A DNA stretch of 64,000 bases. Source: Acidiphilium multivorum AIU301 (GTDB taxonomy: Bacteria > Pseudomonadota > Alphaproteobacteria > Acetobacterales > Acetobacteraceae). The stretch lies in the NCBI RefSeq assembly GCF_000202835.1, contig NC_015186.1, forward strand, positions 2,667,001-2,731,000. Direction: 5' to 3'. This document shows positions 1 to 64,000 of the stretch, one piece after another (positions within the stretch are counted from its first letter, which is position 1; every line of letters begins with the position of its first letter). The position numbers were made by a program, and so were the translations under genes. Under the pieces are notes generated by a model, which saw nothing but the letters and a program-made list of their open reading frames with translations, searched no databases and had not been told where the DNA came from.

Positions 1-217
1 CGTCGCGCCACCAGACGAACATGGTGCTGACCGCGCCGATGAAGCCGGCAATGAGGAACCAGTAATCGTTGAAATGCGCGACGAAGATGATGCCGGTCGC
101 GATCAGGATGGCGGACATCGCCCCCGTCAGCGGCCAGACGCTGGGCTCTACCAGGTGATACGGGTGCGGCACGTGCCCCGCGATCTGCCCTTCGGCGGTA
201 TGACTCTCAGCACTCAT
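1..217 (-). CDS. ctaE: Cytochrome c oxidase subunit III (partial, N-terminus only)
   Basis: Only the first 72 codons are present; the gene runs off the left edge of the window. The reading begins MSAESHTAEGQIAGHVPHPY and continues HLVEPSVWPLTGAMSA, the typical N-terminal PHPYHLV-P-WP signature of aa3-type oxidase subunit III, followed by the first membrane helix. Subunit III is a membrane protein that stabilises the catalytic subunit I during proton-pumping oxygen reduction. It is the last visible gene of the ctaC-ctaD-ctaB-small protein-ctaE operon. The Cu-insertion gene ctaG (cox11), often found just upstream of ctaE, is not in the 48 bases separating this gene from its upstream neighbour. 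Confidence 0.93.
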   Translation of the reverse strand, partial: MSAESHTAEGQIAGHVPHPYHLVEPSVWPLTGAMSAILIATGIIFVAHFNDYWFLIAGFIGAVSTMFVWWRD

Positions 218-265
218 AAGACACTCTCTCCCGATAGAAGCCGGCCGCTAAGGCCATGATTCGTT

Positions 266-439
266 TCACCACATATGCCCGGCATGATAAAGCTTGACGA
301 CGGCAATCGCGTAGATGAGGCCGCAGAGCGCCACGAGCGCCGCGAGCAGCGCCCAGTTCCGCCCCCGCCGCCGGCGGATGAATTCCGCCCGCTCCTCCCG
401 GCTCCAGTCCTTGCTGCTGGCCCGTTCCACCCCGGTCAT
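266..439 (-). CDS. Small CoxF-like single-span membrane protein of the oxidase operon
   Basis: This is a 57-residue protein that an ORF caller can easily miss. It has a charged N-terminus (SSKDWSREERAEFIRRRRGR, cytoplasmic by the positive-inside rule) and one membrane helix (about residues 28-49, LLAALVALCGLIYAIAVVKL). Its start codon overlaps the ctaB stop in an ATGA arrangement, which implies translational coupling. Short single-helix proteins of this design (often called CoxF) sit between ctaB and ctaG/ctaE in many alphaproteobacterial aa3 operons; their exact role is unsettled, probably assembly. The call rests on position and shape, not on a conserved catalytic motif. Confidence 0.8.
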   Translation of the reverse strand: MTGVERASSKDWSREERAEFIRRRRGRNWALLAALVALCGLIYAIAVVKLYHAGHMW

Positions 440-1389
440 ACCAGATGGTCCAGAACGAGCGCGCCGAAGATCAGGAAAAGGTACAGGATCGAGAACTTGA
501 ACGCCGCCTTCGCCGGCGCGTCCCGCGTCAGGCTGACGCCATTTTCATCCTGCCGGTCGCGCAGCACCCGCCAGGAATACCAGACGAACGCGAGGCCGAG
601 CACCATGGCGCTCGCGCCGTAGACCGGGCCCGCGAGGTGCAGCACGTAGGGCAGCAGCGAGAGCGGCACCAGCCACAGCGTGTAGCGCATCACCGCGAGG
701 CGCGTGGCCTTCTGGCCGGCCACCACCGGCAGCATCGGCACGCCCGCCTTCTGGTAATCGGCCGACGCGAAGAGCGACAGGGCCCAGAAATGCGGCGGCG
801 TCCAGAAGAAGATGATCGCGAACAGCAGCACCGGCAGCAATCCGACATGCCCGGTCGCGGCGGCCCAGCCGATGACCGGCGGAAACGCCCCCGCCGCGCC
901 CCCGATCACGATGTTCTGCGGCGTCCGCCGCTTCAGCCACATCGTGTAGATGAACACGTAGAACCCGATCGAGGCGGCCAGCAGCCCGGCGGCCAGCAGG
1001 TTCGTGGCGAGCCACATCAACAGCACCGACAATGCGGAAAGCGCAACGCCGTAGGCCAGCGCGCCATCCGGCGAAATCCGCCCGGTCGGGATCGGCCGCC
1101 CGGCGGTCCGCCGCATCACGGCATCGATGTCGCGATCATACCACATGTTGATCGCCCCCGCCGCGCCGGCGGCCATGGCGATGCAGAGGATCGCGGCAAA
1201 GCCGAGGATGGGATTGATCCCGCCGGGCGCCACGAGCAGTCCGGCCGCGCCCGTATAGACCACGAGGTAGAGCACCCGCGGCTTGAGCAGGGCGAGCCAG
1301 TCGCCGGCCGTCGCGCCGAGCAGCGACTGGTCGAGCAGCGCCGTATCGGGGACAGCGGTGGCAGAGGTGCGCAGGATCGTATCGCTCAT
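436..1389 (-). CDS. ctaB: Protoheme IX farnesyltransferase (heme O synthase)
   Basis: A 317-residue UbiA-superfamily integral membrane prenyltransferase that adds a farnesyl chain to heme B, giving heme O, the precursor of the heme A used by the neighbouring aa3 oxidase. The polyprenyl-diphosphate-binding Asp-rich site is visible as NMWYDRDIDAVMRRTAGRPI (residues 81-100), and the second conserved loop as DYQKAGVPMLPVVAG. Several hydrophobic helices follow. Length is normal for the family. The gene lies 119 bases downstream of ctaD on the same strand, and its stop overlaps the next gene's start. The ATG at 1389 gives the complete N-terminus. Confidence 0.95.
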   Translation of the reverse strand: MSDTILRTSATAVPDTALLDQSLLGATAGDWLALLKPRVLYLVVYTGAAGLLVAPGGINPILGFAAILCIAMAAGAAGAINMWYDRDIDAVMRRTAGRPIPTGRISPDGALAYGVALSALSVLLMWLATNLLAAGLLAASIGFYVFIYTMWLKRRTPQNIVIGGAAGAFPPVIGWAAATGHVGLLPVLLFAIIFFWTPPHFWALSLFASADYQKAGVPMLPVVAGQKATRLAVMRYTLWLVPLSLLPYVLHLAGPVYGASAMVLGLAFVWYSWRVLRDRQDENGVSLTRDAPAKAAFKFSILYLFLIFGALVLDHLV

Positions 1390-1508
1390 TCCATCAATCC
1401 AGCCGGCGCGAGGATTCGCATCCGGATTTTGCCTCGCGGGAACGAGGATGGTTCTCCCCGCCGGAGAGAACCATCACCCGCCCGCTTTCGTCAGTGGCAA
1501 CCCGCGCG

Positions 1509-3113
1509 TCAGCGGATTACCGGAACATCCTCGAAGGTGTGGTGCGGCGCCGGCGAGGGAACCGTCCACTCGAGGGTCGTCGCGCCCTCACCCCAGTAGT
1601 TGGCGGCCAGCTGCTGCCGCCCGGTGAAGATCTTGAACAGGATGTAGAAGAACACCAGCGTGCTGATGCCGGAGATCAGCGCCCCCACGGAGGAGACGTA
1701 GTTCCACCCCGCGAACGCCACCGGATAGTCCGGGTAGCGGCGCGGCATGCCGGCGAGGCCGAGGAAGTGCTGCGGGAAGAAGGTCAGGTTCACCCCGATG
1801 AAGAACAGCCAGAAATGCAGCTTCGCCGCGCCCTCGGGATAGGGCTGGCCATACATCTTGCCGATCCAGTAGTAGAAGCCGGCAAAGATCGCGAACACCG
1901 AGCCCATCGACAGCACGTAATGGAAGTGGGCGATCACGAAATAAGTGTTGTGCAGCTCGGTATCGAGGCCGGCATTCGCCAGCACCACGCCCGTGGCGCC
2001 GCCGAGCACGAACATGAAGATGAACCCGATCGCCCACAGCATCGGCGTCTTCAGCTCGATCGACCCGCCCCACATCGTGGCGATCCACGAGAACACCTTC
2101 ACGCCGGTCGGCACCGCGATCACCAGGGTCGCGGCCTCGAAATAGACCTTGCTGTCCACCGAGATGCCCGAGACGAACATGTGGTGCGCCCAGACCACGA
2201 AGCCGACGAACCCGATCGCCACCATCGCGTAGACCATGCCGAGATAGCCGAAGATCGGCTTCTTCGAGAAGGTCGAGACCACGTGGCTGATCACGCCGAA
2301 GGCCGGCAGGATCATGATGTACACTTCGGGATGGCCGAAGAACCAGAACAGGTGCTGGAACAGCACCGGATCGCCGCCGCCCGCCGGCTCGAAGAACGAG
2401 GTGCCGAAATTGCGGTCCATGATGAGCATGGTGATCGCGCCGGCCAGCACCGGAATGGCCAGCAGCAGCAGGAACGCCGTCACCAGGATCGACCACACGA
2501 ACAGCGGCATCTTGTGCATCGTCATGCCGGGCGCGCGCATGTTCAGGATCGTCGCGATGAAGTTGATCGCGCCGAGCAGCGAGGAAATGCCGGCCAGATG
2601 CAGCGAGAACAGCGTGAAGTCGACGGCCACCCCGGGCTGGTAGGTGATGTCCGACAGCGGCGGATACAGCGTCCAGCCCACGCCGGAGCCGGCGCCGACC
2701 AGCAGGCCCAGGTTGACGAAGATGAACGCCATGAACAGGAACCAGAAGCTCATGTTGTTCAGGCGCGGGAACGCCATGTCCGGCGCGCCGATCATCATCG
2801 GCACCATCCAGTTGCCGAAACCGCCGATCAGCGCGGGCATGACGAAGAAGAAGATCATCAGCAGGCCGTGCGCGGTCACGATCGCGTTCCAGGTCTGGCC
2901 CGAGGTGATGATCGTGTTGTTCGGATGGGCCAGCTGCGCGCGCATGATCATCGAGAGCACGCCGCCCTCGATCGCGGCGATGATCGCCCAGGTGATGTAG
3001 AGCGTGCCGATATCCTTGTGGTTCGTGCTCATCACCCAGCGCCGGAAGAATCCCGGCTGGTGGTGGGCATGTTCGCCATGGGCATCGTGCAGTGCGGTCG
3101 CGGACATTGTCAT
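1509..3113 (-). CDS. ctaD: Cytochrome c oxidase subunit I (aa3 type)
   Basis: The 534-residue catalytic subunit of a heme-copper oxidase, reducing oxygen at a heme a3/CuB centre in the inner membrane while pumping protons. Ligands can be read directly: low-spin heme His82 ([10 protein letters not shown]), CuB His261 with its cross-linked Tyr265 ([12 protein letters not shown]), CuB His310 and His311 (WAHHMFVSG), and His396/His398 ([10 protein letters not shown]). The HPEVY motif marks an A-type oxidase. An AGGAG lies about 7 bases upstream of the ATG at 3113; a second in-frame ATG two codons later is an alternative start. The gene follows ctaC after 27 bases. Confidence 0.98.
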
Positions 3114-3140
3114 ATGCTCCTGATGATCGCCGACTACAGA

Positions 3141-4091
3141 TTAACGCGTCGTTTCATCGGTGGTTGCGCTGGCCAGGGCGATGTGCCCCTGCGCGCGCGA
3201 TGCGGCCCTCTTCGCCGCATCGGCCATGGCCAGCACCTCGTATTTGCGCACGGGCGGCACATTGCCCTGCGCGGCGTCGGCCTTCGCCTCGGCCAGCCAC
3301 GCCTTGAACTGCTTCAGCGGAAGCGCGACGATCTCGATCGGCATGTTGTCGTGGTTCATGCCGCAGATCTGGTTGCACTCGCCGTAATAGATGCCCGGCG
3401 CGTCGATCTTGGTCCACTGGTGCCAGTACTGGCCGGGAATGGCGTAGCGCTGCACGCCGAGCGAGGGAATGAAGAACGAGTGCAGCACGTCGGCGCTGGT
3501 GATCTTGAAGACGATCTTCTCGTTCGCCGGCAGCACCAGCGGGTGATCCGCCGAAAGCCGCGCGATCTGCCCGGGTTTGATCTGGTTGTCGGGGATCGGG
3601 TACGAGGTGAAATCGACCCCCTTGGCGGCGGGATAGTCGTATTCCCAATACCACTGGTGCCCGGTGACCTTCACGGTCATGTAGCGGTGCGTGTAGTTCG
3701 ACTGTTCGTAGATCAGGTTCAGCGACGGCACGAAGATCACGACCAGCAGCAACGCCGGCACCACCGTCCAGATCACCTCGATCAGCGTGTTGTGCGTCGT
3801 GGTCGTCGCCACCGGGTGCTTCGAGGCGCGGAAGCGGATGATCACGATGGCCAGCAGCAGGCCCACCAGCCCGACCACGCCCGCCATGATCCAGAGCACG
3901 AACTGCATGAGCCAGTCGATGCTCTTCTGGATCGGGCTGGCGGCGGGCTGGAACCACCATTCCCACGGCGTCGGCGCATGCACCGGAAACCCGACGGCAT
4001 TCTTCGCGGCGGCAAGCGCCATCGGCGCGCCCGCGGCGAGAACCGCGAAGCCGACCAGGCCCAGGAACAGATATTTGTTGGATCGTTTCAT
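3141..4091 (-). CDS. ctaC: Cytochrome c oxidase subunit II (CuA subunit)
   Basis: A 316-residue protein that accepts electrons from cytochrome c at a binuclear CuA site. An N-terminal signal-like segment (MKRSNKYLFLGLVGFAVLAA to about residue 28) is followed by two membrane helices (about 62-86 and 103-125) and a periplasmic cupredoxin domain. CuA ligands are His204 (HSFFIPS) and the set Cys239, Cys243, His247, Met250 in YGECNQICGMNHDNMP. The aromatic electron-entry patch is present as GHQWYWEYDYP. It is the first gene of the oxidase operon; a promoter-like sequence lies about 120 bases upstream. Confidence 0.97.
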   Translation of the reverse strand: MKRSNKYLFLGLVGFAVLAAGAPMALAAAKNAVGFPVHAPTPWEWWFQPAASPIQKSIDWLMQFVLWIMAGVVGLVGLLLAIVIIRFRASKHPVATTTTHNTLIEVIWTVVPALLLVVIFVPSLNLIYEQSNYTHRYMTVKVTGHQWYWEYDYPAAKGVDFTSYPIPDNQIKPGQIARLSADHPLVLPANEKIVFKITSADVLHSFFIPSLGVQRYAIPGQYWHQWTKIDAPGIYYGECNQICGMNHDNMPIEIVALPLKQFKAWLAEAKADAAQGNVPPVRKYEVLAMADAAKRAASRAQGHIALASATTDETTR

Positions 4092-4213
4092 CAGCTCCGC
4101 CAGTTCCGTGTACTCGGACCGCGTTCGGCGCGGCCGTCGAAGTCAGTTGAAATAAAAATACGTCACAGCGCAGCCGGGGCCGATTACGCCCCTTTCACGC
4201 GCATTCAACAAAC

Positions 4214-4242
4214 TGGATATAACAGGCCCACCCCTCGATCAA
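4214..4242 (-). promoter_or_regulatory. Candidate promoter for ctaC operon
   Basis: On the minus strand a TTGATC hexamer (4242-4237) is followed after 17 bases by TATCCA (4219-4214) inside an AT-richer stretch (GTTATATCC). It lies between the upstream methyltransferase gene and ctaC, giving an untranslated leader of about 115 bases. The match is by eye only; the -10 is weak. Confidence 0.3.
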
Positions 4243-4253
4243 GAGACCTGATG

Positions 4254-4967
4254 TCACAAAGCGGGCTGGTTCCCCTCGCCCCGCGGATTGGGGAACGAAA
4301 TCAGCCTGAAAAGCCCGAAGGGTCGCATCCGCGCCACACTCAGCCGCCCCCGCTGGTCGGCGGGTATCAGCCGCTCGATCGCGAAATCGGGGTGCCAGCC
4401 CAGCGCCCGCGAGGCCGGCGCCAGCGCCCGCTCGATCCACACCATCGGGCCCGACTCGGCGGCGAAATGGTTGACGAACAGGATCAGCCCGCCCGGCCGG
4501 ACCACACGGCGGAGTTCCGCCGCCAGGCGGCGCGGATTCGGCACCACGGAGGCGACGAACATCGCCACCGCGATGTCGAACCGCCCGTCCTCGAACCCGG
4601 TCGCCTCGGCGTCGAGTTCCAGCAGCTGTTCGACATTCCGCAGCCCTTCGCGCTTCACCCGCGCCCGCGCGCGGTCCAGCATGTCGGTCGAGAGGTCGAT
4701 GCCGGTGATCCGCTTCTCCGGCCGGTAGTGCGGCAGCGCGAGGCCCGTGCCCACGCCCACCTCCAGCACCTCGGTGCCCGGCGCCCTGTTCACCGCGTCC
4801 ACCGCGGCGCGGCGGGCCGGCGCCGAAACCGCGCCGAACACGCCGTCGTAGATCCCGGCCCAACGCCGATACGCAGCCCGCACCGCATCGGCGTCGAGCG
4901 CGGAAGCGCGCCTGGCCAGCCTCTCGGCCTCGCCGGTGTTGGGGGCGCTCTTGTAGGCTTCGCTCAT
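4254..4967 (-). CDS. PmtA-like SAM-dependent phospholipid N-methyltransferase
   Basis: A 237-residue class I methyltransferase. The SAM-binding motif I reads EVLEVGVGTGLALPHY, followed by the acidic loop ITGIDLSTDMLDRAR and the post-motif region FDIAVAMFVASVVPNP. The flanks (YRRWAGIYDGVFGAV near the N-terminus and FVNHFAAESGPMVWIERAL) match the Rhodobacter-type phosphatidylethanolamine N-methyltransferase PmtA, which makes phosphatidylcholine. That substrate is an inference from family resemblance; a quinone or other lipid substrate cannot be excluded. The start was placed at MSEAYKS (4967) because upstream codons lack family character. The gene precedes ctaC on the same strand but probably has its own transcript. 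Confidence 0.8.
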   Translation of the reverse strand: MSEAYKSAPNTGEAERLARRASALDADAVRAAYRRWAGIYDGVFGAVSAPARRAAVDAVNRAPGTEVLEVGVGTGLALPHYRPEKRITGIDLSTDMLDRARARVKREGLRNVEQLLELDAEATGFEDGRFDIAVAMFVASVVPNPRRLAAELRRVVRPGGLILFVNHFAAESGPMVWIERALAPASRALGWHPDFAIERLIPADQRGRLSVARMRPFGLFRLISFPNPRGEGNQPAL

Positions 4968-5152
4968 TTTCGGACGCTGCTCCTGTCGACCCGTCACTTG
5001 CGACCGACGATCGGCAGCGCAGCACGCCCGCCAGGGGCGCAAGACAGCAGACCGAAGGCGCGTGCCTCATGCCCGCGGCGCGGGCAGGACAAACACTGCG
5101 TGAAGCGGGCCGGACATGCAAGCCCGGAATTCATCTCCGGCGGCAAAACACC

Positions 5153-5680
5153 TCAGGCGACGTCCTCGCGGCGGTCGCGCACCCGCACATAGGCGATCTC
5201 GGCATGCGGCTGGCAGTAGGGCTTGCCGTTCATCGCGGGATCGCCGCAGAACCGGAAGCTCGGCGTTCCGGGCTCGCCGATCGGCCAGCAGCAGGCCGGC
5301 ACCCGGGCCACCGCCCGCGGCGCCGCCGCCGGACGCGATGCCACCAGGGTCGGGCGCGGCGGCGCCGTCCGCACCGCCGCAACCGTCGATGCGCCGCCCG
5401 CCGGCGCCGCCGTCACGTGCGGCATCACCGGAACCGGCTCCGCCGCGATCGCCAGCGAAGGCAGGGTCGGCCCGGTCACCCGCGCCGGCGCGGGGCGCGA
5501 CGGCCGCGCGCCACTGATGTCGCGCCGGATCGGCGAGGGACGGGCCGGCAGATCAAGCCGGTGCGCCTTGCCGACCACCGAATTCTTGGAAATATTCAGC
5601 CGTCGCCCGATTTCGGCGGTCGAAAGCCCTTCGTCCCAGAGCTGGCGGAGGCGGGCAATGATCTCGTCGGTCCATTCCAT
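5153..5680 (-). CDS. gcrA: GcrA cell-cycle regulator
   Basis: A 175-residue protein. The N-terminal helix-turn-helix (MEWTDEIIARLRQLWDEGLS, then TAEIGRRLNISKNSVVGKAH) is the GcrA DNA-binding domain. The C-terminus carries the conserved Cys-rich module CCWPIGEPGTPSFRFCG and KPYCQPHAEIAY, which in Caulobacter contacts sigma-70. Between them is a low-complexity Pro/Ala linker (about residues 50-135). GcrA is an alphaproteobacterial transcription factor acting with CcrM GANTC methylation. The ATG at 5680 was chosen over an upstream in-frame ATG (5701) because family proteins begin with MxWTDE. Two small palindromes lie upstream (about 5706-5721 and 5737-5755). Confidence 0.93.
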   Translation of the reverse strand: MEWTDEIIARLRQLWDEGLSTAEIGRRLNISKNSVVGKAHRLDLPARPSPIRRDISGARPSRPAPARVTGPTLPSLAIAAEPVPVMPHVTAAPAGGASTVAAVRTAPPRPTLVASRPAAAPRAVARVPACCWPIGEPGTPSFRFCGDPAMNGKPYCQPHAEIAYVRVRDRREDVA

Positions 5681-5736
5681 GGCCTGTCCTGTCCCTCTCA
5701 TGTGCTACAACATTCTGTAGCCGAGCGACCGGCCTC

Positions 5737-5755
5737 ACTCAACATCTAGTTGAGT
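5737..5755. promoter_or_regulatory. Palindrome upstream of gcrA
   Basis: The sequence ACTCAAC-ATCTA-GTTGAGT is a perfect 7-bp inverted repeat with a 5-base spacer, lying between gcrA and the SH3-protein gene. A second dyad, CTACA-N6-TGTAG, lies at about 5706-5721. No T-run follows on either strand, so an operator or promoter-proximal element for gcrA is more likely than a terminator. No regulator is assigned. Confidence 0.35.
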
Positions 5756-5795
5756 TCTGCCTTGCAGTTTTCTGTGGAAAACCCACGTCGAAGGG

Positions 5796-6329
5796 CTATT
5801 TTATCGCCTCGCCGGCGAACGAGCCCCAGAACTGGTCGCGCCGGAGCCACCCCGCGCGGTGATCGACCTCCACCTGGCACCACGCCGCCCCCGCCTTGCA
5901 GCGCCGGATCACGCCGATCACGCCCTTGTCGAGATAGGCGACCGGCGCCGCATCCTTGTGCGGCCCCGCGCGCAGCGTGTGCCGGCCGCCGATGACGATG
6001 AAGCTGCGCAGGCCGTGCAGCAGCGCCTCGTGCACCCATCCGTCGCCGCCATCCGGCGCGACGACGTGGCGCCAGACATTGAATTCCCCGGTCACCTCCA
6101 CCGGCAGGTCGAGCCGGTGATAGACCCAGATGATCGGATACTGGAAGCCCGGCCCCGCCCGCATGTAGATTTCCCTGGAGCGGAAACTCTCGAAGCGCGG
6201 CACCGGCCAGCCGGTGGCCGACCCCTTGCCCGGCCCCGGTCCCGGCCCGACCTTCGGCGCGTGCCACGCGCCGAGCGCCAGCGCCACGACGACCAGCCCG
6301 AGCCGGGCGAGGCGGCTAGACGCCCGCAC
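5796..6329 (-). CDS. Exported SH3-domain protein
   Basis: A 177-residue protein with an N-terminal hydrophobic signal or anchor (LARLGLVVVALALGAWHA). Two bacterial SH3-like modules follow: one around SREIYMRAGPGFQYPIIWVY and ending GDGWVHEALLHG, and a second beginning RHTLRAGPHKDAAPVAYLDK and ending WCQVEVDHRAGWLRRDQFWG. Such tandem SH3 proteins are usually periplasmic and bind envelope components; no enzymatic activity is indicated. The GTG start at 6329 overlaps the upstream MoeB/ThiF gene by 14 bases; an ATG at 6380 in the same frame would overlap by 65 bases and is less likely. Probably co-transcribed with that gene. Confidence 0.75.
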   Translation of the reverse strand: MRASSRLARLGLVVVALALGAWHAPKVGPGPGPGKGSATGWPVPRFESFRSREIYMRAGPGFQYPIIWVYHRLDLPVEVTGEFNVWRHVVAPDGGDGWVHEALLHGLRSFIVIGGRHTLRAGPHKDAAPVAYLDKGVIGVIRRCKAGAAWCQVEVDHRAGWLRRDQFWGSFAGEAIK

Positions 6330-7083
6330 AGGCGGCACAGTCCGGCACGCGGGGGATCGTGATCGTGCGGAACCGCGCATCCAGCGCGTCCCACAGCAGC
6401 AGCCGCCCGGCCAGCGAGGTGCCGATGCCGAGAATCTCCTTCATCGCCTCCGTCGCCTGCAACGTGCCCATCACCCCCGTCACCGGGCCGAGCACCCCGG
6501 CCTCCGAACAGGTCGGCACCATGCCCGCCGGCGGCGCCTCGGGATAGAGGCACCGATAGCAGGGGCAATCCGGCCCCGCATGCGGCTTGAAGGTGGAAAG
6601 CTGCCCCTCGAAGCGCAGCACCGCCGCCGAAACCAGCGTCCGCCGCGCCGCGACACAGGCATCGGCGACGAGGAAGCGGGTCGCGAAATTGTCGGTCCCG
6701 TCGAGCACGATGTCGTGCGCGGCGACCAGTGCGCCGACATTCCCCGCGTCCAGCCGGGCGCGGACCGGGTTGACGCTCACCTCCGGGTTCAGCCCGCGCA
6801 TCGCCGCCGCCGCGCTCTCCACCTTCGGCGCGCCGAGAAACGCCACCCCGTGCGCGATCTGCCGCTGCAGGTTGGAGAGTTCCAGCACGTCGTCATCGAC
6901 GATGGAAATCCGCCCGACGCCGGCGGCCGCGAGATAAAGTGCCGCCGGCGAGCCGAGCCCGCCCGCGCCGACGATCAGCACCGAGGCCGCGCGCAGCCGC
7001 GCCTGCCCGGTGCCGCCCACCTCGCGCAGCAGGATGTGGCGCGAATACCGGGCGATTTCGGTTTCGGTGAAGTCGAGATCCAT
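6316..7083 (-). CDS. moeB: MoeB/ThiF-family adenylyltransferase (E1-like)
   Basis: A 255-residue E1-like enzyme that adenylates the C-terminal Gly of a sulfur-carrier protein (MoaD or ThiS). The N-terminus RYSRHILLREVGGTGQARL is diagnostic, followed by the nucleotide-binding loop SVLIVGAGGLGSPAALYLA and the metal/ATP region LDGTDNFATRFLVADAC. Two CxxC zinc pairs are seen: PCYRC in the middle and CAAC at the C-terminus. MoeB and ThiF cannot be separated by sequence alone; molybdenum hydroxylases nearby make a molybdopterin role plausible, which is an inference. No rhodanese domain is fused. Confidence 0.85.
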   Translation of the reverse strand: MDLDFTETEIARYSRHILLREVGGTGQARLRAASVLIVGAGGLGSPAALYLAAAGVGRISIVDDDVLELSNLQRQIAHGVAFLGAPKVESAAAAMRGLNPEVSVNPVRARLDAGNVGALVAAHDIVLDGTDNFATRFLVADACVAARRTLVSAAVLRFEGQLSTFKPHAGPDCPCYRCLYPEAPPAGMVPTCSEAGVLGPVTGVMGTLQATEAMKEILGIGTSLAGRLLLWDALDARFRTITIPRVPDCAACAGV

Positions 7084-7182
7084 GCCGCATAGAATCGCAT
7101 CCGCGCCGCCCCGCCGCAAGGGCGCGGATCTACGCCCCCGATCGCGCTTGATCGCGGCCGGCCGGCCCGGCATGTTCCGGCC

Positions 7183-7923
7183 ATGACCACCTCCCCTCCC
7201 GCCGCATCCGGCGCGGCCCTCGTCCTCTTTTCCGGCGGCCAGGACAGCGGCACCTGCCTCGCCTGGGCGCTCGACCGCTACGACCGGGTCGAGACGATCG
7301 GCTTCTTCTACGGCCAGCGCCACGCGGTCGAGCTGGAGTGCCGCGCCCCGCTGCGCGCCGCCATCGCCGGCCTGCGCCCCTGGCGCGCCACTCTCGGCGC
7401 CGACACGATGCTCGACATCAGCGCCGCGCTGGCCACCCTCGGCGCCACCGCGATGACCGCCGAGATCGAGATCGAGACCACCGAGGCCGGCCTGCCCAAC
7501 ACCTTCGTCCCCGGCCGCAACCTGCTCTTCCTCACCTATGCCGCCGCCCTCGCCTATCGCCGCGGCATCGGCACCCTGGTCGGCGGCATGTGCGAGACCG
7601 ACTATTCCGGCTACCCCGACTGCCGGAACACGACGATGCAGGCCATGCAGCTCGCCCTCTCGCTCGGCCTCGACCGCGCCGTCACGGTCGAGACGCCGCT
7701 GATGTATCGCGACAAGGCCGCCACCTGGGAGCTCGCCGCCGAACTCGGCGGCGCTGCGCTGGTCGAGGCGCTGCGGACCGGCAGCCACAGCTGCTATCGC
7801 GGCGAGCGCGCCACGCTGCACGACTGGGGCTATGGCTGCGGCACCTGCCCGGCCTGCGAGCTGCGCGCGGCGGGCTGGCAGCGCTGGCGCGCGGCGCGTG
7901 CGGATTTTGTGGACGGTGCATGA
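7183..7923 (+). CDS. queC: 7-cyano-7-deazaguanine synthase
   Basis: A 246-residue ATP-dependent ligase that converts 7-carboxy-7-deazaguanine and ammonia to preQ0 for queuosine synthesis. The PP-loop is SGGQDSGT (residues 17-24). Other conserved blocks are [19 protein letters not shown] and [11 protein letters not shown]. Four zinc cysteines lie near the C-terminus: Cys204 (HSCYRG) and the CGTCPAC cluster at 219, 222 and 225. It is divergent from the moeB-like gene across about 100 bases, in which I could not identify a preQ1 riboswitch. No other que gene is present in the window. Confidence 0.95.
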
Positions 7924-8187
7924 CGGTTTCGTGTATCGGCGTCTCACGCGGCGGTTTCTCGTGCATCCGAATGATGATATGAATTCGTATCCGGACGGTG
8001 CAGGCGTTCGCGATGCGGCACCGCAAGCCGGCCCAGCAAGCCGGATCGGCGTTTCGGCGGCACCCCCGCCCGACACCCGATCCTCGCCCACGGCCGGCCC
8101 GGCACGGGGCGGCGCGCGACGATGGACGGCGGGCGGCAGTGAAACTCAGGATGGCATCGCGCAGGCGATGAACAGGTTATCGAGACG

Positions 8188-9600
8188 ATGAAGACGATCA
8201 ACGCGATCAGGATGGGCGGCGTCGATGTTCTCCCGCTGGTCGAAGGCGGCAAGGGTGTGGCGGTCTCCAACGGACTTTCGGCCGGAAGCTGGGCCGCCTC
8301 GGGCGGCGTCGGCACGTTCAGCGCCGTCAATGCCGACAGCTACGACGACTCCGGCCGTCCGGTCCCGCAGGTCTATCACGGCACCACGCGGCGCGCCCGC
8401 CACGAGGAGCTCGTGGCCTTCGCGATCGAGGGCGGCATCGCCCAGGCCCGGCGCGCGCACGAGGAATCGGGCGGCCAGGGGCGCATCCACGCCAACATCC
8501 TCTGGGAGATGGGCGGCGCCGAGCGCGTCATCACCGGCATCCTCGAAGGCGCGAAAGGCCTCGTGAACGGCATCACCTGCGGCGCCGGCATGCCCTACCG
8601 GCTCTCGGAAATCGCCTCGAAATTCAACATCCACTACTACCCGATCGTCTCCTCCGCCCGCGCCTTCAACGCGCTCTGGCGCCGCGCCTACCACAAGGCG
8701 CAGGAACTGCTCGGCGGCGTCGTCTACGAAGACCCCTGGCTCGCCGGCGGCCATAACGGCCTGTCCAACTCCGAAGACCCGACCAGGCCCGAAAGCCCGC
8801 TGCCCCGCGTCATCGCGCTGCGCCGGCAGATGCGCGAGTTCGGCCTCGGCGAGACGCCGATCATCATGGCCGGCGGCGTCTGGTGGCTCGAGGAATGGGA
8901 GGACTGGATCGACAATCCGGATCTCGGCCCCGTCGCCTTCCAGTTCGGCACCCGCCCGCTGCTGACCAGGGAAAGCCCGATCAGCGACGTCTGGAAGCAG
9001 AAGCTCCTCACCCTCAAGCAGGGCGACGTCTTCCTCAACCGCTTCTCGCCCACCGGCTTCTATTCCAGCGCGGTGAACAACGGCTTCATCCAGGGCCTGC
9101 GCGCCCGCAACGAGCGGCAGGTCGCCTACACCACCGAGCCGGTCGGCGAGCATACCGAGGAATACGGCGTCGGCCCGCGCAAGCGCCCGGTCTGGCTCAC
9201 CCCGGCCGACCTCAAGGACGTCCACGCCTGGGAGCGCGAGGGCTTCACCGAGGCGATGCGCACCCCGGATTCCACCCTCGTCTTCGAAACCCCCGAAACC
9301 GCCGAGGAAATCCGGCTCGACCAGGTGAACTGCATGGGCTGCCTCTCGCAGTGCCGCTTCTCCAACTGGTCGCAGGAAGAGCCCGATTTCTCCACCGGCA
9401 AGAAGGCCGACCCGCGCAGCTTCTGCATCCAGAAGACCCTGCAGGACATCGCCCACACCCATAACGACCCCGATTCGGTCGACCACAACCTGATGTTCAG
9501 CGGCCACAACGGCTACCGCTTCGCGACCGATCCGTTCTATTCCAACGGCTTCATCCCGACGGTGAAGCAGCTCATCGAACGGATCCTCACCGGCCGCTGA
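8188..9600 (+). CDS. NAD(P)H-dependent flavin oxidoreductase (nitronate monooxygenase family)
   Basis: A 470-residue protein of the nitronate monooxygenase/2-nitropropane dioxygenase TIM-barrel superfamily. Visible FMN-barrel blocks include KGVAVSNGLSAGSWAASGG, GLVNGITCGAGMPYRLSEIA, YYPIVSSARAF, VVYEDPWLAGGHNG, TPIIMAGGVWW and GPVAFQFGTRPLL. A later Cys-rich segment CMGCLSQCRFSNW is unusual for simple nitronate monooxygenases and marks a longer subfamily. The natural substrate is unknown; it may reduce or oxidise small nitro or quinone compounds. The last 19 bases, including the stop, are copied in a tandem repeat immediately downstream. Confidence 0.78.
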   Translation: MKTINAIRMGGVDVLPLVEGGKGVAVSNGLSAGSWAASGGVGTFSAVNADSYDDSGRPVPQVYHGTTRRARHEELVAFAIEGGIAQARRAHEESGGQGRIHANILWEMGGAERVITGILEGAKGLVNGITCGAGMPYRLSEIASKFNIHYYPIVSSARAFNALWRRAYHKAQELLGGVVYEDPWLAGGHNGLSNSEDPTRPESPLPRVIALRRQMREFGLGETPIIMAGGVWWLEEWEDWIDNPDLGPVAFQFGTRPLLTRESPISDVWKQKLLTLKQGDVFLNRFSPTGFYSSAVNNGFIQGLRARNERQVAYTTEPVGEHTEEYGVGPRKRPVWLTPADLKDVHAWEREGFTEAMRTPDSTLVFETPETAEEIRLDQVNCMGCLSQCRFSNWSQEEPDFSTGKKADPRSFCIQKTLQDIAHTHNDPDSVDHNLMFSGHNGYRFATDPFYSNGFIPTVKQLIERILTGR

Positions 9601-9681
9601 CCGCGTCAGATCCTGACCGGAAGCTGACCGCGTCAGATCCTCACCGGCCGCTGACCGCGTCAGATCCTCACCGGCCGCTGA
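9582..9681. repeat. Tandem 27-bp repeat carrying the gene 3' end and stop codon
   Basis: Three consecutive 27-bp units (9601-9627, 9628-9654, 9655-9681) each end GATCCTCACCGGCCGCTGA or a close variant, and each begins CCGCGTCA. The last 19 bases of the preceding coding sequence (9582-9600) match the unit's end. Each unit is 9 codons and in frame, and each ends with the same TGA, so the terminal nonapeptide plus stop has been copied three times. Units two and three are identical; unit one differs at about three positions. Confidence 0.9.
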
Positions 9682-9702
9682 CCGCGGCCGGCGCCCTCCG
9701 CG

Positions 9703-12057
9703 TCAGCCGATGCCGAGGGCTTCCAGCACGCGCGCGGGCGTGATCGGCAGCGCCGTGATCCGCGCGCCGCGCGGCGCGAGCGCGTCGTTCACCGCGTTCA
9801 GCACCGCCGCCGCCGCCGCCGCCGTGCCGGCCTCGCCCACGCCCTTGGCGCCGATATGGCTCTCCCGCGTCGGCGTGCAGACATGGCCGATCACGATGTC
9901 CGGCATCTCGGCCGCCATCGGCACCAGATAATCCGCCATCGTCGCGTTCAGCATCTGCCCCTCGGAATCGTAGCGGCATTCCTCGAACAGCGCCGCCCCC
10001 AGCCCCTGCACCACGCCGCCGCGAATCTGCTCGTCCACCAGCAGCGGGTTGATGATCGTCCCGCAATCCTCGACCACGAAATGCTTCAGCAGCCGCACGA
10101 AACCGGTCTCGGCGTCCACCTCCACCACCGCCGCCTGCACCCCGTTGGTGAAGGCGAAGGGATACTCCCGCGGCACGTAATGCCGGCTCGCGACCAGCGC
10201 CGGCTCCACCCCCTGCGGCAACGTGTCGGGCCGGAAATGGGCGATGCGCGCCAGCTCGGCGAGGCTCATCCGCTCGGCCCCGCCCGCCGCATCGACGATC
10301 ACGCCATCCCTGATATCGAGCGCCTCCGGTGCCGCCTGCAGGATGCTCGCCGCCAGCGCCAGCACGTTCTCCCGCAGCGCCGATGCCGCGCGGAACGCCG
10401 CCTCGCCGCCCACCCCCGCCCCGCGCGAGGCCCAGGTGCCGCCGCCATAGGGTGTGGCGTCGGTATCGCCGAGCTTCACCAGCACCCGCGCCGGGTCCAC
10501 CCCCATCGCCGCGGCCGTCACCTGGGCGAGGATCGTCGTCGTCCCCTGCCCCTGCTCGGTGGCGCCGGCATGCAGCACCACGTCGCCGGCCGCATCGAGC
10601 CGCGCCGTCGCCCCGTCCTGCGCGGCGATCCGCGCCCCGCCGACGCCGTAGAACGCCGCCCCCGGATTGGTGATCTCGATGAAACTCGCAATCCCGATGC
10701 CCCGCCACACCCCGCGCGCCCGCAGCCCGGCCTGCTCCGCCCGCAGCGCGTCGTAGTCCATCAGCCGGACCAGCTCGTCGAGACAGGCATGGTGCGACAG
10801 CGCCTCGAACTTCATCCCCGCCGGCGAGGCGCAGGGATAGGCGTCGTCGGCGATCAGGTTGCGCCGCCGCATCTCGACCGGGTCGATCCCCCGCCGCCGC
10901 GCCGCCTCGTCCACCAGCGCCTCCGTCACCGCGGTCGCGATCGGATGCCCCACCGCGCGATATTGCGACATCATCGCCTTGGTCTGGAACACCACCCGCG
11001 CCCGCGCCGCGTAATGCGCGAAATCATACGGCCCGCCGACCAGATTGATCACCTGGTTCGCCTCCACCGCCGAGGTGCGCGGATAGGCCGAATACGGCCC
11101 CACCCCGGTCAGATCGTCCACCGCGAAGCCCTCGATCCGCCCGTCTTCCGCCACCCCGATCCGCGCCGACACCCGGTGCCCGCGCGCATGGATATCGCCG
11201 GTGAAACTCTCCAGCCGGTCGGCCACGAACCGCACCGGCCGGCGCAGGATGCGGCTCGCCGCCACCGCCGCCATCTCGTCGGGATAGACATGGATCTTGA
11301 TCCCGAACGACCCGCCCACATCCGGCCCGATCACACGGATTTGCCGCTCGGCGAGGCCGAGCAATGTGGCCAGCACGGTCTGGAACATGTGCGGCACCTG
11401 GGTGCCGAGATGCACGGTCAGCCGCTGCTCGCCCTCGTTCCAGTCCGCCACCAGCGCCCGCGGCTCCAGCGTCACCCCGGTATGCCGGGCGAAATCGAAC
11501 TCCAGCGCCACGCGCTCCGCCGCCGCGTCGATCGCCGCCGCCCCGCCGCCCGCCTCGATCGTCCGCGCGAACGCGAGATTATCCCCGAGTTCGGGATGGA
11601 TCGCCGCCGCCCCCGGCGCGAGCGCCGCCAGCGGATCGACCACCGGCGCGAGCGGCTCATACTCCACGAGAATCCGCTCCGCCGCATCCTCCGCCTCGGC
11701 CCGGCTCGCCGCCACCACCATCGCCACCGGCTCGCCCTGGAACCGCACCCGGCCTCGCGCCAGCGGATATTGCGGCGCCGATTTCAACCCCTTGAGATGC
11801 GTCAGCACGCCGACCCACGGCGCGCACCGCCCCTCCAGCGCCGCCGCGTCGAACACGCCGACCACCCCCGGCATCTCCCGCGCCGGCGCCAGGTCGATCG
11901 CCCCGATCTCCGCATGCGCATAGGGCGATCGCAGGAACGCCGCATGCACCATGCGCGGCAGCGCGATATCGCTGGCGAACAGCCCGCGCCCCTGGGTCAG
12001 CCGCCGCGCATCCGGCCGCGCCATCGCCCGCCCGATCGGCCGGTCGGCGCCGTTCAT
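9703..12057 (-). CDS. Xanthine dehydrogenase/CoxL-family molybdopterin-binding subunit
   Basis: The 784-residue catalytic subunit of a three-part molybdenum hydroxylase. Family blocks include GRAMARPDARRLTQGRGLFA at the N-terminus, PDVGGSFGIKIHVYPDE, and the MCD-binding and active-site region near the C-terminus with the catalytic Glu in GAKGVGEAGTAAA. The active-site loop reads SQYRAVGHPIATA. That differs from the Cys-containing AYxCSFR loop of true form I CO dehydrogenase, so a purine, aldehyde or heterocycle substrate is more likely. It is the last gene of an FAD subunit, 2Fe-2S subunit, Mo subunit cluster and its start overlaps the Fe-S gene stop (ATGA). Confidence 0.88.
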   Translation of the reverse strand: MNGADRPIGRAMARPDARRLTQGRGLFASDIALPRMVHAAFLRSPYAHAEIGAIDLAPAREMPGVVGVFDAAALEGRCAPWVGVLTHLKGLKSAPQYPLARGRVRFQGEPVAMVVAASRAEAEDAAERILVEYEPLAPVVDPLAALAPGAAAIHPELGDNLAFARTIEAGGGAAAIDAAAERVALEFDFARHTGVTLEPRALVADWNEGEQRLTVHLGTQVPHMFQTVLATLLGLAERQIRVIGPDVGGSFGIKIHVYPDEMAAVAASRILRRPVRFVADRLESFTGDIHARGHRVSARIGVAEDGRIEGFAVDDLTGVGPYSAYPRTSAVEANQVINLVGGPYDFAHYAARARVVFQTKAMMSQYRAVGHPIATAVTEALVDEAARRRGIDPVEMRRRNLIADDAYPCASPAGMKFEALSHHACLDELVRLMDYDALRAEQAGLRARGVWRGIGIASFIEITNPGAAFYGVGGARIAAQDGATARLDAAGDVVLHAGATEQGQGTTTILAQVTAAAMGVDPARVLVKLGDTDATPYGGGTWASRGAGVGGEAAFRAASALRENVLALAASILQAAPEALDIRDGVIVDAAGGAERMSLAELARIAHFRPDTLPQGVEPALVASRHYVPREYPFAFTNGVQAAVVEVDAETGFVRLLKHFVVEDCGTIINPLLVDEQIRGGVVQGLGAALFEECRYDSEGQMLNATMADYLVPMAAEMPDIVIGHVCTPTRESHIGAKGVGEAGTAAAAAAVLNAVNDALAPRGARITALPITPARVLEALGIG

Positions 12058-12527
12058 GCCGCCCTCCGCGCCCGCGCCGTCGCCTCGACCGCGTCGATGA
12101 TCGCCTCATACCCGGTGCAGCGGCAGTAATTGCCCGAAAGATGCGCGCGGATCGCCGCGCGGTCGGTCGGGTCGGGCGCATGGGCGAGGAAATCCGCCGC
12201 CGCCAGCATCATCCCCGGCGTGCAATAGCCGCATTGCAGCGCGTTGCGGCGCCAGAACGCCTCCTGCAAATCCGCCAGCTCGCCCGAATCCGACACCCCC
12301 TCGATGGTCTCGACCACGCATCCCGCCGCCTGCACCGCGAGGACGAGGCAGCCGCGCACGATCGCCCCGTCCAGCCGCACCGTGCAGGCGCCGCACACGC
12401 CATGCTCGCAGCCGAGATGCGTGCCGGTCAGGCCGAGCCGCTCGCGCAGGAAATCCGCCAGATGCAGCCGGGCCGGCACCTCGGCCTCGACGCGCTCGCC
12501 ATTCACGATCAGGGAAATCGCCGTCAT
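12054..12527 (-). CDS. 2Fe-2S subunit of molybdenum hydroxylase (CoxS/XdhA-like)
   Basis: A 157-residue electron-transfer subunit with two [2Fe-2S] clusters. The plant-ferredoxin-like cluster is CEHGVCGACTVRLDG with its fourth Cys in GCLVLA. The helical-domain cluster is QCGYCTPGMM paired with NYCRCTGYEAI. Length is standard. It passes electrons from the Mo cofactor to the FAD subunit. The start is the ATG at 12527, which overlaps the stop of the upstream FAD-subunit gene (ATGA), with the same overlap to the large subunit downstream, so all three are translationally coupled. Confidence 0.95.
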   Translation of the reverse strand: MTAISLIVNGERVEAEVPARLHLADFLRERLGLTGTHLGCEHGVCGACTVRLDGAIVRGCLVLAVQAAGCVVETIEGVSDSGELADLQEAFWRRNALQCGYCTPGMMLAAADFLAHAPDPTDRAAIRAHLSGNYCRCTGYEAIIDAVEATARARRAA

Positions 12528-13351
12528 GGAGCCAGACATTCCTTCATCACCCGCCGCAGCAGCACCCGCGCCAGGTGCAGCCGCACCGGCGCCGAAATCT
12601 CCGGGTCCGCATGCGGCGGCAAATCCTCCGCGAGCGCCGCGCACGCCGCCTCGATCCCCGCCGCCCCGTCCGCGAGTGCGCGCTCCGCCGCCGGCGCGCG
12701 CAGCGCCGCATGGCCGACCGCGAAGAACCCGAGCCGCACCGCATCCCCCTCCGCCGCGGCGGCAAGCCCGACCAGCGCGTAATCCCCATGCCGCCGCGCC
12801 AGCTCCGCGAAGCCATACCGCCGCCCCGGCACCAGCGGAATCTCCACCGCGGTCAGAATCTCCCCCGGTTCCAGCGCGGTTTCGAACAGGCCGGTGAAAA
12901 AATCCGCCGCCGCGATCCGCCGCGCGCCCGCCTGCCCCTCGGCGATGATCGTCGCATCGAGCGCCAGCATGCAGGCCGGCAGTTCCGCCGCCGGATCGGC
13001 GTTGGCGAGGCTGCCGCCGATCGTCCCCCGCGAGCGGATCGCCGGATGCGCGACATGGGCGAGCGCGGTCGCGATCAGCGGCGCATGGGCGGCGATCTCG
13101 GGTGCTTCGAGCAGCATCGCATGGGTGCAGCCGGCGCCGATCCGCAGCATCGTCGCGGTGACGTCGATGCGCCGCAGGTCCGCGATCCGGCCGATATCGA
13201 CCAGCAGGCCCGGCGCCGACAGCCGGAAGTTCAGCGCCGGCAGCAGGCTCTGCCCGCCGGCGAGGAGCTTCGCCCCCTCATGGGCGGCGAGCAGCCCGAC
13301 CGCCTCGGCGACCGACCCGGCACGGACGTAATCGAATGGAGCAGGTTTCAT
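12524..13351 (-). CDS. FAD-binding subunit of molybdenum hydroxylase (CoxM/XdhB-like)
   Basis: A 275-residue protein starting MKPAPFDYVRAGSVAEAVGL. FAD-binding signatures are KLLAGGQSLLPALNFRL and HPAIRSRGTIGGSLANADPA, followed by the CO-dehydrogenase flavoprotein C-terminal domain (RYGFAELARRHGDYALVGLA). It reoxidises the enzyme by passing electrons to an acceptor. It is first in the cluster, and the start at 13351 was preferred over a codon 45 bases further upstream because CoxM proteins begin MKxxxFxY. The substrate cannot be fixed from sequence; this cluster is separate from the orphan large subunit at 52645. Confidence 0.92.
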   Translation of the reverse strand: MKPAPFDYVRAGSVAEAVGLLAAHEGAKLLAGGQSLLPALNFRLSAPGLLVDIGRIADLRRIDVTATMLRIGAGCTHAMLLEAPEIAAHAPLIATALAHVAHPAIRSRGTIGGSLANADPAAELPACMLALDATIIAEGQAGARRIAAADFFTGLFETALEPGEILTAVEIPLVPGRRYGFAELARRHGDYALVGLAAAAEGDAVRLGFFAVGHAALRAPAAERALADGAAGIEAACAALAEDLPPHADPEISAPVRLHLARVLLRRVMKECLAP

Positions 13352-13418
13352 GACATTCCTCGCCCGAAACCTGTCCGATCGCGGCGGGCGCGTCAATCGC
13401 CCCGCCGCCGCACCGCGC

Positions 13419-14744
13419 TCACCTCAGGGGCTGGCGGCCGCGGTCCTTCAGCATCCACAGCGCGACCACCGACATCGCGCAGCCGACCAGCAGATAGGCG
13501 CCGGCGGCGAGCTTCACTCCGGTCAGCCCGATCAGCGCGGTGGCGATCAGCGGCGCCGTGCCGCCGCCGATCCCGAGCCCGACATTGAACGCCAGCGAAT
13601 AGCCCGACAGCCGGTATTCCGAGCGGAACTGCTCGGAGAGCATCGCCGGGGCGACGCCCATGATCGAGCCGAGCATCAGGCCCGAGACCACCTGGGCGAT
13701 GGCGAAGGGCGTCAACGCCCCCTGCGCCATCGCGAAGAAGGGCAGCGCCAGAACCAGCAGCGCGCCGAAATTGCCGATCAGCCAGGAGCGGCGCAGGATC
13801 CAGTGATCGGTCAGCCAGCCGGTCAGCGGGATCAGGACCAGCACGAAAAGCTGCGTGACGGTGACGATCTCCAGCGCCAGGCTGTCGGAAATCGCGCCGA
13901 ACTTGGACCCGAAGGTCGGCAGGAACACGAGGGTGAGATAATCCGCGACGCCATAGCCCCAGGTGAACAGCATCGCCAGCAGCATGATCTTCGGGCTGCG
14001 GCGGAACGCCTGGCGGATCGGCAGTTCGTCATCCTCCGCCGCCTTGTCGGGCTCATATCCGGTATCGGTCAGCCGCGAACGCACCAGATAGGCCAGCACC
14101 GCGAGCACGCCGCCGGCGAGGAACGGCACGCGCCAGGCCCAGCCCTGCACCGCATGATGGCCCGCCATCAGCGTGGTCAGCGCGGCGAAGCCGGCGGCGA
14201 GCAGATAGCCCCCGGTCGAGCCGAAATTCGCGAAACTGCCGGCGAAGCCCCGCCGGTTGGCCGGCGCGGTTTCCACGAGATACGACACCGAGCCGGTGAA
14301 CTCCCCGCCCACCGACAGGCCCTGGAACAGCCGCACCACCAGCAGCAGCACCGGCGCCCAGAAGCCGATCTGCTGATAGGTCGGCAACAGCCCGACCGCC
14401 GTGGTCGCCAGCCCCATCATCACCACCGAGGTCACCAGCACCGTCTGCCGCCCCACCCGGTCGCCCAGATGGCCGAAGATCACCCCGCCGATCGGCCGCA
14501 TCATGAACCCGATGGCGAACCCGCCATAGGCGCCGAGCAGCGAGGCGATCTTGTCGGACGAGGGGAAGAACAGGCTGGCGATCATCGGCGCGAGATAGCC
14601 GTAGAGGCCGAAATCGTACCATTCCAGCACGTTCCCGATCGTGCCGGCGCTGAGATTGCCGAGCGAGAGGGTGCGGCGTTTCCTGCGCCGCGAGGGCGCG
14701 GTGGCGGAGGAAGCCGGGTGCGGCTCAGAAGCAGGGTGCGGCAT
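13419..14744 (-). CDS. MFS transporter, metabolite:H+ symporter (MHS) type
   Basis: A 441-residue inner-membrane transporter with about 12 helices. The MHS hallmarks are NVLEWYDFGLYGYLAPMIA in helix 1, the loop motif MMRPIGGVIFGHLGDRVGRQ between helices 2 and 3, and LFQGLSVGGEFTGSVSYLVE. Relatives carry citrate, ketoglutarate, proline/betaine or shikimate with protons; the substrate here is not decided by sequence. It lies upstream of, and on the same strand as, the molybdenum hydroxylase genes (68 bases away), so uptake of that enzyme's substrate is possible. The start at 14744 has a GAGG upstream. Confidence 0.88.
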   Translation of the reverse strand: MPHPASEPHPASSATAPSRRRKRRTLSLGNLSAGTIGNVLEWYDFGLYGYLAPMIASLFFPSSDKIASLLGAYGGFAIGFMMRPIGGVIFGHLGDRVGRQTVLVTSVVMMGLATTAVGLLPTYQQIGFWAPVLLLVVRLFQGLSVGGEFTGSVSYLVETAPANRRGFAGSFANFGSTGGYLLAAGFAALTTLMAGHHAVQGWAWRVPFLAGGVLAVLAYLVRSRLTDTGYEPDKAAEDDELPIRQAFRRSPKIMLLAMLFTWGYGVADYLTLVFLPTFGSKFGAISDSLALEIVTVTQLFVLVLIPLTGWLTDHWILRRSWLIGNFGALLVLALPFFAMAQGALTPFAIAQVVSGLMLGSIMGVAPAMLSEQFRSEYRLSGYSLAFNVGLGIGGGTAPLIATALIGLTGVKLAAGAYLLVGCAMSVVALWMLKDRGRQPLR

Positions 14745-15087
14745 CTTGGACCTCGCTTTCGTTCTTCCCGAACGGCGGCGACGCATCGCCGCGCCCCGGT
14801 GAGGGGCGGCGCGGGGCGAACCGGTCGGGTCCTGGGTTGCGGCCGGACGGCGTCAGCGCGCCATCACGGCGCCGGTCGCCTCGTCGCGGCGCCCGGCCCG
14901 CCGCGCCCCGGCAACCGGGGCACGCGGCGGCTCATGAATCAGGCGCCCGACGGGCACCATCTGAGATTGCAGTCTCGATCCAGATATGGAGGCGGCAGCT
15001 CACGGATCAAGAAAAAATCGCAGGATTCATGTCATTCCCGGCGAACGCGCGGAAATATCCCTGTATTTTACTCGATCTTCCTCAACC
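14745..15087. other. Intergenic region, no gene seen
   Basis: This stretch between the MFS gene and the two-component operon holds only short, uncoupled open frames. The right half (about 14960-15087) is more AT-rich than the surroundings and includes short dyads such as GAGATTGCAGTCTC; it may hold the MFS promoter. No RNA gene was recognised. Confidence 0.5.
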
Positions 15088-15126
15088 GGCGCATCGCCGC
15101 CAGATCCGGCCTCGCGGCGATGCGCC
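15088..15126 (-). terminator. Hairpin downstream of the two-component operon
   Basis: A perfect 13-bp stem (GGCGCATCGCCGC at 15088-15100 with GCGGCGATGCGCC at 15114-15126) and a 13-base loop lie 6 bases after the histidine kinase stop. There is no T-tract, so it is either a Rho-independent-like end without a U-run or an mRNA 3' stabiliser. Confidence 0.5.
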
Positions 15127-15131
15127 TGCGT

Positions 15132-16496
15132 TCATTCGGGCAGATACACGCTGGCGATCAGCCCCTTGCCGCCCGGCCGGTTCGCCAGCGTGATGTCGCC
15201 GCCATGCGCGCGGATCGCGTTGCGGGCGATGGCGAGGCCGAGCCCCGAGCCGCCGGTCTCGCGGTTGCGGCTGGTCTCCAGCCGGCGGAACGGCTCGAAC
15301 ACCCGCTCCAGCTCGCCCGGCGGCACGCCCGGCCCGTCATCCTCGATATCGACGCGCAGCGTATGCCGCTCCGCCTGGTGCAGCGAGACCCGCGCCGACT
15401 GGCCGTATTTCACCGCGTTGCCGATCAGGTTGGCGAAGGCGCGCTTGAGCGAGAGCGGCCGGCCGCGGATGGTGATGTGATCGGGCCCCTGATAGGCGAG
15501 CCTGGCCGAAGCGGCGGGGGCGATATCGGCCGTCTCGTCGATCACGGTGCGCAGCAGGATCGCGAGGTCGACCGGCACCGAGGCCTCGGTCTGCGCCACG
15601 TCGCGCCCGAAGGCGATGGTCGAGGTCAGCATCGCCTCCAGCTCGTCGAGATCGGCGAGGATCTTCTCGCGCTGCGCGTCGTCGTCGAGGAATTCGGCGC
15701 GCAGCCGGAGCCGGGTGATCGGCGTGCGCAGGTCGTGGCCGATGGCGGTGAGCAGGAAGGTCCGGTCCTCGACGAAGCGGCGGATGCGCGCGGCCATCGT
15801 GTTGAACGCGATGGCCGCGGTGGCGATCTCGGTCGCCCCGCCCTCCGGCAGCGACGGCGCATGGGCGATGTCGCGCCCGAGCTGCTCGGCGGCGGCGGCC
15901 AGCGTGCGGACCGGCGCGGTCAGCCTGACCACCCCCCAGAAGATCAGCAGCGCGCCGAGCGCGAACATCACCAGAAAGGCGCTCGCGAAGCCGGGCTGTT
16001 CCCAGGGCGGGCGCGGCCGGAACGGGCTCTGCACCGTCAGCCAGCCGCCATCCGGCAGCTCGAAGCTCAGGATCGTGGTCGAGGGCGCGGTCGTGCCCCG
16101 CATCACCACCTGCCTCGGCTGCAGGAAATCGGGCATCGGAAAGGCGAGCAGCGAACCCTGGATGATCTGCCGGGTCGGCAGCGGCAGGGTGAAGGTGCCC
16201 GAATAGGGCGGCACCGGATCGAGACTGACCCGGTCGCCGGCGACGCCGTTCGCCTCCGCCACGATCTGCGTCCGCAGCGGCTTCGGCGCGCTCACCACCC
16301 GGCGATAGAGCGCGCCGTCGCGCGTCGCGATCGCGCGTTCGGCGACGATCCCGTTCACCTCGATCTGGTTGAGCACATGAACGCCGAGGCCGATGGCCTG
16401 GATCAGCGAAAACCCGAGCAGCAGAACGAGCCCGGTGCGCCAGGCGAGGCTGGAAGGCCAGAATTTCAACCGTGCCCAGATCCGGCCGAGGGTCAT
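15132..16496 (-). CDS. Sensor histidine kinase (EnvZ-like)
   Basis: A 454-residue membrane histidine kinase. The layout is an N-terminal helix (about 19-40), a periplasmic sensor region, a second helix (about 165-185), HAMP, then the H-box LLTAIGHDLRTPITRLRLRA with the phospho-accepting His, the N-box LIGNAVKYG, the G1 box DIEDDGPGVP, the F-box VFEPFRR and the G2 box GGSGLGLAIARNA. The HDLRTP form of the H-box is shared with EnvZ-type kinases. It is the second gene of an operon whose first gene encodes its response regulator, with an ATGA overlap. The stimulus is unknown. Confidence 0.93.
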   Translation of the reverse strand: MTLGRIWARLKFWPSSLAWRTGLVLLLGFSLIQAIGLGVHVLNQIEVNGIVAERAIATRDGALYRRVVSAPKPLRTQIVAEANGVAGDRVSLDPVPPYSGTFTLPLPTRQIIQGSLLAFPMPDFLQPRQVVMRGTTAPSTTILSFELPDGGWLTVQSPFRPRPPWEQPGFASAFLVMFALGALLIFWGVVRLTAPVRTLAAAAEQLGRDIAHAPSLPEGGATEIATAAIAFNTMAARIRRFVEDRTFLLTAIGHDLRTPITRLRLRAEFLDDDAQREKILADLDELEAMLTSTIAFGRDVAQTEASVPVDLAILLRTVIDETADIAPAASARLAYQGPDHITIRGRPLSLKRAFANLIGNAVKYGQSARVSLHQAERHTLRVDIEDDGPGVPPGELERVFEPFRRLETSRNRETGGSGLGLAIARNAIRAHGGDITLANRPGGKGLIASVYLPE

Positions 16497-17212
16497 GAAC
16501 GCTCGACCGGCGCCGCCAGCACATAGCCGCCGCCGCGCACCGTCTTGATGATCTGCGCGTGCCGCCCGTCATCCTCGAGCTTGCGCCGCAGCCGCGAGAT
16601 CGCGACGTCGATCGCCCGGTCGAACGGCCCCGCCTGCCGCCCGCGCAGCAGGTCGAGCAGCATGTCGCGGGTCAGCACCCGGTTCGGCCGGTCGAGCAGG
16701 GCGAGCAGCAGGTCGTATTCCCCGCCGGTCAGCGGCACCTCGACCCCGTGCGGGTCGAGCAGCCGGCGCCGCGACGTCTCCAGCACCCACCCGGCGAAGC
16801 GGTAGAGCCGCGCCGAGCTTTCGCGGCCCGGGGTCTCGTTCTCGCCGACGCGGCGCAGCACCGCGCGGATCCGCGCCACCAGCTCGCGCGGGTTGAACGG
16901 CTTCGTCACATAGTCGTCGGCGCCGAGTTCGAGGCCGATGATCCGGTCCGGCTCCTCGCCCAGCGCCGTGAGCATGATGATCGGCACCTGCGATTCCCCG
17001 CGCAGCCAGCGGGCGAAATCGATCCCCGATTCGCCGGGCAGCATGAGATCGAGCACGACGAGCTGGTAATGGCCGTTGAGGTAGGCCCGCCGCGCCTCGC
17101 GCGCATCCCGCACGGCGGTGACGCGGAAGCGCTGGCGTTCGAGAAAGCGGGCGAGCAGTTCACGGATTTCGCGGTCATCGTCGACCACGAGGATGTGCGG
17201 CATGATGTCCAT
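16493..17212 (-). CDS. OmpR-family response regulator
   Basis: A 239-residue two-domain regulator. The receiver domain starts HILVVDDDREIRELL; the phospho-acceptor is Asp55 (LVVLDLMLPGESG), with conserved Thr in IIMLTALGEE and Lys in YVTKPFNPREL. The C-terminal winged helix-turn-helix ends with RAIDVAISRLRRKLEDDG and IKTVRGGGYVLA, typical of OmpR/PhoB regulators. The start was placed at MDIMPHIL (17212), since upstream codons do not match the family. It is coupled to the kinase gene. The start region faces a divergent ornithine decarboxylase leader, so their promoters may overlap. Confidence 0.93.
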   Translation of the reverse strand: MDIMPHILVVDDDREIRELLARFLERQRFRVTAVRDAREARRAYLNGHYQLVVLDLMLPGESGIDFARWLRGESQVPIIMLTALGEEPDRIIGLELGADDYVTKPFNPRELVARIRAVLRRVGENETPGRESSARLYRFAGWVLETSRRRLLDPHGVEVPLTGGEYDLLLALLDRPNRVLTRDMLLDLLRGRQAGPFDRAIDVAISRLRRKLEDDGRHAQIIKTVRGGGYVLAAPVERS

Positions 17213-17289
17213 GGCTGTTACAATAGCCGGGATCGTTTCACTTTGGGCGCACCGTTGCATTTCCTTACGCAAAATGATCATGCCCCGGC

Positions 17290-17510
17290 GTCCAAGATTT
17301 TACTTGCGCCCCCGGGGTGATGGCCCTATGTCGCGCTCCACGCAGCAACGCACGTGCCTCTGCCTCCCGTCGGGGGTTACGCAACGACGTCAAGCGTTCT
17401 GGCAACAACCCGGCATTCGTGCCGGTTTCGTCTGGTCGCTGGTTCGTTCGACCGTTTCGCAACCCGCCCTGCGCCGCAAGCGCCGGGCCCATGGATCTGG
17501 GAAGGGAGTG
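17290..17510 (+). promoter_or_regulatory. Structured leader of the decarboxylase gene, candidate speF-type RNA
   Basis: About 220 bases of leader precede the decarboxylase start. They include a UUCG-capped hairpin (CCGGCA-TTCG-TGCCGG, 17410-17425), a CCTCCCGTCGGGGG dyad near 17365 and a long purine-poor stretch with GGTTACGCAACG. Rfam describes a speF leader RNA upstream of alphaproteobacterial ornithine decarboxylase genes, and position and gene match that case. I matched it by memory of the family, not by a covariance search. The decarboxylase frame is also open back to 17317, so an N-terminal extension or leader peptide is the main alternative. Confidence 0.5.
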
Positions 17511-17514
17511 GGTC

Positions 17515-18645
17515 ATGACCCCCAAGCTCGCCCGTTTTCTCGATTCCGGCATGGTCTCCACGCCGGCCATCCTCGTCGATCTCGATCGCGTGGCGGCGAA
17601 TTTCGCCGCCCTGCGCGCCGCCCTGCCGGATGCCGCGATCTACTACGCGGTGAAGGCCAATCCGGCCGCCCCGGTGCTCGATCGCCTGGTCGGCCTCGGC
17701 TCGCGCTTCGATGCCGCCAGCATCGAGGAAATCCGCGCCTGCCTCGCCGCCGGCGCCGCCCCCGCCGCGATCAGCTTCGGCAACACGGTCAAGAAGCGCG
17801 CCGCCATCGCCGAGGCGCATGCGCGCGGCGTCGATCTCTTCGCCTTCGATTCCGACGAGGAGCTGGACAAGCTCGCCGCGGCCGCGCCCGGCGCGAAAGT
17901 CTATTGCCGCCTCGCCGTCAGCCAGGACGGGGCGGACTGGCCGCTCTCGCGCAAGTTCGGCACCAGCGGCACCCATGCGCGCGACCTGCTGGTCCGCGCC
18001 GCCGAACGCGGCCTGATCCCCTGGGGCGTGTCCTTCCATGTCGGCAGCCAGCAGACCGGCGTCGGCGCCTGGCGCACCGCGATCGGCCAGGCCGCCGCCG
18101 TGTTCACCGACCTGCGGGCGCGCGGGATCGACCTGCGGCTGCTCAATCTCGGCGGCGGCTTCCCCACCCGCTACCGCGACGACATCCCGCCGCTCGGCGA
18201 TTTCGGCGCCGCGATCATGGATGCCGTGCGCCAAGCCTTCGGCAACAACGTGCCGGACCTGCTGATCGAGCCCGGCCGCGCCATCGTCGGCGATGCCGGC
18301 GTTGCGGTGAGCGAGGTGGTGCTCGCCTGCACCCGGCACGAGGATGAGGGCCGCCGCTGGGTCTATCTCGATCTCGGCCGTTTCGGCGGCCTCGCCGAAA
18401 CCGAGGGCGAGGCGATCCGCTACCGCATCACCGCCCCCGGCGTCGCCGGCGCCGACGCGCCCGCCGTGCTCGCCGGGCCGAGCTGCGATGGCGTGGATGT
18501 GATGTATCGCGAAACCCCCTGCCCGCTGCCCGCATCCCTCGCCGCCGGCGACCGCGTGCTGATCCACGATACCGGCGCCTACGTGACAAGTTACGCGAGC
18601 CAGGGGTTCAACGGTTTTCTCCCGCCGGAAGAACACTATCTCTGA
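17515..18645 (+). CDS. Ornithine/lysine decarboxylase (fold type III, PLP)
   Basis: A 376-residue alanine-racemase-fold decarboxylase that makes putrescine (or cadaverine). PLP Lys47 is in YYAVKANPAAP; other conserved blocks are FHVGSQ, LNLGGGFPTRY and LIEPGRAIVGD. The dimer-interface catalytic pair is Cys324-Asp325 in GPSCDGVDV, and the pocket Tyr lies in DTGAYVTSY. The start at 17515 follows GGAAGGGAG; an ATG 24 bases upstream is also in frame. Size and blocks fit the bacterial ODC/LDC group (SpeF-like in alphaproteobacteria). With speD and speE at 32-34 kb this gives a putrescine-to-spermidine route. A strong hairpin follows the stop. Confidence 0.92.
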   Translation: MTPKLARFLDSGMVSTPAILVDLDRVAANFAALRAALPDAAIYYAVKANPAAPVLDRLVGLGSRFDAASIEEIRACLAAGAAPAAISFGNTVKKRAAIAEAHARGVDLFAFDSDEELDKLAAAAPGAKVYCRLAVSQDGADWPLSRKFGTSGTHARDLLVRAAERGLIPWGVSFHVGSQQTGVGAWRTAIGQAAAVFTDLRARGIDLRLLNLGGGFPTRYRDDIPPLGDFGAAIMDAVRQAFGNNVPDLLIEPGRAIVGDAGVAVSEVVLACTRHEDEGRRWVYLDLGRFGGLAETEGEAIRYRITAPGVAGADAPAVLAGPSCDGVDVMYRETPCPLPASLAAGDRVLIHDTGAYVTSYASQGFNGFLPPEEHYL

Positions 18646-18651
18646 CGCAGT

Positions 18652-18678
18652 CGCGCCGCCCGGCGTCCGGGCGGCGCG
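18652..18678 (+). terminator. Hairpin after the decarboxylase gene
   Basis: A perfect 12-bp stem, CGCGCCGCCCGG (18652-18663) with CCGGGCGGCGCG (18667-18678), and a 3-base loop is followed by TTGTTG. It starts 7 bases after the stop codon. The U-tract is weak but the stem is very stable. Confidence 0.6.
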
Positions 18679-18708
18679 TTGTTGCAACCAGCGCTCAGGG
18701 AGAGCCTC

Positions 18709-19431
18709 ATGACCGACAAGATCACGACGACCATCGGCAGCATCGACATCAAGGCCGCCGACGGTTCGGGCGCGTTCAAGGCCTACACCGTCACCCCCTC
18801 CGTCAAGCCGACCGGCGCGGTGGTGGTGATCCAGGAAATCTTCGGCGTGAACGACGCGCTGCGCGCGACCTGCCAGGAAATCGCCGAGATGGGCTTCATC
18901 GCCATCGCGCCGGACCTGTTCTGGCGGCAGGAGCCGGGCGTCGACCTCACCGACAAGTCCGAGGCCGAGTGGAAGCGCGCCTTCGAGCTGATGAACGGCT
19001 TCGACCAGGACAAGGGGATCGAGGATCTCAAGACCACCCTCGCCACCGCCCGCGCCCTGCCGGGCTGCAACGGCAAGGTCGGCACCGTCGGCTTCTGCCT
19101 CGGCGGCCGCCTCGCGGTGATGATGGCCACACGGTCGGACGCCGACGTGAACATCTCCTATTACGGCGTCATGCTCGACAAGCTGATCCCCGAATTCGGC
19201 AACATCGGCCGCAAGCTGGTGATGCACATGGCCGAGCTCGACGAGTTCGCCCCGAAAGAGGCGCGCGACGCGGTGATGGCGGCGACGAAGGGCAACGCCC
19301 TGGTCTCCTCGCATGTCTATCCCGCCGTCCACCACGCCTTCGCCCGCGTCAACGGCGTGCATTTCGACCGCCGCGCCGCCACCATCGCCAATGGCCGCAC
19401 CGCCGAGGCGCTGGTCGAGGCGCTGTCCTGA
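18709..19431 (+). CDS. Dienelactone hydrolase family protein
   Basis: A 240-residue alpha/beta hydrolase. The nucleophile elbow is GFCLGG with Cys130 as nucleophile, the acid is probably the Asp in MAELDEFAP, and the base is His208 or His209 in YPAVHHAFAR. The N-terminal GAVVVIQEIFGVNDALRATC contains the conserved Glu of this family. Classical members hydrolyse dienelactone in chlorocatechol breakdown, but most genomic copies like this one have no known substrate. The start at 18709 has an AGGGAGAG ribosome site. It stands 2 bases before the next gene and is probably co-transcribed with it. Confidence 0.9.
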   Translation: MTDKITTTIGSIDIKAADGSGAFKAYTVTPSVKPTGAVVVIQEIFGVNDALRATCQEIAEMGFIAIAPDLFWRQEPGVDLTDKSEAEWKRAFELMNGFDQDKGIEDLKTTLATARALPGCNGKVGTVGFCLGGRLAVMMATRSDADVNISYYGVMLDKLIPEFGNIGRKLVMHMAELDEFAPKEARDAVMAATKGNALVSSHVYPAVHHAFARVNGVHFDRRAATIANGRTAEALVEALS

Positions 19432-19433
19432 CC

Positions 19434-20657
19434 ATGCGGGGCGCGGCGCGGCCGATCCGCCGCCGCGCCCTGCTCGCCGGGCTCGCCACGAGCCCGGCCC
19501 TCGCCCACACCACCGCCCGCGCCGCCGCGCCGCCATCCCCCACCACCGCCATCGCCGCCGCGATCGACTCGATTCCCCCCGGCCCCGCCCTGCTGGCGAG
19601 CTACCCCGACGCCGAAGCCAACCGCCGCTTCCCCGCCTTCTTCCCCGCCAATGACGGCGTCGCCTATGTCTATGACAACGCCCTCGCCGGCCTCGCGCTG
19701 ATCGCCGCGGGCGACGCGCCGCGCGCCGCCCGCATCGCCGACGCCCTCGTCCTCGCCCAGACCCACGACCCCGATCACCGCGATTTCCGCCTGCGCAACG
19801 CCTACCGCGCCGGGACGATGCGCCTGCTCCACGGCGCCGTCCCCCTGCCCGGCTGGTGGGACGCGGCGGGCGGCCACTGGGCCGAGGACCCGTACCAGAC
19901 CGGCAGCGAAACCGGCCCGATCGCCTGGGCCATCCTGCTCTGGACCGCACTCGCCCGCGCCAGGGTCAACGCGGCCCGCTACCGCGAGGCGGCAACACGC
20001 GCGGCGGACTGGATCGTCACCCAATGCCGCGCCCCGCGCGGCTTCACCGGCGGCGTGTTCGGCTTCCCGCCGCATCCGCAGCGCCTGCGCTGGACCAGCA
20101 CGGAACAAAACACCGATCTCGCGGTGGCCTTCGCCCGGCTCGGCCGGCGGGCGGAGGCCGCCCACGCCGCGCGCTTCGTCCGCGCCATGCGCGATCCCGC
20201 CACCGGCCTGTTCGCCGCCGGCCTGCTGCCCGGCGGCGCCCCCAACCGCCTCGTCGCCGCGGACGCCAATCTCTGGCCGGTCCTCGCCGGCCTGGGCCCG
20301 CCCGCCGGAATCGCCGCCTGCCTCGGCGCGCTCGGCCAGCCGCGCGGCGCCCCGGCCGGAATCGGCTTCAGCGCCGCCAGCCAGGGACTCTGGACCGAGG
20401 GCACCGGCTTCGCGCTGCTCGCCCTGCGCCGCGCCGGCGGCCACCAGACAACGGCCGCCCGCTTCGCCGCCACGCTGCGCGCCGCGCGCACCCGCTCCGG
20501 ATTCCTCCGGGCGACGGGCGGCGCCGTGCTGTCCACCGGCCTCGCGGTCGGGCCGGGCCGCGGCGCGAAGCCGTTCCTGTATTATCCCGTCCCCGCCCTC
20601 GCCCCCACGGCCTGGGCCGCGCTCGCCGATTCCGGCCACGACCCGCTGATCAGCTAA
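19434..20657 (+). CDS. Secreted six-hairpin (alpha/alpha barrel)-like protein of unknown function
   Basis: A 407-residue protein. It opens with RPIRRRALLAGLATSPALAH, a twin-arginine-like signal, and cleavage is plausible near ARAAA. Repeated motifs alternate helices: YDNALAGLALIAAGD, ETGPIAWAILLWTALAR, STEQNTDLAVAFARLGRRAE and GLWTEGTGFALLALRRAG. These resemble the helical-hairpin repeats of (alpha/alpha)6 glycosidases and related sugar-processing proteins, but no catalytic pair can be assigned. It lies between a dienelactone hydrolase and a giant glycosyltransferase, which is compatible with a polysaccharide role. Family assignment is an inference. Confidence 0.6.
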   Translation: MRGAARPIRRRALLAGLATSPALAHTTARAAAPPSPTTAIAAAIDSIPPGPALLASYPDAEANRRFPAFFPANDGVAYVYDNALAGLALIAAGDAPRAARIADALVLAQTHDPDHRDFRLRNAYRAGTMRLLHGAVPLPGWWDAAGGHWAEDPYQTGSETGPIAWAILLWTALARARVNAARYREAATRAADWIVTQCRAPRGFTGGVFGFPPHPQRLRWTSTEQNTDLAVAFARLGRRAEAAHAARFVRAMRDPATGLFAAGLLPGGAPNRLVAADANLWPVLAGLGPPAGIAACLGALGQPRGAPAGIGFSAASQGLWTEGTGFALLALRRAGGHQTTAARFAATLRAARTRSGFLRATGGAVLSTGLAVGPGRGAKPFLYYPVPALAPTAWAALADSGHDPLIS

Positions 20658-20760
20658 CCGTTTCTCAGCCGTTCTTGCGCTCGACCGGTTTTTGCAGTTC
20701 TGTCGCCGTGCATTCGCCGTCCATTTTCGATCCGTCATTTCAGCCGCGAGACCATTTCAG

Positions 20761-23748
20761 GTGCCCCAGCCCGCCCATCTCCTATTGCGCCTCCCCGCCG
20801 AGCAACGACCCGCCTGGGCGCTCTTCGATCCGGTCTGGTACGCCCTCCGCCATCCGGACATCGCCGCCGGGCGCGACGAGGCCGCCCTGCTCGAATACTA
20901 CCTCGCCGTCGGCGGCCGGCTGGGGCACAGCCCGAGCCCGCTCTTCGACGAAGGCTTCTACCGCGCCAGCAACCCCGACATCGCGGCGCTGGTCGCCGAG
21001 GGCGGCTACGCCTCGGGCTTCGATCATTTCTGCCAGTACGGCCATCGCGGCCTCTCGCCGCACTGGCTGTTCGACGACACGCTCTACGGCGACCTGCACG
21101 CCGACATGTCGCTCGAGAATCTCGACCGCCACCGCTGCTTCGGCCGCTACGACCACTGGCTGAAATCCGGCCAGCGCGAGCAGCGGATCTGCCACTTCCT
21201 GTTCGACAGCGCGTTCTACCGCCGCGAGGTCGAGGCGGCGGGAGAGGGCGCGGCGCGGCTCGAGTCCATGGGCCCCTTCGTCCACTATCTCTACGCGCTC
21301 TGGGACGACACGCCCGAACGCGCCACCTCGCCCTATTTCGACCCCGCCTGGTACGCCGCGATGCACGAATCCGCGCGCGACGACATCGCCGAGGGCCGCG
21401 CCCGCAACGCGCTGCACCACTACGTCACGCGCGGCGAGGCCGCCGGCTTCGACCCGGTGCCGGAATTCTCCGAGCGCTACCATCTCGACACCTATGACGA
21501 CATCGCCGCCGCCGTCGAGGCCGGCGTGTTCCGCAGCGGCTACCATCATTTCGTCCGCTACGGCACGCTCGAACTACGCCGCCCCCGCGCCGACATCGAC
21601 CTGATCTACTACCGCGACACCAACCCCCGCGTCCGCAACGATCTCGCCGCCGGCGCGGTGCGCGACGCCTTCGCCCATCTGCGCACGATCGGCCTGCGCG
21701 AGGGGCTCGACCACTGCCCGCCCGAGCGCGTGCCGGACCTGCCCGAACGCGCCGCCCGCCAGCTCTTCGAACTGCGCGCGCGCAACCAGTCCGCCCTGTT
21801 CGCCCGCCTGCGGGTCGACTTCGCCCCGTCCGCCCCGCCCACGCTCTCGGTCATCATGGTGCTGCACGAGAAATTCGAGCTGACCATGCAGGCGCTCGCC
21901 TCCCTGCGCGCCAACTTCCCCGGCGATCTCGACCTCATCCTGATCGACAACGGCTCGACCGACGCCACCGCCCGGATCGAGACCTATGTCCGCGGCGCGA
22001 CCATCCTCCGCGAGCCCGGCAATCCCGGCTTCCTGCTCGCCTGCAACCGCGGCCTGCGCGAGGTCCGCGCCCCGGCGGTGCTTTACCTCAACAACGATGT
22101 CGAACTCGGCTTCGGCGCCATCGCCGCCGCCCTGCGCCGCCTCGCCTCGGCACCCGATATCGGCGCCGTCGGCGGCAAGGTCATACGCACCCATGGCCGC
22201 CTGCAGGAAGCCGGCTCCATCGTCTGGGCCGACGGCTCGACCCAGGGCTACCTGCGCGACGCCTCGCCGCTGGCCCCCGAGGCGAATTTCGTCCGCGACG
22301 TCGATTTCTGCTCCGGCGTCTTCCTGCTCTGCCGCACCGATCTCGTGCGCCGCCTCGGCGGCTTCGACGAAGCCTTCCGCCCCGCCTATTACGAGGAGGT
22401 CGATCTCTGCGTGCGGATGATCGAGGCCGGCTTCCGCGTCGTCTACGACCCGGACGTCACCATCCACCACCTCGAATACGGCAGTTCGAGCAACGCCGAG
22501 GCGGCGATGCAGCAGATGCGCCGCAACCGCCGCGTCTTCGTCCGCAAGCACAAGGCGTTCCTGCACTTCCAGCAGGCGCCGGCGCCGGGCGGCGAAATCC
22601 GCGCCCGCGCGCGCAACGGCGCCGGACGGCGGCTGCTGTTCCTCGAGGATACCGTGCCGCTCCGCCGCCTCGGCTCCGGCTTCGTCCGCGCCAACGACGT
22701 GGTGCACGCCATCGCCGATGCCGGCTGGCAGGTCTCGGTCCTGCCGGTGAACGGCGCGCGGCACGACCTGATGAGCCAGTTCGGCGACCTGCCCGAAACC
22801 GCCGAGGTGCTGCACGACCGCTCGATCATGACCCTGCCGGCCCTGCTCGCCGAGCGCCCCGGCTTCTACGACGCGGTCTGGATCTCCCGCACCCACAACC
22901 TGATGCGCACCGCCCCGATCTTCGAGGCGGCGGGGATCGATCCGGCCACAACGCCCTTCGTGGTCGATACCGAGGCCGTCGCCGCCACCCGCGAGGCCGA
23001 GGCCGCCGCCCTGCGCGGCGAGGCCGCGTTCGACCTCGCCGCCGCCGTCGCCGCCGAAATGCGCCCGGCCATGGTCTGCCGGCATGTCACCGCGGTGAAC
23101 GAGGCGGAAGCCGCCCTGCTCCGCGCCGCCGGCCTGCCGGGCGTCGCCGTGCTCGGCACCATCCGCGCGCCCGATCCCACGCCGCGCCCCTTCGCCGCGC
23201 GCGCCGGCCTGCTCTTCGTCGCCAGCATCCACCGCGAGGACAGCCCGAATCTCGACAGCCTGCGCTGGTATCGCGACGAAATCCTGCCCGCCCTGCGGCG
23301 GATCATGGACGAGCCGCCGACCCTCAGCTTCGTCGGCTACACCGCGCCGGATCTCGACCTCGCCGAATTCCAGGGCATCCCGGGCATCGAGCTGCGCGGC
23401 ACGGTGGCCGAGCTGCGCCCCGCCTATGACGAGCACCGCCTGTTCATCGCCCCCACCCGCTTCGCCGCCGGAACACCCTACAAGGTGTATGAAACCGCCT
23501 CGTTCGGCCTGCCCTGCGTGGCAACGAAGCTGCTCTGCCGCCAGCTCGGCTGGACCCCGGGCAAGGACATCGCCACCCCGGCCACCGCCGACGCCGCCGC
23601 CTTCGCCGCCGAGATCGCCTCGCTCTACCGCGACGAAACCCGCTGGACCGCGCTGCGCGATTCCGCCCTGCGCCGCCTCGCCGCGGAAAACGGCCGGGCC
23701 CCCTTCGAGGCCACGGTCCGCCGGATCCTCGACGCCATCAGCGCCTGA
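20761..23748 (+). CDS. Large glycosyltransferase: N-terminal repeats, GT2 domain, GT4-like domain
   Basis: A protein of about 995 residues. Residues 15-340 hold about seven imperfect 45-residue repeats with FD-x2-WY at the front, PDIA-like centres and HY-x3-G near the end. A GT2 domain follows, with LSVIMVLHEKFELTMQALAS, LILIDNGSTDATAR, CNRGLREVRAPAVLYLNNDV and DFCSGVFLLCR. The C-terminal third is GT4-like, with RLFIAPTRFAAGTPYKVYET and ASFGLPCVATK. It probably adds two or more sugars to a surface polysaccharide or protein. The start is uncertain: there is no in-frame ATG; GTG 20761 is used here and TTG 20692 is the other choice. The repeats' function is unknown. Confidence 0.82.
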   Translation: MPQPAHLLLRLPAEQRPAWALFDPVWYALRHPDIAAGRDEAALLEYYLAVGGRLGHSPSPLFDEGFYRASNPDIAALVAEGGYASGFDHFCQYGHRGLSPHWLFDDTLYGDLHADMSLENLDRHRCFGRYDHWLKSGQREQRICHFLFDSAFYRREVEAAGEGAARLESMGPFVHYLYALWDDTPERATSPYFDPAWYAAMHESARDDIAEGRARNALHHYVTRGEAAGFDPVPEFSERYHLDTYDDIAAAVEAGVFRSGYHHFVRYGTLELRRPRADIDLIYYRDTNPRVRNDLAAGAVRDAFAHLRTIGLREGLDHCPPERVPDLPERAARQLFELRARNQSALFARLRVDFAPSAPPTLSVIMVLHEKFELTMQALASLRANFPGDLDLILIDNGSTDATARIETYVRGATILREPGNPGFLLACNRGLREVRAPAVLYLNNDVELGFGAIAAALRRLASAPDIGAVGGKVIRTHGRLQEAGSIVWADGSTQGYLRDASPLAPEANFVRDVDFCSGVFLLCRTDLVRRLGGFDEAFRPAYYEEVDLCVRMIEAGFRVVYDPDVTIHHLEYGSSSNAEAAMQQMRRNRRVFVRKHKAFLHFQQAPAPGGEIRARARNGAGRRLLFLEDTVPLRRLGSGFVRANDVVHAIADAGWQVSVLPVNGARHDLMSQFGDLPETAEVLHDRSIMTLPALLAERPGFYDAVWISRTHNLMRTAPIFEAAGIDPATTPFVVDTEAVAATREAEAAALRGEAAFDLAAAVAAEMRPAMVCRHVTAVNEAEAALLRAAGLPGVAVLGTIRAPDPTPRPFAARAGLLFVASIHREDSPNLDSLRWYRDEILPALRRIMDEPPTLSFVGYTAPDLDLAEFQGIPGIELRGTVAELRPAYDEHRLFIAPTRFAAGTPYKVYETASFGLPCVATKLLCRQLGWTPGKDIATPATADAAAFAAEIASLYRDETRWTALRDSALRRLAAENGRAPFEATVRRILDAISA

Positions 23749-23810
23749 CCGTTTTTGCGCCCGCCCGCGCGCCAGACCAGACACCCGCTCCAGCGCGCCT
23801 CAGACCGTAT

Positions 23811-23843
23811 TTCTGCTCCGCCATCCGGTCGGCGGAGCAAAAA
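23811..23843. repeat. Inverted repeat between convergent genes
   Basis: An 8-bp stem, GCTCCGCC (23815-23822) with GGCGGAGC (23831-23838), is followed by AAAAA on the plus strand and lies between the convergent glycosyltransferase and ppdK genes. The A-run is on the wrong side for a canonical terminator in either direction. A related GGAGC-AAAAA arrangement recurs after thrS. Confidence 0.45.
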
Positions 23844-23849
23844 TCCGGC

Positions 23850-26519
23850 TTACGCCGTCCGGTCGCCGCCCGCGCCGATCGCCGCCTGCGCCGCCGCCAG
23901 CCGCGCCACCGGCACCCGATACGGGCTGCACGACACGTAATCGAGCCCGATCTCCTCGCAGAACGCGATCGAGGCCGGATCGCCGCCATGCTCGCCGCAG
24001 ATCCCGAGCTTGAGCCCGCCCTTGGTGCCCCGCCCGCGCTCGGCGGCGATGCGGATCATCCCGCCGACGCCCTCGATGTCGAGCGAGACGAACGGGTCCT
24101 TCGGCAGGATTCCGCTCTCGACATATTTCGGCAGGAACTTGCCGGCATCGTCGCGCGACAGGCCGAACACCGTCTGCGTCAGGTCGTTGGTGCCGAAGGA
24201 GAAGAAATCGGCCGACTGCGCGATCGTGTCCGCCGTCAGCGCCGCGCGCGGCAGCTCGATCATCGTGCCGATGCTGTAGTCCAGCACCCGCCCCGCCTCG
24301 TCGAACACCGCGCTGGCCACGCGCTCCACCTGCCCGCGGGTGATGTCCAGCTCGCGCTTCATCCCCACCAGCGGGATCATGATCTCCGGCACCGGCGCCT
24401 TGCCGGTCTCGGTCTCCACCTCCAGCGCCGCCTCGAAAATCGCCCGCGCCTGCATCTCGTAGATTTCCGGGAACGAAATGCCGAGGCGGCAGCCGCGATG
24501 CCCGAGCATCGGGTTCGCCTCGGAAAGCTCGGCCGCGCGCTGGCGCATCGCCTCGACGCCCATGCCCAGCGCCGCCGCCACTTCCTCAAGCTCCGCCTCG
24601 CCATGCGGCAGGAATTCGTGCAGCGGCGGGTCGAGCAGGCGGATCGTCACCGGCAGCCCCGCCATGATGCGGAACAGCGCCACGAAATCCTGCCGCTGAT
24701 ACGGCAGCAGCTTCGCCAGCGCCGCCCGCCGTCCGGCCTCGTCATGCGCCATGATCATCTGCCGCACCGCGCCGATCCGCTCCGGGTCGAAGAACATGTG
24801 CTCGGTGCGCGACAGGCCGATCCCCTCGGCGCCGAACTTGCGCGCCGTCTCGGCGTCCAGCGGCGTCTCCGCGTTCGCCCGCACCCGCAGCCGGCGCACC
24901 TCGTCGGCCCAGCCCATCAGCTTGGCGAAATCGCCCGACAGCTGCGGCTCGATCATCGGCACGAAGCCGGTGAAGATCTCGCCCGTCGCCCCGTCCAGCG
25001 TGATCGTGTCGCCCGCGCGCACGACCACCCCGCCGGCGGCGAGCGTCTTCGCACCGTAATCGACGTGAATGCCGCCCGCACCCGCAACGCAGGGCCGCCC
25101 CATCCCGCGCGCGACCACCGCCGCGTGGCTGGTCATCCCGCCCCGCGTGGTCAGGATGCCGCGCGCCGCGTGCATCCCGTGAATATCCTCGGGGCTGGTC
25201 TCGATCCGCACCAGGATCACCGCCTCGCCCTTCTGCGCCCGCATCTCCGCCTCGTCGGCCGAGAACACCACGATGCCCGACGCCGCCCCCGGCGAGGCCG
25301 GCAGCCCGCGCGCCAGCAGCGTCTTCTTCGCCTTCGGATCGAGCGTCGGATGCAGCAGCTGGTCGAGCGATTGCGGGTTCACCCGCGTCACCGCCTCGCG
25401 CTGGTCGATCAGCCCCGACTCCGCCATCTCCACCGCGATCCGCACGCTGGCCGGCGCGGTCCGCTTGCCGTTGCGCGTCTGCAACATGTACAGCTTCTGC
25501 CGCTGGATGGTGAATTCGATGTCCTGCATGTCGCGGTAATGCCGCTCCAGCGTCTCGCGCACCCGCACCAGCTCGGCATAGGCCTGCGGCATCGCCTCCT
25601 CCAGGCTGATCTCGCCCGGCTTCGCATAGGATTTCGACAGCGGCCGCGGCGTGCGGATGCCCGCCACCACGTCCTCGCCCTGCGCGTTCGGCAGATATTC
25701 GCCGTAGAACTCGTTCACCCCGGTCGAGGGATCGCGGGTGAAGCAAACCCCGGTCGCGCAATCCTCGCCCATGTTGCCGAACACCATCGCCTGCACGTTC
25801 ACCGCCGTGCCCCAGTCGGCCGGGATCTCGTGCAGCCGCCGATAGGTGATCGCCCGCTGGTTCATCCACGAGCCGAACACCGCCCCCACCGCGCCCCAGA
25901 GCTGGTCGTGCGGGTCCTGCGGGAACGGATGGCCGGTCTCGGCCTGCACCACGTCCTTGTAGGCCTCGACCACGCGGTGCCAGTCCTGCGCCGAAAGCTG
26001 GGTATCCTCGGTCGCCCCCTCATCGAGCTTCACGTTCTCGATGATCTCCTCGAAGCGGTGATGTGCCACACCCAGCACCACCGAGCCGTACATCTGGATG
26101 AACCGCCGGTACGAATCCCAGGCGAAGCGCGCATCCCCCGCCCCCTCGGCCAGGCCCTGCACGGTGACGTCGTTGAGCCCGAGATTGAGCACGGTATCCA
26201 TCATCCCCGGCATCGACACCCGCGCGCCCGAACGCACCGACACCAGCAGCGGGTTGTGCTTGTCGCCGAAGCGCCGCCCCACCTCGCTCTCGATCTTCGC
26301 CAGCGCCGCGTCCACCTGCTCGCGCAACCCTTCCGGATAGGCGCGGTCATTGTCGTAGAACGCGGTGCACACCTCGGTGGTGATGGTGAAACCCGGCGGC
26401 ACCGGCAGGCCGATGCTCGCCATCTCGGCCAGGTTCGCCCCCTTGCCGCCAAGCAGGTTGCGCATTGCCGCCGAACCGTCGCTGGCGCCGGGACCGAAGC
26501 TGTAGACGTATTTGCTCAT
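23850..26519 (-). CDS. ppdK: Pyruvate, phosphate dikinase
   Basis: An 889-residue enzyme interconverting pyruvate, ATP and phosphate with phosphoenolpyruvate, AMP and pyrophosphate. The N-terminal ATP-grasp part starts with YVYSFGPGASDGSAAMRNLL. The swivelling phospho-His domain is GGMTSHAAVVARGMGRPCVAG with His465. The C-terminal PEP/pyruvate barrel includes GLSRTEHMFFDPERI, LGHRGCRLGI, FFSFGTNDLTQT and GICGEHGGDP with its catalytic Cys. Length is normal. It lies directly after glyS on the same strand (7 bases apart), suggesting a glyQ-glyS-ppdK transcript. Confidence 0.97.
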   Translation of the reverse strand: MSKYVYSFGPGASDGSAAMRNLLGGKGANLAEMASIGLPVPPGFTITTEVCTAFYDNDRAYPEGLREQVDAALAKIESEVGRRFGDKHNPLLVSVRSGARVSMPGMMDTVLNLGLNDVTVQGLAEGAGDARFAWDSYRRFIQMYGSVVLGVAHHRFEEIIENVKLDEGATEDTQLSAQDWHRVVEAYKDVVQAETGHPFPQDPHDQLWGAVGAVFGSWMNQRAITYRRLHEIPADWGTAVNVQAMVFGNMGEDCATGVCFTRDPSTGVNEFYGEYLPNAQGEDVVAGIRTPRPLSKSYAKPGEISLEEAMPQAYAELVRVRETLERHYRDMQDIEFTIQRQKLYMLQTRNGKRTAPASVRIAVEMAESGLIDQREAVTRVNPQSLDQLLHPTLDPKAKKTLLARGLPASPGAASGIVVFSADEAEMRAQKGEAVILVRIETSPEDIHGMHAARGILTTRGGMTSHAAVVARGMGRPCVAGAGGIHVDYGAKTLAAGGVVVRAGDTITLDGATGEIFTGFVPMIEPQLSGDFAKLMGWADEVRRLRVRANAETPLDAETARKFGAEGIGLSRTEHMFFDPERIGAVRQMIMAHDEAGRRAALAKLLPYQRQDFVALFRIMAGLPVTIRLLDPPLHEFLPHGEAELEEVAAALGMGVEAMRQRAAELSEANPMLGHRGCRLGISFPEIYEMQARAIFEAALEVETETGKAPVPEIMIPLVGMKRELDITRGQVERVASAVFDEAGRVLDYSIGTMIELPRAALTADTIAQSADFFSFGTNDLTQTVFGLSRDDAGKFLPKYVESGILPKDPFVSLDIEGVGGMIRIAAERGRGTKGGLKLGICGEHGGDPASIAFCEEIGLDYVSCSPYRVPVARLAAAQAAIGAGGDRTA

Positions 26520-26526
26520 CGGGGCA

Positions 26527-28527
26527 TTACCCTTCCAGTTTCGAGAAATCGGCGACGCGATGCATCACGTCGCGCAGGCGGGCCAGCAATCGCAAACGAT
26601 TGCGGCGTAATTCTGCTCCCGTCGCGTTCACGGTCACATGATCGAAAAACGCGTCGACCGGCGCGCGCAGCGCCGCGAAACCCCGCATCGCGCCAGCGAA
26701 ATCCTCATCGGCCAGGCGCCGCACGGCCTCGCGATCCACCGCCTCCAGCGCATCCGCGAGCGCGATCTCCGCCGCCTCGGCCAGCAACCCGGGATCGATC
26801 GTGCCCTCGTGCGGCCCGTCCTTCGCATCCTCGATCCTGAGGATGTTTGTACTCCGCCGATACGCCGCGAGCAGGTTCGCCCCGTCCTCGCTGGCCAGGA
26901 ACGCCCCCAGCGCCTCGGTCCGCGCGATCAGCCGGGTCAGGTCGTCATCCCGTGCGGTATCCAGAACGGCATTCAGCACGTCGAACCGCTTGCCCTCGCC
27001 GCGCAGCTTCACCCGCAGCCGCTCGATGAGGAAGTCGAACACCTCCGCGCCCACCAGCGGCATCAGGTTCAGCCTGAGCCCGTTCTCCAGCACGATGCGG
27101 ATCACCCCCAGCGCCGCCCGCCGCAGCGCGAACGGATCGCCCGACCCGGTCGGCGTCTCGCCGATGCGGAAGAACTCCCGCAGCGTGTCGATCTTGTCCG
27201 CCAGCGCCACGGCGGCGGAAACAACCCCCGAAGGCACCTCGTCCGACGGGCCTTTCGGCTGGTAATGCGTGCGGATCGCCCCGGCGATCGCGTCGCCCTC
27301 GCCGGACGCCTCGGCGTAATACCCGCCCATGATGCCCTGAAGCTCGGGGAACTCGCCGACCATCCCGCTCACGAGATCCGCCTTGCACAGCCGCCCGGCC
27401 CGCGCCGCCGCATCCGCCGCCGCCGCATCCGCGCCCAGCGCCAGCGCGATCTCCCGCGCCAGCGCCTCGATCCGCCCGGCCCGCGCATGCTGGGTGCCGA
27501 GCTTCGCGTGGAACGTCACCGCATCGAGCTTCGGCAGCCACGAGTCCAGCGTCTGCTTCCGGTCCTGCGCCCAGAAATGCTCCGCATCCGCGAGCCTTGC
27601 CCGCAGCACCCGCTCATTGCCGGCGATGATCGCCGCCCCGCCGTCATTCGCCGCGATATTGGCGACGAAGGCGAAATAGGGCGCCGGGTTCCCCGCCGCG
27701 TCGCGCGTCGCGAAATAGCGCTGGTTCACCTTCATCGACAGTTCGCGCACCTCCGGCGGCAGCGCCATCTGCCCCGGATCGATCGCCCCGATCAGGCAGA
27801 CCGGCCACTCCACCAGCCCCGCGACCTCGTCCAGCAGCCCCGCATCCCCGGCAACGCTCAGCCCCTTTGCTCCGGCCGCCGCGCGCAGCCCCTCCGCGAT
27901 CGTTTTTCTCCGCTCATCGGCATCGACGATCACGCGCCGCGCCCGCAGCTCCTCCTGCCATTGCGCGGCGGAGGTCACCCGGAACGCGCCCGGCGCGAGA
28001 AACCGATGCCCCTCGCTCTGATCCCCGCTCGCCACCGGCCCGAGCGTGAACGGAATCACCGCGCCATCGAGCAGGCACACCACCCGCCGCAACGGCCGCA
28101 CCCAGGTGAACGCCCCGCTCTGCCCCCAGCGCATCGATTTCGGCCAGCCGAAACCGGCCAGCGCCTGCGCGAATTCACCCGCGATCAGCTCGCCCGCCGG
28201 CCGCGACGGCAGGTTCCGCCGGAGCAGGAAATACCCGTCCTCCTCGACCAGCTCTTCCCGCGCCGCACCGTTCTTGCGCAGGAACCCCTCCAGCGCCTGC
28301 GGCGGTGCCGAGAGCTTCGGCCCCCGCACTTCGCTCGCCGATTCCGGCACCTCGGCGTCGATCGTCGCCACGACGGCAATCCGCCGCGCGGCGCCGAAGG
28401 CCTTTATATCGCGCGGCGACAGCGGCGCGAGCTGCGCGCCCACCAGCTTCGCGAGCTGCTCGGCCGCCGCTTCCTGCATCCGCGCCGGAATTTCCTCGGA
28501 GAAAAGCTCCAGAAAGAACTCAGCCAT
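26527..28527 (-). CDS. glyS: Glycyl-tRNA synthetase beta subunit
   Basis: A 666-residue beta subunit of the bacterial alpha2beta2 glycyl-tRNA synthetase, binding tRNA(Gly). It begins [20 protein letters not shown] and includes [31 protein letters not shown]-type text ([18 protein letters not shown]), [36 protein letters not shown] and [20 protein letters not shown], all family-conserved. The C-terminus holds the anticodon-binding part. It overlaps glyQ by 8 bases, so translation is coupled. Confidence 0.97.
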
Positions 28528-29425
28528 TCTTCCGCGCCTCCGCCTCGGCCCGCTCGCCGGCGACCCAGACCTCCGCGCACGCCTTCGCCAGCGCCCGCAC
28601 CCGGCCGATATACGCGGCGCGCTCGGTCACCGAAATCACCCCCCGCGCATCCAGCAGGTTGAACAGATGGCTCGCCTTGATGCACTGGTCATAGGCCGGC
28701 TGCGCCAGCCCCCGCCCCACCAGCGCCCCGCATTCCTGCTCCGCATCCCCGAAATGCCGCATCAGCATTTCGGTATCGGCGAATTCGAAATTATGCGCCG
28801 AATAGTCTTTCTCCGCCCGGAGAAAAACATCGCCATAGCTCAGCGCGTGCGGCCCCTCGGCGTCGTTGAAGCGGAGCGAGAACACGTTCTCCACCCCCTG
28901 CACATACATCGCCAGCCGCTCCAGCCCGTAGGTCATCTCGAAGCTCGGCACATCCACCGCGATCCCGCCGACCTGCTGGAAATAGGTGAACTGCCCCACC
29001 TCCATCCCGTCGCACCAGATCTCCCAGCCGAGTCCCCAGGCGCCCAGCGTCGGGCTCTCCCAGTCATCCTCGACGAAGCGGAAATCGTGCCGCAGCGGAT
29101 CGAGCCCGATCTCCCGATAACTCGCCAGCAGCAGTTCCTGCGCGTCCGCCGGCGAGGGCTTCATGATCACCTGGTACTGATAATAATGCTGCAACCGGTT
29201 CGGATTCTCGCCATACCGCCCGTCCGAGGGCCGGCGCGAGGGCTGCACATAGGCCGCCGCCCACGGCTTCGGCCCGAGCGAGCGCAGCGTGGTCGCCGGA
29301 TGGAAGGTTCCGGCCCCCATTTCCATGTCGTAGGGCTGCAGGATCACGCAGCCCTGGCGGGCCCAGAACCGGTGCAGCGCGAGAATGATATCCTGAAAGC
29401 TCAGGGCGTGTTTCTGGTCTTGCAT
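28520..29425 (-). CDS. glyQ: Glycyl-tRNA synthetase alpha subunit
   Basis: A 301-residue class II catalytic subunit that forms glycyl-adenylate. Family blocks are [74 protein letters not shown] and [20 protein letters not shown]. It is the first gene of the glyQ-glyS-ppdK run and is divergent from the small membrane-protein gene across about 65 bases. Confidence 0.98.
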
Positions 29426-29492
29426 GGGTCCGTGATATGGAGCCGGTGATTTCGCAGGCGTTTTCGCGATGCACCATTACGAGGCAAGGGGC

Positions 29493-29897
29493 ATGAGGGC
29501 AAGATTCGGACGGGCCGACCTGATCGGAATCGCGGTGGTGATCGCGCTCGCCGCCGCCGCCGCCGGCTTCCGCATGGCGACGATCGAGCCCCGCGCCTAT
29601 GTCGGCCTCTGCGCCGCCGCCCACGCCCCGCTCGTCTGCGCCCCGCGCCACGCCGTGCTCTGGCTGCAATACGAGCGGCTGTTCGGCTTTCCCGCCCTGC
29701 TGCTCGGCCTGCTCGCCTTCGCCTTCGCCAGCCGCGCGCTCGGCGTCGCCGGCGCAGCCCTCGGCATCGTCGCCGTCATCAATTACAACGGCACCGAAGG
29801 CATCGTCGGCGCCGCCCTCGCCTTGTGGGGCTGGCTCGAAGCCGCGATGCCCGCCGCTTTCGACCGGGGAGAAGGACAACGCCATGCGCGCGAATAG
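29493..29897 (+). CDS. Small membrane protein of unknown function
   Basis: A 134-residue protein with about four hydrophobic segments ([50 protein letters not shown] and [17 protein letters not shown]). A Cys pair lies in the first external loop ([16 protein letters not shown]), where it could form a disulfide. The start was placed at 29493 after a GAGGCAAGGGG ribosome site; an ATG at 29469 is in frame. Its 3' end overlaps the acyl-CoA dehydrogenase start by 14 bases, so it is co-translated. I do not recognise a named family. Confidence 0.7.
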
Positions 29898-31056
29898 CCA
29901 CACCATGCTCGATTTCGACCTCGGCGAGGAGATCGACGCCCTGCGCGATTCGGTCCGCCGCTTCGCCGCGGCCGAAATCGCCCCCCGCGCCGCCGCGATC
30001 GACCGCGACAACGATTTCCCGCACGATCTCTGGTCGAAGATGGGCGACATCGGCCTGCTCGGCATCACCGTGCCCGAGCAATATGGCGGGGCCGGCCTGG
30101 GCTATCTCGCCCATTGCGTCGCGATGGAGGAAATCTCCCGCGCCTCGGCCTCGGTCGGCCTGTCCTACGGCGCACATTCCAATCTCTGCGTCAACCAGAT
30201 CCGCCTCAACGGCACCGAGGCCCAGCGCGAGCGCTACCTGCCGGACCTCGTCTCCGGCCGCAAGGTCGGCGCGCTCGCGATGTCCGAGCCCAATGCCGGG
30301 TCGGACGTCGTCTCGATGCGCCTGCGCGCCGAGAAGCGCGGCAATTCCTACGTGCTGAACGGATCGAAAATGTGGATCACCAACGGCCCCGAGGCCGACA
30401 CGCTGGTGGTCTACGCGAAAACCGACCCCGAGTCCGGCCCGCGCGGCATCACCGCCTTCCTCGTCGAGAAGACCATGCCCGGCTTCTCCTGCGCCCAGAA
30501 GCTCGACAAGCTCGGCATGCGCGGCTCCAACACCGGCGAGCTGGTCTTCGAGGATTGCGTCGTCCCCGAATCGAACGTGCTCGGCGGGGTCGGCCGCGGC
30601 GTCAACGTGCTGATGAGCGGGCTCGACTACGAGCGCGCCGTCCTCGCCGCCGGCCCCCTCGGCATCATGCAATCGGCGCTCGACATCGTGATCCCCTATG
30701 TCCACGAGCGCGAGCAGTTCGGCCAGAAGATCGGCGAGTTCCAGCTCATCCAGGGCAAGCTCGCCGACATGTACGTGACGATGAGCGCCGCCCGCGCCTA
30801 TGTCTACGCGGTGGCCAAGGCGTGCGACCGTGGCCGGACCACCCGCAAGGACGCCGCCGGCGCCATCCTCTACGCCGCCGAGAAGGCGACCTGGATGGCG
30901 CTGGAGGCGATCCAGTGCCTCGGCGGCAACGGCTACATCAACGACTACGCCACCGGCCGCCTGCTGCGCGACGCGAAACTCTACGAGATCGGCGCCGGCA
31001 CCTCGGAAATCCGCCGGATGCTGATCGGCCGCGAACTCTTCCGCGAAACCGCCTGA
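29884..31056 (+). CDS. ivd: Isovaleryl-CoA dehydrogenase-like acyl-CoA dehydrogenase
   Basis: A 390-residue flavoprotein of the acyl-CoA dehydrogenase family. Blocks are [100 protein letters not shown] and [18 protein letters not shown]. The base Glu in [14 protein letters not shown] sits at the isovaleryl-CoA dehydrogenase position rather than the usual position before the C-terminal GTSEI motif. Isovaleryl-CoA to methylcrotonyl-CoA in leucine breakdown is the likely reaction. The start at 29884 follows GGGGAGAAGG. No methylcrotonyl-CoA carboxylase gene is nearby; accA follows. Confidence 0.88.
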
Positions 31057-31117
31057 CCCGCGGCCCGCGCCAGGGGGGATTTGACGCCGGCGAAAAACTG
31101 CGGCACCGGAAGCGGCC

Positions 31118-32074
31118 ATGCGCCATTTCCTGGATTTCGAGAAGCCGGTCGCCGAGCTGGAAGCCAAGATCGAGGAGCTGCGCCGGATGACCGATCCGGG
31201 CGAGCTCAACATCGCCGAAGAGGTCACCCTCCTGTCCGACAAGGCGGAGCGGCAGTTGCGCACCCTCTACGGCAGGCTCTCGCCCTGGCAGAAGACCCAG
31301 GTCGCCCGCCATCCCGAGCGGCCCAAGGCGCGCGACGTCATCGCCGGGCTGATCACCGAATTCACCCCGCTGGCCGGCGACCGCGGCTTCGGCGAGGATG
31401 CCGCCATCGTCGCCGGGCCGGGCCGCTTCAAGGGCGAGCCGGTCATGGTCATCGCCATCGAGAAGGGCTGGGATCTCGAATCGCGGCTGAAGCACAATTT
31501 CGGCTCGCCCCGGCCGGAGGGCTACCGCAAGGCGCGCCGCCTGATCGAGATGGCCGGCCGCTTCGGCCTGCCCGTGCTCTCCTTCGTCGACACCTCCGGC
31601 GCCTATCCCGGCGTCGATGCCGAGGCGCGCGGCCAGGCCGAGGCGATCGCCCGCGGCATCGATGCCTGCCTCGCCGCCCCGGTCCCCTTCATCGCGACCA
31701 TCATCGGCGAGGGCGGCTCCGGCGGCGCCATCGCCATCGCCGCCGCCGATACCGTGCTGATGTTCGAGCACGCGATCTATTCCGTGATCTCGCCCGAGGG
31801 CTGCGCCGCCATCCTGTGGGAAGACCGCGCCAACGCCGCCCAGGCCGCCGAGGCGATGAAGATCACCGCCCAGGACCTCAAGCGCCTCGGCATCATCGAC
31901 CGCATCGTGCCCGAGCCGCTCGGCGGCGCCCATCGCGACCCCCAGGCCGCGATCACCGCCCTCGGCGCCGCGATCGCCGAAACCCTGCCCGGCCTCGCCG
32001 CCCTCGCGCCCGAGGCCCTGCGCGCGAAACGCCGCGAGAAATTCCTCGCCATCGGCCAGACCCTGCCGGTCTGA
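31118..32074 (+). CDS. accA: Acetyl-CoA carboxylase carboxyltransferase subunit alpha
   Basis: A 318-residue subunit that, with AccD, moves carboxyl from biotin to acetyl-CoA, giving malonyl-CoA for fatty acid synthesis. It starts MRHFLDFEKPVAELEAKIEE. Conserved blocks are RHPERPKARDVIAGLITEFT, NFGSPRPEGYRKARRLIEMA, LPVLSFVDTSGAYPGVDAEA, GEGGSGGAIAIAAADTVLMF and SVISPEGCAAILWEDRAN. Its last codons and stop are followed by two tandem copies of a related 35-bp unit. Confidence 0.97.
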   Translation: MRHFLDFEKPVAELEAKIEELRRMTDPGELNIAEEVTLLSDKAERQLRTLYGRLSPWQKTQVARHPERPKARDVIAGLITEFTPLAGDRGFGEDAAIVAGPGRFKGEPVMVIAIEKGWDLESRLKHNFGSPRPEGYRKARRLIEMAGRFGLPVLSFVDTSGAYPGVDAEARGQAEAIARGIDACLAAPVPFIATIIGEGGSGGAIAIAAADTVLMFEHAIYSVISPEGCAAILWEDRANAAQAAEAMKITAQDLKRLGIIDRIVPEPLGGAHRDPQAAITALGAAIAETLPGLAALAPEALRAKRREKFLAIGQTLPV

Positions 32075-32147
32075 CCGACTCGTTTCCCGGTCAGGCCCTG
32101 CCGGCCTGACAGACTTGTGTCCCGGTCAGGCCCTGCCGGCCTGACCG
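32075..32147. repeat. Two tandem 35-bp units with hairpins after accA
   Basis: Units 32075-32109 and 32110-32144 share the tail CGGTCAGGCCCTGCCGGCCT plus GA and differ in the first half (CCGACTCGTTT against CAGACTTGTGT). Each contains a palindrome, GGTCAGGCC-CTGCC-GGCCTGACC in the second unit. Each ends CTGCCGGCCTGA, close to the accA end CTGCCGGTCTGA. They could act as double terminator-like hairpins between convergent accA and speE, but no T-run is present. Confidence 0.75.
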
Positions 32148-32158
32148 TGTGCTTGCGG

Positions 32159-33022
32159 TCAGCCCGGCAGATGCTTCGCGATATAGGGCGGCAGCACGAA
32201 GCTCGCCGCGTGCATCTCCGGCGACCAGTATTCCGTGGTCCCGAGAATCCCCGCCGCTTCCGCCCGCGCGCGGATCGTCGCCGCCGGCAGACGGGTGAGT
32301 TCCGGGTCCTTGCCGGCCCAGCCCAGCGTCATGAACCCGCCGACATAGGTCGGCACCGCGGCGACATAGGCGGTCACGTGCGGAAAGAATTTCCGCCGCC
32401 GCGCCGAGGTCTCGCGCAGCTCGTCCGCCTGCATGAACGGCACGCCGCACTGGTTCACCACCAGCCCCCGCGCGGTCAGGATGCGCGCGCAATTGGCATA
32501 GAAATCGTCGGTGAACAGCACCTCGCCCACCCCGATCGGATCGGTCGAATCGACGATGATGACGTCGAAACTCGCATCCGGCGCCTTCTTCACATAGTCG
32601 ATCCCGTCGCCGACGATCACCTCCGCGCGCGGATCGTCCCAGGCCTCGCCCGCGATCTTCGGCAGGAACTCCTTCGCCAGCCGGATCACCTCGCCGTCGA
32701 TCTCGACCATCACCGCCCGCTCGACGCCCTTGTGCATCAGCACCCGCCGCAGCACGCCGCCATCGCCGGCGCCGATGATCAGCACCGATCGCGCCGCCCC
32801 ATGCGCCAGCAGCGGCACATGCGTCAGCATCTCCTGGTAGACGAACTCGTCGCCCTCGGTGATCTGCACGATGCCGTCCAGCATCATCACCCGCCCGTGG
32901 AACTCGCTCTCAAAGATCGCGATGTCCTGGAAGTCGCTCTTCGTCCGCGCCAGCTCGCGCGTCACCCCGAAGCGCTGGCCCCAGAACGGATACAGCGTCT
33001 CGTTCACCCACATGTCGGTCAT
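32159..33022 (-). CDS. speE: Spermidine synthase
   Basis: A 287-residue aminopropyltransferase that transfers the aminopropyl group of decarboxylated SAM to putrescine. Family blocks are QDIAIFESEFHGRVMMLDG, TEGDEFVYQEMLTHVPLLAH, the nucleotide loop IIGAGDGGVLRRVLMHKGVE, EIDGEVIRLAKEFLP, VGDGIDYVKK and the catalytic-Asp segment DVIIVDSTDPIGVGEVLFT. It follows speD on the same strand, but a clear terminator hairpin separates the two, suggesting partial read-through or a separate promoter. Confidence 0.97.
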   Translation of the reverse strand: MTDMWVNETLYPFWGQRFGVTRELARTKSDFQDIAIFESEFHGRVMMLDGIVQITEGDEFVYQEMLTHVPLLAHGAARSVLIIGAGDGGVLRRVLMHKGVERAVMVEIDGEVIRLAKEFLPKIAGEAWDDPRAEVIVGDGIDYVKKAPDASFDVIIVDSTDPIGVGEVLFTDDFYANCARILTARGLVVNQCGVPFMQADELRETSARRRKFFPHVTAYVAAVPTYVGGFMTLGWAGKDPELTRLPAATIRARAEAAGILGTTEYWSPEMHAASFVLPPYIAKHLPG

Positions 33023-33038
33023 GTCTTCGCTCCATGCG

Positions 33039-33071
33039 AAAACACCGCCCTGCCGGTGGCAAGGCGGTGTG
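33039..33071 (-). terminator. Rho-independent terminator or attenuator between speD and speE
   Basis: On the minus strand an 8-bp stem, ACACCGCC with GGCGGTGT (33071-33064 and 33050-33043), is followed by TTT (33042-33040 are A on the plus strand). It lies 20 bases after the speD stop and 21 bases before the speE start, so it may set the relative level of the two products. Confidence 0.65.
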
Positions 33072-33091
33072 TCGTCATCAACGGTTTCGCC

Positions 33092-33556
33092 TCAGGCGGT
33101 GACGCCGCGGCGCTGTTCGCCCACCTGCACGTCGCTCGGCGAGAACGCCGCGCGCAGGAACGGGATCGCCTTGTAGGGATCGCACACGCCGCACATGAAG
33201 ATGTCGATCGCGGCGTAGTTGCGCTCCGGCCAGGTGTGGATCGAGATATGGCTCTCCGCCAGCACCACCACGCCGGACACGCCGCCATTCGGCGTGAAAT
33301 GGTGGAAATGGCTGTGCAGGATCGTCGCCCCGGCGGCGAGCGCGCCCTCGCGCAGCGTCGCGTCGATCAGCTCGGGACTGTCGAGCTTCTCGGCCCCCCA
33401 CAAATCCACGAGCAGATGCGTCCCGGCGAATTTCACGCCGTCACGCTCGACGAAATAATCCTTCGGCACGGCGACCTCATCGGTCGCGTCCTGAGCAACA
33501 GTCTGGTTTTCGCTCGGAATTTCCGAGACCATCCCCAGTCGGGCAAGTGCGTTCAT
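33092..33556 (-). CDS. speD: S-adenosylmethionine decarboxylase proenzyme
   Basis: A 154-residue class 1B (short) AdoMet decarboxylase. The self-cleavage site is Glu101-Ser102 in LAESHISIHTWPE, where the Ser becomes the pyruvoyl cofactor. His107 and the downstream Cys in FMCGVCDPYKA complete the active site. It provides decarboxylated SAM for SpeE. The start at 33556 has GAGGGGG upstream; longer upstream in-frame codons do not resemble the family. A possible promoter is 80-100 bases upstream. Confidence 0.95.
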   Translation of the reverse strand: MNALARLGMVSEIPSENQTVAQDATDEVAVPKDYFVERDGVKFAGTHLLVDLWGAEKLDSPELIDATLREGALAAGATILHSHFHHFTPNGGVSGVVVLAESHISIHTWPERNYAAIDIFMCGVCDPYKAIPFLRAAFSPSDVQVGEQRRGVTA

Positions 33557-33629
33557 CGCGAACCCCCTCAACCAGTGACAGCCTGTAGAACGCGGCACCG
33601 CGCCGCGCCCCCCGGGGCCAAGAGCGCGC

Positions 33630-33658
33630 GATATGCGGAAAAACCTCTGGACTTGCAA
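33630..33658 (-). promoter_or_regulatory. Candidate promoter for speD
   Basis: On the minus strand TTGCAA (33658-33653) is followed after 17 bases by CATATC (33635-33630). The -35 region sits between arms of an inverted repeat (GGTTTTTC / GAAAAACC). The -10 match is weak and the call is by eye. Confidence 0.3.
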
Positions 33659-33722
33659 GGGGTTTTTCAAGGTTCTTCGATGAAATTTTACCCCCCCTGC
33701 GCAGGGGGGCAATGCGCGCCGG

Positions 33723-34481
33723 TTATGACGCCGCGCCGGCTCGGAGCGAAAACACCTCCGCGCCGATCAGCGCGAGGTCCTGCGGGCGCGACAGCCGGTG
33801 CTCCCCGTCCTTGACCAGCGTCACCCGCACATCCTCGCCCGTTACCGCCTCGGCGATCCGCAGCGCGGTCCGCCACGGCACCTCGGCGTCGCGCTGCCCC
33901 TGGATCAGCCGCACCGGCGCATCGATCGGAATCGGCCCGCCGAGCACGAGGTTCCGCCGCCCATCCTCCAGCAACGCCGCGGTCACCGGCGTCGGCGCGC
34001 CATAGGGATTGGGCAGGTGCAAGATGCCATCCCGCGCCAGCGCCGCCCGCGCCGCGTCATCGAAGGCGGGCTCCATCAGCTCGGCGGTGAAATCGGGTGC
34101 CGCGGCGATGCCGACGAACCCCGCCAGCCGCGCCCCGAGCCGCCGCGCCAGCAGCAGCCCGATCCACCCTCCCATCGACGATCCGACCAGCACGAGCTTT
34201 TGCTCCGGCACCATGGCGGCGATCACCTCTGCGGCATCGTCGGCCCAGCGCCCGATCGTCCCCTCCTCGAACCGCCCGCCCGACTGCCCGTGCCCGGAAT
34301 AGTCGAGCCGCAGCATCGCCCGCCCGCGTGCCGCGCATTCGTCGCGCAGGAACAGCGCCTTGGTCCCCTGCATGTCCGAGGCGAAGCCGGGCAGGAACAC
34401 CACCACGGGCCCCGCGCCGCGCAGAAGGGCACAGGCGAGGCTGGTCCCGTTCGCCCCGATCCGCGCCACGCTCTCGTCCAT
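33723..34481 (-). CDS. Alpha/beta hydrolase
   Basis: A 252-residue serine hydrolase. The oxyanion strand is VVVFLPGFASDMQGTKA, the nucleophile elbow is VLVGSSMGGWIG, the acid is in LIQGQRDAEVPW and the base His is in DGEHRLSRPQDL. The short lid and RLDYSGHGQSGG resemble the PHA-depolymerase-independent esterase/BEM46-like group; the substrate is unknown. The start MDESVARIG at 34481 has GGAGGG 5-6 bases upstream, better than an in-frame codon at 34541. It is divergent from the glycosyltransferase pair. Confidence 0.85.
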   Translation of the reverse strand: MDESVARIGANGTSLACALLRGAGPVVVFLPGFASDMQGTKALFLRDECAARGRAMLRLDYSGHGQSGGRFEEGTIGRWADDAAEVIAAMVPEQKLVLVGSSMGGWIGLLLARRLGARLAGFVGIAAAPDFTAELMEPAFDDAARAALARDGILHLPNPYGAPTPVTAALLEDGRRNLVLGGPIPIDAPVRLIQGQRDAEVPWRTALRIAEAVTGEDVRVTLVKDGEHRLSRPQDLALIGAEVFSLRAGAAS

Positions 34482-34539
34482 CCGGCCCTCCCCTTCGCTG
34501 CCCGCGCATGGTATCGGCGCGGCGCACGAAAGGTCCGCC

Positions 34540-35679
34540 ATGCGCCATCCCTCGGATTATGCGATTCTACAGGTTCTGCCGCGTCTGGAAACCGGGGGCG
34601 TGGAGCAGGTGGTGGTCGAGCTGACCGAGGCCGTCGCCCGCACCGGCGCCCGCGCCTTCGTCGCCAGCCAACCGGGCCGCCTGGTCCGCGCGGTCGAGCG
34701 CGCCGGCGGACGGCATGTCGGGATCGACCTCGAATCCCGCAACCCGCTGAAGATCCTCGCCGCCGCGCGCCGCCTCGCCCGGCTGATCCGCGCCGAGCGG
34801 ATCTCCCTCGTCCACGCCCATTCCCGCGCCCCGGCCATCGCCGCCCGCCTCGCCGCCCGCCGCTGCGGCGTGCCCTTCGTCACCACCTATCACGGCGCCT
34901 ATGGCCAGCGCGGCCCGCTCAAGGCGCGCTACAACGCGGTGATGGCCTCGGGCGACCGGGTGATCGCGATCTCCGGCTTCATCGCCGATCTCGTCCGCGC
35001 CCGCCACGGCGTCGGGGCGGACCGCCTGCGCATCGTCCCCGGCGGGGTGGACTGCGCGAAATTCGACCCCGACGCCGTGGGCGGCCGGCGGATGGAGGCA
35101 CTCGCCCGCGCCTGGCCCCTGCCCGACGGCGCGCCGGTGATCATGCTCCCCGCCCGGCTCACAGGCTGGAAGGGCCAGCGCGTCGCCATCGAGGCGCTCG
35201 CCCGCATGCGCCACCGCGACCCGATCCTCCTCCTCGTCGGCGCCGCCCAGGGGCGCGAGGCCTATCGCCGCTCCCTGGTCGAGACGATCCGCCGGCTCGA
35301 TCTCGTCCCCCGCGTCGTCTTCGCCGGCGACTGCGCGGACATGCCCGCCGCCTACAAGCTGGCGGACATCGTGGTGAACGCCTCGACCGACCCCGAAGCC
35401 TTCGGCCGCACCATCGTCGAGGCCCAGGCGATGCGGCGGATCGCCATCGCCACCGATCACGGCGCCGCCCGCGAAACCATCCGCCACGGCGAAACCGGCT
35501 GGCGCACCAAACCCGGCGACCCCGCCGACCTCGCCGCCGCCCTCGACGCCGCGCTCGACCTGCCGCCCGAATCCCGCCTCGCGATGGGCGAGGCCGCCCG
35601 CGCCTATGTCGCCGAATTCTACTCGATCGCGGCGATGCAGAACGGCAATCTCGCCGTCTACGACGAGCTGCTGGGATGA
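34540..35679 (+). CDS. Glycosyltransferase family 4
   Basis: A 379-residue GT-B enzyme. The N-terminal half has ILQVLPRLETGGVEQVVVEL, the acceptor-side motif typical of GT4. The C-terminal half has PVIMLPARLTGWKGQRVAIE, VVFAGDCADMPAAYKLADIV, NASTDPEAFGRTIVEAQAMR and HGETGWRTKPGDPADLAAAL, giving the E-x7-E nucleotide-sugar signature. It probably adds a sugar to lipopolysaccharide core or another glycan. Its stop overlaps the next start (ATGA), so it is coupled with the family 9 enzyme. Confidence 0.9.
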   Translation: MRHPSDYAILQVLPRLETGGVEQVVVELTEAVARTGARAFVASQPGRLVRAVERAGGRHVGIDLESRNPLKILAAARRLARLIRAERISLVHAHSRAPAIAARLAARRCGVPFVTTYHGAYGQRGPLKARYNAVMASGDRVIAISGFIADLVRARHGVGADRLRIVPGGVDCAKFDPDAVGGRRMEALARAWPLPDGAPVIMLPARLTGWKGQRVAIEALARMRHRDPILLLVGAAQGREAYRRSLVETIRRLDLVPRVVFAGDCADMPAAYKLADIVVNASTDPEAFGRTIVEAQAMRRIAIATDHGAARETIRHGETGWRTKPGDPADLAAALDAALDLPPESRLAMGEAARAYVAEFYSIAAMQNGNLAVYDELLG

Positions 35680-36614
35680 CATCGACGCCGCGCATCCTCG
35701 TCATCCGCCACGGCGCGCTGGGCGACATCGTCCTCAGCTTCCCCGCCTTCGCCGCCATCCGCGCCGCCCATCCCGCCGCCGAGATTTCGCTCCTGACCAC
35801 GAAACCCTTCGCCGCCTGGCTCGAAGCCGCCCCCTGGTTCGACCGCGTGATGATCGACCCGAAGCCCGGCCCGCTCGACCTCGCCGGCCTGCGCCGCCTG
35901 CGCCGCGCCCTCGGCGGCTTCGCGATGGTCTACGACCTGCAAACCTCCGGCCGCTCCAGCCGCTATTTCCGCCTCGCCGGACGCCCGCCCTGGTCCGGCA
36001 TCGCCTCCGGCTGCGCCTTCCCCCACGCCGACCCCGCGCGCGACCGCACCCACACCCGCGAACGGATCGAAGGCCAGCTCGAAGCCGCGCGCATCCCCCT
36101 GCCGCTGCCCCTCCCCGACCTGTCCTGGACGCTCGCCGCCCCGCCCATCCCCCTGCCGGAGCGCTTCGTCGCGCTGATCCCCGGCGCCGCCCCGCACCGG
36201 CCGGAAAAGCGCTGGCCGGCGGAAAACTTCGGCGCCCTCGCCGCCGGGCTCGACCTCCCCTCCGTCGTCCTCGGCACCGCGTCCGAAGCCCCGCTCGCCG
36301 CCGCCATCGCCGCCCGCGCCCCGCGCACGCTCGACCTCACCGGCCGCACCACGATCCCCCAGCTCGCCGGCACCCTCGCCCGCGCCAGCCTCGCCATCGG
36401 CAACGATACCGGCCCGATGCACCTCGCCGCCGCCCTCGGCGTCCGTTCCGTCGTGCTGTTCGGCGGCGCCTCCGATCCCGCGCTGACCGCCCCGCGCGCC
36501 CCCGATGGCGGCTGGCCCGCCATCCTCCGCCGCCCCGATCTCGCCGCCCTTGCGGTGGCGGACGTTGCCGCCGCCGCGCAGGATGGGCATAACGACGCGT
36601 CATCCCCGCCCTGA
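35676..36614 (+). CDS. Glycosyltransferase family 9 (heptosyltransferase-like)
   Basis: A 312-residue protein starting [20 protein letters not shown], the hallmark of ADP-heptose:LPS heptosyltransferases (RxGALGD). C-terminal signatures are [55 protein letters not shown] and [10 protein letters not shown]. It probably extends the LPS core at the cytoplasmic face of the inner membrane. The ATG at 35676 overlaps the preceding stop; thrS starts 11 bases after its end. Confidence 0.92.
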
Positions 36615-36625
36615 AGGAGCACGCA

Positions 36626-38548
36626 ATGCCCGCGATCACCCTGCCCGACGGTTCCGTCCGCGACTATCCGGGCCCCGTCACCGGCACCGAGATCGCCGCC
36701 TCCATCGGCCCCGGCCTCGCGAAGGCGGCGCTGGCGATGGAGGTCGACGGCAAGATGATGGACCTCTCCCGCACGCTCGATGCCGATGCGCGCCTCCGCT
36801 TCATCACCCGCCGCGATGCCGACTCCCTCGAGCTCATCCGCCACGACGCCGCCCATGTGATGGCCGAGGCGGTGCAGGCGCTCTACCCCGGCACCCAGGT
36901 CACCATCGGCCCCGCCATCGAGGGCGGCTTCTATTACGATTTCTTCCGCAACGAGCCCTTCACCCCGGACGACCTGCCGGCGATCGAGGCGAAGATGCGC
37001 GAGATCATCGCCGCCAACGCCCCCTTCACCCGCGAGGTCTGGGACCGCGACGAGGCGATCCGCTTCTTCGAAGCCCGCGGCGAGCGCTTCAAGGCCGAGC
37101 TGATCCGCGACCTGCCAGCCAGCGAGACCATCACCATCTACCGCCAGGGCGACTGGCTCGATCTCTGCCGCGGCCCGCACATGCGCGGCACCGGCGATAT
37201 CGGCGGCGCCTTCAAGCTGACCAAGGTCGCCGGCGCCTACTGGCGCGGCGATCACCGCAACCCGATGCTCAGCCGCATCTACGGCACCGCCTGGCGTGAC
37301 CAGAAGGAGCTGGATGCCCATCTGAAGCAGCTTGAGGAGGCCGAACGCCGCGACCACCGCAAGATCGGCCGGCAGATGGACCTCTTCCACATGCAGGAGG
37401 AAGCCGTCGGCAGCGTGTTCTGGCACGAGAAGGGCTGGCGCCTCTACCGCACGGTGGAGGCCTATATGCGCCGCCGCCAGGAGGAATTCGGCTATATCGA
37501 GGTCCGCACCCCGCAGCTGCTCGACCGCAAGCTCTGGGAAGCCTCCGGCCACTGGGACAATTACCGCAGCCACATGTTCATCGCCGAGGTCGAGGACGAG
37601 GACAAGGTCCTCGCCGTCAAGCCGATGAACTGCCCCTGCCACGTGCAGATCTTCAATCACGGCCTGCGCTCCTACCGCGAGCTGCCGCTGCGCATGGCCG
37701 AGTTCGGCGCCTGCCACCGCTACGAGCCCTCCGGCGCGCTGCACGGCATCATGCGCGTCCGCGCCTTCGCCCAGGACGACGCCCATATCTTCTGCACCGA
37801 GGACCAGATCGCCGATGAAACCGTCCGCTTCGTCGAGATGCTCCGCCGCGTCTACGCCGATTTCGGCTTCCCCGAATTCGCGGTGAAATTCGCCGACCGC
37901 CCGACCCCGCGCTCCGGGTCGGACGAGGTGTGGGACAAGGCCGAGGCCGCGCTGCGCTCGGCCTGCGAAACCGCCGGCGTCACCTTCACCGTCAATCCCG
38001 GCGAGGGCGCCTTCTACGGCCCGAAACTCGAATTCGTCCTCCGCGACGCGATCGGGCGGGACTGGCAGTGCGGCACGCTCCAGGTCGATTTCGTCCTCCC
38101 CGAGCGGCTCGACGCCTCCTACGTCACCGCCGAGTCCGGCCGCGCCCGCCCGGTCATGCTGCACCGCGCGATCGTGGGCAGTTTCGAGCGCTTCATCGGC
38201 ATATTGATCGAGAACTGCGCCGGCCGCTTCCCGCTCTGGCTCGCCCCCACCCAGGCGGCCGTGGCCAGCATCGTCACCGACGCCAACGACTATGCCGAGA
38301 CGGTCGCGGCGAAACTCAAGGAAGCCGGCCTCGCCGTCGCCACCGACACCCGCAACGAAAAGATCAACGCCAAGGTGCGCGATCTCTCGCTCGCCCTGGT
38401 GCCGAACATCCTCGTCGTCGGCCGGCGCGAGGCCGAGCAGCAAACCGTCTCGATCCGCCGCCTCGGCTCCGACAAACAGGACAGCATGACCCTCGACGAG
38501 GCCGTCGCCACCCTCAAGGCAGAAGCCACCCCGCCCGACCTGCGCTAG
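36626..38548 (+). CDS. thrS: Threonyl-tRNA synthetase
   Basis: A 640-residue class II synthetase. It has an N-terminal TGS domain ([15 protein letters not shown]), the editing/SAD domain with [16 protein letters not shown] and the catalytic domain with the zinc Cys in [10 protein letters not shown] and motif 2 [13 protein letters not shown]. Motif 3 lies in [11 protein letters not shown] and the C-terminal anticodon-binding domain includes [19 protein letters not shown]. Length is normal. AGGAG precedes the start. In many bacteria infC follows thrS, but here an Acetobacteraceae-type small gene follows instead. Confidence 0.98.
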
Positions 38549-38627
38549 TTTTTTGCTCCTCCGTTCCTTCGGGCGAAGGCGGCGCCCGAACGGGAGCGGA
38601 GCAGAAGAAGCAAAAAGGGAGCAAAAT
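38549..38627. repeat. Long imperfect hairpin and A-rich purine run after thrS
   Basis: Directly after the thrS stop the plus strand reads TTTTTTGCTCC, then an imperfect stem built on CCGTTC/GAACGG and CGGGCG/CGCCCG, then GGAGCAGAAGAAGCAAAAA and GGGAGCAAAA. The outer arms TTTTGCTCC (38551-38559) and GGAGCAAAA (38618-38626) are inverted. It may end thrS transcription or belong to a dispersed element; the GGAGCAAAAA word also occurs at 23834-23843. Confidence 0.5.
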
Positions 38628-38666
38628 TCTTGCCCACCCTGGCGCAGGTGTGTTCTTGTTCCGTTC

Positions 38667-39254
38667 ATGGATGTCGCCCGCCGTTTCCGCGCCCTGATCG
38701 ACACGCTATGCGACGCCGTCGCCCGGCGCGGGGCTGCCGGCGCCTTCGGCCCCGGGAGCGGCGCCCTCACCATCCTGCTCTGGACCCGCCTGCGCCGCTA
38801 CGCCACATCTTTGCTCCGCCTCTGCGCCGACGATGTTTCTGCGCCGCGCCCGCGTCCCTCTCGCCGCCGGGCGCGCCCGCCGGCCAATCCCGCAAGGCTC
38901 GCCTTGCCGCGCCGCACCGCCTGGCTTCTCGCTCCGGTCCCCGAGGCCGTCGCCGCCGCCGGCCAGCTCCGCGCCCTGCTCGCCGATCCCGAATTGCAGC
39001 GCCGCATCGGCGAGGAACCGCGCCTCGGCCGCATCCTCCGCCCGCTCTGCCGCTGCCTCGGCGTGAAACTCCCCGCGCCGCTCCGCCTCCCGCCGCGCGC
39101 AGGCAGCAGGAAGCGGACCAAGCCCGCCCCCGCAAGCAGCGCGCATGCGAGAGGAGCAGAATCACGGCCGCTGGCGTGCCGGTTCCGCCCGCCCGCCGCC
39201 TGCGCGCCGCCGCGCCGGCGCAACCGCGCCCCGCCGCTCGTCCGGTCCCGATGA
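38667..39254 (+). CDS. Arg/Ala-rich small protein, Acetobacteraceae-type family of unknown function
   Basis: A 195-residue basic protein. The N-terminal third (MDVARRFRALIDTLCDAVAR, LTILLWTRLRRYATSLLRL) is amphipathic. The core RTAWLLAPVPEAVAAAGQLR followed by ALLADPELQRRIGEEPRLGR and ILRPLCRCLGV is the recognisable part. I recall many paralogous hypothetical proteins with this LLADPE...LRPLCR.LGV pattern in Acetobacteraceae genomes, but cannot confirm it here. The C-terminal 50 residues are low complexity. The start at 38667 is an ATG inside a region without a strong ribosome site. No function is assigned. Confidence 0.6.
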   Translation: MDVARRFRALIDTLCDAVARRGAAGAFGPGSGALTILLWTRLRRYATSLLRLCADDVSAPRPRPSRRRARPPANPARLALPRRTAWLLAPVPEAVAAAGQLRALLADPELQRRIGEEPRLGRILRPLCRCLGVKLPAPLRLPPRAGSRKRTKPAPASSAHARGAESRPLACRFRPPAACAPPRRRNRAPPLVRSR

Positions 39255-39276
39255 TGATCCCGTCAGGCGCGCCCGC

Positions 39277-40098
39277 TCAGCCGAGCAGGGCGACCGCCCG
39301 CGCGCATTGCGCCGCCGCCTCGCGAATCGCGGGCAGGATGCGGCGCATCACCTCGTCATGCGACACCCGCGCCGCGTTGGTGGCGACATTCAGCGCCACC
39401 GCCTGCCGCTGCCCCTTGCCCGGCACCGCCACCGCGACCGAGCGCAGGCCGAATTCGAGTTCCTGGTCGTTCAGCGCGAACCCGTCCCGCCGCACCGTCG
39501 CCAGCCGTTCGAGCAGCCGGCCGACATCGGTGATGGTCGCGGGCGTGAACCCCTGCAACGGCGCCCGCCCGTACCGGGCGCGCACCTCGTCATCGCTCAG
39601 GGTGGCGAGCAGCGCCTGGCCCATCGAGGTCGCATGCGCCGGCAGCCTGGTGCCGACCCCGAGCGACAGCGCCATCAGCCGCTGCGGCGCCGCCGAGCGC
39701 GCGACGTACACGATGTCGGTCCCGTCCAGCACCGCCGCCGAGCTCGATTCGCCGAGCTCGCGCGTCAGCCCGGTCAGATAGGGTTCGATGAGTTCGGGAA
39801 AACGCAGGCTGCCGAGATAGGCGTAACCGAGTTCCAGCACGCGCGGGGTGAGCGCGAACCACCGGTCGGTCTGCACGGCGTAGCCGAGATCGCACAGGGT
39901 GAGCAGGAACCGCCGCGCCGCCGAGCGCTGCAACCCGGTGACGCGGGCGGCGTCCGACAGGGTCATTTTCGGCCGGTCCGGCCCGAAGGCGCAGAGGATG
40001 GCAAGGCCGCGGGCGAAACTCTCGACATGGTCGCGCGGATTGGCCGGCGCGGCGGCCGGCGGGGCGGGCTGGATGGAATCGGCGGACAGGGACGACAT
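39277..40098 (-). CDS. IclR-family transcriptional regulator (PcaR/PobR-like)
   Basis: A 273-residue regulator. The N-terminal winged helix is ESFARGLAILCAFGPDRPKM then TLSDAARVTGLQRSAARRFL and LTLCDLGYA. The effector domain contains LGVGTRLPAHATSMGQALLA, ATLSDDEVRARY, VRRDGFALNDQELEFGLRSV and AVPVP-like text ending in NVATNAARVS. PcaR/PobR-type members control aromatic acid use. The start is ATG 40098. It precedes the OsmC and liv genes on the same strand, separated by about 190 bases, and may regulate them. Confidence 0.92.
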   Translation of the reverse strand: MSSLSADSIQPAPPAAAPANPRDHVESFARGLAILCAFGPDRPKMTLSDAARVTGLQRSAARRFLLTLCDLGYAVQTDRWFALTPRVLELGYAYLGSLRFPELIEPYLTGLTRELGESSSAAVLDGTDIVYVARSAAPQRLMALSLGVGTRLPAHATSMGQALLATLSDDEVRARYGRAPLQGFTPATITDVGRLLERLATVRRDGFALNDQELEFGLRSVAVAVPGKGQRQAVALNVATNAARVSHDEVMRRILPAIREAAAQCARAVALLG

Positions 40099-40292
40099 TC
40101 GTGCGTTCTGCGCCCATCTGCCCCGCGCTTGCAAGATGGCGGACCGGCGCGCCGGGGAATCGCAAACATGCGTCTTGCGGAAAGCGTCCTTGCGGTTTCC
40201 CCCGCGCTTGTCCACAGGCTTATTCAGATTTCTGTGGACAACTCGCCGGAGATTGCCGAGGCGGCTGGCCGGTTTCGCCGGCCTGGACGGGC

Positions 40293-40739
40293 TCAGCCCT
40301 TGACCCTGGCACCGGTGCCGTCGGTCACGCTCACCTCGATCGGAATGCCGCGGGCGACCGAGGCGCCGACCGTGCAGAACTGTTCGAACTGGCCGAGAAT
40401 CCGATCGAGATGCCCGATCGTCCCCGCCTCGGCGGCAAACCCGATCGCGACCTGGATCGCCTGCACCCGCAGCCGCCGGTTCTCGTCCCGGTCCACGGTG
40501 GCCCGCGCGGTGGTGGTGATCGCGCCGGGCGCCTCGCGGAACTTGGTCATCGCGAAATGAAAGCTGGAGGACATGCACGAGCCCACCGCCGCGAGCAGCA
40601 GCTGCACCGGCTCCGGCCCCGCCCCGCCGCCGAGCGGCGGCGGCTCGTCGGACACCAGCTTCGGCAGCCCGCCGCCGAATTCGGTCTCGAAGCGGAAATT
40701 CTCGATCTGACGCAGGACGATCTCGTGCGTGTCGGCCAT
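40293..40739 (-). CDS. OsmC-family protein
   Basis: A 148-residue OsmC/Ohr-superfamily protein. It contains PPPLGGGAGPEPVQLLLAAVGSC with the first reactive Cys region, and QFEQFCTVGASVARGIP with the second conserved Cys. Members usually reduce organic hydroperoxides. The start at 40739 has a GGAGG ribosome site. It stands 76 bases downstream of the last transporter gene (livF) on the same strand, so it may be the tail of that operon. Confidence 0.88.
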   Translation of the reverse strand: MADTHEIVLRQIENFRFETEFGGGLPKLVSDEPPPLGGGAGPEPVQLLLAAVGSCMSSSFHFAMTKFREAPGAITTTARATVDRDENRRLRVQAIQVAIGFAAEAGTIGHLDRILGQFEQFCTVGASVARGIPIEVSVTDGTGARVKG

Positions 40740-40815
40740 CGGAGCCCCTCCTTCTGCTGCCGTGCAACATGCACGCAACCGGCGGCAACCGCCAGATGGC
40801 CGAAGGCGGACCTGC

Positions 40816-41517
40816 TCAGAGCCCGAAATAGGCCTCGTGCACGGCGTCGCTCGCCTCGAGCTCGGCCCGCGTGCCGGAAAGCCGCACCCGCCCGCCATCG
40901 ATCAGGTAGCCCCGGTCGGCCAGCGGCAGGAAGGCGACGTTCTGTTCGGCGATCAGCAGCGTCATCCCGCCGGTGATCGCGGTCTTCAGCACGTCGACCA
41001 CCTGCTTGACGAAGACCGGCGCGAGGCCGGACGAGGGTTCGTCCATCAGCAGCAGCTTCGGTTCGCAGACCAGCACCTTGGCGATGCCGAGCATCTTGCG
41101 CTGCCCGCCGGACAGGCTGGAGGCGAGGTCGCGCCGCTTGCCGGCGAGGGCGGGAAACAGGTCGTAGAGCCGGGCGCTGCGCCGCCGCACCTCGGCGGCC
41201 GAGAGGAAATAGCCGCCGAGGCGGATGTTCTCCTCGATGGTCAGGCCGGGAAACACGCCGAGTTCGGACATGAAGGCGATGCCGCGGCGGATGCGCTGGT
41301 CCGGCGGCAGGGCGCCGACCGCCTCGCCATCGAAGGTGATCGTCCCGCCGGTGCAGGGCAGCAGGCCGATGATCGTGCGCAGCAGCGTGGTCTTGCCGGC
41401 GCTGTTGGCGCCGAGCAGGATCACCGTCTCGCCCGCGTTCACCGCGAGGTCGATGCCCCAGAGAACCTGCATCGGGCCATACCCGGACTCGACGCCCTTG
41501 AGTGCGAGAAGGGTCAT
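40816..41517 (-). CDS. livF: Branched-chain amino acid-type ABC transporter ATP-binding protein LivF
   Basis: A 233-residue ATPase with the Walker A loop LLGANSAGKTTLLRTIIG, the signature SLSGGQRKMLGIAKVL, Walker B KLLLMDEPSSGLAP and the H-loop text NVAFLPLADRGYL-like near the C-terminus (the catalytic His position is replaced in this stretch by Asn-Val, as often in LivF). It pairs with LivG to energise import through LivH/LivM. It is the last liv gene, 4 bases after livG. Confidence 0.93.
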   Translation of the reverse strand: MTLLALKGVESGYGPMQVLWGIDLAVNAGETVILLGANSAGKTTLLRTIIGLLPCTGGTITFDGEAVGALPPDQRIRRGIAFMSELGVFPGLTIEENIRLGGYFLSAAEVRRRSARLYDLFPALAGKRRDLASSLSGGQRKMLGIAKVLVCEPKLLLMDEPSSGLAPVFVKQVVDVLKTAITGGMTLLIAEQNVAFLPLADRGYLIDGGRVRLSGTRAELEASDAVHEAYFGL

Positions 41518-41521
41518 GCCG

Positions 41522-42235
41522 TCAGCCTCCGATGAACGCGGCGACCACGTCCGGGTCCCGCGACGCCGCCTTGAGCGAACCCTCGAACAGCATCCGCCCC
41601 GCGCCCAGCACGATCACCCGGTCGGTGATGCGGTTGAGGAAATCGAGCAGATGCTCGACGACGATGAGCGCGATGCCCCGCGCGGCGAGCGATTTCAGCA
41701 GTTCGGCGATGCCCCCGAGCTCCGCCGGATTGAGCCCCGCGCCGATCTCGTCGATCAGCAGCAGCCGCGGATTGGTCGCCAGCGCGCGGCCGAGATCGAG
41801 CATCTTCTGCTGGTTGACGGTCAGCGCCCCGGCGATCGCGTCGGCGTGGTCGGCGAGCCCGATGCCGGCGAGGATCTCGTCGATATCCACCGCGCCGCGC
41901 CCGGCGAAGGTCGCGGCAACCTCGATGTTCTCGCGCACCCGCATCGCGCGGAAGCATTTCGGCACCTGGAAGCTGCGGTTGATGCCGAGCCGGGCGATGC
42001 GGTACAGCGGCAGGCGCTGGATTTCCCGCCCCTCGAACAGGATGCGCCCGGCATCGGCCTGGTGCACCCCGGAGATGACGTTGATCGTCGTCGTCTTGCC
42101 GGAACCGTTGGGGCCGACCAGGCCGAGAATCTCGCCTTCGGATATCGAGAAACTCTGCCGGTCGAGCACGGTGAGCCCGCCGAAGCGCTTGCTCACCCCG
42201 TCCAGCCGGAGCAGCGGTTCAGAGGACATCGACAT
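41522..42235 (-). CDS. livG: Branched-chain amino acid-type ABC transporter ATP-binding protein LivG
   Basis: A 237-residue ATPase starting with LLRLDGVSKRFGGLTVLDRQ. Walker A is GLVGPNGSGKTTTINVISG, the signature TVNQQKMLDLGRALA is divergent from LSGGQ, and Walker B is RLLLIDEIGAGLNPAELGGI with a His in VVEHLLDF. LivG proteins couple to one permease subunit. The start overlaps livM by 17 bases; a Met two codons in is an alternative start. Confidence 0.92.
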   Translation of the reverse strand: MSMSSEPLLRLDGVSKRFGGLTVLDRQSFSISEGEILGLVGPNGSGKTTTINVISGVHQADAGRILFEGREIQRLPLYRIARLGINRSFQVPKCFRAMRVRENIEVAATFAGRGAVDIDEILAGIGLADHADAIAGALTVNQQKMLDLGRALATNPRLLLIDEIGAGLNPAELGGIAELLKSLAARGIALIVVEHLLDFLNRITDRVIVLGAGRMLFEGSLKAASRDPDVVAAFIGG

Positions 42236-43148
42236 TTCTCCGGATCAGCAGCGACATCAGGCCGTTGGGCAGGAACAGCACCAGCAGCACGATCAGCAGC
42301 CCGTAGAGCAGTTCGAAATATTGCGGCGCGGAGACGCCGATCACCGCGTAGAACGCATAGAGCAGGGCCGCGCCGAGCAGCGGGCCGATCACCGTGCCCA
42401 CCCCGCCGAACAGGGCGAAGACGATGGCGAAGACCGAAATCTGCAGGGTGAACACCGCGTCGGGGTAGAACACCGACAGGTTCCACGCATAGGCGCCGCC
42501 GACCAGCCCGGCGATGCCGGCCGAGGCCAGCCAGACGATGAGGCGCTCGCGCACGATGTTGACACCCGCGAGCCCCGCGCTGATCGGGTCCTGGTGCATC
42601 GCCCGCAGCCCGAGCCCGAATCGCGAGCGGCGGAAATACGCGGCAAGCCCGGTGGCGAGCAACAGGATCGCCAGCATCGTCGCGTAGCTCGCCGTGGGCG
42701 CGTAGACCTGCTCGATCTTCACGCCATAGGGCCCGCCGGTCACATGCTTGAGCGCCTCGTTCGCCACCACGTAGTAGATGATCTGCGAGGCGGCGAGATT
42801 GGCGATCGAGAAATACGCGCCTGACAGGCGCAGCAGCGGCCCGAGGATGAGCCCGACCACGACCGCCGCCAACCCGCCGCCAAGCACGCAGACCAGCACC
42901 GGCAGGCCGGTGAAGGTGACCAGCAGCGAGGTGGCATAGGCGCCGGTGCCGAAGAAGCCGACATAGCCGAACGGCAGATATCCGGTGAAGCCGTAGAGCA
43001 GGTTCAGCCCCTGGGCGAGCGCCATGAACGTCATCATGGTGAACAGCACGGACTGGTTGCCATAGACATGCGGCAGGACCAGGAAGGCGGCGGCGAGGAT
43101 CGCCAGCACCGCGACGGGATAACGCATTGTACTGTTCCGCTTACGCAC
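42219..43148 (-). CDS. livM: Branched-chain amino acid-type ABC transporter permease LivM
   Basis: A 309-residue inner-membrane permease with about 8-10 helices. The family stretch LNLLYGFTGYLPFGYVGFFG is near the N-terminus and the coupling loop RSRFGLGLRAMHQDPISAGL is in the middle. C-terminal helices include FGGVGTVIGPLLGAALLYAF. It starts 8 bases inside the livH end if the ATG at 43148 is used; an ATG at 43127 is equally possible. Confidence 0.93.
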   Translation of the reverse strand: MRKRNSTMRYPVAVLAILAAAFLVLPHVYGNQSVLFTMMTFMALAQGLNLLYGFTGYLPFGYVGFFGTGAYATSLLVTFTGLPVLVCVLGGGLAAVVVGLILGPLLRLSGAYFSIANLAASQIIYYVVANEALKHVTGGPYGVKIEQVYAPTASYATMLAILLLATGLAAYFRRSRFGLGLRAMHQDPISAGLAGVNIVRERLIVWLASAGIAGLVGGAYAWNLSVFYPDAVFTLQISVFAIVFALFGGVGTVIGPLLGAALLYAFYAVIGVSAPQYFELLYGLLIVLLVLFLPNGLMSLLIRRNVDVL

Positions 43149-44022
43149 TGCGCACCGCCTTGCCGAGCAGGCCGGAGGGCCGGATCAGCACGATGATGAG
43201 GAGCAGCGCATAGGGCACGAGATTCGACCACGAGGCGTAGTAGGTCTGCATCAGCATCGTTCCCACGCCGAACACGAGGCCGCCGACCACGGTGCCGAGC
43301 GGATTGCCGAGCGAGCCGATGATGATGATGGCGAAGGATGTCGTGGTCAGCCCGTCGCCGATCGAGGGCGACACCGAGCCGACCATGTAGGGCACGAACA
43401 CGCCGGCGATCCCGGCGAGCGAGAGGCCGATCATGAAGGCGATCGCCGACACCCTGTCGACATCGATGCCGGTTGCCCGCGCCTCGTCGCGGTCGGCCAT
43501 GATGGCGCGCGTCGCGAAGCCGAGCCGCGTGCGCGTGAAATAGAGCCAGAGCCCGCCGATACAGATGACGCTGACCGCGGCGGCGACCCACCAGCTGTCC
43601 GGAAATTCCTGGCCGAACGCGCCGATATTCCCCGAGCCCAGCGCGTTACCGGGCAGCGAGCGCTGGTCCGCGCCGAAGATGAGGAGCATCACCGCCTCGA
43701 TCATCTGGGCGATGCCGAAGAACAGGATGAAGGACAGCATCTCCGGGTCCTGGCTGCGCTGCAGGCGCGGCACCACGCCGTAATAGAGCGGATAGCCGAT
43801 CAGGATCCCGCCGAGAATCGCCAGCGGAATGCCGAAGATCGGGTTGAGGTGAAGGTCATGCACCAGAAGCCACGCGCCGAACCCGCCCAGCATGATGAAC
43901 TGGCCGTGGGCGAGATTGATCATCCGCATCACGCCGAAGACGAGATTGAGGCCGATGCCGACAAGGCTGAAGAAGATGCCGTAGAGAATGCCGCCGATCA
44001 GCGCGTATTCGAGAAGTGCCAA
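43141..44022 (-). CDS. livH: Branched-chain amino acid-type ABC transporter permease LivH
   Basis: A 293-residue permease. It starts MALLEYALIGGILYGIFFSL and has the family block VFGVMRMINLAHGQFIMLGG. The coupling loop is TRLGFATRAIMADRDEARAT and the last third contains SLGNPLGTVVGGLVFGVGTM. It forms the channel with LivM. It lies 101 bases downstream of the binding-protein gene, on the same strand. Confidence 0.94.
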   Translation of the reverse strand: MALLEYALIGGILYGIFFSLVGIGLNLVFGVMRMINLAHGQFIMLGGFGAWLLVHDLHLNPIFGIPLAILGGILIGYPLYYGVVPRLQRSQDPEMLSFILFFGIAQMIEAVMLLIFGADQRSLPGNALGSGNIGAFGQEFPDSWWVAAAVSVICIGGLWLYFTRTRLGFATRAIMADRDEARATGIDVDRVSAIAFMIGLSLAGIAGVFVPYMVGSVSPSIGDGLTTTSFAIIIIGSLGNPLGTVVGGLVFGVGTMLMQTYYASWSNLVPYALLLIIVLIRPSGLLGKAVRSA

Positions 44023-44123
44023 CGGCGCGCCCTTTCTTGCAGGGAAGTTGGAAACCAGTGGTCCGGATCGACGAAAGATCCCGGCCCGTCACGGGCCGGG
44101 ATCCTGCGGTTCCGGGGCGCCGG

Positions 44124-45380
44124 TCAGTGGTGCGGCGCGGGATAGACCGGCTTGCCGGTCGCCTTGTCCTGCGGATAGACCACGACGATCTTGTTGGTCT
44201 TGCCGGCGGGGACGAGCTGCGCCACCGGCAGCAGCTCGCCGAGCTGGGCGCCGTTCGCGTTGATCTTGAACTGGCCGAGCACCGTCGTCGTCTTGCCGGA
44301 CATGTCCATCAGCGCCTGATGGAAGGCGAGCTGGGTGAATTTCGGCGCGGTGCCGAGCATGTCCTGCATGATCAGCCCGGTATTGTAGCCGGCCGCATCG
44401 AGGAAGTTCGGCGCGTTATGCGTCGCCGCGGTGAACTCCTTCACGAAGGTCGCGGTGTTCGGGCCATAGGTGGTCTTGGCGAAGGAGACGAGCGGCGGCG
44501 TCGGATAGGTGTAGGTATAGGCGAGGGTTTTCGCGCCGACATTCTTCGTCATCAGGGCGAGAAGCTGGCCGGGGAAGATGGTGAACGTCATCTTGAAGTG
44601 CAGGCCGCTGCCGGCCAGCGTGTGCAGGAAGGCGATGTCGTTCGGCGGATAGCCGAACTCGATCACCGCATCCGGCCGGTGCGCCGCGATCGTGTGCAGC
44701 AGCACGGTGTAGTTGGATTCGCTGGTGGGCACGCCGTGATAATACACCGGCGTGACGCCGCCCTTCTTCAGCGTCGCCTTCAGCGTTTCCGCCTGCGAGG
44801 CATCGAAATCGTTCGAATCGTAGATGACGGCGACGCGCTTGATCTTGTGGTCGAGCAGGAAATGGCCGAGCGGCAGCGGCCACACCGTGGAGGCGGGAAT
44901 GCTGACATCGGCGAGATAGTCGGTCTTCTTGGTGAAGAAGTTCGCCCCCGAGCCGGTCGGGTCGATCAGCAGCATGTGGTGCTCGGCGGCCAGCGGAATC
45001 GCGACCGAGGTGAGCACCGAGCCGAAATCGGCGACCAGCAGGTTCACGTGGTCCTGGGTGATGAGCTGGTTGTACAGCGTCGTCGCGGTCGCGGTCGAGC
45101 TCTGGTCGTCATAGGCGACGATCTTGACCGGGATCTTCTTGTCGAACGCCTTGACGAAGACGCCGCCGGACTTGTTGACCGTCTTCGCCCAGTATTCGAG
45201 CCCGTGATACTGCCCCTCGGACGCCACCGCGAAAGACCCGCTGCTCGCATAGAGCGTGCCGATCTTCAGGACCGACGGCGCCGTCGCGGCGGACGCCTGG
45301 CCGATGCCCGCCAGCGCCAGGCCCGAGGCCAGGACTCCCGCCGCGCAAAAACCCCAGGCGCGTCTGAATTGTGCCCGCAT
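44124..45380 (-). CDS. Branched-chain amino acid-type ABC transporter substrate-binding protein
   Basis: A 418-residue periplasmic receptor with a signal peptide (RRAWGFCAAGVLASGLALAG, cleavage near ASAA). The mature part begins VLKIGTLYASSGSFAVASEG, typical of the Leu/Ile/Val-binding fold, and contains KIVAYDDQSSTATATTLYNQ and LLVADFGSVLTSVAIPLAAE. Binding pocket residues do not tell amino acid from aromatic or amide ligands; relatives in this group transport all of these. The start at 45380 has GGGGAG upstream. An IS1595 element is inserted about 105 bases upstream, close to where its promoter should be. Confidence 0.92.
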   Translation of the reverse strand: MRAQFRRAWGFCAAGVLASGLALAGIGQASAATAPSVLKIGTLYASSGSFAVASEGQYHGLEYWAKTVNKSGGVFVKAFDKKIPVKIVAYDDQSSTATATTLYNQLITQDHVNLLVADFGSVLTSVAIPLAAEHHMLLIDPTGSGANFFTKKTDYLADVSIPASTVWPLPLGHFLLDHKIKRVAVIYDSNDFDASQAETLKATLKKGGVTPVYYHGVPTSESNYTVLLHTIAAHRPDAVIEFGYPPNDIAFLHTLAGSGLHFKMTFTIFPGQLLALMTKNVGAKTLAYTYTYPTPPLVSFAKTTYGPNTATFVKEFTAATHNAPNFLDAAGYNTGLIMQDMLGTAPKFTQLAFHQALMDMSGKTTTVLGQFKINANGAQLGELLPVAQLVPAGKTNKIVVVYPQDKATGKPVYPAPHH

Positions 45381-45476
45381 GGTTGCTCCCCTTGATGCAA
45401 TGAGCCAGTCACGGCCAATTGTTGAAATTTGACCGACCGATATGACCACAGAAGCCGGACGGTCAATACTCGCAAC

Positions 45477-46572
45477 CAATAAACCTTGCCTATCCGGTTG
45501 ACTCCCATACCTACTAGATCTAGTGTTGGGCATGGATGTCCTGGCCCGTGAAGACCTGCCGTTCCCGCAGTCTCTGCCGGAATTCCAGCGTATTTTCCCG
45601 AACGACGCGGCCTGTGCCGCCTATCTCGAAAGCGCCCGCTGGAATGGAGGGTTCGCCTGCCCAAGGTGCGGCGTCGTTGGCGAGCCGTTCCGTTTCGAGG
45701 CGCGCCCGGGCGTTCTGCGCTGCCGGGCCTGTCGCAAAGACGTAAGCCTGATGGCTGGGACCGTTATGGAACGCAGTCACACGCCGCTGTCGACTTGGTT
45801 CTGGGCGGCTTACTTGATCGCCAGCCAGACGCCCGGAATGTCGGCCGTCCAATTTCAGCGGCAACTCGGCCTGTCGCGCTACGAGACCGCCTTCGGCATC
45901 CTTCATAAGCTGCGCGCCGGGATGGTGCGCCCCGAGCGCGACAAGATTGGCGACACGCCGCAAGAACACGTCGAAGTGGATGAAACGTGGGTTGGAGGAC
46001 GAACCCGAGGCGATGGACGGGGTGTCCATCACAAGGTTCTCGTCGCCTGTGCCGTGGAGGTGCGCCACCGGAAACCGGGAACCAAGCTCGACAATCGGAA
46101 AGACGGTCGCTACGCGGGACGCGTTCGTCTCGCTGTTGTCCCCGACCGTAGCGCCAATTCGCTCTGCGGATTCGTCGAAAACGCCGTTGCTCCCGGATCG
46201 CTGATCGTTACCGACGACTGGAGCGGCTATGCCGGTCTCGGAAGGCGCGGGTTCGACCACCATGCAATCGCCGAATGCGGCGACCCGGAGGTGGCAGAAG
46301 AATTCCTGCCGATCGTCCACTTGGTCTTTACCAACCTGAAGACCTGGATCAACGGCATCCATCACGGGGTCAGCGCCAAACATCTACAAGCCTACCTCAA
46401 TGAATTCACGTTTCGGTTCAACCGGCGCCTCTATCCCTTCAACGCGTTCCGCTCGCTGCTCGGAATCGCGGGTAGGGCAGCCGCACCAACCTTTGACGAG
46501 CTTTATTCCGGGGAATGGACACACCCTACATTTAGTGGGTGTGGGTAACAACCGGATAGGCAAGCAATAAAC
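45477..46572. mobile_element. Complete IS1595-family insertion sequence with 8-bp target duplication
   Basis: The element spans 45485-46564 (1,080 bp). Terminal inverted repeats begin CTTGCCTATCCGGTTG at 45485-45500 and, inverted, at 46549-46564; similarity continues inward (ACTCCCATACC against TTACCCACACC). The flanking 8-bp direct repeats CAATAAAC (45477-45484 and 46565-46572) are the target duplication, and 8 bp is usual for IS1595. The intact ends and transposase suggest a fairly recent insertion, between livK and the metE riboswitch. Confidence 0.93.
45532..46548 (+). CDS. IS1595-family transposase (ISXO2-like)
   Basis: A 338-residue transposase. The N-terminal zinc ribbon is CPRCGVVGEPF with its partner CRACRKDVSLMAGTVME. 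The DDE catalytic region has the first Asp in HVEVDETWVGG, the second in IVTDDWSGYAGL and the HVN-type segment LVFTNLKTWINGIHHGVSAK in place of the classic Glu motif. The C-terminus ends FRFNRRLYPFNAFRSLLG. The start is ATG 45532; a GTG 9 bases upstream is also in frame. The stop lies at the edge of the right terminal repeat. The frame is uninterrupted, so the element may be active. Confidence 0.94.
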   Translation: MDVLAREDLPFPQSLPEFQRIFPNDAACAAYLESARWNGGFACPRCGVVGEPFRFEARPGVLRCRACRKDVSLMAGTVMERSHTPLSTWFWAAYLIASQTPGMSAVQFQRQLGLSRYETAFGILHKLRAGMVRPERDKIGDTPQEHVEVDETWVGGRTRGDGRGVHHKVLVACAVEVRHRKPGTKLDNRKDGRYAGRVRLAVVPDRSANSLCGFVENAVAPGSLIVTDDWSGYAGLGRRGFDHHAIAECGDPEVAEEFLPIVHLVFTNLKTWINGIHHGVSAKHLQAYLNEFTFRFNRRLYPFNAFRSLLGIAGRAAAPTFDELYSGEWTHPTFSGCG

Positions 46573-46724
46573 AAGCCGTGATTGCCGATTTTCGCCCCGG
46601 GGATGAAATACCGATCGAACTCGATCCATGACTGCAACGATTCTGCGCGGACGACGCGATTATTTGCCGGCGCGGCGGATGCCGCCACCCTTGCCGAATG
46701 TCCGTCCGGGCGGCATACGACATT
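46573..46724. other. Non-coding stretch between the IS and the riboswitch
   Basis: It holds the expected promoter region of the riboswitch-metE transcript. Short open frames here have no family character. The IS left this side intact except for the duplicated CAATAAAC. Confidence 0.5.
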
Positions 46725-46940
46725 CGTCACCGGTCCCGCGCGAGCGGGTGAAAAGGGAACATCGTGCGCTTCGGCCGGGCTTCATTGTCCCGGAAGCAAG
46801 TCGATGGCTGCCCCCGCAACTGTCAGCGGCGAGCCGGTGGTCCGTCCGCCCGCAAGGGCGAGCCACTGAACCGGTAGCGGTTCGGGAAGGCAGGGCCACC
46901 AGCGTCGAGCCGCGAGCCAGGAGACCTGCCGGTGTCGCAC
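46725..46940 (+). ncRNA. Cobalamin riboswitch upstream of metE
   Basis: Core elements are readable in order: GGTGAAAAGGGAAC (from about 46747), the GCTGCCCCCGCAACTGTCAG core (46807-46826), the GGGAAGGCAGGGCCACC region (46884-46900) and the B12 box GCCAGGAGACCTGCC (46916-46930). A closing P1 stem pairs CACCGG (46728-46733) with CCGGTG (46929-46934). It precedes metE, so binding of adenosylcobalamin should turn off the cobalamin-independent enzyme when B12 is plentiful. The expression platform lies in the 140 bases before the start and is not resolved. Confidence 0.93.
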
Positions 46941-47083
46941 CAACCTTGCTGCCGGGCGGGGTGCACCGGAAGCCGGAGCCGACCCATGACTGCACGCATC
47001 AGCGGCAGCGCCTGCCGCGCGCGTCCTCTCGTTTCCCCCTCATCGCGCCGTTCGCGGTCCCACGCCCACCGGGGAGGCCGCGC

Positions 47084-49393
47084 ATGAGCATCGCGACCAG
47101 TCTCGGCTTTCCCCGCATCGGCCGCAGGCGGGAACTGAAATCGGCCCTCGAGGCGCACTGGGCGGGCGAGCTGTCCGAAGCCGGCCTGCAGGAGGCGGCG
47201 CGCCTGCTGCGCGCGGAGTCCCATTCGCTGCAGCAGGGGCTGGGCATCGGCCACATCCCCTCGAACGATTTCGCGCTCTACGACCATGTGCTGGATACCG
47301 CCTGCATGGTCGGCGCGATTCCGCCGGGCTATGGCTGGCGCGGCGGCGAGGTGACGCTGCCGACCTATTTCGCCCTCGCGCGCGGCACCGGCGGCGGCGA
47401 TGCCGCGGCCGGCCTGCCCGCGCTCGAAATGACCAAGTGGTTCGACACCAACTATCACTATCTCGTCCCCCGGCTCGCGGCGGGGCAGCATTTCGCGGTC
47501 ACCGCCAACCGTCCGCTCGCGCTGTTCCGCGAGGCGCTGGCCCGCCACCGCCGCACCCGGCCGGTGGTGCTCGGCCCCGTCTCGTTCCTGCTGCTCGCCA
47601 AGACCGATGACGGGTCCGATCCGCTCGACCTGCTCGACCGCCTGCTGCCCTGCTATGCGCAGGTGCTGGCGGAGCTGGCCGCCGAGGGCTGCGCCTGGGT
47701 GCAGATGGACGAGCCGGTTCTCGCCCTCGACCTCGCGCCGAAGGCGCGGGCGGCGCTGCGCCACGCCTATGAGACCCTCGCCCGCGGGGCGACGCCGCGC
47801 CTGCTGCTCGCCAGCTATTTCGCGCCGATCGCGGACAACCTGCCGACCGCGCTGGCCCTGCCGGTCGCCGGCCTGCATCTCGACCTGGTGCGCGGCCGGG
47901 ACGATCTCGCGCCGGTCCTCGCCGCGATCGGCCCGGCGACATGGCTCTCGCTCGGGCTGGTCGACGGGCGGAATGTCTGGCGGGCGGACCTGCGCGCCGC
48001 CCTCGCCACCGCGCGCGAGGCGGCGCGCGCGCTCGGCGGCAGCGAGCGGCTGATGATCGCGCCGAGCTGCAGCCTGCTGCACGTGCCGGTCGACCTCGCG
48101 CAGGAGGACCGGCTCGATCCGGCGATCCGCCCGTGGCTCGCCTTCGCCACCCAGAAACTCGCCGAGGTCGCGACCATCGCCCGCGGCCTCGACGAGGGGG
48201 AGGGCGCGATCGCCGAGGCGCTGGAGGTCTCTGACGCCGCACTCCGCACCCGCCGCGACAGCGCGCGGGTCCACCGGACCGACGTCGCCGCCCGGCTGCT
48301 GGGCGCGACACCGGAGATGGAACGCCGCCCCGCCCCGCACGCCGCGCGGCGCGCGCGGCAGCGGCAGCGCCTGCCCCTGCCCGCCTTTCCGACCACGACG
48401 ATCGGCTCGCTGCCGCAGACCTCGGGCGTGCGCCGGACCCGGGCGGCGCTCGCGCGCGGCGAGATCGGCGCCGTCGAATACGACGAAGCGATCGCGACCT
48501 GGACCGAGGACGCGATCCGCCTGCAGGAGCGGATCGGGCTCGACGTGCTGGTGCACGGCGAGTTCGAGCGCAACGACATGGTCAAGTATTTCGGCGAGCA
48601 GCTCGACGGTTTCGCCTTCACCCGGCATGGCTGGGTGCAGTCCTATGGCAGCCGCTGCGTGGCGCCGCCGATCATCTGGGGCGATGTCGCGCGGCCCCGG
48701 CCGATGACGGTGCGCTGGGCGCGCCATGCCCAGTCGCTCACCGCCCGGCCGGTGAAGGGGATGCTGACCGGGCCGGTGACGATGCTGCAATGGTCCTTCG
48801 TGCGCGACGACCTGCCGCGCGAGACGGTCTGCCGGCAGATCGCGCTGGCGCTGCGCGACGAGGTGGCCGACCTCGAGGCCGCCGGCCTCGCCATCATCCA
48901 GGTGGACGAGCCGGCCTTCCGCGAGGGGCTGCCGCTGCGCACCGCCGACCGCGAGGCCTATCTGCGCTGGGCGTTGTCCTGCTTCCGCCTCGCCACCGCC
49001 GTGGTGCGCGACGACACGGCGATCCACACCCATATGTGCTACGCCGAATTCCAGGACATCATGCCGGCCATCGCCACGATGGATGCGGACGCGATCTCGA
49101 TCGAGACCGCCCGCAGCCGGATGGAACTGCTGGAGGCCTTCGCCGGCCACGGCCCCTCCGCCTACCCGGCCGAGATCGGCCCCGGCGTGTGGGACATCCA
49201 CAGCCCGCGAATCCCGCCCGAGGAGGAAATCCTCGCCCTGCTCCGCCTCGCCCGGCGGAAGCTGGCGGACGACCAGCTCTGGGTGAACCCGGATTGCGGG
49301 CTGAAGACCCGCAACTGGCGCGAGGTGATTCCGGCGCTGGAGAACCTGGTCGGCGCCGCGCGGCGGCTGCGGGCGGAGGCGATCCCGGCCTGA
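47084..49393 (+). CDS. metE: Cobalamin-independent methionine synthase
   Basis: A 769-residue enzyme that methylates homocysteine with 5-methyl-THF-polyglutamate. It begins [20 protein letters not shown]. The zinc ligands are His650 and Cys652 (HTHMCYAEF), Glu674 (ISIETARSR) and Cys738 ([12 protein letters not shown]). The second barrel starts at [15 protein letters not shown]. The start at 47084 has GGGGAGG upstream; longer frames run into the riboswitch. It is under the cobalamin riboswitch. Confidence 0.97.
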
Positions 49394-49512
49394 TCCCGCC
49401 CGCCGGCCGGATGCGCGCCATCCGGCCGGCACCGCGCGGGGCGGCGTTTGCGGCGCGGCCGATCGCGGATACACCGGCATCGGCCGCAACCCGCCGCCGG
49501 AGCCCGTTCCGC

Positions 49513-50694
49513 ATGCCGATCGCCGCATCCCCCGCCGCAGCCCAGCGCCGCGTCATCGTGCTGACGGGGATCCTGTTCGTCTCCTACCTGACCGTCGCGA
49601 TGGCGCTGCCGACCGTGCCGATCGAGGTGCACGACCGGCTCGGGCTCGACAATGCGCTCGGCGGGCTCGCCGTCGGCCTGCCGTTCCTGACCACGCTGCT
49701 GACCCGCGCGCAGGCCGGCCGCCTGGCGGACGAGCGGGGCGGGCGGCGCTGCATGCTGCGCGGCCTCGGCGTCTACACCGTGGCGAGCGCGATCTGCATG
49801 GCCGCCGCCGTGCCGGCCGCGCCGCATCTCCGCTTCGCCGTGCTGCTCGCCGGGCGGGCGCTGCTCGGCGTCGGGGAAAGCCAGGTCGCGGTCGGCATGA
49901 TCGGCTGGGGCATCGGGCTGATGGGCCATGCCCGCTCGGGCAAGGTGATCGCGCTGGTCGGCGCGGGGATGTATGGCGCGCTCGCGGTCGGCGGGCCGCT
50001 CGGCCTCGCGCTGTTCCGCGCGCTCGGCTTTGCCGGGCTGATGGCAACCTGCACCCTCCTGTCGGTGCTGGGCGCCGCCATCGCGTTCCGCTTTCCCGAC
50101 GCGCCGCCGACGCCGGGACAGCGGCAGCCGCTCTGGCGGGTGGTGCGGCGCATCGCGCTGCCGGGTGCCGCGGTCGGGCTGCAGGGGATCGGATTCGCCG
50201 CGCTCGGCGCCTTCATGTCGCTCGACTTCCTGAGCAAGGGCTGGCCGGGCGCCGGGCTTGGGCTGACCTGTTTCGGAATCGGCTTCGTGCTGATGCGCCT
50301 CGCCTTCGGCGACCTGCCGGACCGGGTCGGCGGCACCGCGGTGGCGGCGGGGTCGCTGCTGGTCGAAGCCACGGGACAATATCTGATCTGGCTTGCGCCC
50401 GAGGCATGGGTCGCGCTGCTCGGCGCCCTGATGACCGGGCTCGGCTGCTCGATGGTGTTTCCCTCGATGGGCAAGGAAGCGATCCGCCGGGTGGAGCCGC
50501 ATCTGCGCGGCACGGCGATCGGCGGATTCGCCGCGTTCCAGGACCTGGCCTATGGCGCGACGGGCCCGGTCGTCGGCCTGCTGGCCGACCGCACCGGCTA
50601 TGCCAGCGTGTTCCTGATCGGCGGGATCGCGGCCACGCTCGGCTTCGGCGCGGCGCTGCTGGCCCATCGCGGCGCGCGCGGCGCGGCGGGCTGA
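49513..50694 (+). CDS. MFS transporter (arabinose/YhhS-like efflux group)
   Basis: A 393-residue transporter with 12 predicted helices. Blocks are [20 protein letters not shown] in helix 1, the loop 2-3 motif [40 protein letters not shown] in helix 5 and [20 protein letters not shown] near the end. It resembles the YhhS/YfcJ branch that is often annotated arabinose transporter. Start [13 protein letters not shown] is ATG 49513; an ATG at 49411 is also in frame. It stands upstream of the arabinonate dehydratase, so a role in sugar acid traffic is possible but not shown. Confidence 0.82.
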
Positions 50695-50807
50695 TCGCCC
50701 GCCCGCCCATCGGCCGGCGCGGCGTGGCCCTTGCGTCGATCCTTGCTAGATTCCAGAACCGGAGGCGGCGCCGCGCCCTGCGGCGCCGGCAGGCGAGGAG
50801 ACCGACG

Positions 50808-52538
50808 ATGACCAAGACGCGCAAGACACCCGAGGAGTTGCGCAGCCACCGCTGGTTCGGCGCGTCCGACCTGCGCAGCTTCGGCCATCGCTCGCGGATC
50901 AAGCAGCTCGGCCACGCGCCCGAGGATTACGCCGGCAAGCCGGTCATCGCCATCGTCAACACCTGGAGCGGCCTCGCCCACTGCCACGGGCATTTTCCAG
51001 CCCGCGTCGAGGCGATCCGCCGCGGCGTGCTGCAGGCGGGCGGCTTTCCGGTCGAGATTCCGGTGATGGCGCTGCCGGAGAATTTCGTGAAGCCGACGAC
51101 GATGCTCTATCGCAACCTGCTCGCGATGGAGGTCGAGGAAAGCCTGCGCTCGCTGCCGGTGGACGGCGCGGTGCTGATGGGCGGCTGCGACAAGACCACG
51201 CCGGCCACCATCATGGGCGCGATCAGCGCCGGGCTGCCGGCGATCTTCATGCCCGCCGGGCCGATGCTGCGCGGCGACTGGGGCGGGCGCATCCTCGGCT
51301 CCGGCTCGGATGTCTGGAAATACTGGGACGAGAAGCGCGCCGGCAACATTTCCGAGGCGCAATGGGAAGACATGGAATCCGGCATCGCCCGCTCGGATGG
51401 CGTGTGCATGACGATGGGCACGGCGATGACGATGACCTCGCTCGCCGAGGTGCTCGGCCTCACCCTGCCGGGCGCGACCTCGATCCCGGCGCCGGATTCG
51501 CGCCATGCCCGCATGGCGGCGGCGACCGGGCGGCGGATCGTCGAGATGGTCTGGGGCGACGTCACCCCCGCCGACCTGCTCAGCCAGGCGAGCTTCGAGA
51601 ACGCGATCGTCGCCAGCGCGGCGCTGGCCGGCTCGACCAACGCGATCATCCACCTGATCGCGATGGCCCGCCGCGCCGGGATCGAGCTCGATCTCGACCG
51701 GTTCGACGCGCTCTCCGCCGGCGTGCCGGTGCTCGCCAACATCCGCCCCTCCGGCCAATACCTGATGGAGGATTTCTACTACGCCGGCGGCCTGCCGGCC
51801 TTCCTCACCCGCCTCGCCGACCGGCTCGACCTCGCGACCCGCACGGTGAACGGCATGACGCTCGGCGATAACATCGCCGGAGCGACCGTGTGGAACGACG
51901 ACGTGATCCGTCCGCTGGACAATCCGGTCTCCCGCGCCGAGGGGCTCGCGGTGCTGCGCGGCAATCTCGCTCCCGGCGGCTGCGTGATGAAACCCTCCGC
52001 CGCGGAGCCGCGCCTGCTCAAGCATGAAGGCCCAGCGCTGGTGTTCGACGATTACGACGCGATGGCGAAGGCCGTCGCCGATCCCGATCTCGACGTCACC
52101 GCCGATCATGTGCTGGTGCTGCGCAATGCCGGGCCGCAGGGCGGGCCGGGCATGCCGGAATGGGGGATGCTGCCGATCCCGGTGAAGCTGCTCCGCCAGG
52201 GCGTGCGCGACATGCTGCGGATTTCCGACGCGCGGATGAGCGGCACCAGCTACGGCGCCTGCGTGCTGCATGTCGCCCCGGAATCCTTCGTCGGCGGGCC
52301 GCTCGCGCTGATCCGCACCGGCGATGTCATCGCCATCGACGTCGCGGCACGGCGGATCGACGTGCGGTTGTCCGATGAGGAACTCGCCCGGCGCCGCGCG
52401 GCGTGGACGCCGCCGCCGCCGCGCTTCCCGCGCGGCTATGGCGCGATCTTCGCCGCCCATATCGGCCAGGCCGATACCGGCTGCGATTTCGACGTGCTGG
52501 CCCGGCCGGGGACGATCGCGGAGCCGGAAATCCACTGA
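50808..52538 (+). CDS. IlvD/Edd-family dehydratase, probable L-arabinonate dehydratase
   Basis: A 576-residue Fe-S dehydratase. Cluster cysteines are visible in the blocks [31 protein letters not shown] and [14 protein letters not shown]. The N-terminal [20 protein letters not shown] is the recognisable signature of the L-arabinonate dehydratase group, which makes 2-keto-3-deoxy-L-arabinonate in the non-phosphorylative pathway. D-xylonate or other sugar acids remain possible. A GAGGAG lies upstream of ATG 50808. The rest of the pathway is not in the window. Confidence 0.88.
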
Positions 52539-52644
52539 CATCTGGTTAGTACGGCCGGGTTTCACGGTACCGCATCTTGCGCCCGCCCTGTCGGGACCGA
52601 ACATAAGGGGCAACCCTATTGACGTTCTTCGAAGGACATTCCGC

Positions 52645-55020
52645 ATGACACGCATCCTCCGCCAGCCGGAAGGGCTGGATCGCGCGCTGGCCACCGGGCG
52701 CTTCGCGATCGGCCAGCCGGTGTCGCGTAGCGAAGACCCGGTGCTGCTGCGCGGCGAGGGGCGCTATACCGACGATCTCGACCGGCCGGGCCAGCTCTAC
52801 GGCGTCGTGGTGCGCAGCGGGGTCGCGCATGGCATTCTGCGCGGCGTCGATACCGCAGCCGCCGCGGCGATGCCGGGCGTTGCCGCGATCATCACCGGCG
52901 CCGACATCGCGGCGTCGGGCTTCGGCCCGATGCCGGCGGCCGCGAGCCGCAACCGCGACGGGTCGGACACGCCAAGGCCCCGGCAATTCGCGCTGGCGAC
53001 CGACCGCGTCAGGTATGTCGGCGACCCGATCGCCTTCGTCGTCGCCGAAACGCTCCAGCAGGCGCGCGACGCGGCCGAGGCGGTGCTGGCCGAGATCGAC
53101 GCGCTGCCGGCGGTGACCGACGCGCGCGACGCCGCCACCCCCGGCGCGCCGCAACTGCACGACGAGGCGCCGGGCAATCTCGTGCTCGACTATCATTTCG
53201 GCGATGCCGAGGCCGTCGCCGCCGCCTTCGCCCGGGCCGCGCATGTCACCCGGCTGAGCCTGCGCAGCAGCCGCGTGATCGTCAGCCCGATGGAGCCTCG
53301 TGCTGCGATCGGCGAGTTCGATCCGGCGGAGGGCTACGTGCTGCGGCTCGGCTGCCAGGGGGCCGTCAACATGCGGGGGCTGCTCTGCACCGTGCTCGGC
53401 GTGCCGAAAGAGCAGGTCCGGGTGCTGGCCGGCCATGTCGGCGGCTCGTTCGGCATGAAGGCCTCGTGCTATCCCGAATATGTCTGCGCCCTGCTCGCCG
53501 CCAGGCAACTCGGCCGGCCGGTGAAGTGGACCGACGAGCGCTCCGGCAGCTTCCTCTCCGACAGCCACGGCCGCGACCACGAGATGCTGGCCGAACTGGC
53601 CCTCGACGCCGAGGGCAATTTCCTCGCGACCAGGCTGACCGGGTTTGCCAATCTCGGCGCCTATCTCTCCAACGTGGTGCTGCTGCCGGCGACGCTGAAC
53701 GCGGTGAAGAACTTCGTCGGCGTCTACCGCACCCCGCTGATGGAGGTTTCCAGCCGCAGCGTCTTCACCAACACCACCCCGGTCGGCGCCTATCGCGGCG
53801 CGGGGCGGCCGGAAGGCAATTACTACATGGAGCGGCTGGTCGAGACCGCCGCGCGCGAGATGGGGCTCGATCCGCTGGCGCTGCGCCGGCGCAACCTGAT
53901 CCGCCCGGAGGCGATCCCGCATCGCGCGCCCTCGGGCCTGACCTATGACAGCGGCGATTTCCCCGCGACCCTCGACCGCGCGCTGGCCGCGGCGGACTGG
54001 GACGGGTTCGCGGCACGGCGGGCGGAGAGCGAAGCGCGCGGGCGGATCCGCGGGCGCGGGATCGGGCACTATCTGGAAGTGACGGCGGATGCGAGCCCCG
54101 AGATGGGCGGCATCCGCTTCGATGCCGATGGCGGGGTGACGATCGTCACCGGCACGCTCGATTACGGCCAGGGCCACGCGACCCCCTTCGCCCAGGTGCT
54201 GCACGGCAAGCTCGGCATTCCCTTCGAGCGCATCCGGCTGGTGCAGGGCGATTCCAGCCAGCTCCTCGCCGGTGGCGGCACCGGCGGCTCGCGCTCGATC
54301 ATGCAGAGCGGCGCCGCCATCATCGAGGCCGGCGACCTCGTGATCGAAAAGGGCCGCCGTGCCGCCGCCCATCTGCTCGAAGCCGGCGAGGCCGACATCG
54401 AATTCGCCAACGGGCGCTTCAGTGTCGCCGGCACCGATCTCGGGATCGACATCATGGACCTCGCCGAACGGCTGCGCACCGCCGGCACCCTGCCCGAGGG
54501 TGTGCCCGCCACGCTCGATGTCGGCCATGTCACGCACGGCGTGCCCTCGGCCTTCCCCAATGGCTGCCACATCGCCGAGGTCGAGCTCGATCCCGAAACC
54601 GGGGTGATCGAGGTCGTCGCCTATCACACGGTCAACGATTTCGGCGTGCTGGTGAACCCGATGCTGGTCGCCGGCCAGGTGCATGGCGGTGTGGCTCAGG
54701 GGATCGGCCAGGCGCTGCACGAGCTGGTCGCCTATGACGAGGCCGGCCAGCTGCTGACCGGCTCGTTCATGGATTATGCGCTGCCGCGGGCGGATGCGGT
54801 GCCGGGGATCGGCTTCGCCAGCCACCCGGCGCCGGCGCGGACCAATCCGCTCGGCGTCAAGGGCTGCGGCGAGGCCGGCTGCGCCGGCAGCCTGCCGGCG
54901 GTGATGAACGCGGTGGCCGATGCGCTGTCCGGCTTCGGCATCGCGCATATCGACATGCCGGCCACCCCGCGCCGTGTGTGGGAGGCGATCCAGGCGGCGA
55001 AGATCCGGCCGGGTGGATGA
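52645..55020 (+). CDS. Orphan xanthine dehydrogenase-family molybdopterin-binding subunit
   Basis: A 791-residue Mo subunit with the form II-like active-site loop VGAYRGAGRPEGNYYMERL. Other blocks are RSEDPVLLRGEGRYTDDL, GHVGGSFGMKA and the catalytic Glu in VKGCGEAGCAGSLPAVMNA. It is not the same as the subunit at 9703 (whose loop is YRAVGHP). The FAD and 2Fe-2S genes are absent on both sides, so partner subunits must be encoded elsewhere or the protein acts with the cluster at 9.7-13.4 kb; the latter is speculative. The start at 52645 has GAAGGA upstream. Confidence 0.88.
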   Translation: MTRILRQPEGLDRALATGRFAIGQPVSRSEDPVLLRGEGRYTDDLDRPGQLYGVVVRSGVAHGILRGVDTAAAAAMPGVAAIITGADIAASGFGPMPAAASRNRDGSDTPRPRQFALATDRVRYVGDPIAFVVAETLQQARDAAEAVLAEIDALPAVTDARDAATPGAPQLHDEAPGNLVLDYHFGDAEAVAAAFARAAHVTRLSLRSSRVIVSPMEPRAAIGEFDPAEGYVLRLGCQGAVNMRGLLCTVLGVPKEQVRVLAGHVGGSFGMKASCYPEYVCALLAARQLGRPVKWTDERSGSFLSDSHGRDHEMLAELALDAEGNFLATRLTGFANLGAYLSNVVLLPATLNAVKNFVGVYRTPLMEVSSRSVFTNTTPVGAYRGAGRPEGNYYMERLVETAAREMGLDPLALRRRNLIRPEAIPHRAPSGLTYDSGDFPATLDRALAAADWDGFAARRAESEARGRIRGRGIGHYLEVTADASPEMGGIRFDADGGVTIVTGTLDYGQGHATPFAQVLHGKLGIPFERIRLVQGDSSQLLAGGGTGGSRSIMQSGAAIIEAGDLVIEKGRRAAAHLLEAGEADIEFANGRFSVAGTDLGIDIMDLAERLRTAGTLPEGVPATLDVGHVTHGVPSAFPNGCHIAEVELDPETGVIEVVAYHTVNDFGVLVNPMLVAGQVHGGVAQGIGQALHELVAYDEAGQLLTGSFMDYALPRADAVPGIGFASHPAPARTNPLGVKGCGEAGCAGSLPAVMNAVADALSGFGIAHIDMPATPRRVWEAIQAAKIRPGG

Positions 55021-55082
55021 TGCTCCGGTTATCAATATGATGGAGCACTACATCCGATCCGACAGGATCGGAAAGTGCTCTA
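55021..55082. repeat. Nested palindrome, REP-like intergenic element
   Basis: Outer arms GAGCAC (55043-55048) and GTGCTC (55075-55080) enclose inner arms CCGATCC (55054-55060) and GGATCGG (55065-55071). A second dyad, TGCTCC-N14-TGGAGCA, lies at 55021-55047. The outline AGAGCACTTTCCGATC, read on the minus strand, resembles dispersed repeats I have seen in alphaproteobacterial intergenic DNA. It sits between convergent genes, and the TAG stop of the minus gene is inside the repeat edge. Confidence 0.65.
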
Positions 55083-55823
55083 GCGCCGGTAGGTTTTAGC
55101 CAGCCTGGCCGGGTCGCGCCCGGCCAGAAACAGCGCCAGGCGGATGAGGTTTCCCGCGGCCCGGCGAAACCAGCCGTCGCGCTGGTAGGTCCGGGCGCTG
55201 GTCCCGATCACGAGATCCATCAGGGCGAGGCGGCGGCCGAGGCGGCGGGCCAGCGCGACATCCTCCATCAGCTTCAGGTCGGGCACGCCACCCAGCGCCG
55301 CGAGCAGGCGCGCATGGATCAGCAGGGACTGGTCGCCATAGGGCAGGCGAAAGACGCGGCACCGCCATCCCGCGAGGCGCTCGACGATCCGCGCGCGAAT
55401 ATCGCCCGACGCGAAGCGCAGCCTTCCATAATAGGCCCGCGCGGGGTCGGCCCGGGCGAGCGTGTCGCGGAGAGATTCCGCCCAGCCCGGCGGCAGTTCG
55501 CTGTCGGCGTGCAGGAGCCAGATCCAGCCGTCGGCGATCCGTTCGGCCCCGCGGCGAAGCTGGCCGCCGCGGCCGGGCGGACCTGCCACCACATCCGCGC
55601 CGTGACGCCGCGCGATGGACACGGTGTCATCCACGCTGCCGCCATCGGAGACGACGATGCGCGCGACGAGCGCCGGCGCCCCGGCCAGGACGGCCAGCAG
55701 GGCGCCAATGCGATGCCCCTCGTCGAGGGTCGGGATCACGACCGTGACGTGGGCGTCGGCCTGTAAGCATGCGTCCCGGCCGATCGGACTCTTTCTCCTG
55801 CCTGCGCGATTCGGTTGCGACAT
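55080..55823 (-). CDS. TIGR04283-like family 2 glycosyltransferase
   Basis: A 247-residue GT2 enzyme. It has VTVVIPTLDEGHRIGALLAV, the DGGSVDDTVSIARRHGADVV block, PPGRGGQLRRGAE and the acceptor region DGWIWLLHADSELPPGWAES. The C-terminus has LMEDVALARRLGRRLALMDL and KTYRR. The pattern RGxQLxxGA with LHADSxLP and MEDxxLxRRL is that of TIGR04283, a family named for arsenosugar biosynthesis but found in many settings. The product sugar acceptor is unknown. Its stop lies in the repeat element. Confidence 0.85.
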   Translation of the reverse strand: MSQPNRAGRRKSPIGRDACLQADAHVTVVIPTLDEGHRIGALLAVLAGAPALVARIVVSDGGSVDDTVSIARRHGADVVAGPPGRGGQLRRGAERIADGWIWLLHADSELPPGWAESLRDTLARADPARAYYGRLRFASGDIRARIVERLAGWRCRVFRLPYGDQSLLIHARLLAALGGVPDLKLMEDVALARRLGRRLALMDLVIGTSARTYQRDGWFRRAAGNLIRLALFLAGRDPARLAKTYRR

Positions 55824-55867
55824 GCCGCAGCATAGCGCGTCCGGCGGGACAGGCGAGCGGCCCCGAC

Positions 55868-55896
55868 AAAAAGGGCCCCGGATGACTCCGGGGCCC
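55868..55896 (-). terminator. Strong Rho-independent terminator (minus strand)
   Basis: A perfect 9-bp stem GGGCCCCGG (55873-55881 on plus) with CCGGGGCCC (55888-55896) is followed on the minus strand by TTTTTGT (55872-55866). It lies 138 bases after the stop of the last sugar-transporter gene and 45 bases before the glycosyltransferase start. Confidence 0.85.
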
Positions 55897-55940
55897 AGTT
55901 GGGAACAGGGAATTCAACGTCTGGGAGAAACGTTCATCCG
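55868..55940 (-). ncRNA. Candidate small RNA ending at the strong terminator
   Basis: About 70 bases lie between an FNR-like box (55971-55984) and the strong terminator, with no credible gene. If the box activates at -41.5, transcription would begin near 55937 with a weak TGTATC -10. The stretch includes TTTCTCCC, which could pair with ribosome sites. This is inference from spacing; no homologue was recognised. Confidence 0.35.
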
Positions 55941-55970
55941 GTTGATACAGGAGACGCGAGTGCTCCCGAT

Positions 55971-55984
55971 ATGACCTAGATCAA
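55971..55984 (-). promoter_or_regulatory. FNR/CRP-like palindrome
   Basis: The minus strand reads TTGATCTAGGTCAT; the consensus FNR site is TTGAT-N4-ATCAA. The left half matches fully, the right half is GTCAT. It lies 50 bases after the end of the sugar ABC operon and upstream of the candidate small RNA. Confidence 0.45.
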
Positions 55985-56033
55985 ACCGCGTCATTTATTT
56001 GCATGGGACAACGAACCCGCCCGGCGGACGGCG

Positions 56034-57020
56034 TCAACTCCTGCGCACCAGCCCGGTCTGGATCAGGACGGCCATCAGCAGGAAGAGGCCGGAGGCGAGG
56101 TTCTGGTAATACGAGCTGAGATTGCCGATCTGGTCGATCACGTTCTCGATGACGCCGAGCAGCAGCACGCCCGAGAGGGCGCCGGCCATGGTGCCGACGC
56201 CGCCGGTCAGCAGCACCCCGCCGATGACGGCGGCGGCGATCGAGCGCAGTTCGTCGCCCTGCCCCGCCGTCGACAGGCCGGAGGAGAGATGCGCGCCCAG
56301 CAGCGCGCCGGCGAGGCCCGCCAGCGTGCCCGACAGCACGTAAGTCGCGACCTTGACGGTGGCGACCGGGACACCGAGCATCCGCGCCGCCTCCTCGTTG
56401 CCGCCGATCGCGAACACGGCGACGCCGAAGCGCGACCGGTTCAGCACCAGCGCCGCCAGCGCGAAGCCGGCGAGCAGGATCCAGATCAGGTTGCCGACCC
56501 CGAGCAACGTGCCGTTGGCGATCTGGCCGAACAGGCCGGGGTGGAGGATGACCATGCTGCTCCTGGCCAGGACGAGGTCGAGGCCGCGCACGCCGAGCAG
56601 GGCGGCGAGCGTGACGATGAACGGCGCCATGCCGGCGCGGGCGATCAGCAGCCCGTCGATCAGCCCGACCGCCGCGCCCGCCAGGCAGGGCACCAGCAGG
56701 GCGGGCACCCAGCCATAGGGCACCGCATAGGCCGCCAGCACCGAGCCGAGGCCGATGACCGAGCCGACCGACAGGTCGAACCCGCCGAGAATGATCACGA
56801 AGGTCTGGCCGATCGTCACCAGGCCGACGAAGCTCGCCGCGACGCCGATATTCTCGAAATTGTTGACCGTCGCAAAATACGGGAAGACCGCGCTGGCGAT
56901 GATCGCGGCGATGGCGAGGACCACGATGGCGCCGCGCGACCGGATCAGCGCGATGATCCGCGCGCGGCGTTCGGTGTCCGGTGCTGCGATGCCCGCACCG
57001 GCGGCTGGCGCGCCGCTCAT
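56034..57020 (-). CDS. Sugar ABC transporter permease (YjfF/RbsC-like)
   Basis: A 328-residue permease of the ribose/galactose ABC family. Typical text is IGQTFVIILGGFDLSVGSVI, ALVLNRSRFGVAVFAIGGNE (the coupling loop) and LRSIAAAVIGGVLLTGGVGT near the C-terminus. It is the last gene of the cluster, the second of two permeases, like YjfF in the E. coli galactofuranose importer. Start overlaps the first permease stop (ATGA). Confidence 0.93.
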   Translation of the reverse strand: MSGAPAAGAGIAAPDTERRARIIALIRSRGAIVVLAIAAIIASAVFPYFATVNNFENIGVAASFVGLVTIGQTFVIILGGFDLSVGSVIGLGSVLAAYAVPYGWVPALLVPCLAGAAVGLIDGLLIARAGMAPFIVTLAALLGVRGLDLVLARSSMVILHPGLFGQIANGTLLGVGNLIWILLAGFALAALVLNRSRFGVAVFAIGGNEEAARMLGVPVATVKVATYVLSGTLAGLAGALLGAHLSSGLSTAGQGDELRSIAAAVIGGVLLTGGVGTMAGALSGVLLLGVIENVIDQIGNLSSYYQNLASGLFLLMAVLIQTGLVRRS

Positions 57021-58000
57021 CCGCCGGCCCGCTGCAGGTACAGCGCGGCGACGATGAAGGCCGCCTTGAGGATCTGCGCGTAGCTGAAATTGATGTCGTT
57101 CATGATGAAGCTCGCTCCCAGGACCTGCAGCAGCAGGACGCCGAAGACCCCACCGGCGATCGAGACCCGGCCGCCGGAGAGCGGCGTGCCGCCGATCACG
57201 GCCGCGGCGATCGCGTCAAGCTCGAAATTCAGCCCGATATAGTTGGGATCCGCCGCGCCGAGCCGGGCGGCGGCGAACAGGCCGGCAAGCCCCGCGAGCA
57301 GGCCGCTCGCCGCATAGACGGCGAACAGCGTCCGCCGCACCTTGATGCCGGCGATCACCGCCGCCGCCTGGTTGGCGCCGATGAAGACGAGGCTGCGCCC
57401 GAAGACGGTGGTGCGCACGACGAGGGCGACCGTGGCGGCCAGCGCGAGGGCGATGATCGCGACCATCGGCACCAGCGACACGGCGCCGATGCCGAGCCAG
57501 TCGAACACCCCGCCCGTGGGCAGCGACACGCGCGATCCGTCCAGCAGCGCCTCGGCGAAGCCGCGGGCGGTGACCAGCAGCGCCAGGCTCGAGATCAGCG
57601 GATTGATGTCGAGGAAGGCGATGAGCGCGCCGTTCAGCAGGCCCACCGCGAGGCCGGTGCCCAGCGCCGCGACGACGGAAACACCCGCGCCGCCCGGCAG
57701 CGCCAGGGCCATCACCGATGCGGCGAGCGCCATCGACGAGCCGACCGACAGGTCGATCCCCCGCGTGCCGATCGCCAGGCTTTGCCCGAGCGTGATGAGG
57801 ATGATCGGCGCGGCCTGGAACAGCAGGTTGCGGATCACGATCGGGTTGCGGAACCCCGGCGTGAAGATCAGGTCGACGATCACCAGCAGGGCGAAGGCGA
57901 TGTAGACGCTCTGCGCGCGCAGCATCGCCGCCGGCGTGTCGTGGCCGGCGCGCGCCGCAAGCCCGGCAAGGCGGGACGGCCTGTTCATGACGGCGCTCAT
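57017..58000 (-). CDS. Sugar ABC transporter permease (YtfT/RbsC-like)
   Basis: A 327-residue permease with LITLGQSLAIGTRGIDLSVG, the coupling loop VVRTTVFGRSLVFIGANQAA and LDAIAAAVIGGTPLSGGRVS. It is similar to the neighbouring permease but clearly a separate paralogue; the two-permease layout matches YtfT plus YjfF. Overlaps of 4 bases on both sides make it translationally coupled to the ATPase upstream and the second permease downstream. Confidence 0.93.
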   Translation of the reverse strand: MSAVMNRPSRLAGLAARAGHDTPAAMLRAQSVYIAFALLVIVDLIFTPGFRNPIVIRNLLFQAAPIILITLGQSLAIGTRGIDLSVGSSMALAASVMALALPGGAGVSVVAALGTGLAVGLLNGALIAFLDINPLISSLALLVTARGFAEALLDGSRVSLPTGGVFDWLGIGAVSLVPMVAIIALALAATVALVVRTTVFGRSLVFIGANQAAAVIAGIKVRRTLFAVYAASGLLAGLAGLFAAARLGAADPNYIGLNFELDAIAAAVIGGTPLSGGRVSIAGGVFGVLLLQVLGASFIMNDINFSYAQILKAAFIVAALYLQRAGG

Positions 58001-59526
58001 GCTCCCGCCCGCTCGTGCGGGGCGGCCAGCCGGTCGAGCACATCCTGCACGCCGGCGCCGGCGGTTTCCATCGTGTCCGCGACACGTCCCTCGTCGAGGA
58101 TCACCAGCCGGTCGGCCAGCACCATCAGCTCCTCCATTTCCGAAGACGTCACCAGCACGCCGAGGCCGCGCTCGACCAGGCGGCGGATCGCGTCATGCAC
58201 CTCGGCCTTGGCGCCCACATCGATCCCCCGCGTCGGGTCGTCGAGCATGATGGCGCGCGGGTCGGTGGCGAGGCAGCGGGCCAGCAGGACCTTCTGCTGG
58301 TTGCCGCCCGAAAGCGAGGTGATGGGCGCATCGGCGCCCGCCGTCTTGATCCCCAGCAGGCGGACGAACTCGGCCACCATTTCGGCCTGCCGGCGGCGGG
58401 AGACGAAGCCGTAGCGGGAGATGCGCCGCAGCGCGCAGGCCGTCAGGTTCTCCGCGACCGAGAGCTTCGGAAAGATCCCCTCCGCCCGCCGGTCTTCCGA
58501 CAGGAAGGCAAGGCCGGCGGCAATCGACCGCTCCGGCGCGGGGGCGGGCAGCGGCCGGCCGCCGACCTCGACCGTGCCGGCACCCGGCGTCTCGATCCCG
58601 AAACTCGCCTTCATCGTCTCGGTGCGGCCGGAGCCGAGCAGGCCGGCCAGGCCGACCACCTCGCCGGGCATGACCTCGTAGGACACGTCCCGCACCCGGT
58701 TGCGCCAGGTGAGATGGCGCGCGGCCAGCGCAGGGGCGCCCGAAGCCGCCGCGCGCGGCGCGTGCTGGCGTTGCAGCGTCTCCGCGCTCCGCCCCAGCAT
58801 CGCGGCGATCAGCGCCTGGCGCGGCAGGTCGGCGGCCGGCGCGCTGGCGACCAGGCGGCCGTCGCGCAGCACCGAGAAGCGGTCGCACAGCCGGTAACAT
58901 TCCGACAGCCGGTGGCTGACGAACAGGATCGCGATGCGCTCGGCCTTCAGCCGGTCGACCACGCGGAACAGGGTCTCGACCTCGCCACCGGTGAGCGCGG
59001 AGGTCGGCTCGTCGAGAATGACGACCTTCGCGCCGAGCCGGATGCCGCGGGCGATCGCGACCATCTGCTGGAGCCCGAGCCCGAGCGTGCCGAGCCGCGC
59101 CCGCGGATCGATGCGCAACTCGTAGCGCGCCAGCAGCGACTGCGCCTCCGCCTCCATCCGGCGCCGGTCGATCAGCCAGCCAAACCGCCTCGGCTCGTGG
59201 CCGAGGAAGAGGTTCTCGGCCACGTCCCGTTCGGGGATCAGGTTGATCTCCTGGTAGACGGCGCTGATGCCGTGGCGTTGGGCGGTGCGGGGGGAGTCGA
59301 ACCGCACCGCCGCGCCGCCCAGCCTGATCGTTCCGTCGTCAGGCTGATGGAACCCGGTCAGCAGCTTGATCAGCGTCGACTTGCCAGCGCCGTTCTCGCC
59401 GGCAAGTCCATGCACCTCGCCGGCATTGAGCGTCAGCGATACCCCCTCCAACGCCCGCACCGCACCGAAACGCCTTGAAACCCCCACAGTTTCCAGAACC
59501 GCCTCAGCATGCTTGCACCCGGCCAT
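57997..59526 (-). CDS. Sugar ABC transporter ATP-binding protein (tandem ATPase, YtfR/MglA-like)
   Basis: A 509-residue fused double ATPase. The first half has Walker A GENGAGKSTLIKLLTG, signature LGLGLQQMVAIARGIR and Walker B VVILDEPTSALTGGE. The second half has the degenerate loop GLLGSGRTETMKASFG, the signature SLSGGNQQKVLLARCLA and MLDDPTRGIDVGAK. The degenerate second Walker A is usual in this family. It lies 15 bases downstream of the binding-protein gene. Confidence 0.95.
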   Translation of the reverse strand: MAGCKHAEAVLETVGVSRRFGAVRALEGVSLTLNAGEVHGLAGENGAGKSTLIKLLTGFHQPDDGTIRLGGAAVRFDSPRTAQRHGISAVYQEINLIPERDVAENLFLGHEPRRFGWLIDRRRMEAEAQSLLARYELRIDPRARLGTLGLGLQQMVAIARGIRLGAKVVILDEPTSALTGGEVETLFRVVDRLKAERIAILFVSHRLSECYRLCDRFSVLRDGRLVASAPAADLPRQALIAAMLGRSAETLQRQHAPRAAASGAPALAARHLTWRNRVRDVSYEVMPGEVVGLAGLLGSGRTETMKASFGIETPGAGTVEVGGRPLPAPAPERSIAAGLAFLSEDRRAEGIFPKLSVAENLTACALRRISRYGFVSRRRQAEMVAEFVRLLGIKTAGADAPITSLSGGNQQKVLLARCLATDPRAIMLDDPTRGIDVGAKAEVHDAIRRLVERGLGVLVTSSEMEELMVLADRLVILDEGRVADTMETAGAGVQDVLDRLAAPHERAGA

Positions 59527-59541
59527 GCCGCTCCTCCGCCG

Positions 59542-60579
59542 TTAGAACGGCACGTTGTTCTTCAGCGCCGCCGCTGCATTCGCCGGGGTGTAGATATGAT
59601 CCGTCAGCACGATGTGCCGCGGCACCGGCTTACCGTCGAACCAGTTCTGCAGCTCGTGAAACGCGATCGGCCCGAAGCGCGGATTGGTTTCGTCATCGGC
59701 ATAGATCCAGCCGTCAACGATGTCCTGAACCCCCTGCCGGGTGCCGTCGATCGACACGATCTTGACCTGTCCCGGCTTCTTGCCGGCGTCGCGCAGCGCG
59801 GTGATCGCGCCGAACGCCATCGTATCCGCTTGGGCATAGACCGCATTCACATTCGGATGCGCGAGCAGAATCTGGCTCATCACCTTCTGCGCGTCGGTGG
59901 TGAACCAGTTACCGGTCTGCTCGGTGACGATCTTCATGCCAGGATAGGCTTTGAGCCCAGCGGCGAAGCCCTTGGTGCGCGCCACCTCCACCGAATTGCC
60001 GTAGGCGCCCTGAATCTCTGCCACCATCGCGTGGCCGCCGGTCGCCTTCGCTAGTTCTCGCGCGTCGATCTCGCCTTGCTTGAAATAGAAGTTGGAGCCC
60101 AGGAAGCTCAGATAATCGCTGCACTTCGAGCCCGCGGTCCGCCGGTCGAGGGTGAGGATGGGAATGTGCTTGGCTGCGGCCTGCGCGAAAGCCGGTTGCA
60201 AGCCGGTCGAATCCAGCGGCGCGATGATCAGCGCCTGCGCGCCTTGGTTGATCATGTTCTCGACATCGGCGACCTGGCGCGACTGGTTGCTATGCGCGTT
60301 TGTATAGATCAGCCGGCGGACATGAAACGCTTTCGCCGCATCCCGGACCGACTTGGTCTCACCGGCTCGGAACGGATTGGCATTCGATTCAGACTGGCTG
60401 AATCCGACTACGAGCTTCGACAAATTGACATGCGTAGGGTGCGGATTCACGCACACCGCCTTCGACTGCATCTGGGTCATTTTTGCCGTATCCAGGGCTG
60501 GCGCCGCCCGCGCGACTCCCACGAAGCTCAAGACGGCCGCCATCGCGCCAAGCGCCGAAGCGCTCCTGAAAATCATCAT
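59542..60579 (-). CDS. Sugar ABC transporter substrate-binding protein (YtfQ-like)
   Basis: A 345-residue periplasmic protein with a signal peptide (about 1-25, ending GVARAAP). The mature part has VVGFSQSESNANPFRAGETK, MINQGAQALIIAPLDSTGLQ, IPILTLDRRTAGSKC, AEIQGAYGNSVEVARTKGF and IVSIDGTRQGVQDI, typical of pentose/hexose receptors and closest to YtfQ. The exact sugar is unknown. The start at 60579 (or 60576) has AGGAGG 5-6 bases upstream. It is first in the operon, behind the promoter at 60629-60657. Confidence 0.92.
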   Translation of the reverse strand: MMIFRSASALGAMAAVLSFVGVARAAPALDTAKMTQMQSKAVCVNPHPTHVNLSKLVVGFSQSESNANPFRAGETKSVRDAAKAFHVRRLIYTNAHSNQSRQVADVENMINQGAQALIIAPLDSTGLQPAFAQAAAKHIPILTLDRRTAGSKCSDYLSFLGSNFYFKQGEIDARELAKATGGHAMVAEIQGAYGNSVEVARTKGFAAGLKAYPGMKIVTEQTGNWFTTDAQKVMSQILLAHPNVNAVYAQADTMAFGAITALRDAGKKPGQVKIVSIDGTRQGVQDIVDGWIYADDETNPRFGPIAFHELQNWFDGKPVPRHIVLTDHIYTPANAAAALKNNVPF

Positions 60580-60625
60580 GTTTCCTCCTTCATGACCGCC
60601 TTGACGGCGGCTAGTTGATAGTTTT

Positions 60626-60657
60626 TTATCGATAACAAGCGATCAAAAACCTGTCAA
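60626..60657 (-). promoter_or_regulatory. Promoter of the sugar ABC operon with a LacI-type palindrome
   Basis: On the minus strand a perfect TTGACA -35 (60657-60652) is followed after 17 bases by TATCGA (60634-60629). The -10 lies inside the perfect palindrome TTATCGATAA (60626-60635), whose central CG is typical of LacI/GalR operators. A repressor there would block RNA polymerase. No LacI-type gene is in the window. Confidence 0.55.
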
Positions 60658-60959
60658 TTATATTTTTTCATCAGATCGTATAAATGAAGAACAGAAAGGA
60701 AGAAATACCCGTTTTCGTGAACAAAACCGAAGGCGGGACCTTGCCGAACCCCCAAGTATTCCGAAATTGTCAAGTATTCCGAATTTAACTTGCACGGTCT
60801 CCGGGAATTATTCCTCCACCGGTTCCAAGATTAATTCGCCCTCCCTTTCCGACTTTATTCGCCCGGCTGGGCGGAGTTGGTCGGTTCGGATGTCAACGGC
60901 GGATCAAAGCCAGGCCGGCGCGGCGACGTAAAAACCAGCCACCGGGTTGTGACGTGACA
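60658..60959. other. AT-rich gene-free stretch upstream of the sugar operon
   Basis: About 300 bases with AT content far above the neighbours (for example ATTATATTTTTTCATC). It includes the 13-bp direct repeats and pairs of TTAATTCGCCC/TTTATTCGCCC words at about 60830-60860, but no open frame of interest. Confidence 0.5.
60753..60783. repeat. Pair of 13-bp direct repeats
   Basis: CAAGTATTCCGAA occurs at 60753-60765 and 60771-60783, separated by ATTGT. Similar ATTCCG words continue to about 60810. It is probably the end of the IS21 relic. Confidence 0.75.
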
Positions 60960-60997
60960 GATATGAGAACGGCCCCTGCAGGGGCCGTTCTCATATC
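60960..60997. repeat. Perfect 38-bp palindrome
   Basis: The left arm GATATGAGAACGGCCCCTG (60960-60978) is followed with no spacer by its exact reverse complement (60979-60997). It lies 23 bases after the istB relic stop. No T-run follows on either strand. Confidence 0.85.
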
Positions 60998-61020
60998 AGC
61001 TGCCTGATTGGCGGTGGGTA

Positions 61021-61421
61021 TCAGCTGTCGTTGATTTCGCCGTTCAGCTCCAGGATCTGGACGTGCTGCGTGAGACGATCGAGCAGCGCGCCGGTGCCGG
61101 AATTTCCCAGAGCGATGATGTTGTCGCAGCGCGCCAGATCGAGCACCAGCATCTTGTTCAGCGACGGGATCGCGGTGAAGTCGAAGGTATCGAGGCTTTC
61201 GACCGCCTGGAAGTGCGTCGCACGGATCCGCCGCTCCACCAGCCGGCGTTCGCGATCGAGCAGTTCCAGCTCCGCCAGCCGCAGCAGGAATTTCGGATGA
61301 TCCGCGCGATCCTTCGCGCACTCGCAGCGACCTTGGCATAGTCGCGCAGGAAGGTCGGCAGCTTCAACGCCTTCAGATGATGAGCCAGCAGCACCTGCGG
61401 CGTCTCGATCGCGCCGCTCAT
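61021..61421 (-). pseudogene. istB: IS21-family helper ATPase istB, frameshifted and internally deleted
   Basis: The N-terminus MSGAIETPQVLLAHHLKALK LPTFLRDY is typical IstB, but near 61330 the frame shifts; the match then continues in another frame (FLLRLAELELLDRERRLVER to ARCDNIIALGNSGTG). After the Walker A start GNSGTG the frame jumps directly to ALLDRLTQHVQILELNGE, the C-terminal end of normal IstB. About 115 residues, including the rest of the ATP site and Walker B, are missing in frame. It cannot be functional. Confidence 0.85.
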
Positions 61422-61614
61422 GCCGCGTCTCGGCTCGGCAAAACGCCATAATCCGCGGCAGAGGTCATCCGCACATGCGCCGCCGGCATCACTAAACCCG
61501 GCAGGGGGCTTCCTGCGCCACGACCGTGAAGATGCACGTGATCCGGTAGATTCTGTTCCCCTGTCGCGGGCAGGTCCGGTGCCCGCGACATTCCGTTTGA
61601 GCCGGCTCTGCCGG
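61422..61614. other. Gene-free stretch with an 11-bp hairpin
   Basis: Contains a perfect stem TGTCGCGGGCA (61562-61572) with TGCCCGCGACA (61580-61590), 25 bases after the padR stop on the minus strand. It may be the padR transcript end. The rest may hold istA remnants. Confidence 0.5.
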
Positions 61615-62220
61615 TCAGAGCCGTTCGATCCTGCCGGCAGCCTCGTCGATCAGCGCCACGACCTCATGGACGCGCTCCTTGTCGAGCCCGCCCTGCAGCC
61701 GGTTGATGATTACGTTGCGCAGGTTGTGCATGGCCCGCCGCACGGGCACCGCATCGAGACGGCCGCGCGCATTCCCCACCGCATCCAGCCGGGCAAGGAT
61801 CAGCGTGACCTCGTCTGCCTGTTCGGCGAGATATGCCTGGCCTTCAGTGGTGATCTCGTAGAGCTTGCGCGTACCGTCCGTGACCTGCTCGCTGGCCAGT
61901 CCCGTTTCCGCGAGCAGCGTGAGCGTCGGATAGACGATGCCCGGGCTGGGCGCATAGGCGCCGCCGGTCCGCTCCTCGATCGCCCGGATCAGTTCATAGC
62001 CATGACGCGGCTGCTCGGAGATCAGTTTGAGCAGGACCAGGCGGAGCTGGCCTCCCTCGAACATGCGGCGGCGACCATGACCATGGCGGCCAAAGCCGCC
62101 GTCATCGTCGTCGCTCCAGCCGCGACCGCCCCCGAAACCGCGGCGACCGGCGCCGAATCGCCCGGCAAGGCGCATCATTTCTTCATTCAGGCCATGCCGG
62201 CCCATGTGTCTTCCAAACAT
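61615..62220 (-). CDS. PadR-family transcriptional regulator (YqjI/NfeR-like)
   Basis: A 201-residue regulator. The N-terminal 55 residues are rich in Gly, Arg and His (GRHMGRHG, RRGFGGGRGWSDDDD, GRHGHGRRR), as in the nickel/iron-responsive regulator YqjI of E. coli. The winged helix follows: GGQLRLVLLKLISEQPRHGY, ELIRAIEERTGGAYAPSPGI and VYPTLTLLAETGLASEQ. The C-terminus is a dimerising helix. The ATG at 62220 has GAGGA upstream. Two palindromic operators lie just upstream, so autoregulation is likely. No yqjH-like reductase gene is adjacent. Confidence 0.9.
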   Translation of the reverse strand: MFGRHMGRHGLNEEMMRLAGRFGAGRRGFGGGRGWSDDDDGGFGRHGHGRRRMFEGGQLRLVLLKLISEQPRHGYELIRAIEERTGGAYAPSPGIVYPTLTLLAETGLASEQVTDGTRKLYEITTEGQAYLAEQADEVTLILARLDAVGNARGRLDAVPVRRAMHNLRNVIINRLQGGLDKERVHEVVALIDEAAGRIERL

Positions 62221-62251
62221 GACTGTCCTCGTCACTCCAATATGATGGCAC

Positions 62252-62300
62252 TAAGATATATCTTAATTAGGCCCATGCAAGACCGATCAAGATATATCTT
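62252..62300. promoter_or_regulatory. Twin identical palindromic operators for PadR
   Basis: AAGATATATCTT occurs at 62253-62264 and again at 62289-62300, 36 bp start to start. The first copy extends to TAAGATATATCTTA. They flank the probable padR promoter (minus-strand TTGATC next to the second copy and an AATTAA-like -10). Confidence 0.75.
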
Positions 62301-62302
62301 TT

Positions 62303-62488
62303 GTGTCGGTCGTAATGAACGCCCCGCAAAGGAGGCGCCGGGAACAGGCTCAACCCCTCGCAGCGGGACATGATCGTGTCGGTGTAACGCAACGCGATGT
62401 CCGGCGAAGCCTCGGTCGCGATCCGCCGCTACAGCGCAACCAGCTGGCCACGCGCCTCCGGCGTGAAATCAACCGGATAGCGCTTCAC
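62303..62488 (-). pseudogene. Broken ParE/RelE-type toxin gene
   Basis: The minus frame from a GTG at 62488 reads VKRYPVDFTPEARGQLVAL, then a TAG stop (62429-62431), then RRIATEASPDIALRYTDTIM and SRCEGLSLFPA in the same frame. This is a ParE-type start and middle with a stop where Tyr is expected. The C-terminal DDI-R-G-R-type end is missing: the frame decays and runs into the PadR operator. The GTG overlaps the antitoxin stop (GTGA). Confidence 0.75.
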
Positions 62489-62760
62489 CGGGAACCGGTG
62501 GCTTTCGCATGTTCGGCGGCCACGGCAGCGCGCATCCCGTCCATGGTGACAGCGCGTGACGGATCGGCTTTCAGCGCATCAAGAGCCGGGGCCACCTGAT
62601 CACGCAGCCACGCTTCCACCACCCGGTCATGCGCCAGCAAGGTGCGCAGCCCGTCGCGGATCACCTCGCTTTCGCTCGCATACTCGACGGCGGCAACCTT
62701 GGCAGGGATCTGCTGTGCCATTTCCTTTGGCAAGGTGATGCTCAGCCGGGTCGAGCACAT
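62485..62760 (-). CDS. ParD/CopG-type antitoxin
   Basis: A 91-residue ribbon-helix-helix protein. The N-terminal strand-helix is TRLSITLPKEMAQQIPAKVA and then EYASESEVIRDGLRTLLAHD. The C-terminal helix (VEAWLRDQVAPALDALKADP) is the toxin-binding part. An AAGGGAG lies upstream of ATG 62760. The frame is complete while its partner toxin is broken, so it is a solitary antitoxin that may still repress its own promoter. Confidence 0.85.
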   Translation of the reverse strand: MCSTRLSITLPKEMAQQIPAKVAAVEYASESEVIRDGLRTLLAHDRVVEAWLRDQVAPALDALKADPSRAVTMDGMRAAVAAEHAKATGSR

Positions 62761-63419
62761 CGCTTATGCTCCCTTCGAAATAGGATTTAATCCTTCCATA
62801 TGATGCCGATCTGTCTCGACATTCCCTGCCAGTGCCGACTTTACGCTGGCAATCTACCGGTATTCGTCGCCTCCGGTTGCCCTGGCCGACCCGGTGCCTC
62901 TTTTCCTCGGGCTCGCGGGCGGGTGTGGTTATCCGCCTGGGCGCGCAGGCCCCAGATGGACTTGTCGAGGTTGATCTCGCCGGCCCGGGCCCTTGCCGCC
63001 ATGCCGCGGAAATCCCCCCGGGCGTGCTCCTGAAACGCCCGCCGGCCGCGCCGAGATCATGCCGCAGTCCTGTCCGTCGCAATCATCGCCAGGCTTAGCA
63101 GGCAAGTTCCTCAAGACCTCGGTTTGTATTGGTATTTTGTCCGAAACCGGTACCTTCATGGGTCTCGGCGAGCTTCGCCCGGCTGGCCAAGCTCTGACAT
63201 GCACCCTTTGCGCAACGCGTTCATTTACCGGTTCAGGCTCGATGCCGTTCGCCGGCAGGCCGGGGCAGATGGTCAGCTGATCGAACCATGCATCTCGCAG
63301 CACAGCAGGAAGGCGTGCGTTTGCGGACAGCCCCTATCTCAGAGCCGGACCGAAAAATATAGTTGAACGATTACAGTAGGTTGTGATTCAGTTCGTTTGC
63401 GAAGACGGATGGAGGCACG
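62761..63419. other. Gene-poor stretch between the antitoxin and the IS5 relic
   Basis: No open frame here has recognisable family text. A short minus-strand frame around 62855-63000 (MAARARAGEINLDKSIWGLR) is coherent for about 50 residues but is not assigned. The region from about 63080 to 63420 is more AT-rich. It probably consists of decayed mobile DNA. Confidence 0.45.
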
Positions 63420-64000
63420 ATGACCTAGACTGAAATCGCTCGGCGACGATATCGCCGGTCTGGATTGCGCTACGCAAGCGACCTGACCGATGCCGAATCG
63501 GCCTTGATCGCACCGTTCATGCCGACTCGACTGCCTCGAAGCCGGCCCCGGACGGTGCCGCTGCGGCGGATTATGGAGGCCATCTTCTAACCGGTTGCCA
63601 GTGGCGGAGGCGGCTCAAGGTTCCGCCTGCGGAGCGGGTGGAATGCCGCCGGAGGTGGCAGATCCCGAAGCAATTCGCGCCGTTCGCCACCGCGCAGGGG
63701 TATTTCCACCGCTTCTGCCGCGACGGCACCCTCGATCGGCTCAATCACGTCCTGGTCATACAAGCGCGGGAGTTGGCCAGACGCGAGGCCTCGCCTACAG
63801 CCGGCGTGATCGATAGCCAGTCGGTCAAGGCCACCGAAGCCGGCGGGCCGCGCGAGTTCGATGCCGGGGAGAAGATCACGGGCGCAAGCGCCACATCATC
63901 ACGGATACAATCGGCCACCCCGTCAGCGCCGTGGTTCATCATGCCGGTATTCAGGACCGTGACGGGGTAGGTGACGTACTCAAATCCGCCAAACCCCTGT
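63420..64000 (+). pseudogene. IS5-family (IS427-like) transposase relic, cut by window edge
   Basis: The frame from ATG 63420 reads MT, TAG stop, then TEIARRRYRRSGLRYASDLT and DAESALIAPFMP, ending at a TAA (63588-63590) after RRIMEAIF. The match resumes in another frame after an insertion of about 55 bases (QIPKQFAPFATAQGYFHRFC, DGTLDRLNHVLVIQARELAR and [20 protein letters not shown]). A further frame change near 63878 leads to [20 protein letters not shown]. The DSQSVK Asp of the DDE triad is visible. At least one stop, one insertion and one frameshift make it inactive. The 3' part is outside the window. Confidence 0.85.

Follow-up and report, generated by a model that had tools for sequence, protein, structure and literature searches.

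The window analysed here is a 64,000-nucleotide stretch of the Acidiphilium multivorum AIU301 genome. In this window, the interval 55868-55984 separates two genes that serve as context only, the last permease gene of a sugar ABC importer (BPD_transp_2; 56034-57020, minus strand) and a family-2 glycosyltransferase gene (55080-55823, minus strand). The feature described below is read on the same minus strand, and all of its elements lie within the interval. Its first element, 49 nt past the end of the permease gene, is an FNR/FixK-type box, TTGATCTAGGTCAT (55984-55971), which matches 10 of the 12 letters of TTGATC-NN-GATCAA, so that two half-site letters are off consensus. A spacer of 40 nt leads from the box to TTTCTCCC. 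When the spacer was aligned with that of a second species, a putative extended -10 element, TG TATCAA (55942-55949), became visible; its counterpart there is TG TATTGA. A promoter scan of 3 kb found no sigma-70 consensus -35/-10 pair. If the centre of the box is placed at -41.5, the spacing predicts a transcription start at 55936. It is followed by a 5' hairpin, AACGUUU-CUCCC-AGACGUU (55934-55916), whose CUCCC loop is anti-Shine-Dalgarno-like, then by the linker GAAUUCCCUGUUCCCAACU (55897-55915), in which sequence comparison marks a conserved UCCCUGUU core, and by an intrinsic terminator (55868-55896).

The terminator consists of a stem (55896-55873) of 10 pairs, 9 of them G-C, with a loop of 4, and of a TTTTT run that ends 44 nt before the start codon of the glycosyltransferase gene. 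Terminator-like sites number 2 in 3 kb, while shuffled sequences give an expectation of 0.9. The first-pass annotation had described a box, about 75 gene-free bases and a terminator with a 9-bp stem and TTTTT. All these elements were found, with 74 nt measured between the box and the stem; the terminator and its T-run stand as described, and only the stem had to be recounted to 10 bp. The predicted 69-nt RNA folds with -30.2 kcal/mol (z -4.5), and none of 200 shuffled sequences was equally stable; presumably, the terminator provides much of this stability. In the predicted fold, the CUCCC hairpin and the terminator are joined by a linker that forms no more than a weak stem of 4 pairs. At the gathering cut-off, Rfam finds only a cobalamin riboswitch in the window (46714-46947, plus strand, 108.5 bits), and the interval itself has no match.

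Conservation of the boxed unit

Using the intergenic DNA as a BLAST query against 60 relatives, we obtained matches in the A. multivorum genome itself (G000), in G008 and in a second species of the genus (G004); the match in G032 covers the terminator only. Other BLAST matches were set aside. Those in L004, L005/L013, L008, L009, L012 and L014 cover the terminator part of the query only (L004, L005 and L014 were read), and L007, L010 and L011, when read, proved to be without the unit. The G004 unit consists of a box, a TGTAT -10 element, a hairpin, the linker UUCCCUGUUCC and a terminator of different sequence, and its neighbour is an unrelated gene, encoding ornithine cyclodeaminase, which precedes it on the same strand. 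Thus, box, -10 element, hairpin, linker and terminator are all kept, which is the conservation of box and stem that the first-pass annotation had proposed to look for. The identity between the two copies is 12/14 in the box, 19/40 in the spacer and 33/42 in the body, the spacer and the body overlapping by 4 nt. In the G004 spacer, TCGGG after the box and TGTAT are retained, and the terminator stem is preserved by partly different letters. Without gaps, the identity is 22/60 in the 60 nt before the box and 10/60 in the 60 nt behind the T-run. The alignment score of the unit is 58 as compared with a maximum of 21 in 200 shuffles, and the 300-bp flanks score at the shuffle level (upstream 19 against a mean of 20.0, downstream 15 against a mean of 15.2). 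The fold of the G004 copy has a z of -2.7, with 3 of 200 shuffles equally stable. The box centre lies 43.5 nt ahead of the hairpin start in both copies; placing the box at -41.5 would put the 5' end just before the hairpin. Boxes with 10/12 and 11/12 letters, followed at equal spacing by TATCAA or TATTGA, would fit the geometry of an FNR class II promoter in the two species, the start being predicted from the box. In locus L003 the box reads TTGATCCAGATCAT (11/12 letters). G004 also has a small-RNA-like element on the minus strand (L038; G004:C37:10068-10142) with a CTCCTCCC stretch and a terminator after AACTG as in the window; it has no Rfam match at E up to 1.

The G008 contig agrees with the window at 99.6% identity in just its first 1,001 bp (L274, G008:C90, 1-1001) and shows no similarity after that. 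For this reason the G008 copy, judged by its sequence, is not independent evidence; it may reflect a recent transfer, misassembly or misbinning. The next frame on that contig (L002:1073-1711, minus strand) resembles a transposase by eye but has no Pfam match. The canonical RNA locus of G008, of the kind described below, matches the one of G000 over 116 bp only, with 90.5% identity. The independent evidence for the boxed unit is thus two lineages only. The exact pattern of the boxed variant occurs in 3 of the 13 genus genomes. A covariance model built from two sequences gave three matches with E <1e-21 among the 60 relatives, the next one having E 5.3e-4, and no additional strong match for the boxed variant. 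Its weak matches (E 5e-4 to 1) were mostly terminators; the one in G048 is a copy of the canonical type. When genome contigs of 84,980 species were scanned for the box plus body pattern, 10 stretches were found. Only two looked real, both from this genus (JAJZSY010000013.1 and JAJZBH010000055.1), and their sequences match the G004 and G008 contigs. The other eight were judged by eye to be chance matches, as they lacked the remaining parts of the unit behind the match.

A probable parent RNA across the class

The body of the window RNA resembles a small RNA, ACGUCUCCCAGACGUGAAGCCUCCCUGUU plus a terminator, of which a canonical copy is present in all 13 genus genomes. The core of the copy in the A. 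multivorum genome lies at G000:C6:2797788-2797813, outside the window and about 75 kb from the window copy; the locus as a whole (L078:2254-2319, minus strand, or G000:C6:2797753-2797818) has no Rfam match over the cut-off. A looser pattern for this RNA (TCTCCCAGA, a gap, TCCCTGTT) matched in 103 of 397 sampled genomes of the family and in 71 of 289 sampled genomes of the class (57 of 224 genera), with the A. multivorum genome included in the counts of 103/397 and 71/289. The same pattern read backwards gave one match in the family set (G124) and none in the class set. The commonest form, TCTCCCAGACGTGAAGCCTCCCTGTT, accounts for 55 of the 68 canonical copies that were read. A terminator of varying sequence stands behind it, and further hairpins can be seen by eye ahead of it (folding was applied to the A. 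multivorum copy only). G448, G500, G599, G605, G639 and G670 carry two or three canonical copies each.

The canonical RNA has a hairpin that corresponds to the 5' hairpin of the boxed copies. In 40 aligned copies, 97.1% of the cells of this hairpin are paired, and a compensatory change from C-G to U-A occurs in 2 cells; covariation is thin, with 4 of the 6 pairs invariant. The A. multivorum canonical copy folds with a CCC loop, as compared to the enlarged CUCCC loop of the boxed copy. We built a covariance model, R2, from the 40 canonical copies without any boxed copy. MAFFT left the terminators of different length unaligned, and the model therefore has no terminator pairs, so that its score in the window rests mainly on the hairpin and the linker. 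Over the 64 kb, R2 has a single match up to E 10, and this match is the window RNA (19.6 bits, E 0.0011). Thus, a model of the class-wide RNA alone finds the body for which a small RNA had been claimed. The G004 copy is matched weakly (E 0.031), and one of 12 alphaR8 loci scores nearly as high (E 0.045); for this reason, R2 by itself would be modest evidence for kinship. The boxed copies and the canonical RNA share most letters of the hairpin and linker, in the same order, which strengthens this evidence. The exact core GAAGCCUCCCUGUU is absent in the window RNA, where the core is GAAUUCCCUGUU, and no counterparts of the upstream hairpins were seen by eye upstream of the window copy. On these two grounds, the window RNA is not a canonical copy; it is very likely a diverged sibling (paralogue) of the canonical RNA.

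The box is what sets the window RNA apart from this parent, as far as sequence comparison goes. In a control set of 73 matches in loci L048-L127, the same offset was searched for TTGATCNNGATCAA. None of the 68 canonical copies scored above 7 of 12 letters, nor did L083, a chance match; the boxed copies, four entries from three genomes, reached 10-11 of 12. In the 4.2 Mb of the A. multivorum genome there are 21 distinct TTGATCNNGNTCAW sites (27 strand hits); hence the chance of finding such a site inside a given 200-bp gap is about 1 in 1000. The reversed pattern gave 0 matches in this genome, which is a weak control since the reversed pattern contains CTAG, a rare word in proteobacteria. Of the 21 distinct sites, 16 were inspected in addition to the one in the window. 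Their neighbours include frames for HSP20, LTXXQ, Nramp and an aldo/keto reductase, as well as a frame that has a CxxCH motif and no Pfam match. Several of the sites are inside long open frames in GC-rich DNA (e.g., L204, L205 and L208); the boxes at HSP20 and at the aldo/keto reductase fall within mechanically called frames, ahead of the domain. As a regulon, these sites are only suggestive. Perfect FNR/FixK palindromes were also seen in another genome (G011:C18:3185231, 3567523 and 3129550). In each case the palindrome begins 42 nt below the lower coordinate of an HTH_Crp_2 match, which in the third case scores under the cut-off, and shared control beside the regulator genes is possible.

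Regulator, proposed mechanism and rival explanations

The A. multivorum genome has 10 HTH_Crp_2 matches, 5 of them over the cut-off; one of the five is a GntR/FCD protein. An FNR-like protein of the Crp/Fnr type carries CAGCEARHIGLC, and another Cys follows later; the alignment puts both in register with FNR. When compared with solved chains, it is about equally close to FNR (E 3.3e-28) and FixK2 (E 3.1e-28). The CxxCx7C motif with a later Cys, taken as a sequence pattern only, is found in FNR-like proteins of G000, G004 and G008. The box cannot tell FNR from FixK, because a common consensus, TTGANCNNGATCAANG, is described for alphaproteobacterial FnrN and FixK sites (PMC4999443).

We consider it likely, with a probability of roughly 0.7, that the interval encodes an FNR/FixK-activated, anti-Shine-Dalgarno, trans-acting RNA of about 69 nt that is a rewired sibling of the class-wide RNA. 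The class-wide RNA would have been duplicated and rewired; the copy has the linker core UCCCUGUU and the hairpin, whose loop is CUCCC here, and it lacks the upstream hairpins. At low oxygen, an activator of the FNR/FixK type would bind the box at about -41.5 and recruit RNA polymerase to the TGTATCAA -10 element, as at a class II promoter. A start at 55936 with the box at -41.5 would put TATCAA at -11 to -6. Transcription would end at the terminator, ahead of the glycosyltransferase gene, giving an independent small RNA from about 55936 to 55868 on the minus strand. Most likely, its C-rich stretches would pair with purine-rich ribosome-binding sites of mRNAs and repress these targets at low oxygen, probably together with Hfq. 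This anti-Shine-Dalgarno model was adopted on the precedent of the alphaR8 RNA SisA, for which C-rich stretches are described as pairing upstream of start codons with Hfq (PMC12559287). As for the pairing seed, the first-pass proposal holds in part: CUCCC makes up the predicted hairpin loop, but the linker UUCCCUGUUCC, which is conserved to the same degree, is no weaker a candidate. Complements of the linker before an ATG gave 9 matches in G000, 17 in G008 and 6 in G004, and the backwards control gave 2, 4 and 0. With this one seed, no orthologous gene common to the genomes appeared among the 30 of 32 sites with a fetched locus.

The first-pass annotation had interpreted the arrangement as an independent small RNA controlled by oxygen or redox state. 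Preservation of the unit behind another gene in G004, with an equal box-to-hairpin distance, supports this; its anatomy was right and its meaning probably right. The small RNA could be real and paralogous while its box is used by a different member of the Crp/Fnr family, such as a FixK-like protein without an Fe-S cluster or a nitric oxide sensor, and the RNA would then answer a relay or nitric oxide signal. The number of HTH_Crp_2 matches, the Crp-type regulator L196, which has no N-terminal cysteine motif, and the consensus shared by FnrN and FixK (PMC4999443) all speak for it. However, G000, G004 and G008 each encode a regulator that carries the cysteine pattern of FNR, and we regard this variant as unlikely.

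Among named RNAs, the canonical RNA is most closely related to SorX, which in Rhodobacter is derived from a 3'-UTR. The window RNA could likewise be cut by an RNase from the sugar-importer mRNA, with the box incidental, given the short distance from the end of the same-strand importer gene to the box and given that the G004 unit also follows a same-strand gene. Yet in the two species the unit stands behind different genes, with the box and its distance to the hairpin preserved, which makes such an origin quite improbable. It is also very doubtful that the interval is just the terminator of the sugar operon without a separate RNA. The terminator would indeed end the importer transcript, but if it served the sugar operon alone, these parts would not recur at another locus; upstream of the stem, the hairpin and the linker are preserved next to a different gene and match the model of the class-wide RNA. 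We give almost no weight to the idea that the interval acts on the glycosyltransferase gene as its leader or attenuator. This gene is on the same strand and begins shortly behind the T-run, but in G004 the unit and the best glycosyltransferase match are on different contigs (C44 and C30), and the minimum-free-energy folds contain no competing antiterminator.

Comparison with known small RNAs

Like the canonical RNA, SorX of Rhodobacter (RF02784) consists of a 5' hairpin, a CCUCCCUGUU stretch and a terminator. The SorX model gives significant matches to canonical copies, with scores of up to 44.8 bits (E about 2e-9 per genome) and, in another scan, 43.8 bits. All copies seen stay below the Rfam cut-off of 46.6 bits, and membership was therefore rejected; the window copy has no match to this model up to E 10. 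Canonical copies have a CUCCC(A) loop, whereas the two SorX copies over the cut-off that were read have another loop without CUCCC(A). Six further loci (L215, L219, L220, L227, L231 and L236) are SorX-like and have the same CCUCCCUGU core and a hairpin without CUCCCAGA. Apparently, the family is therefore broader than the exact pattern shows.

The alphaR8 RNAs (RF00519 suhB, with MmgR and Caulobacter SisA-D) are built in the same way, from a weak hairpin, a C-rich anti-Shine-Dalgarno stretch and a terminator. Their siblings are reported to be at separate loci with different promoters, and their 10-mer is defined as UUUCCUCCCU (PMC12559287). This core differs from the window core GAAUUCCCUGUU; the 10-mer is absent from the window RNA, which reaches 21.1 bits against a suhB cut-off of 41, and we do not count it as a member. 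In the permissive Rfam scan of the interval, this suhB match was the top one, and SorY followed with 19.1 bits (cut-off 111). The G004 copy scores 31.2 bits with suhB, under the cut-off of 41, and canonical copies score 26-33 bits in 9 of the 14 loci scanned and up to 38.1 bits in whole genomes. The A. multivorum genome has four alphaR8/suhB copies over the cut-off (G000:C6:3519654, C6:3741875, C1:167668 and C1:253131). By its sequence, the canonical RNA is best described as SorX-related with an alphaR8-like design and, by the Rfam cut-offs, as a member of neither family. Our finding points to this parent RNA, which Rfam recognises in the scanned copies only through sub-threshold matches of the SorX/suhB type.

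A literature search by topic, with most subscription papers outside its scope, found no report of the window RNA and no directly FNR-activated small RNA of Alphaproteobacteria. Among the matches listed for a search by sequence string, which included one Bradyrhizobium transcriptome paper, none was by its title about a bacterial small RNA.

FnrS of E. coli is a small RNA that is activated by FNR and ends at a terminator of its own. The window RNA resembles it in this respect, with activation proposed here. FnrS has an Rfam model, whereas the window has no Rfam match at the gathering cut-off except for the cobalamin riboswitch. Tentatively, we suggest that a near-invariant anti-Shine-Dalgarno RNA of the class gave rise, in one genus, to a sibling with an FNR class II promoter, that is, to a direct branch like FnrS but of independent origin, in which the change from a CCC to a CUCCC loop may reach other targets; this wider scenario seems to us possible, at somewhat less than even odds. 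In Rhodobacter sphaeroides, PcrZ is described as a small RNA induced by low oxygen that depends on PrrA and FnrL, and the control by FnrL may be indirect (PMC8139620). The window RNA differs from PcrZ in having a box at the predicted promoter position. If our reading is true, a conserved small RNA has gained a new input, its regulatory core being duplicated and set behind an FNR box at a new locus, and the Alphaproteobacteria gain a candidate for a directly FNR-activated small RNA.
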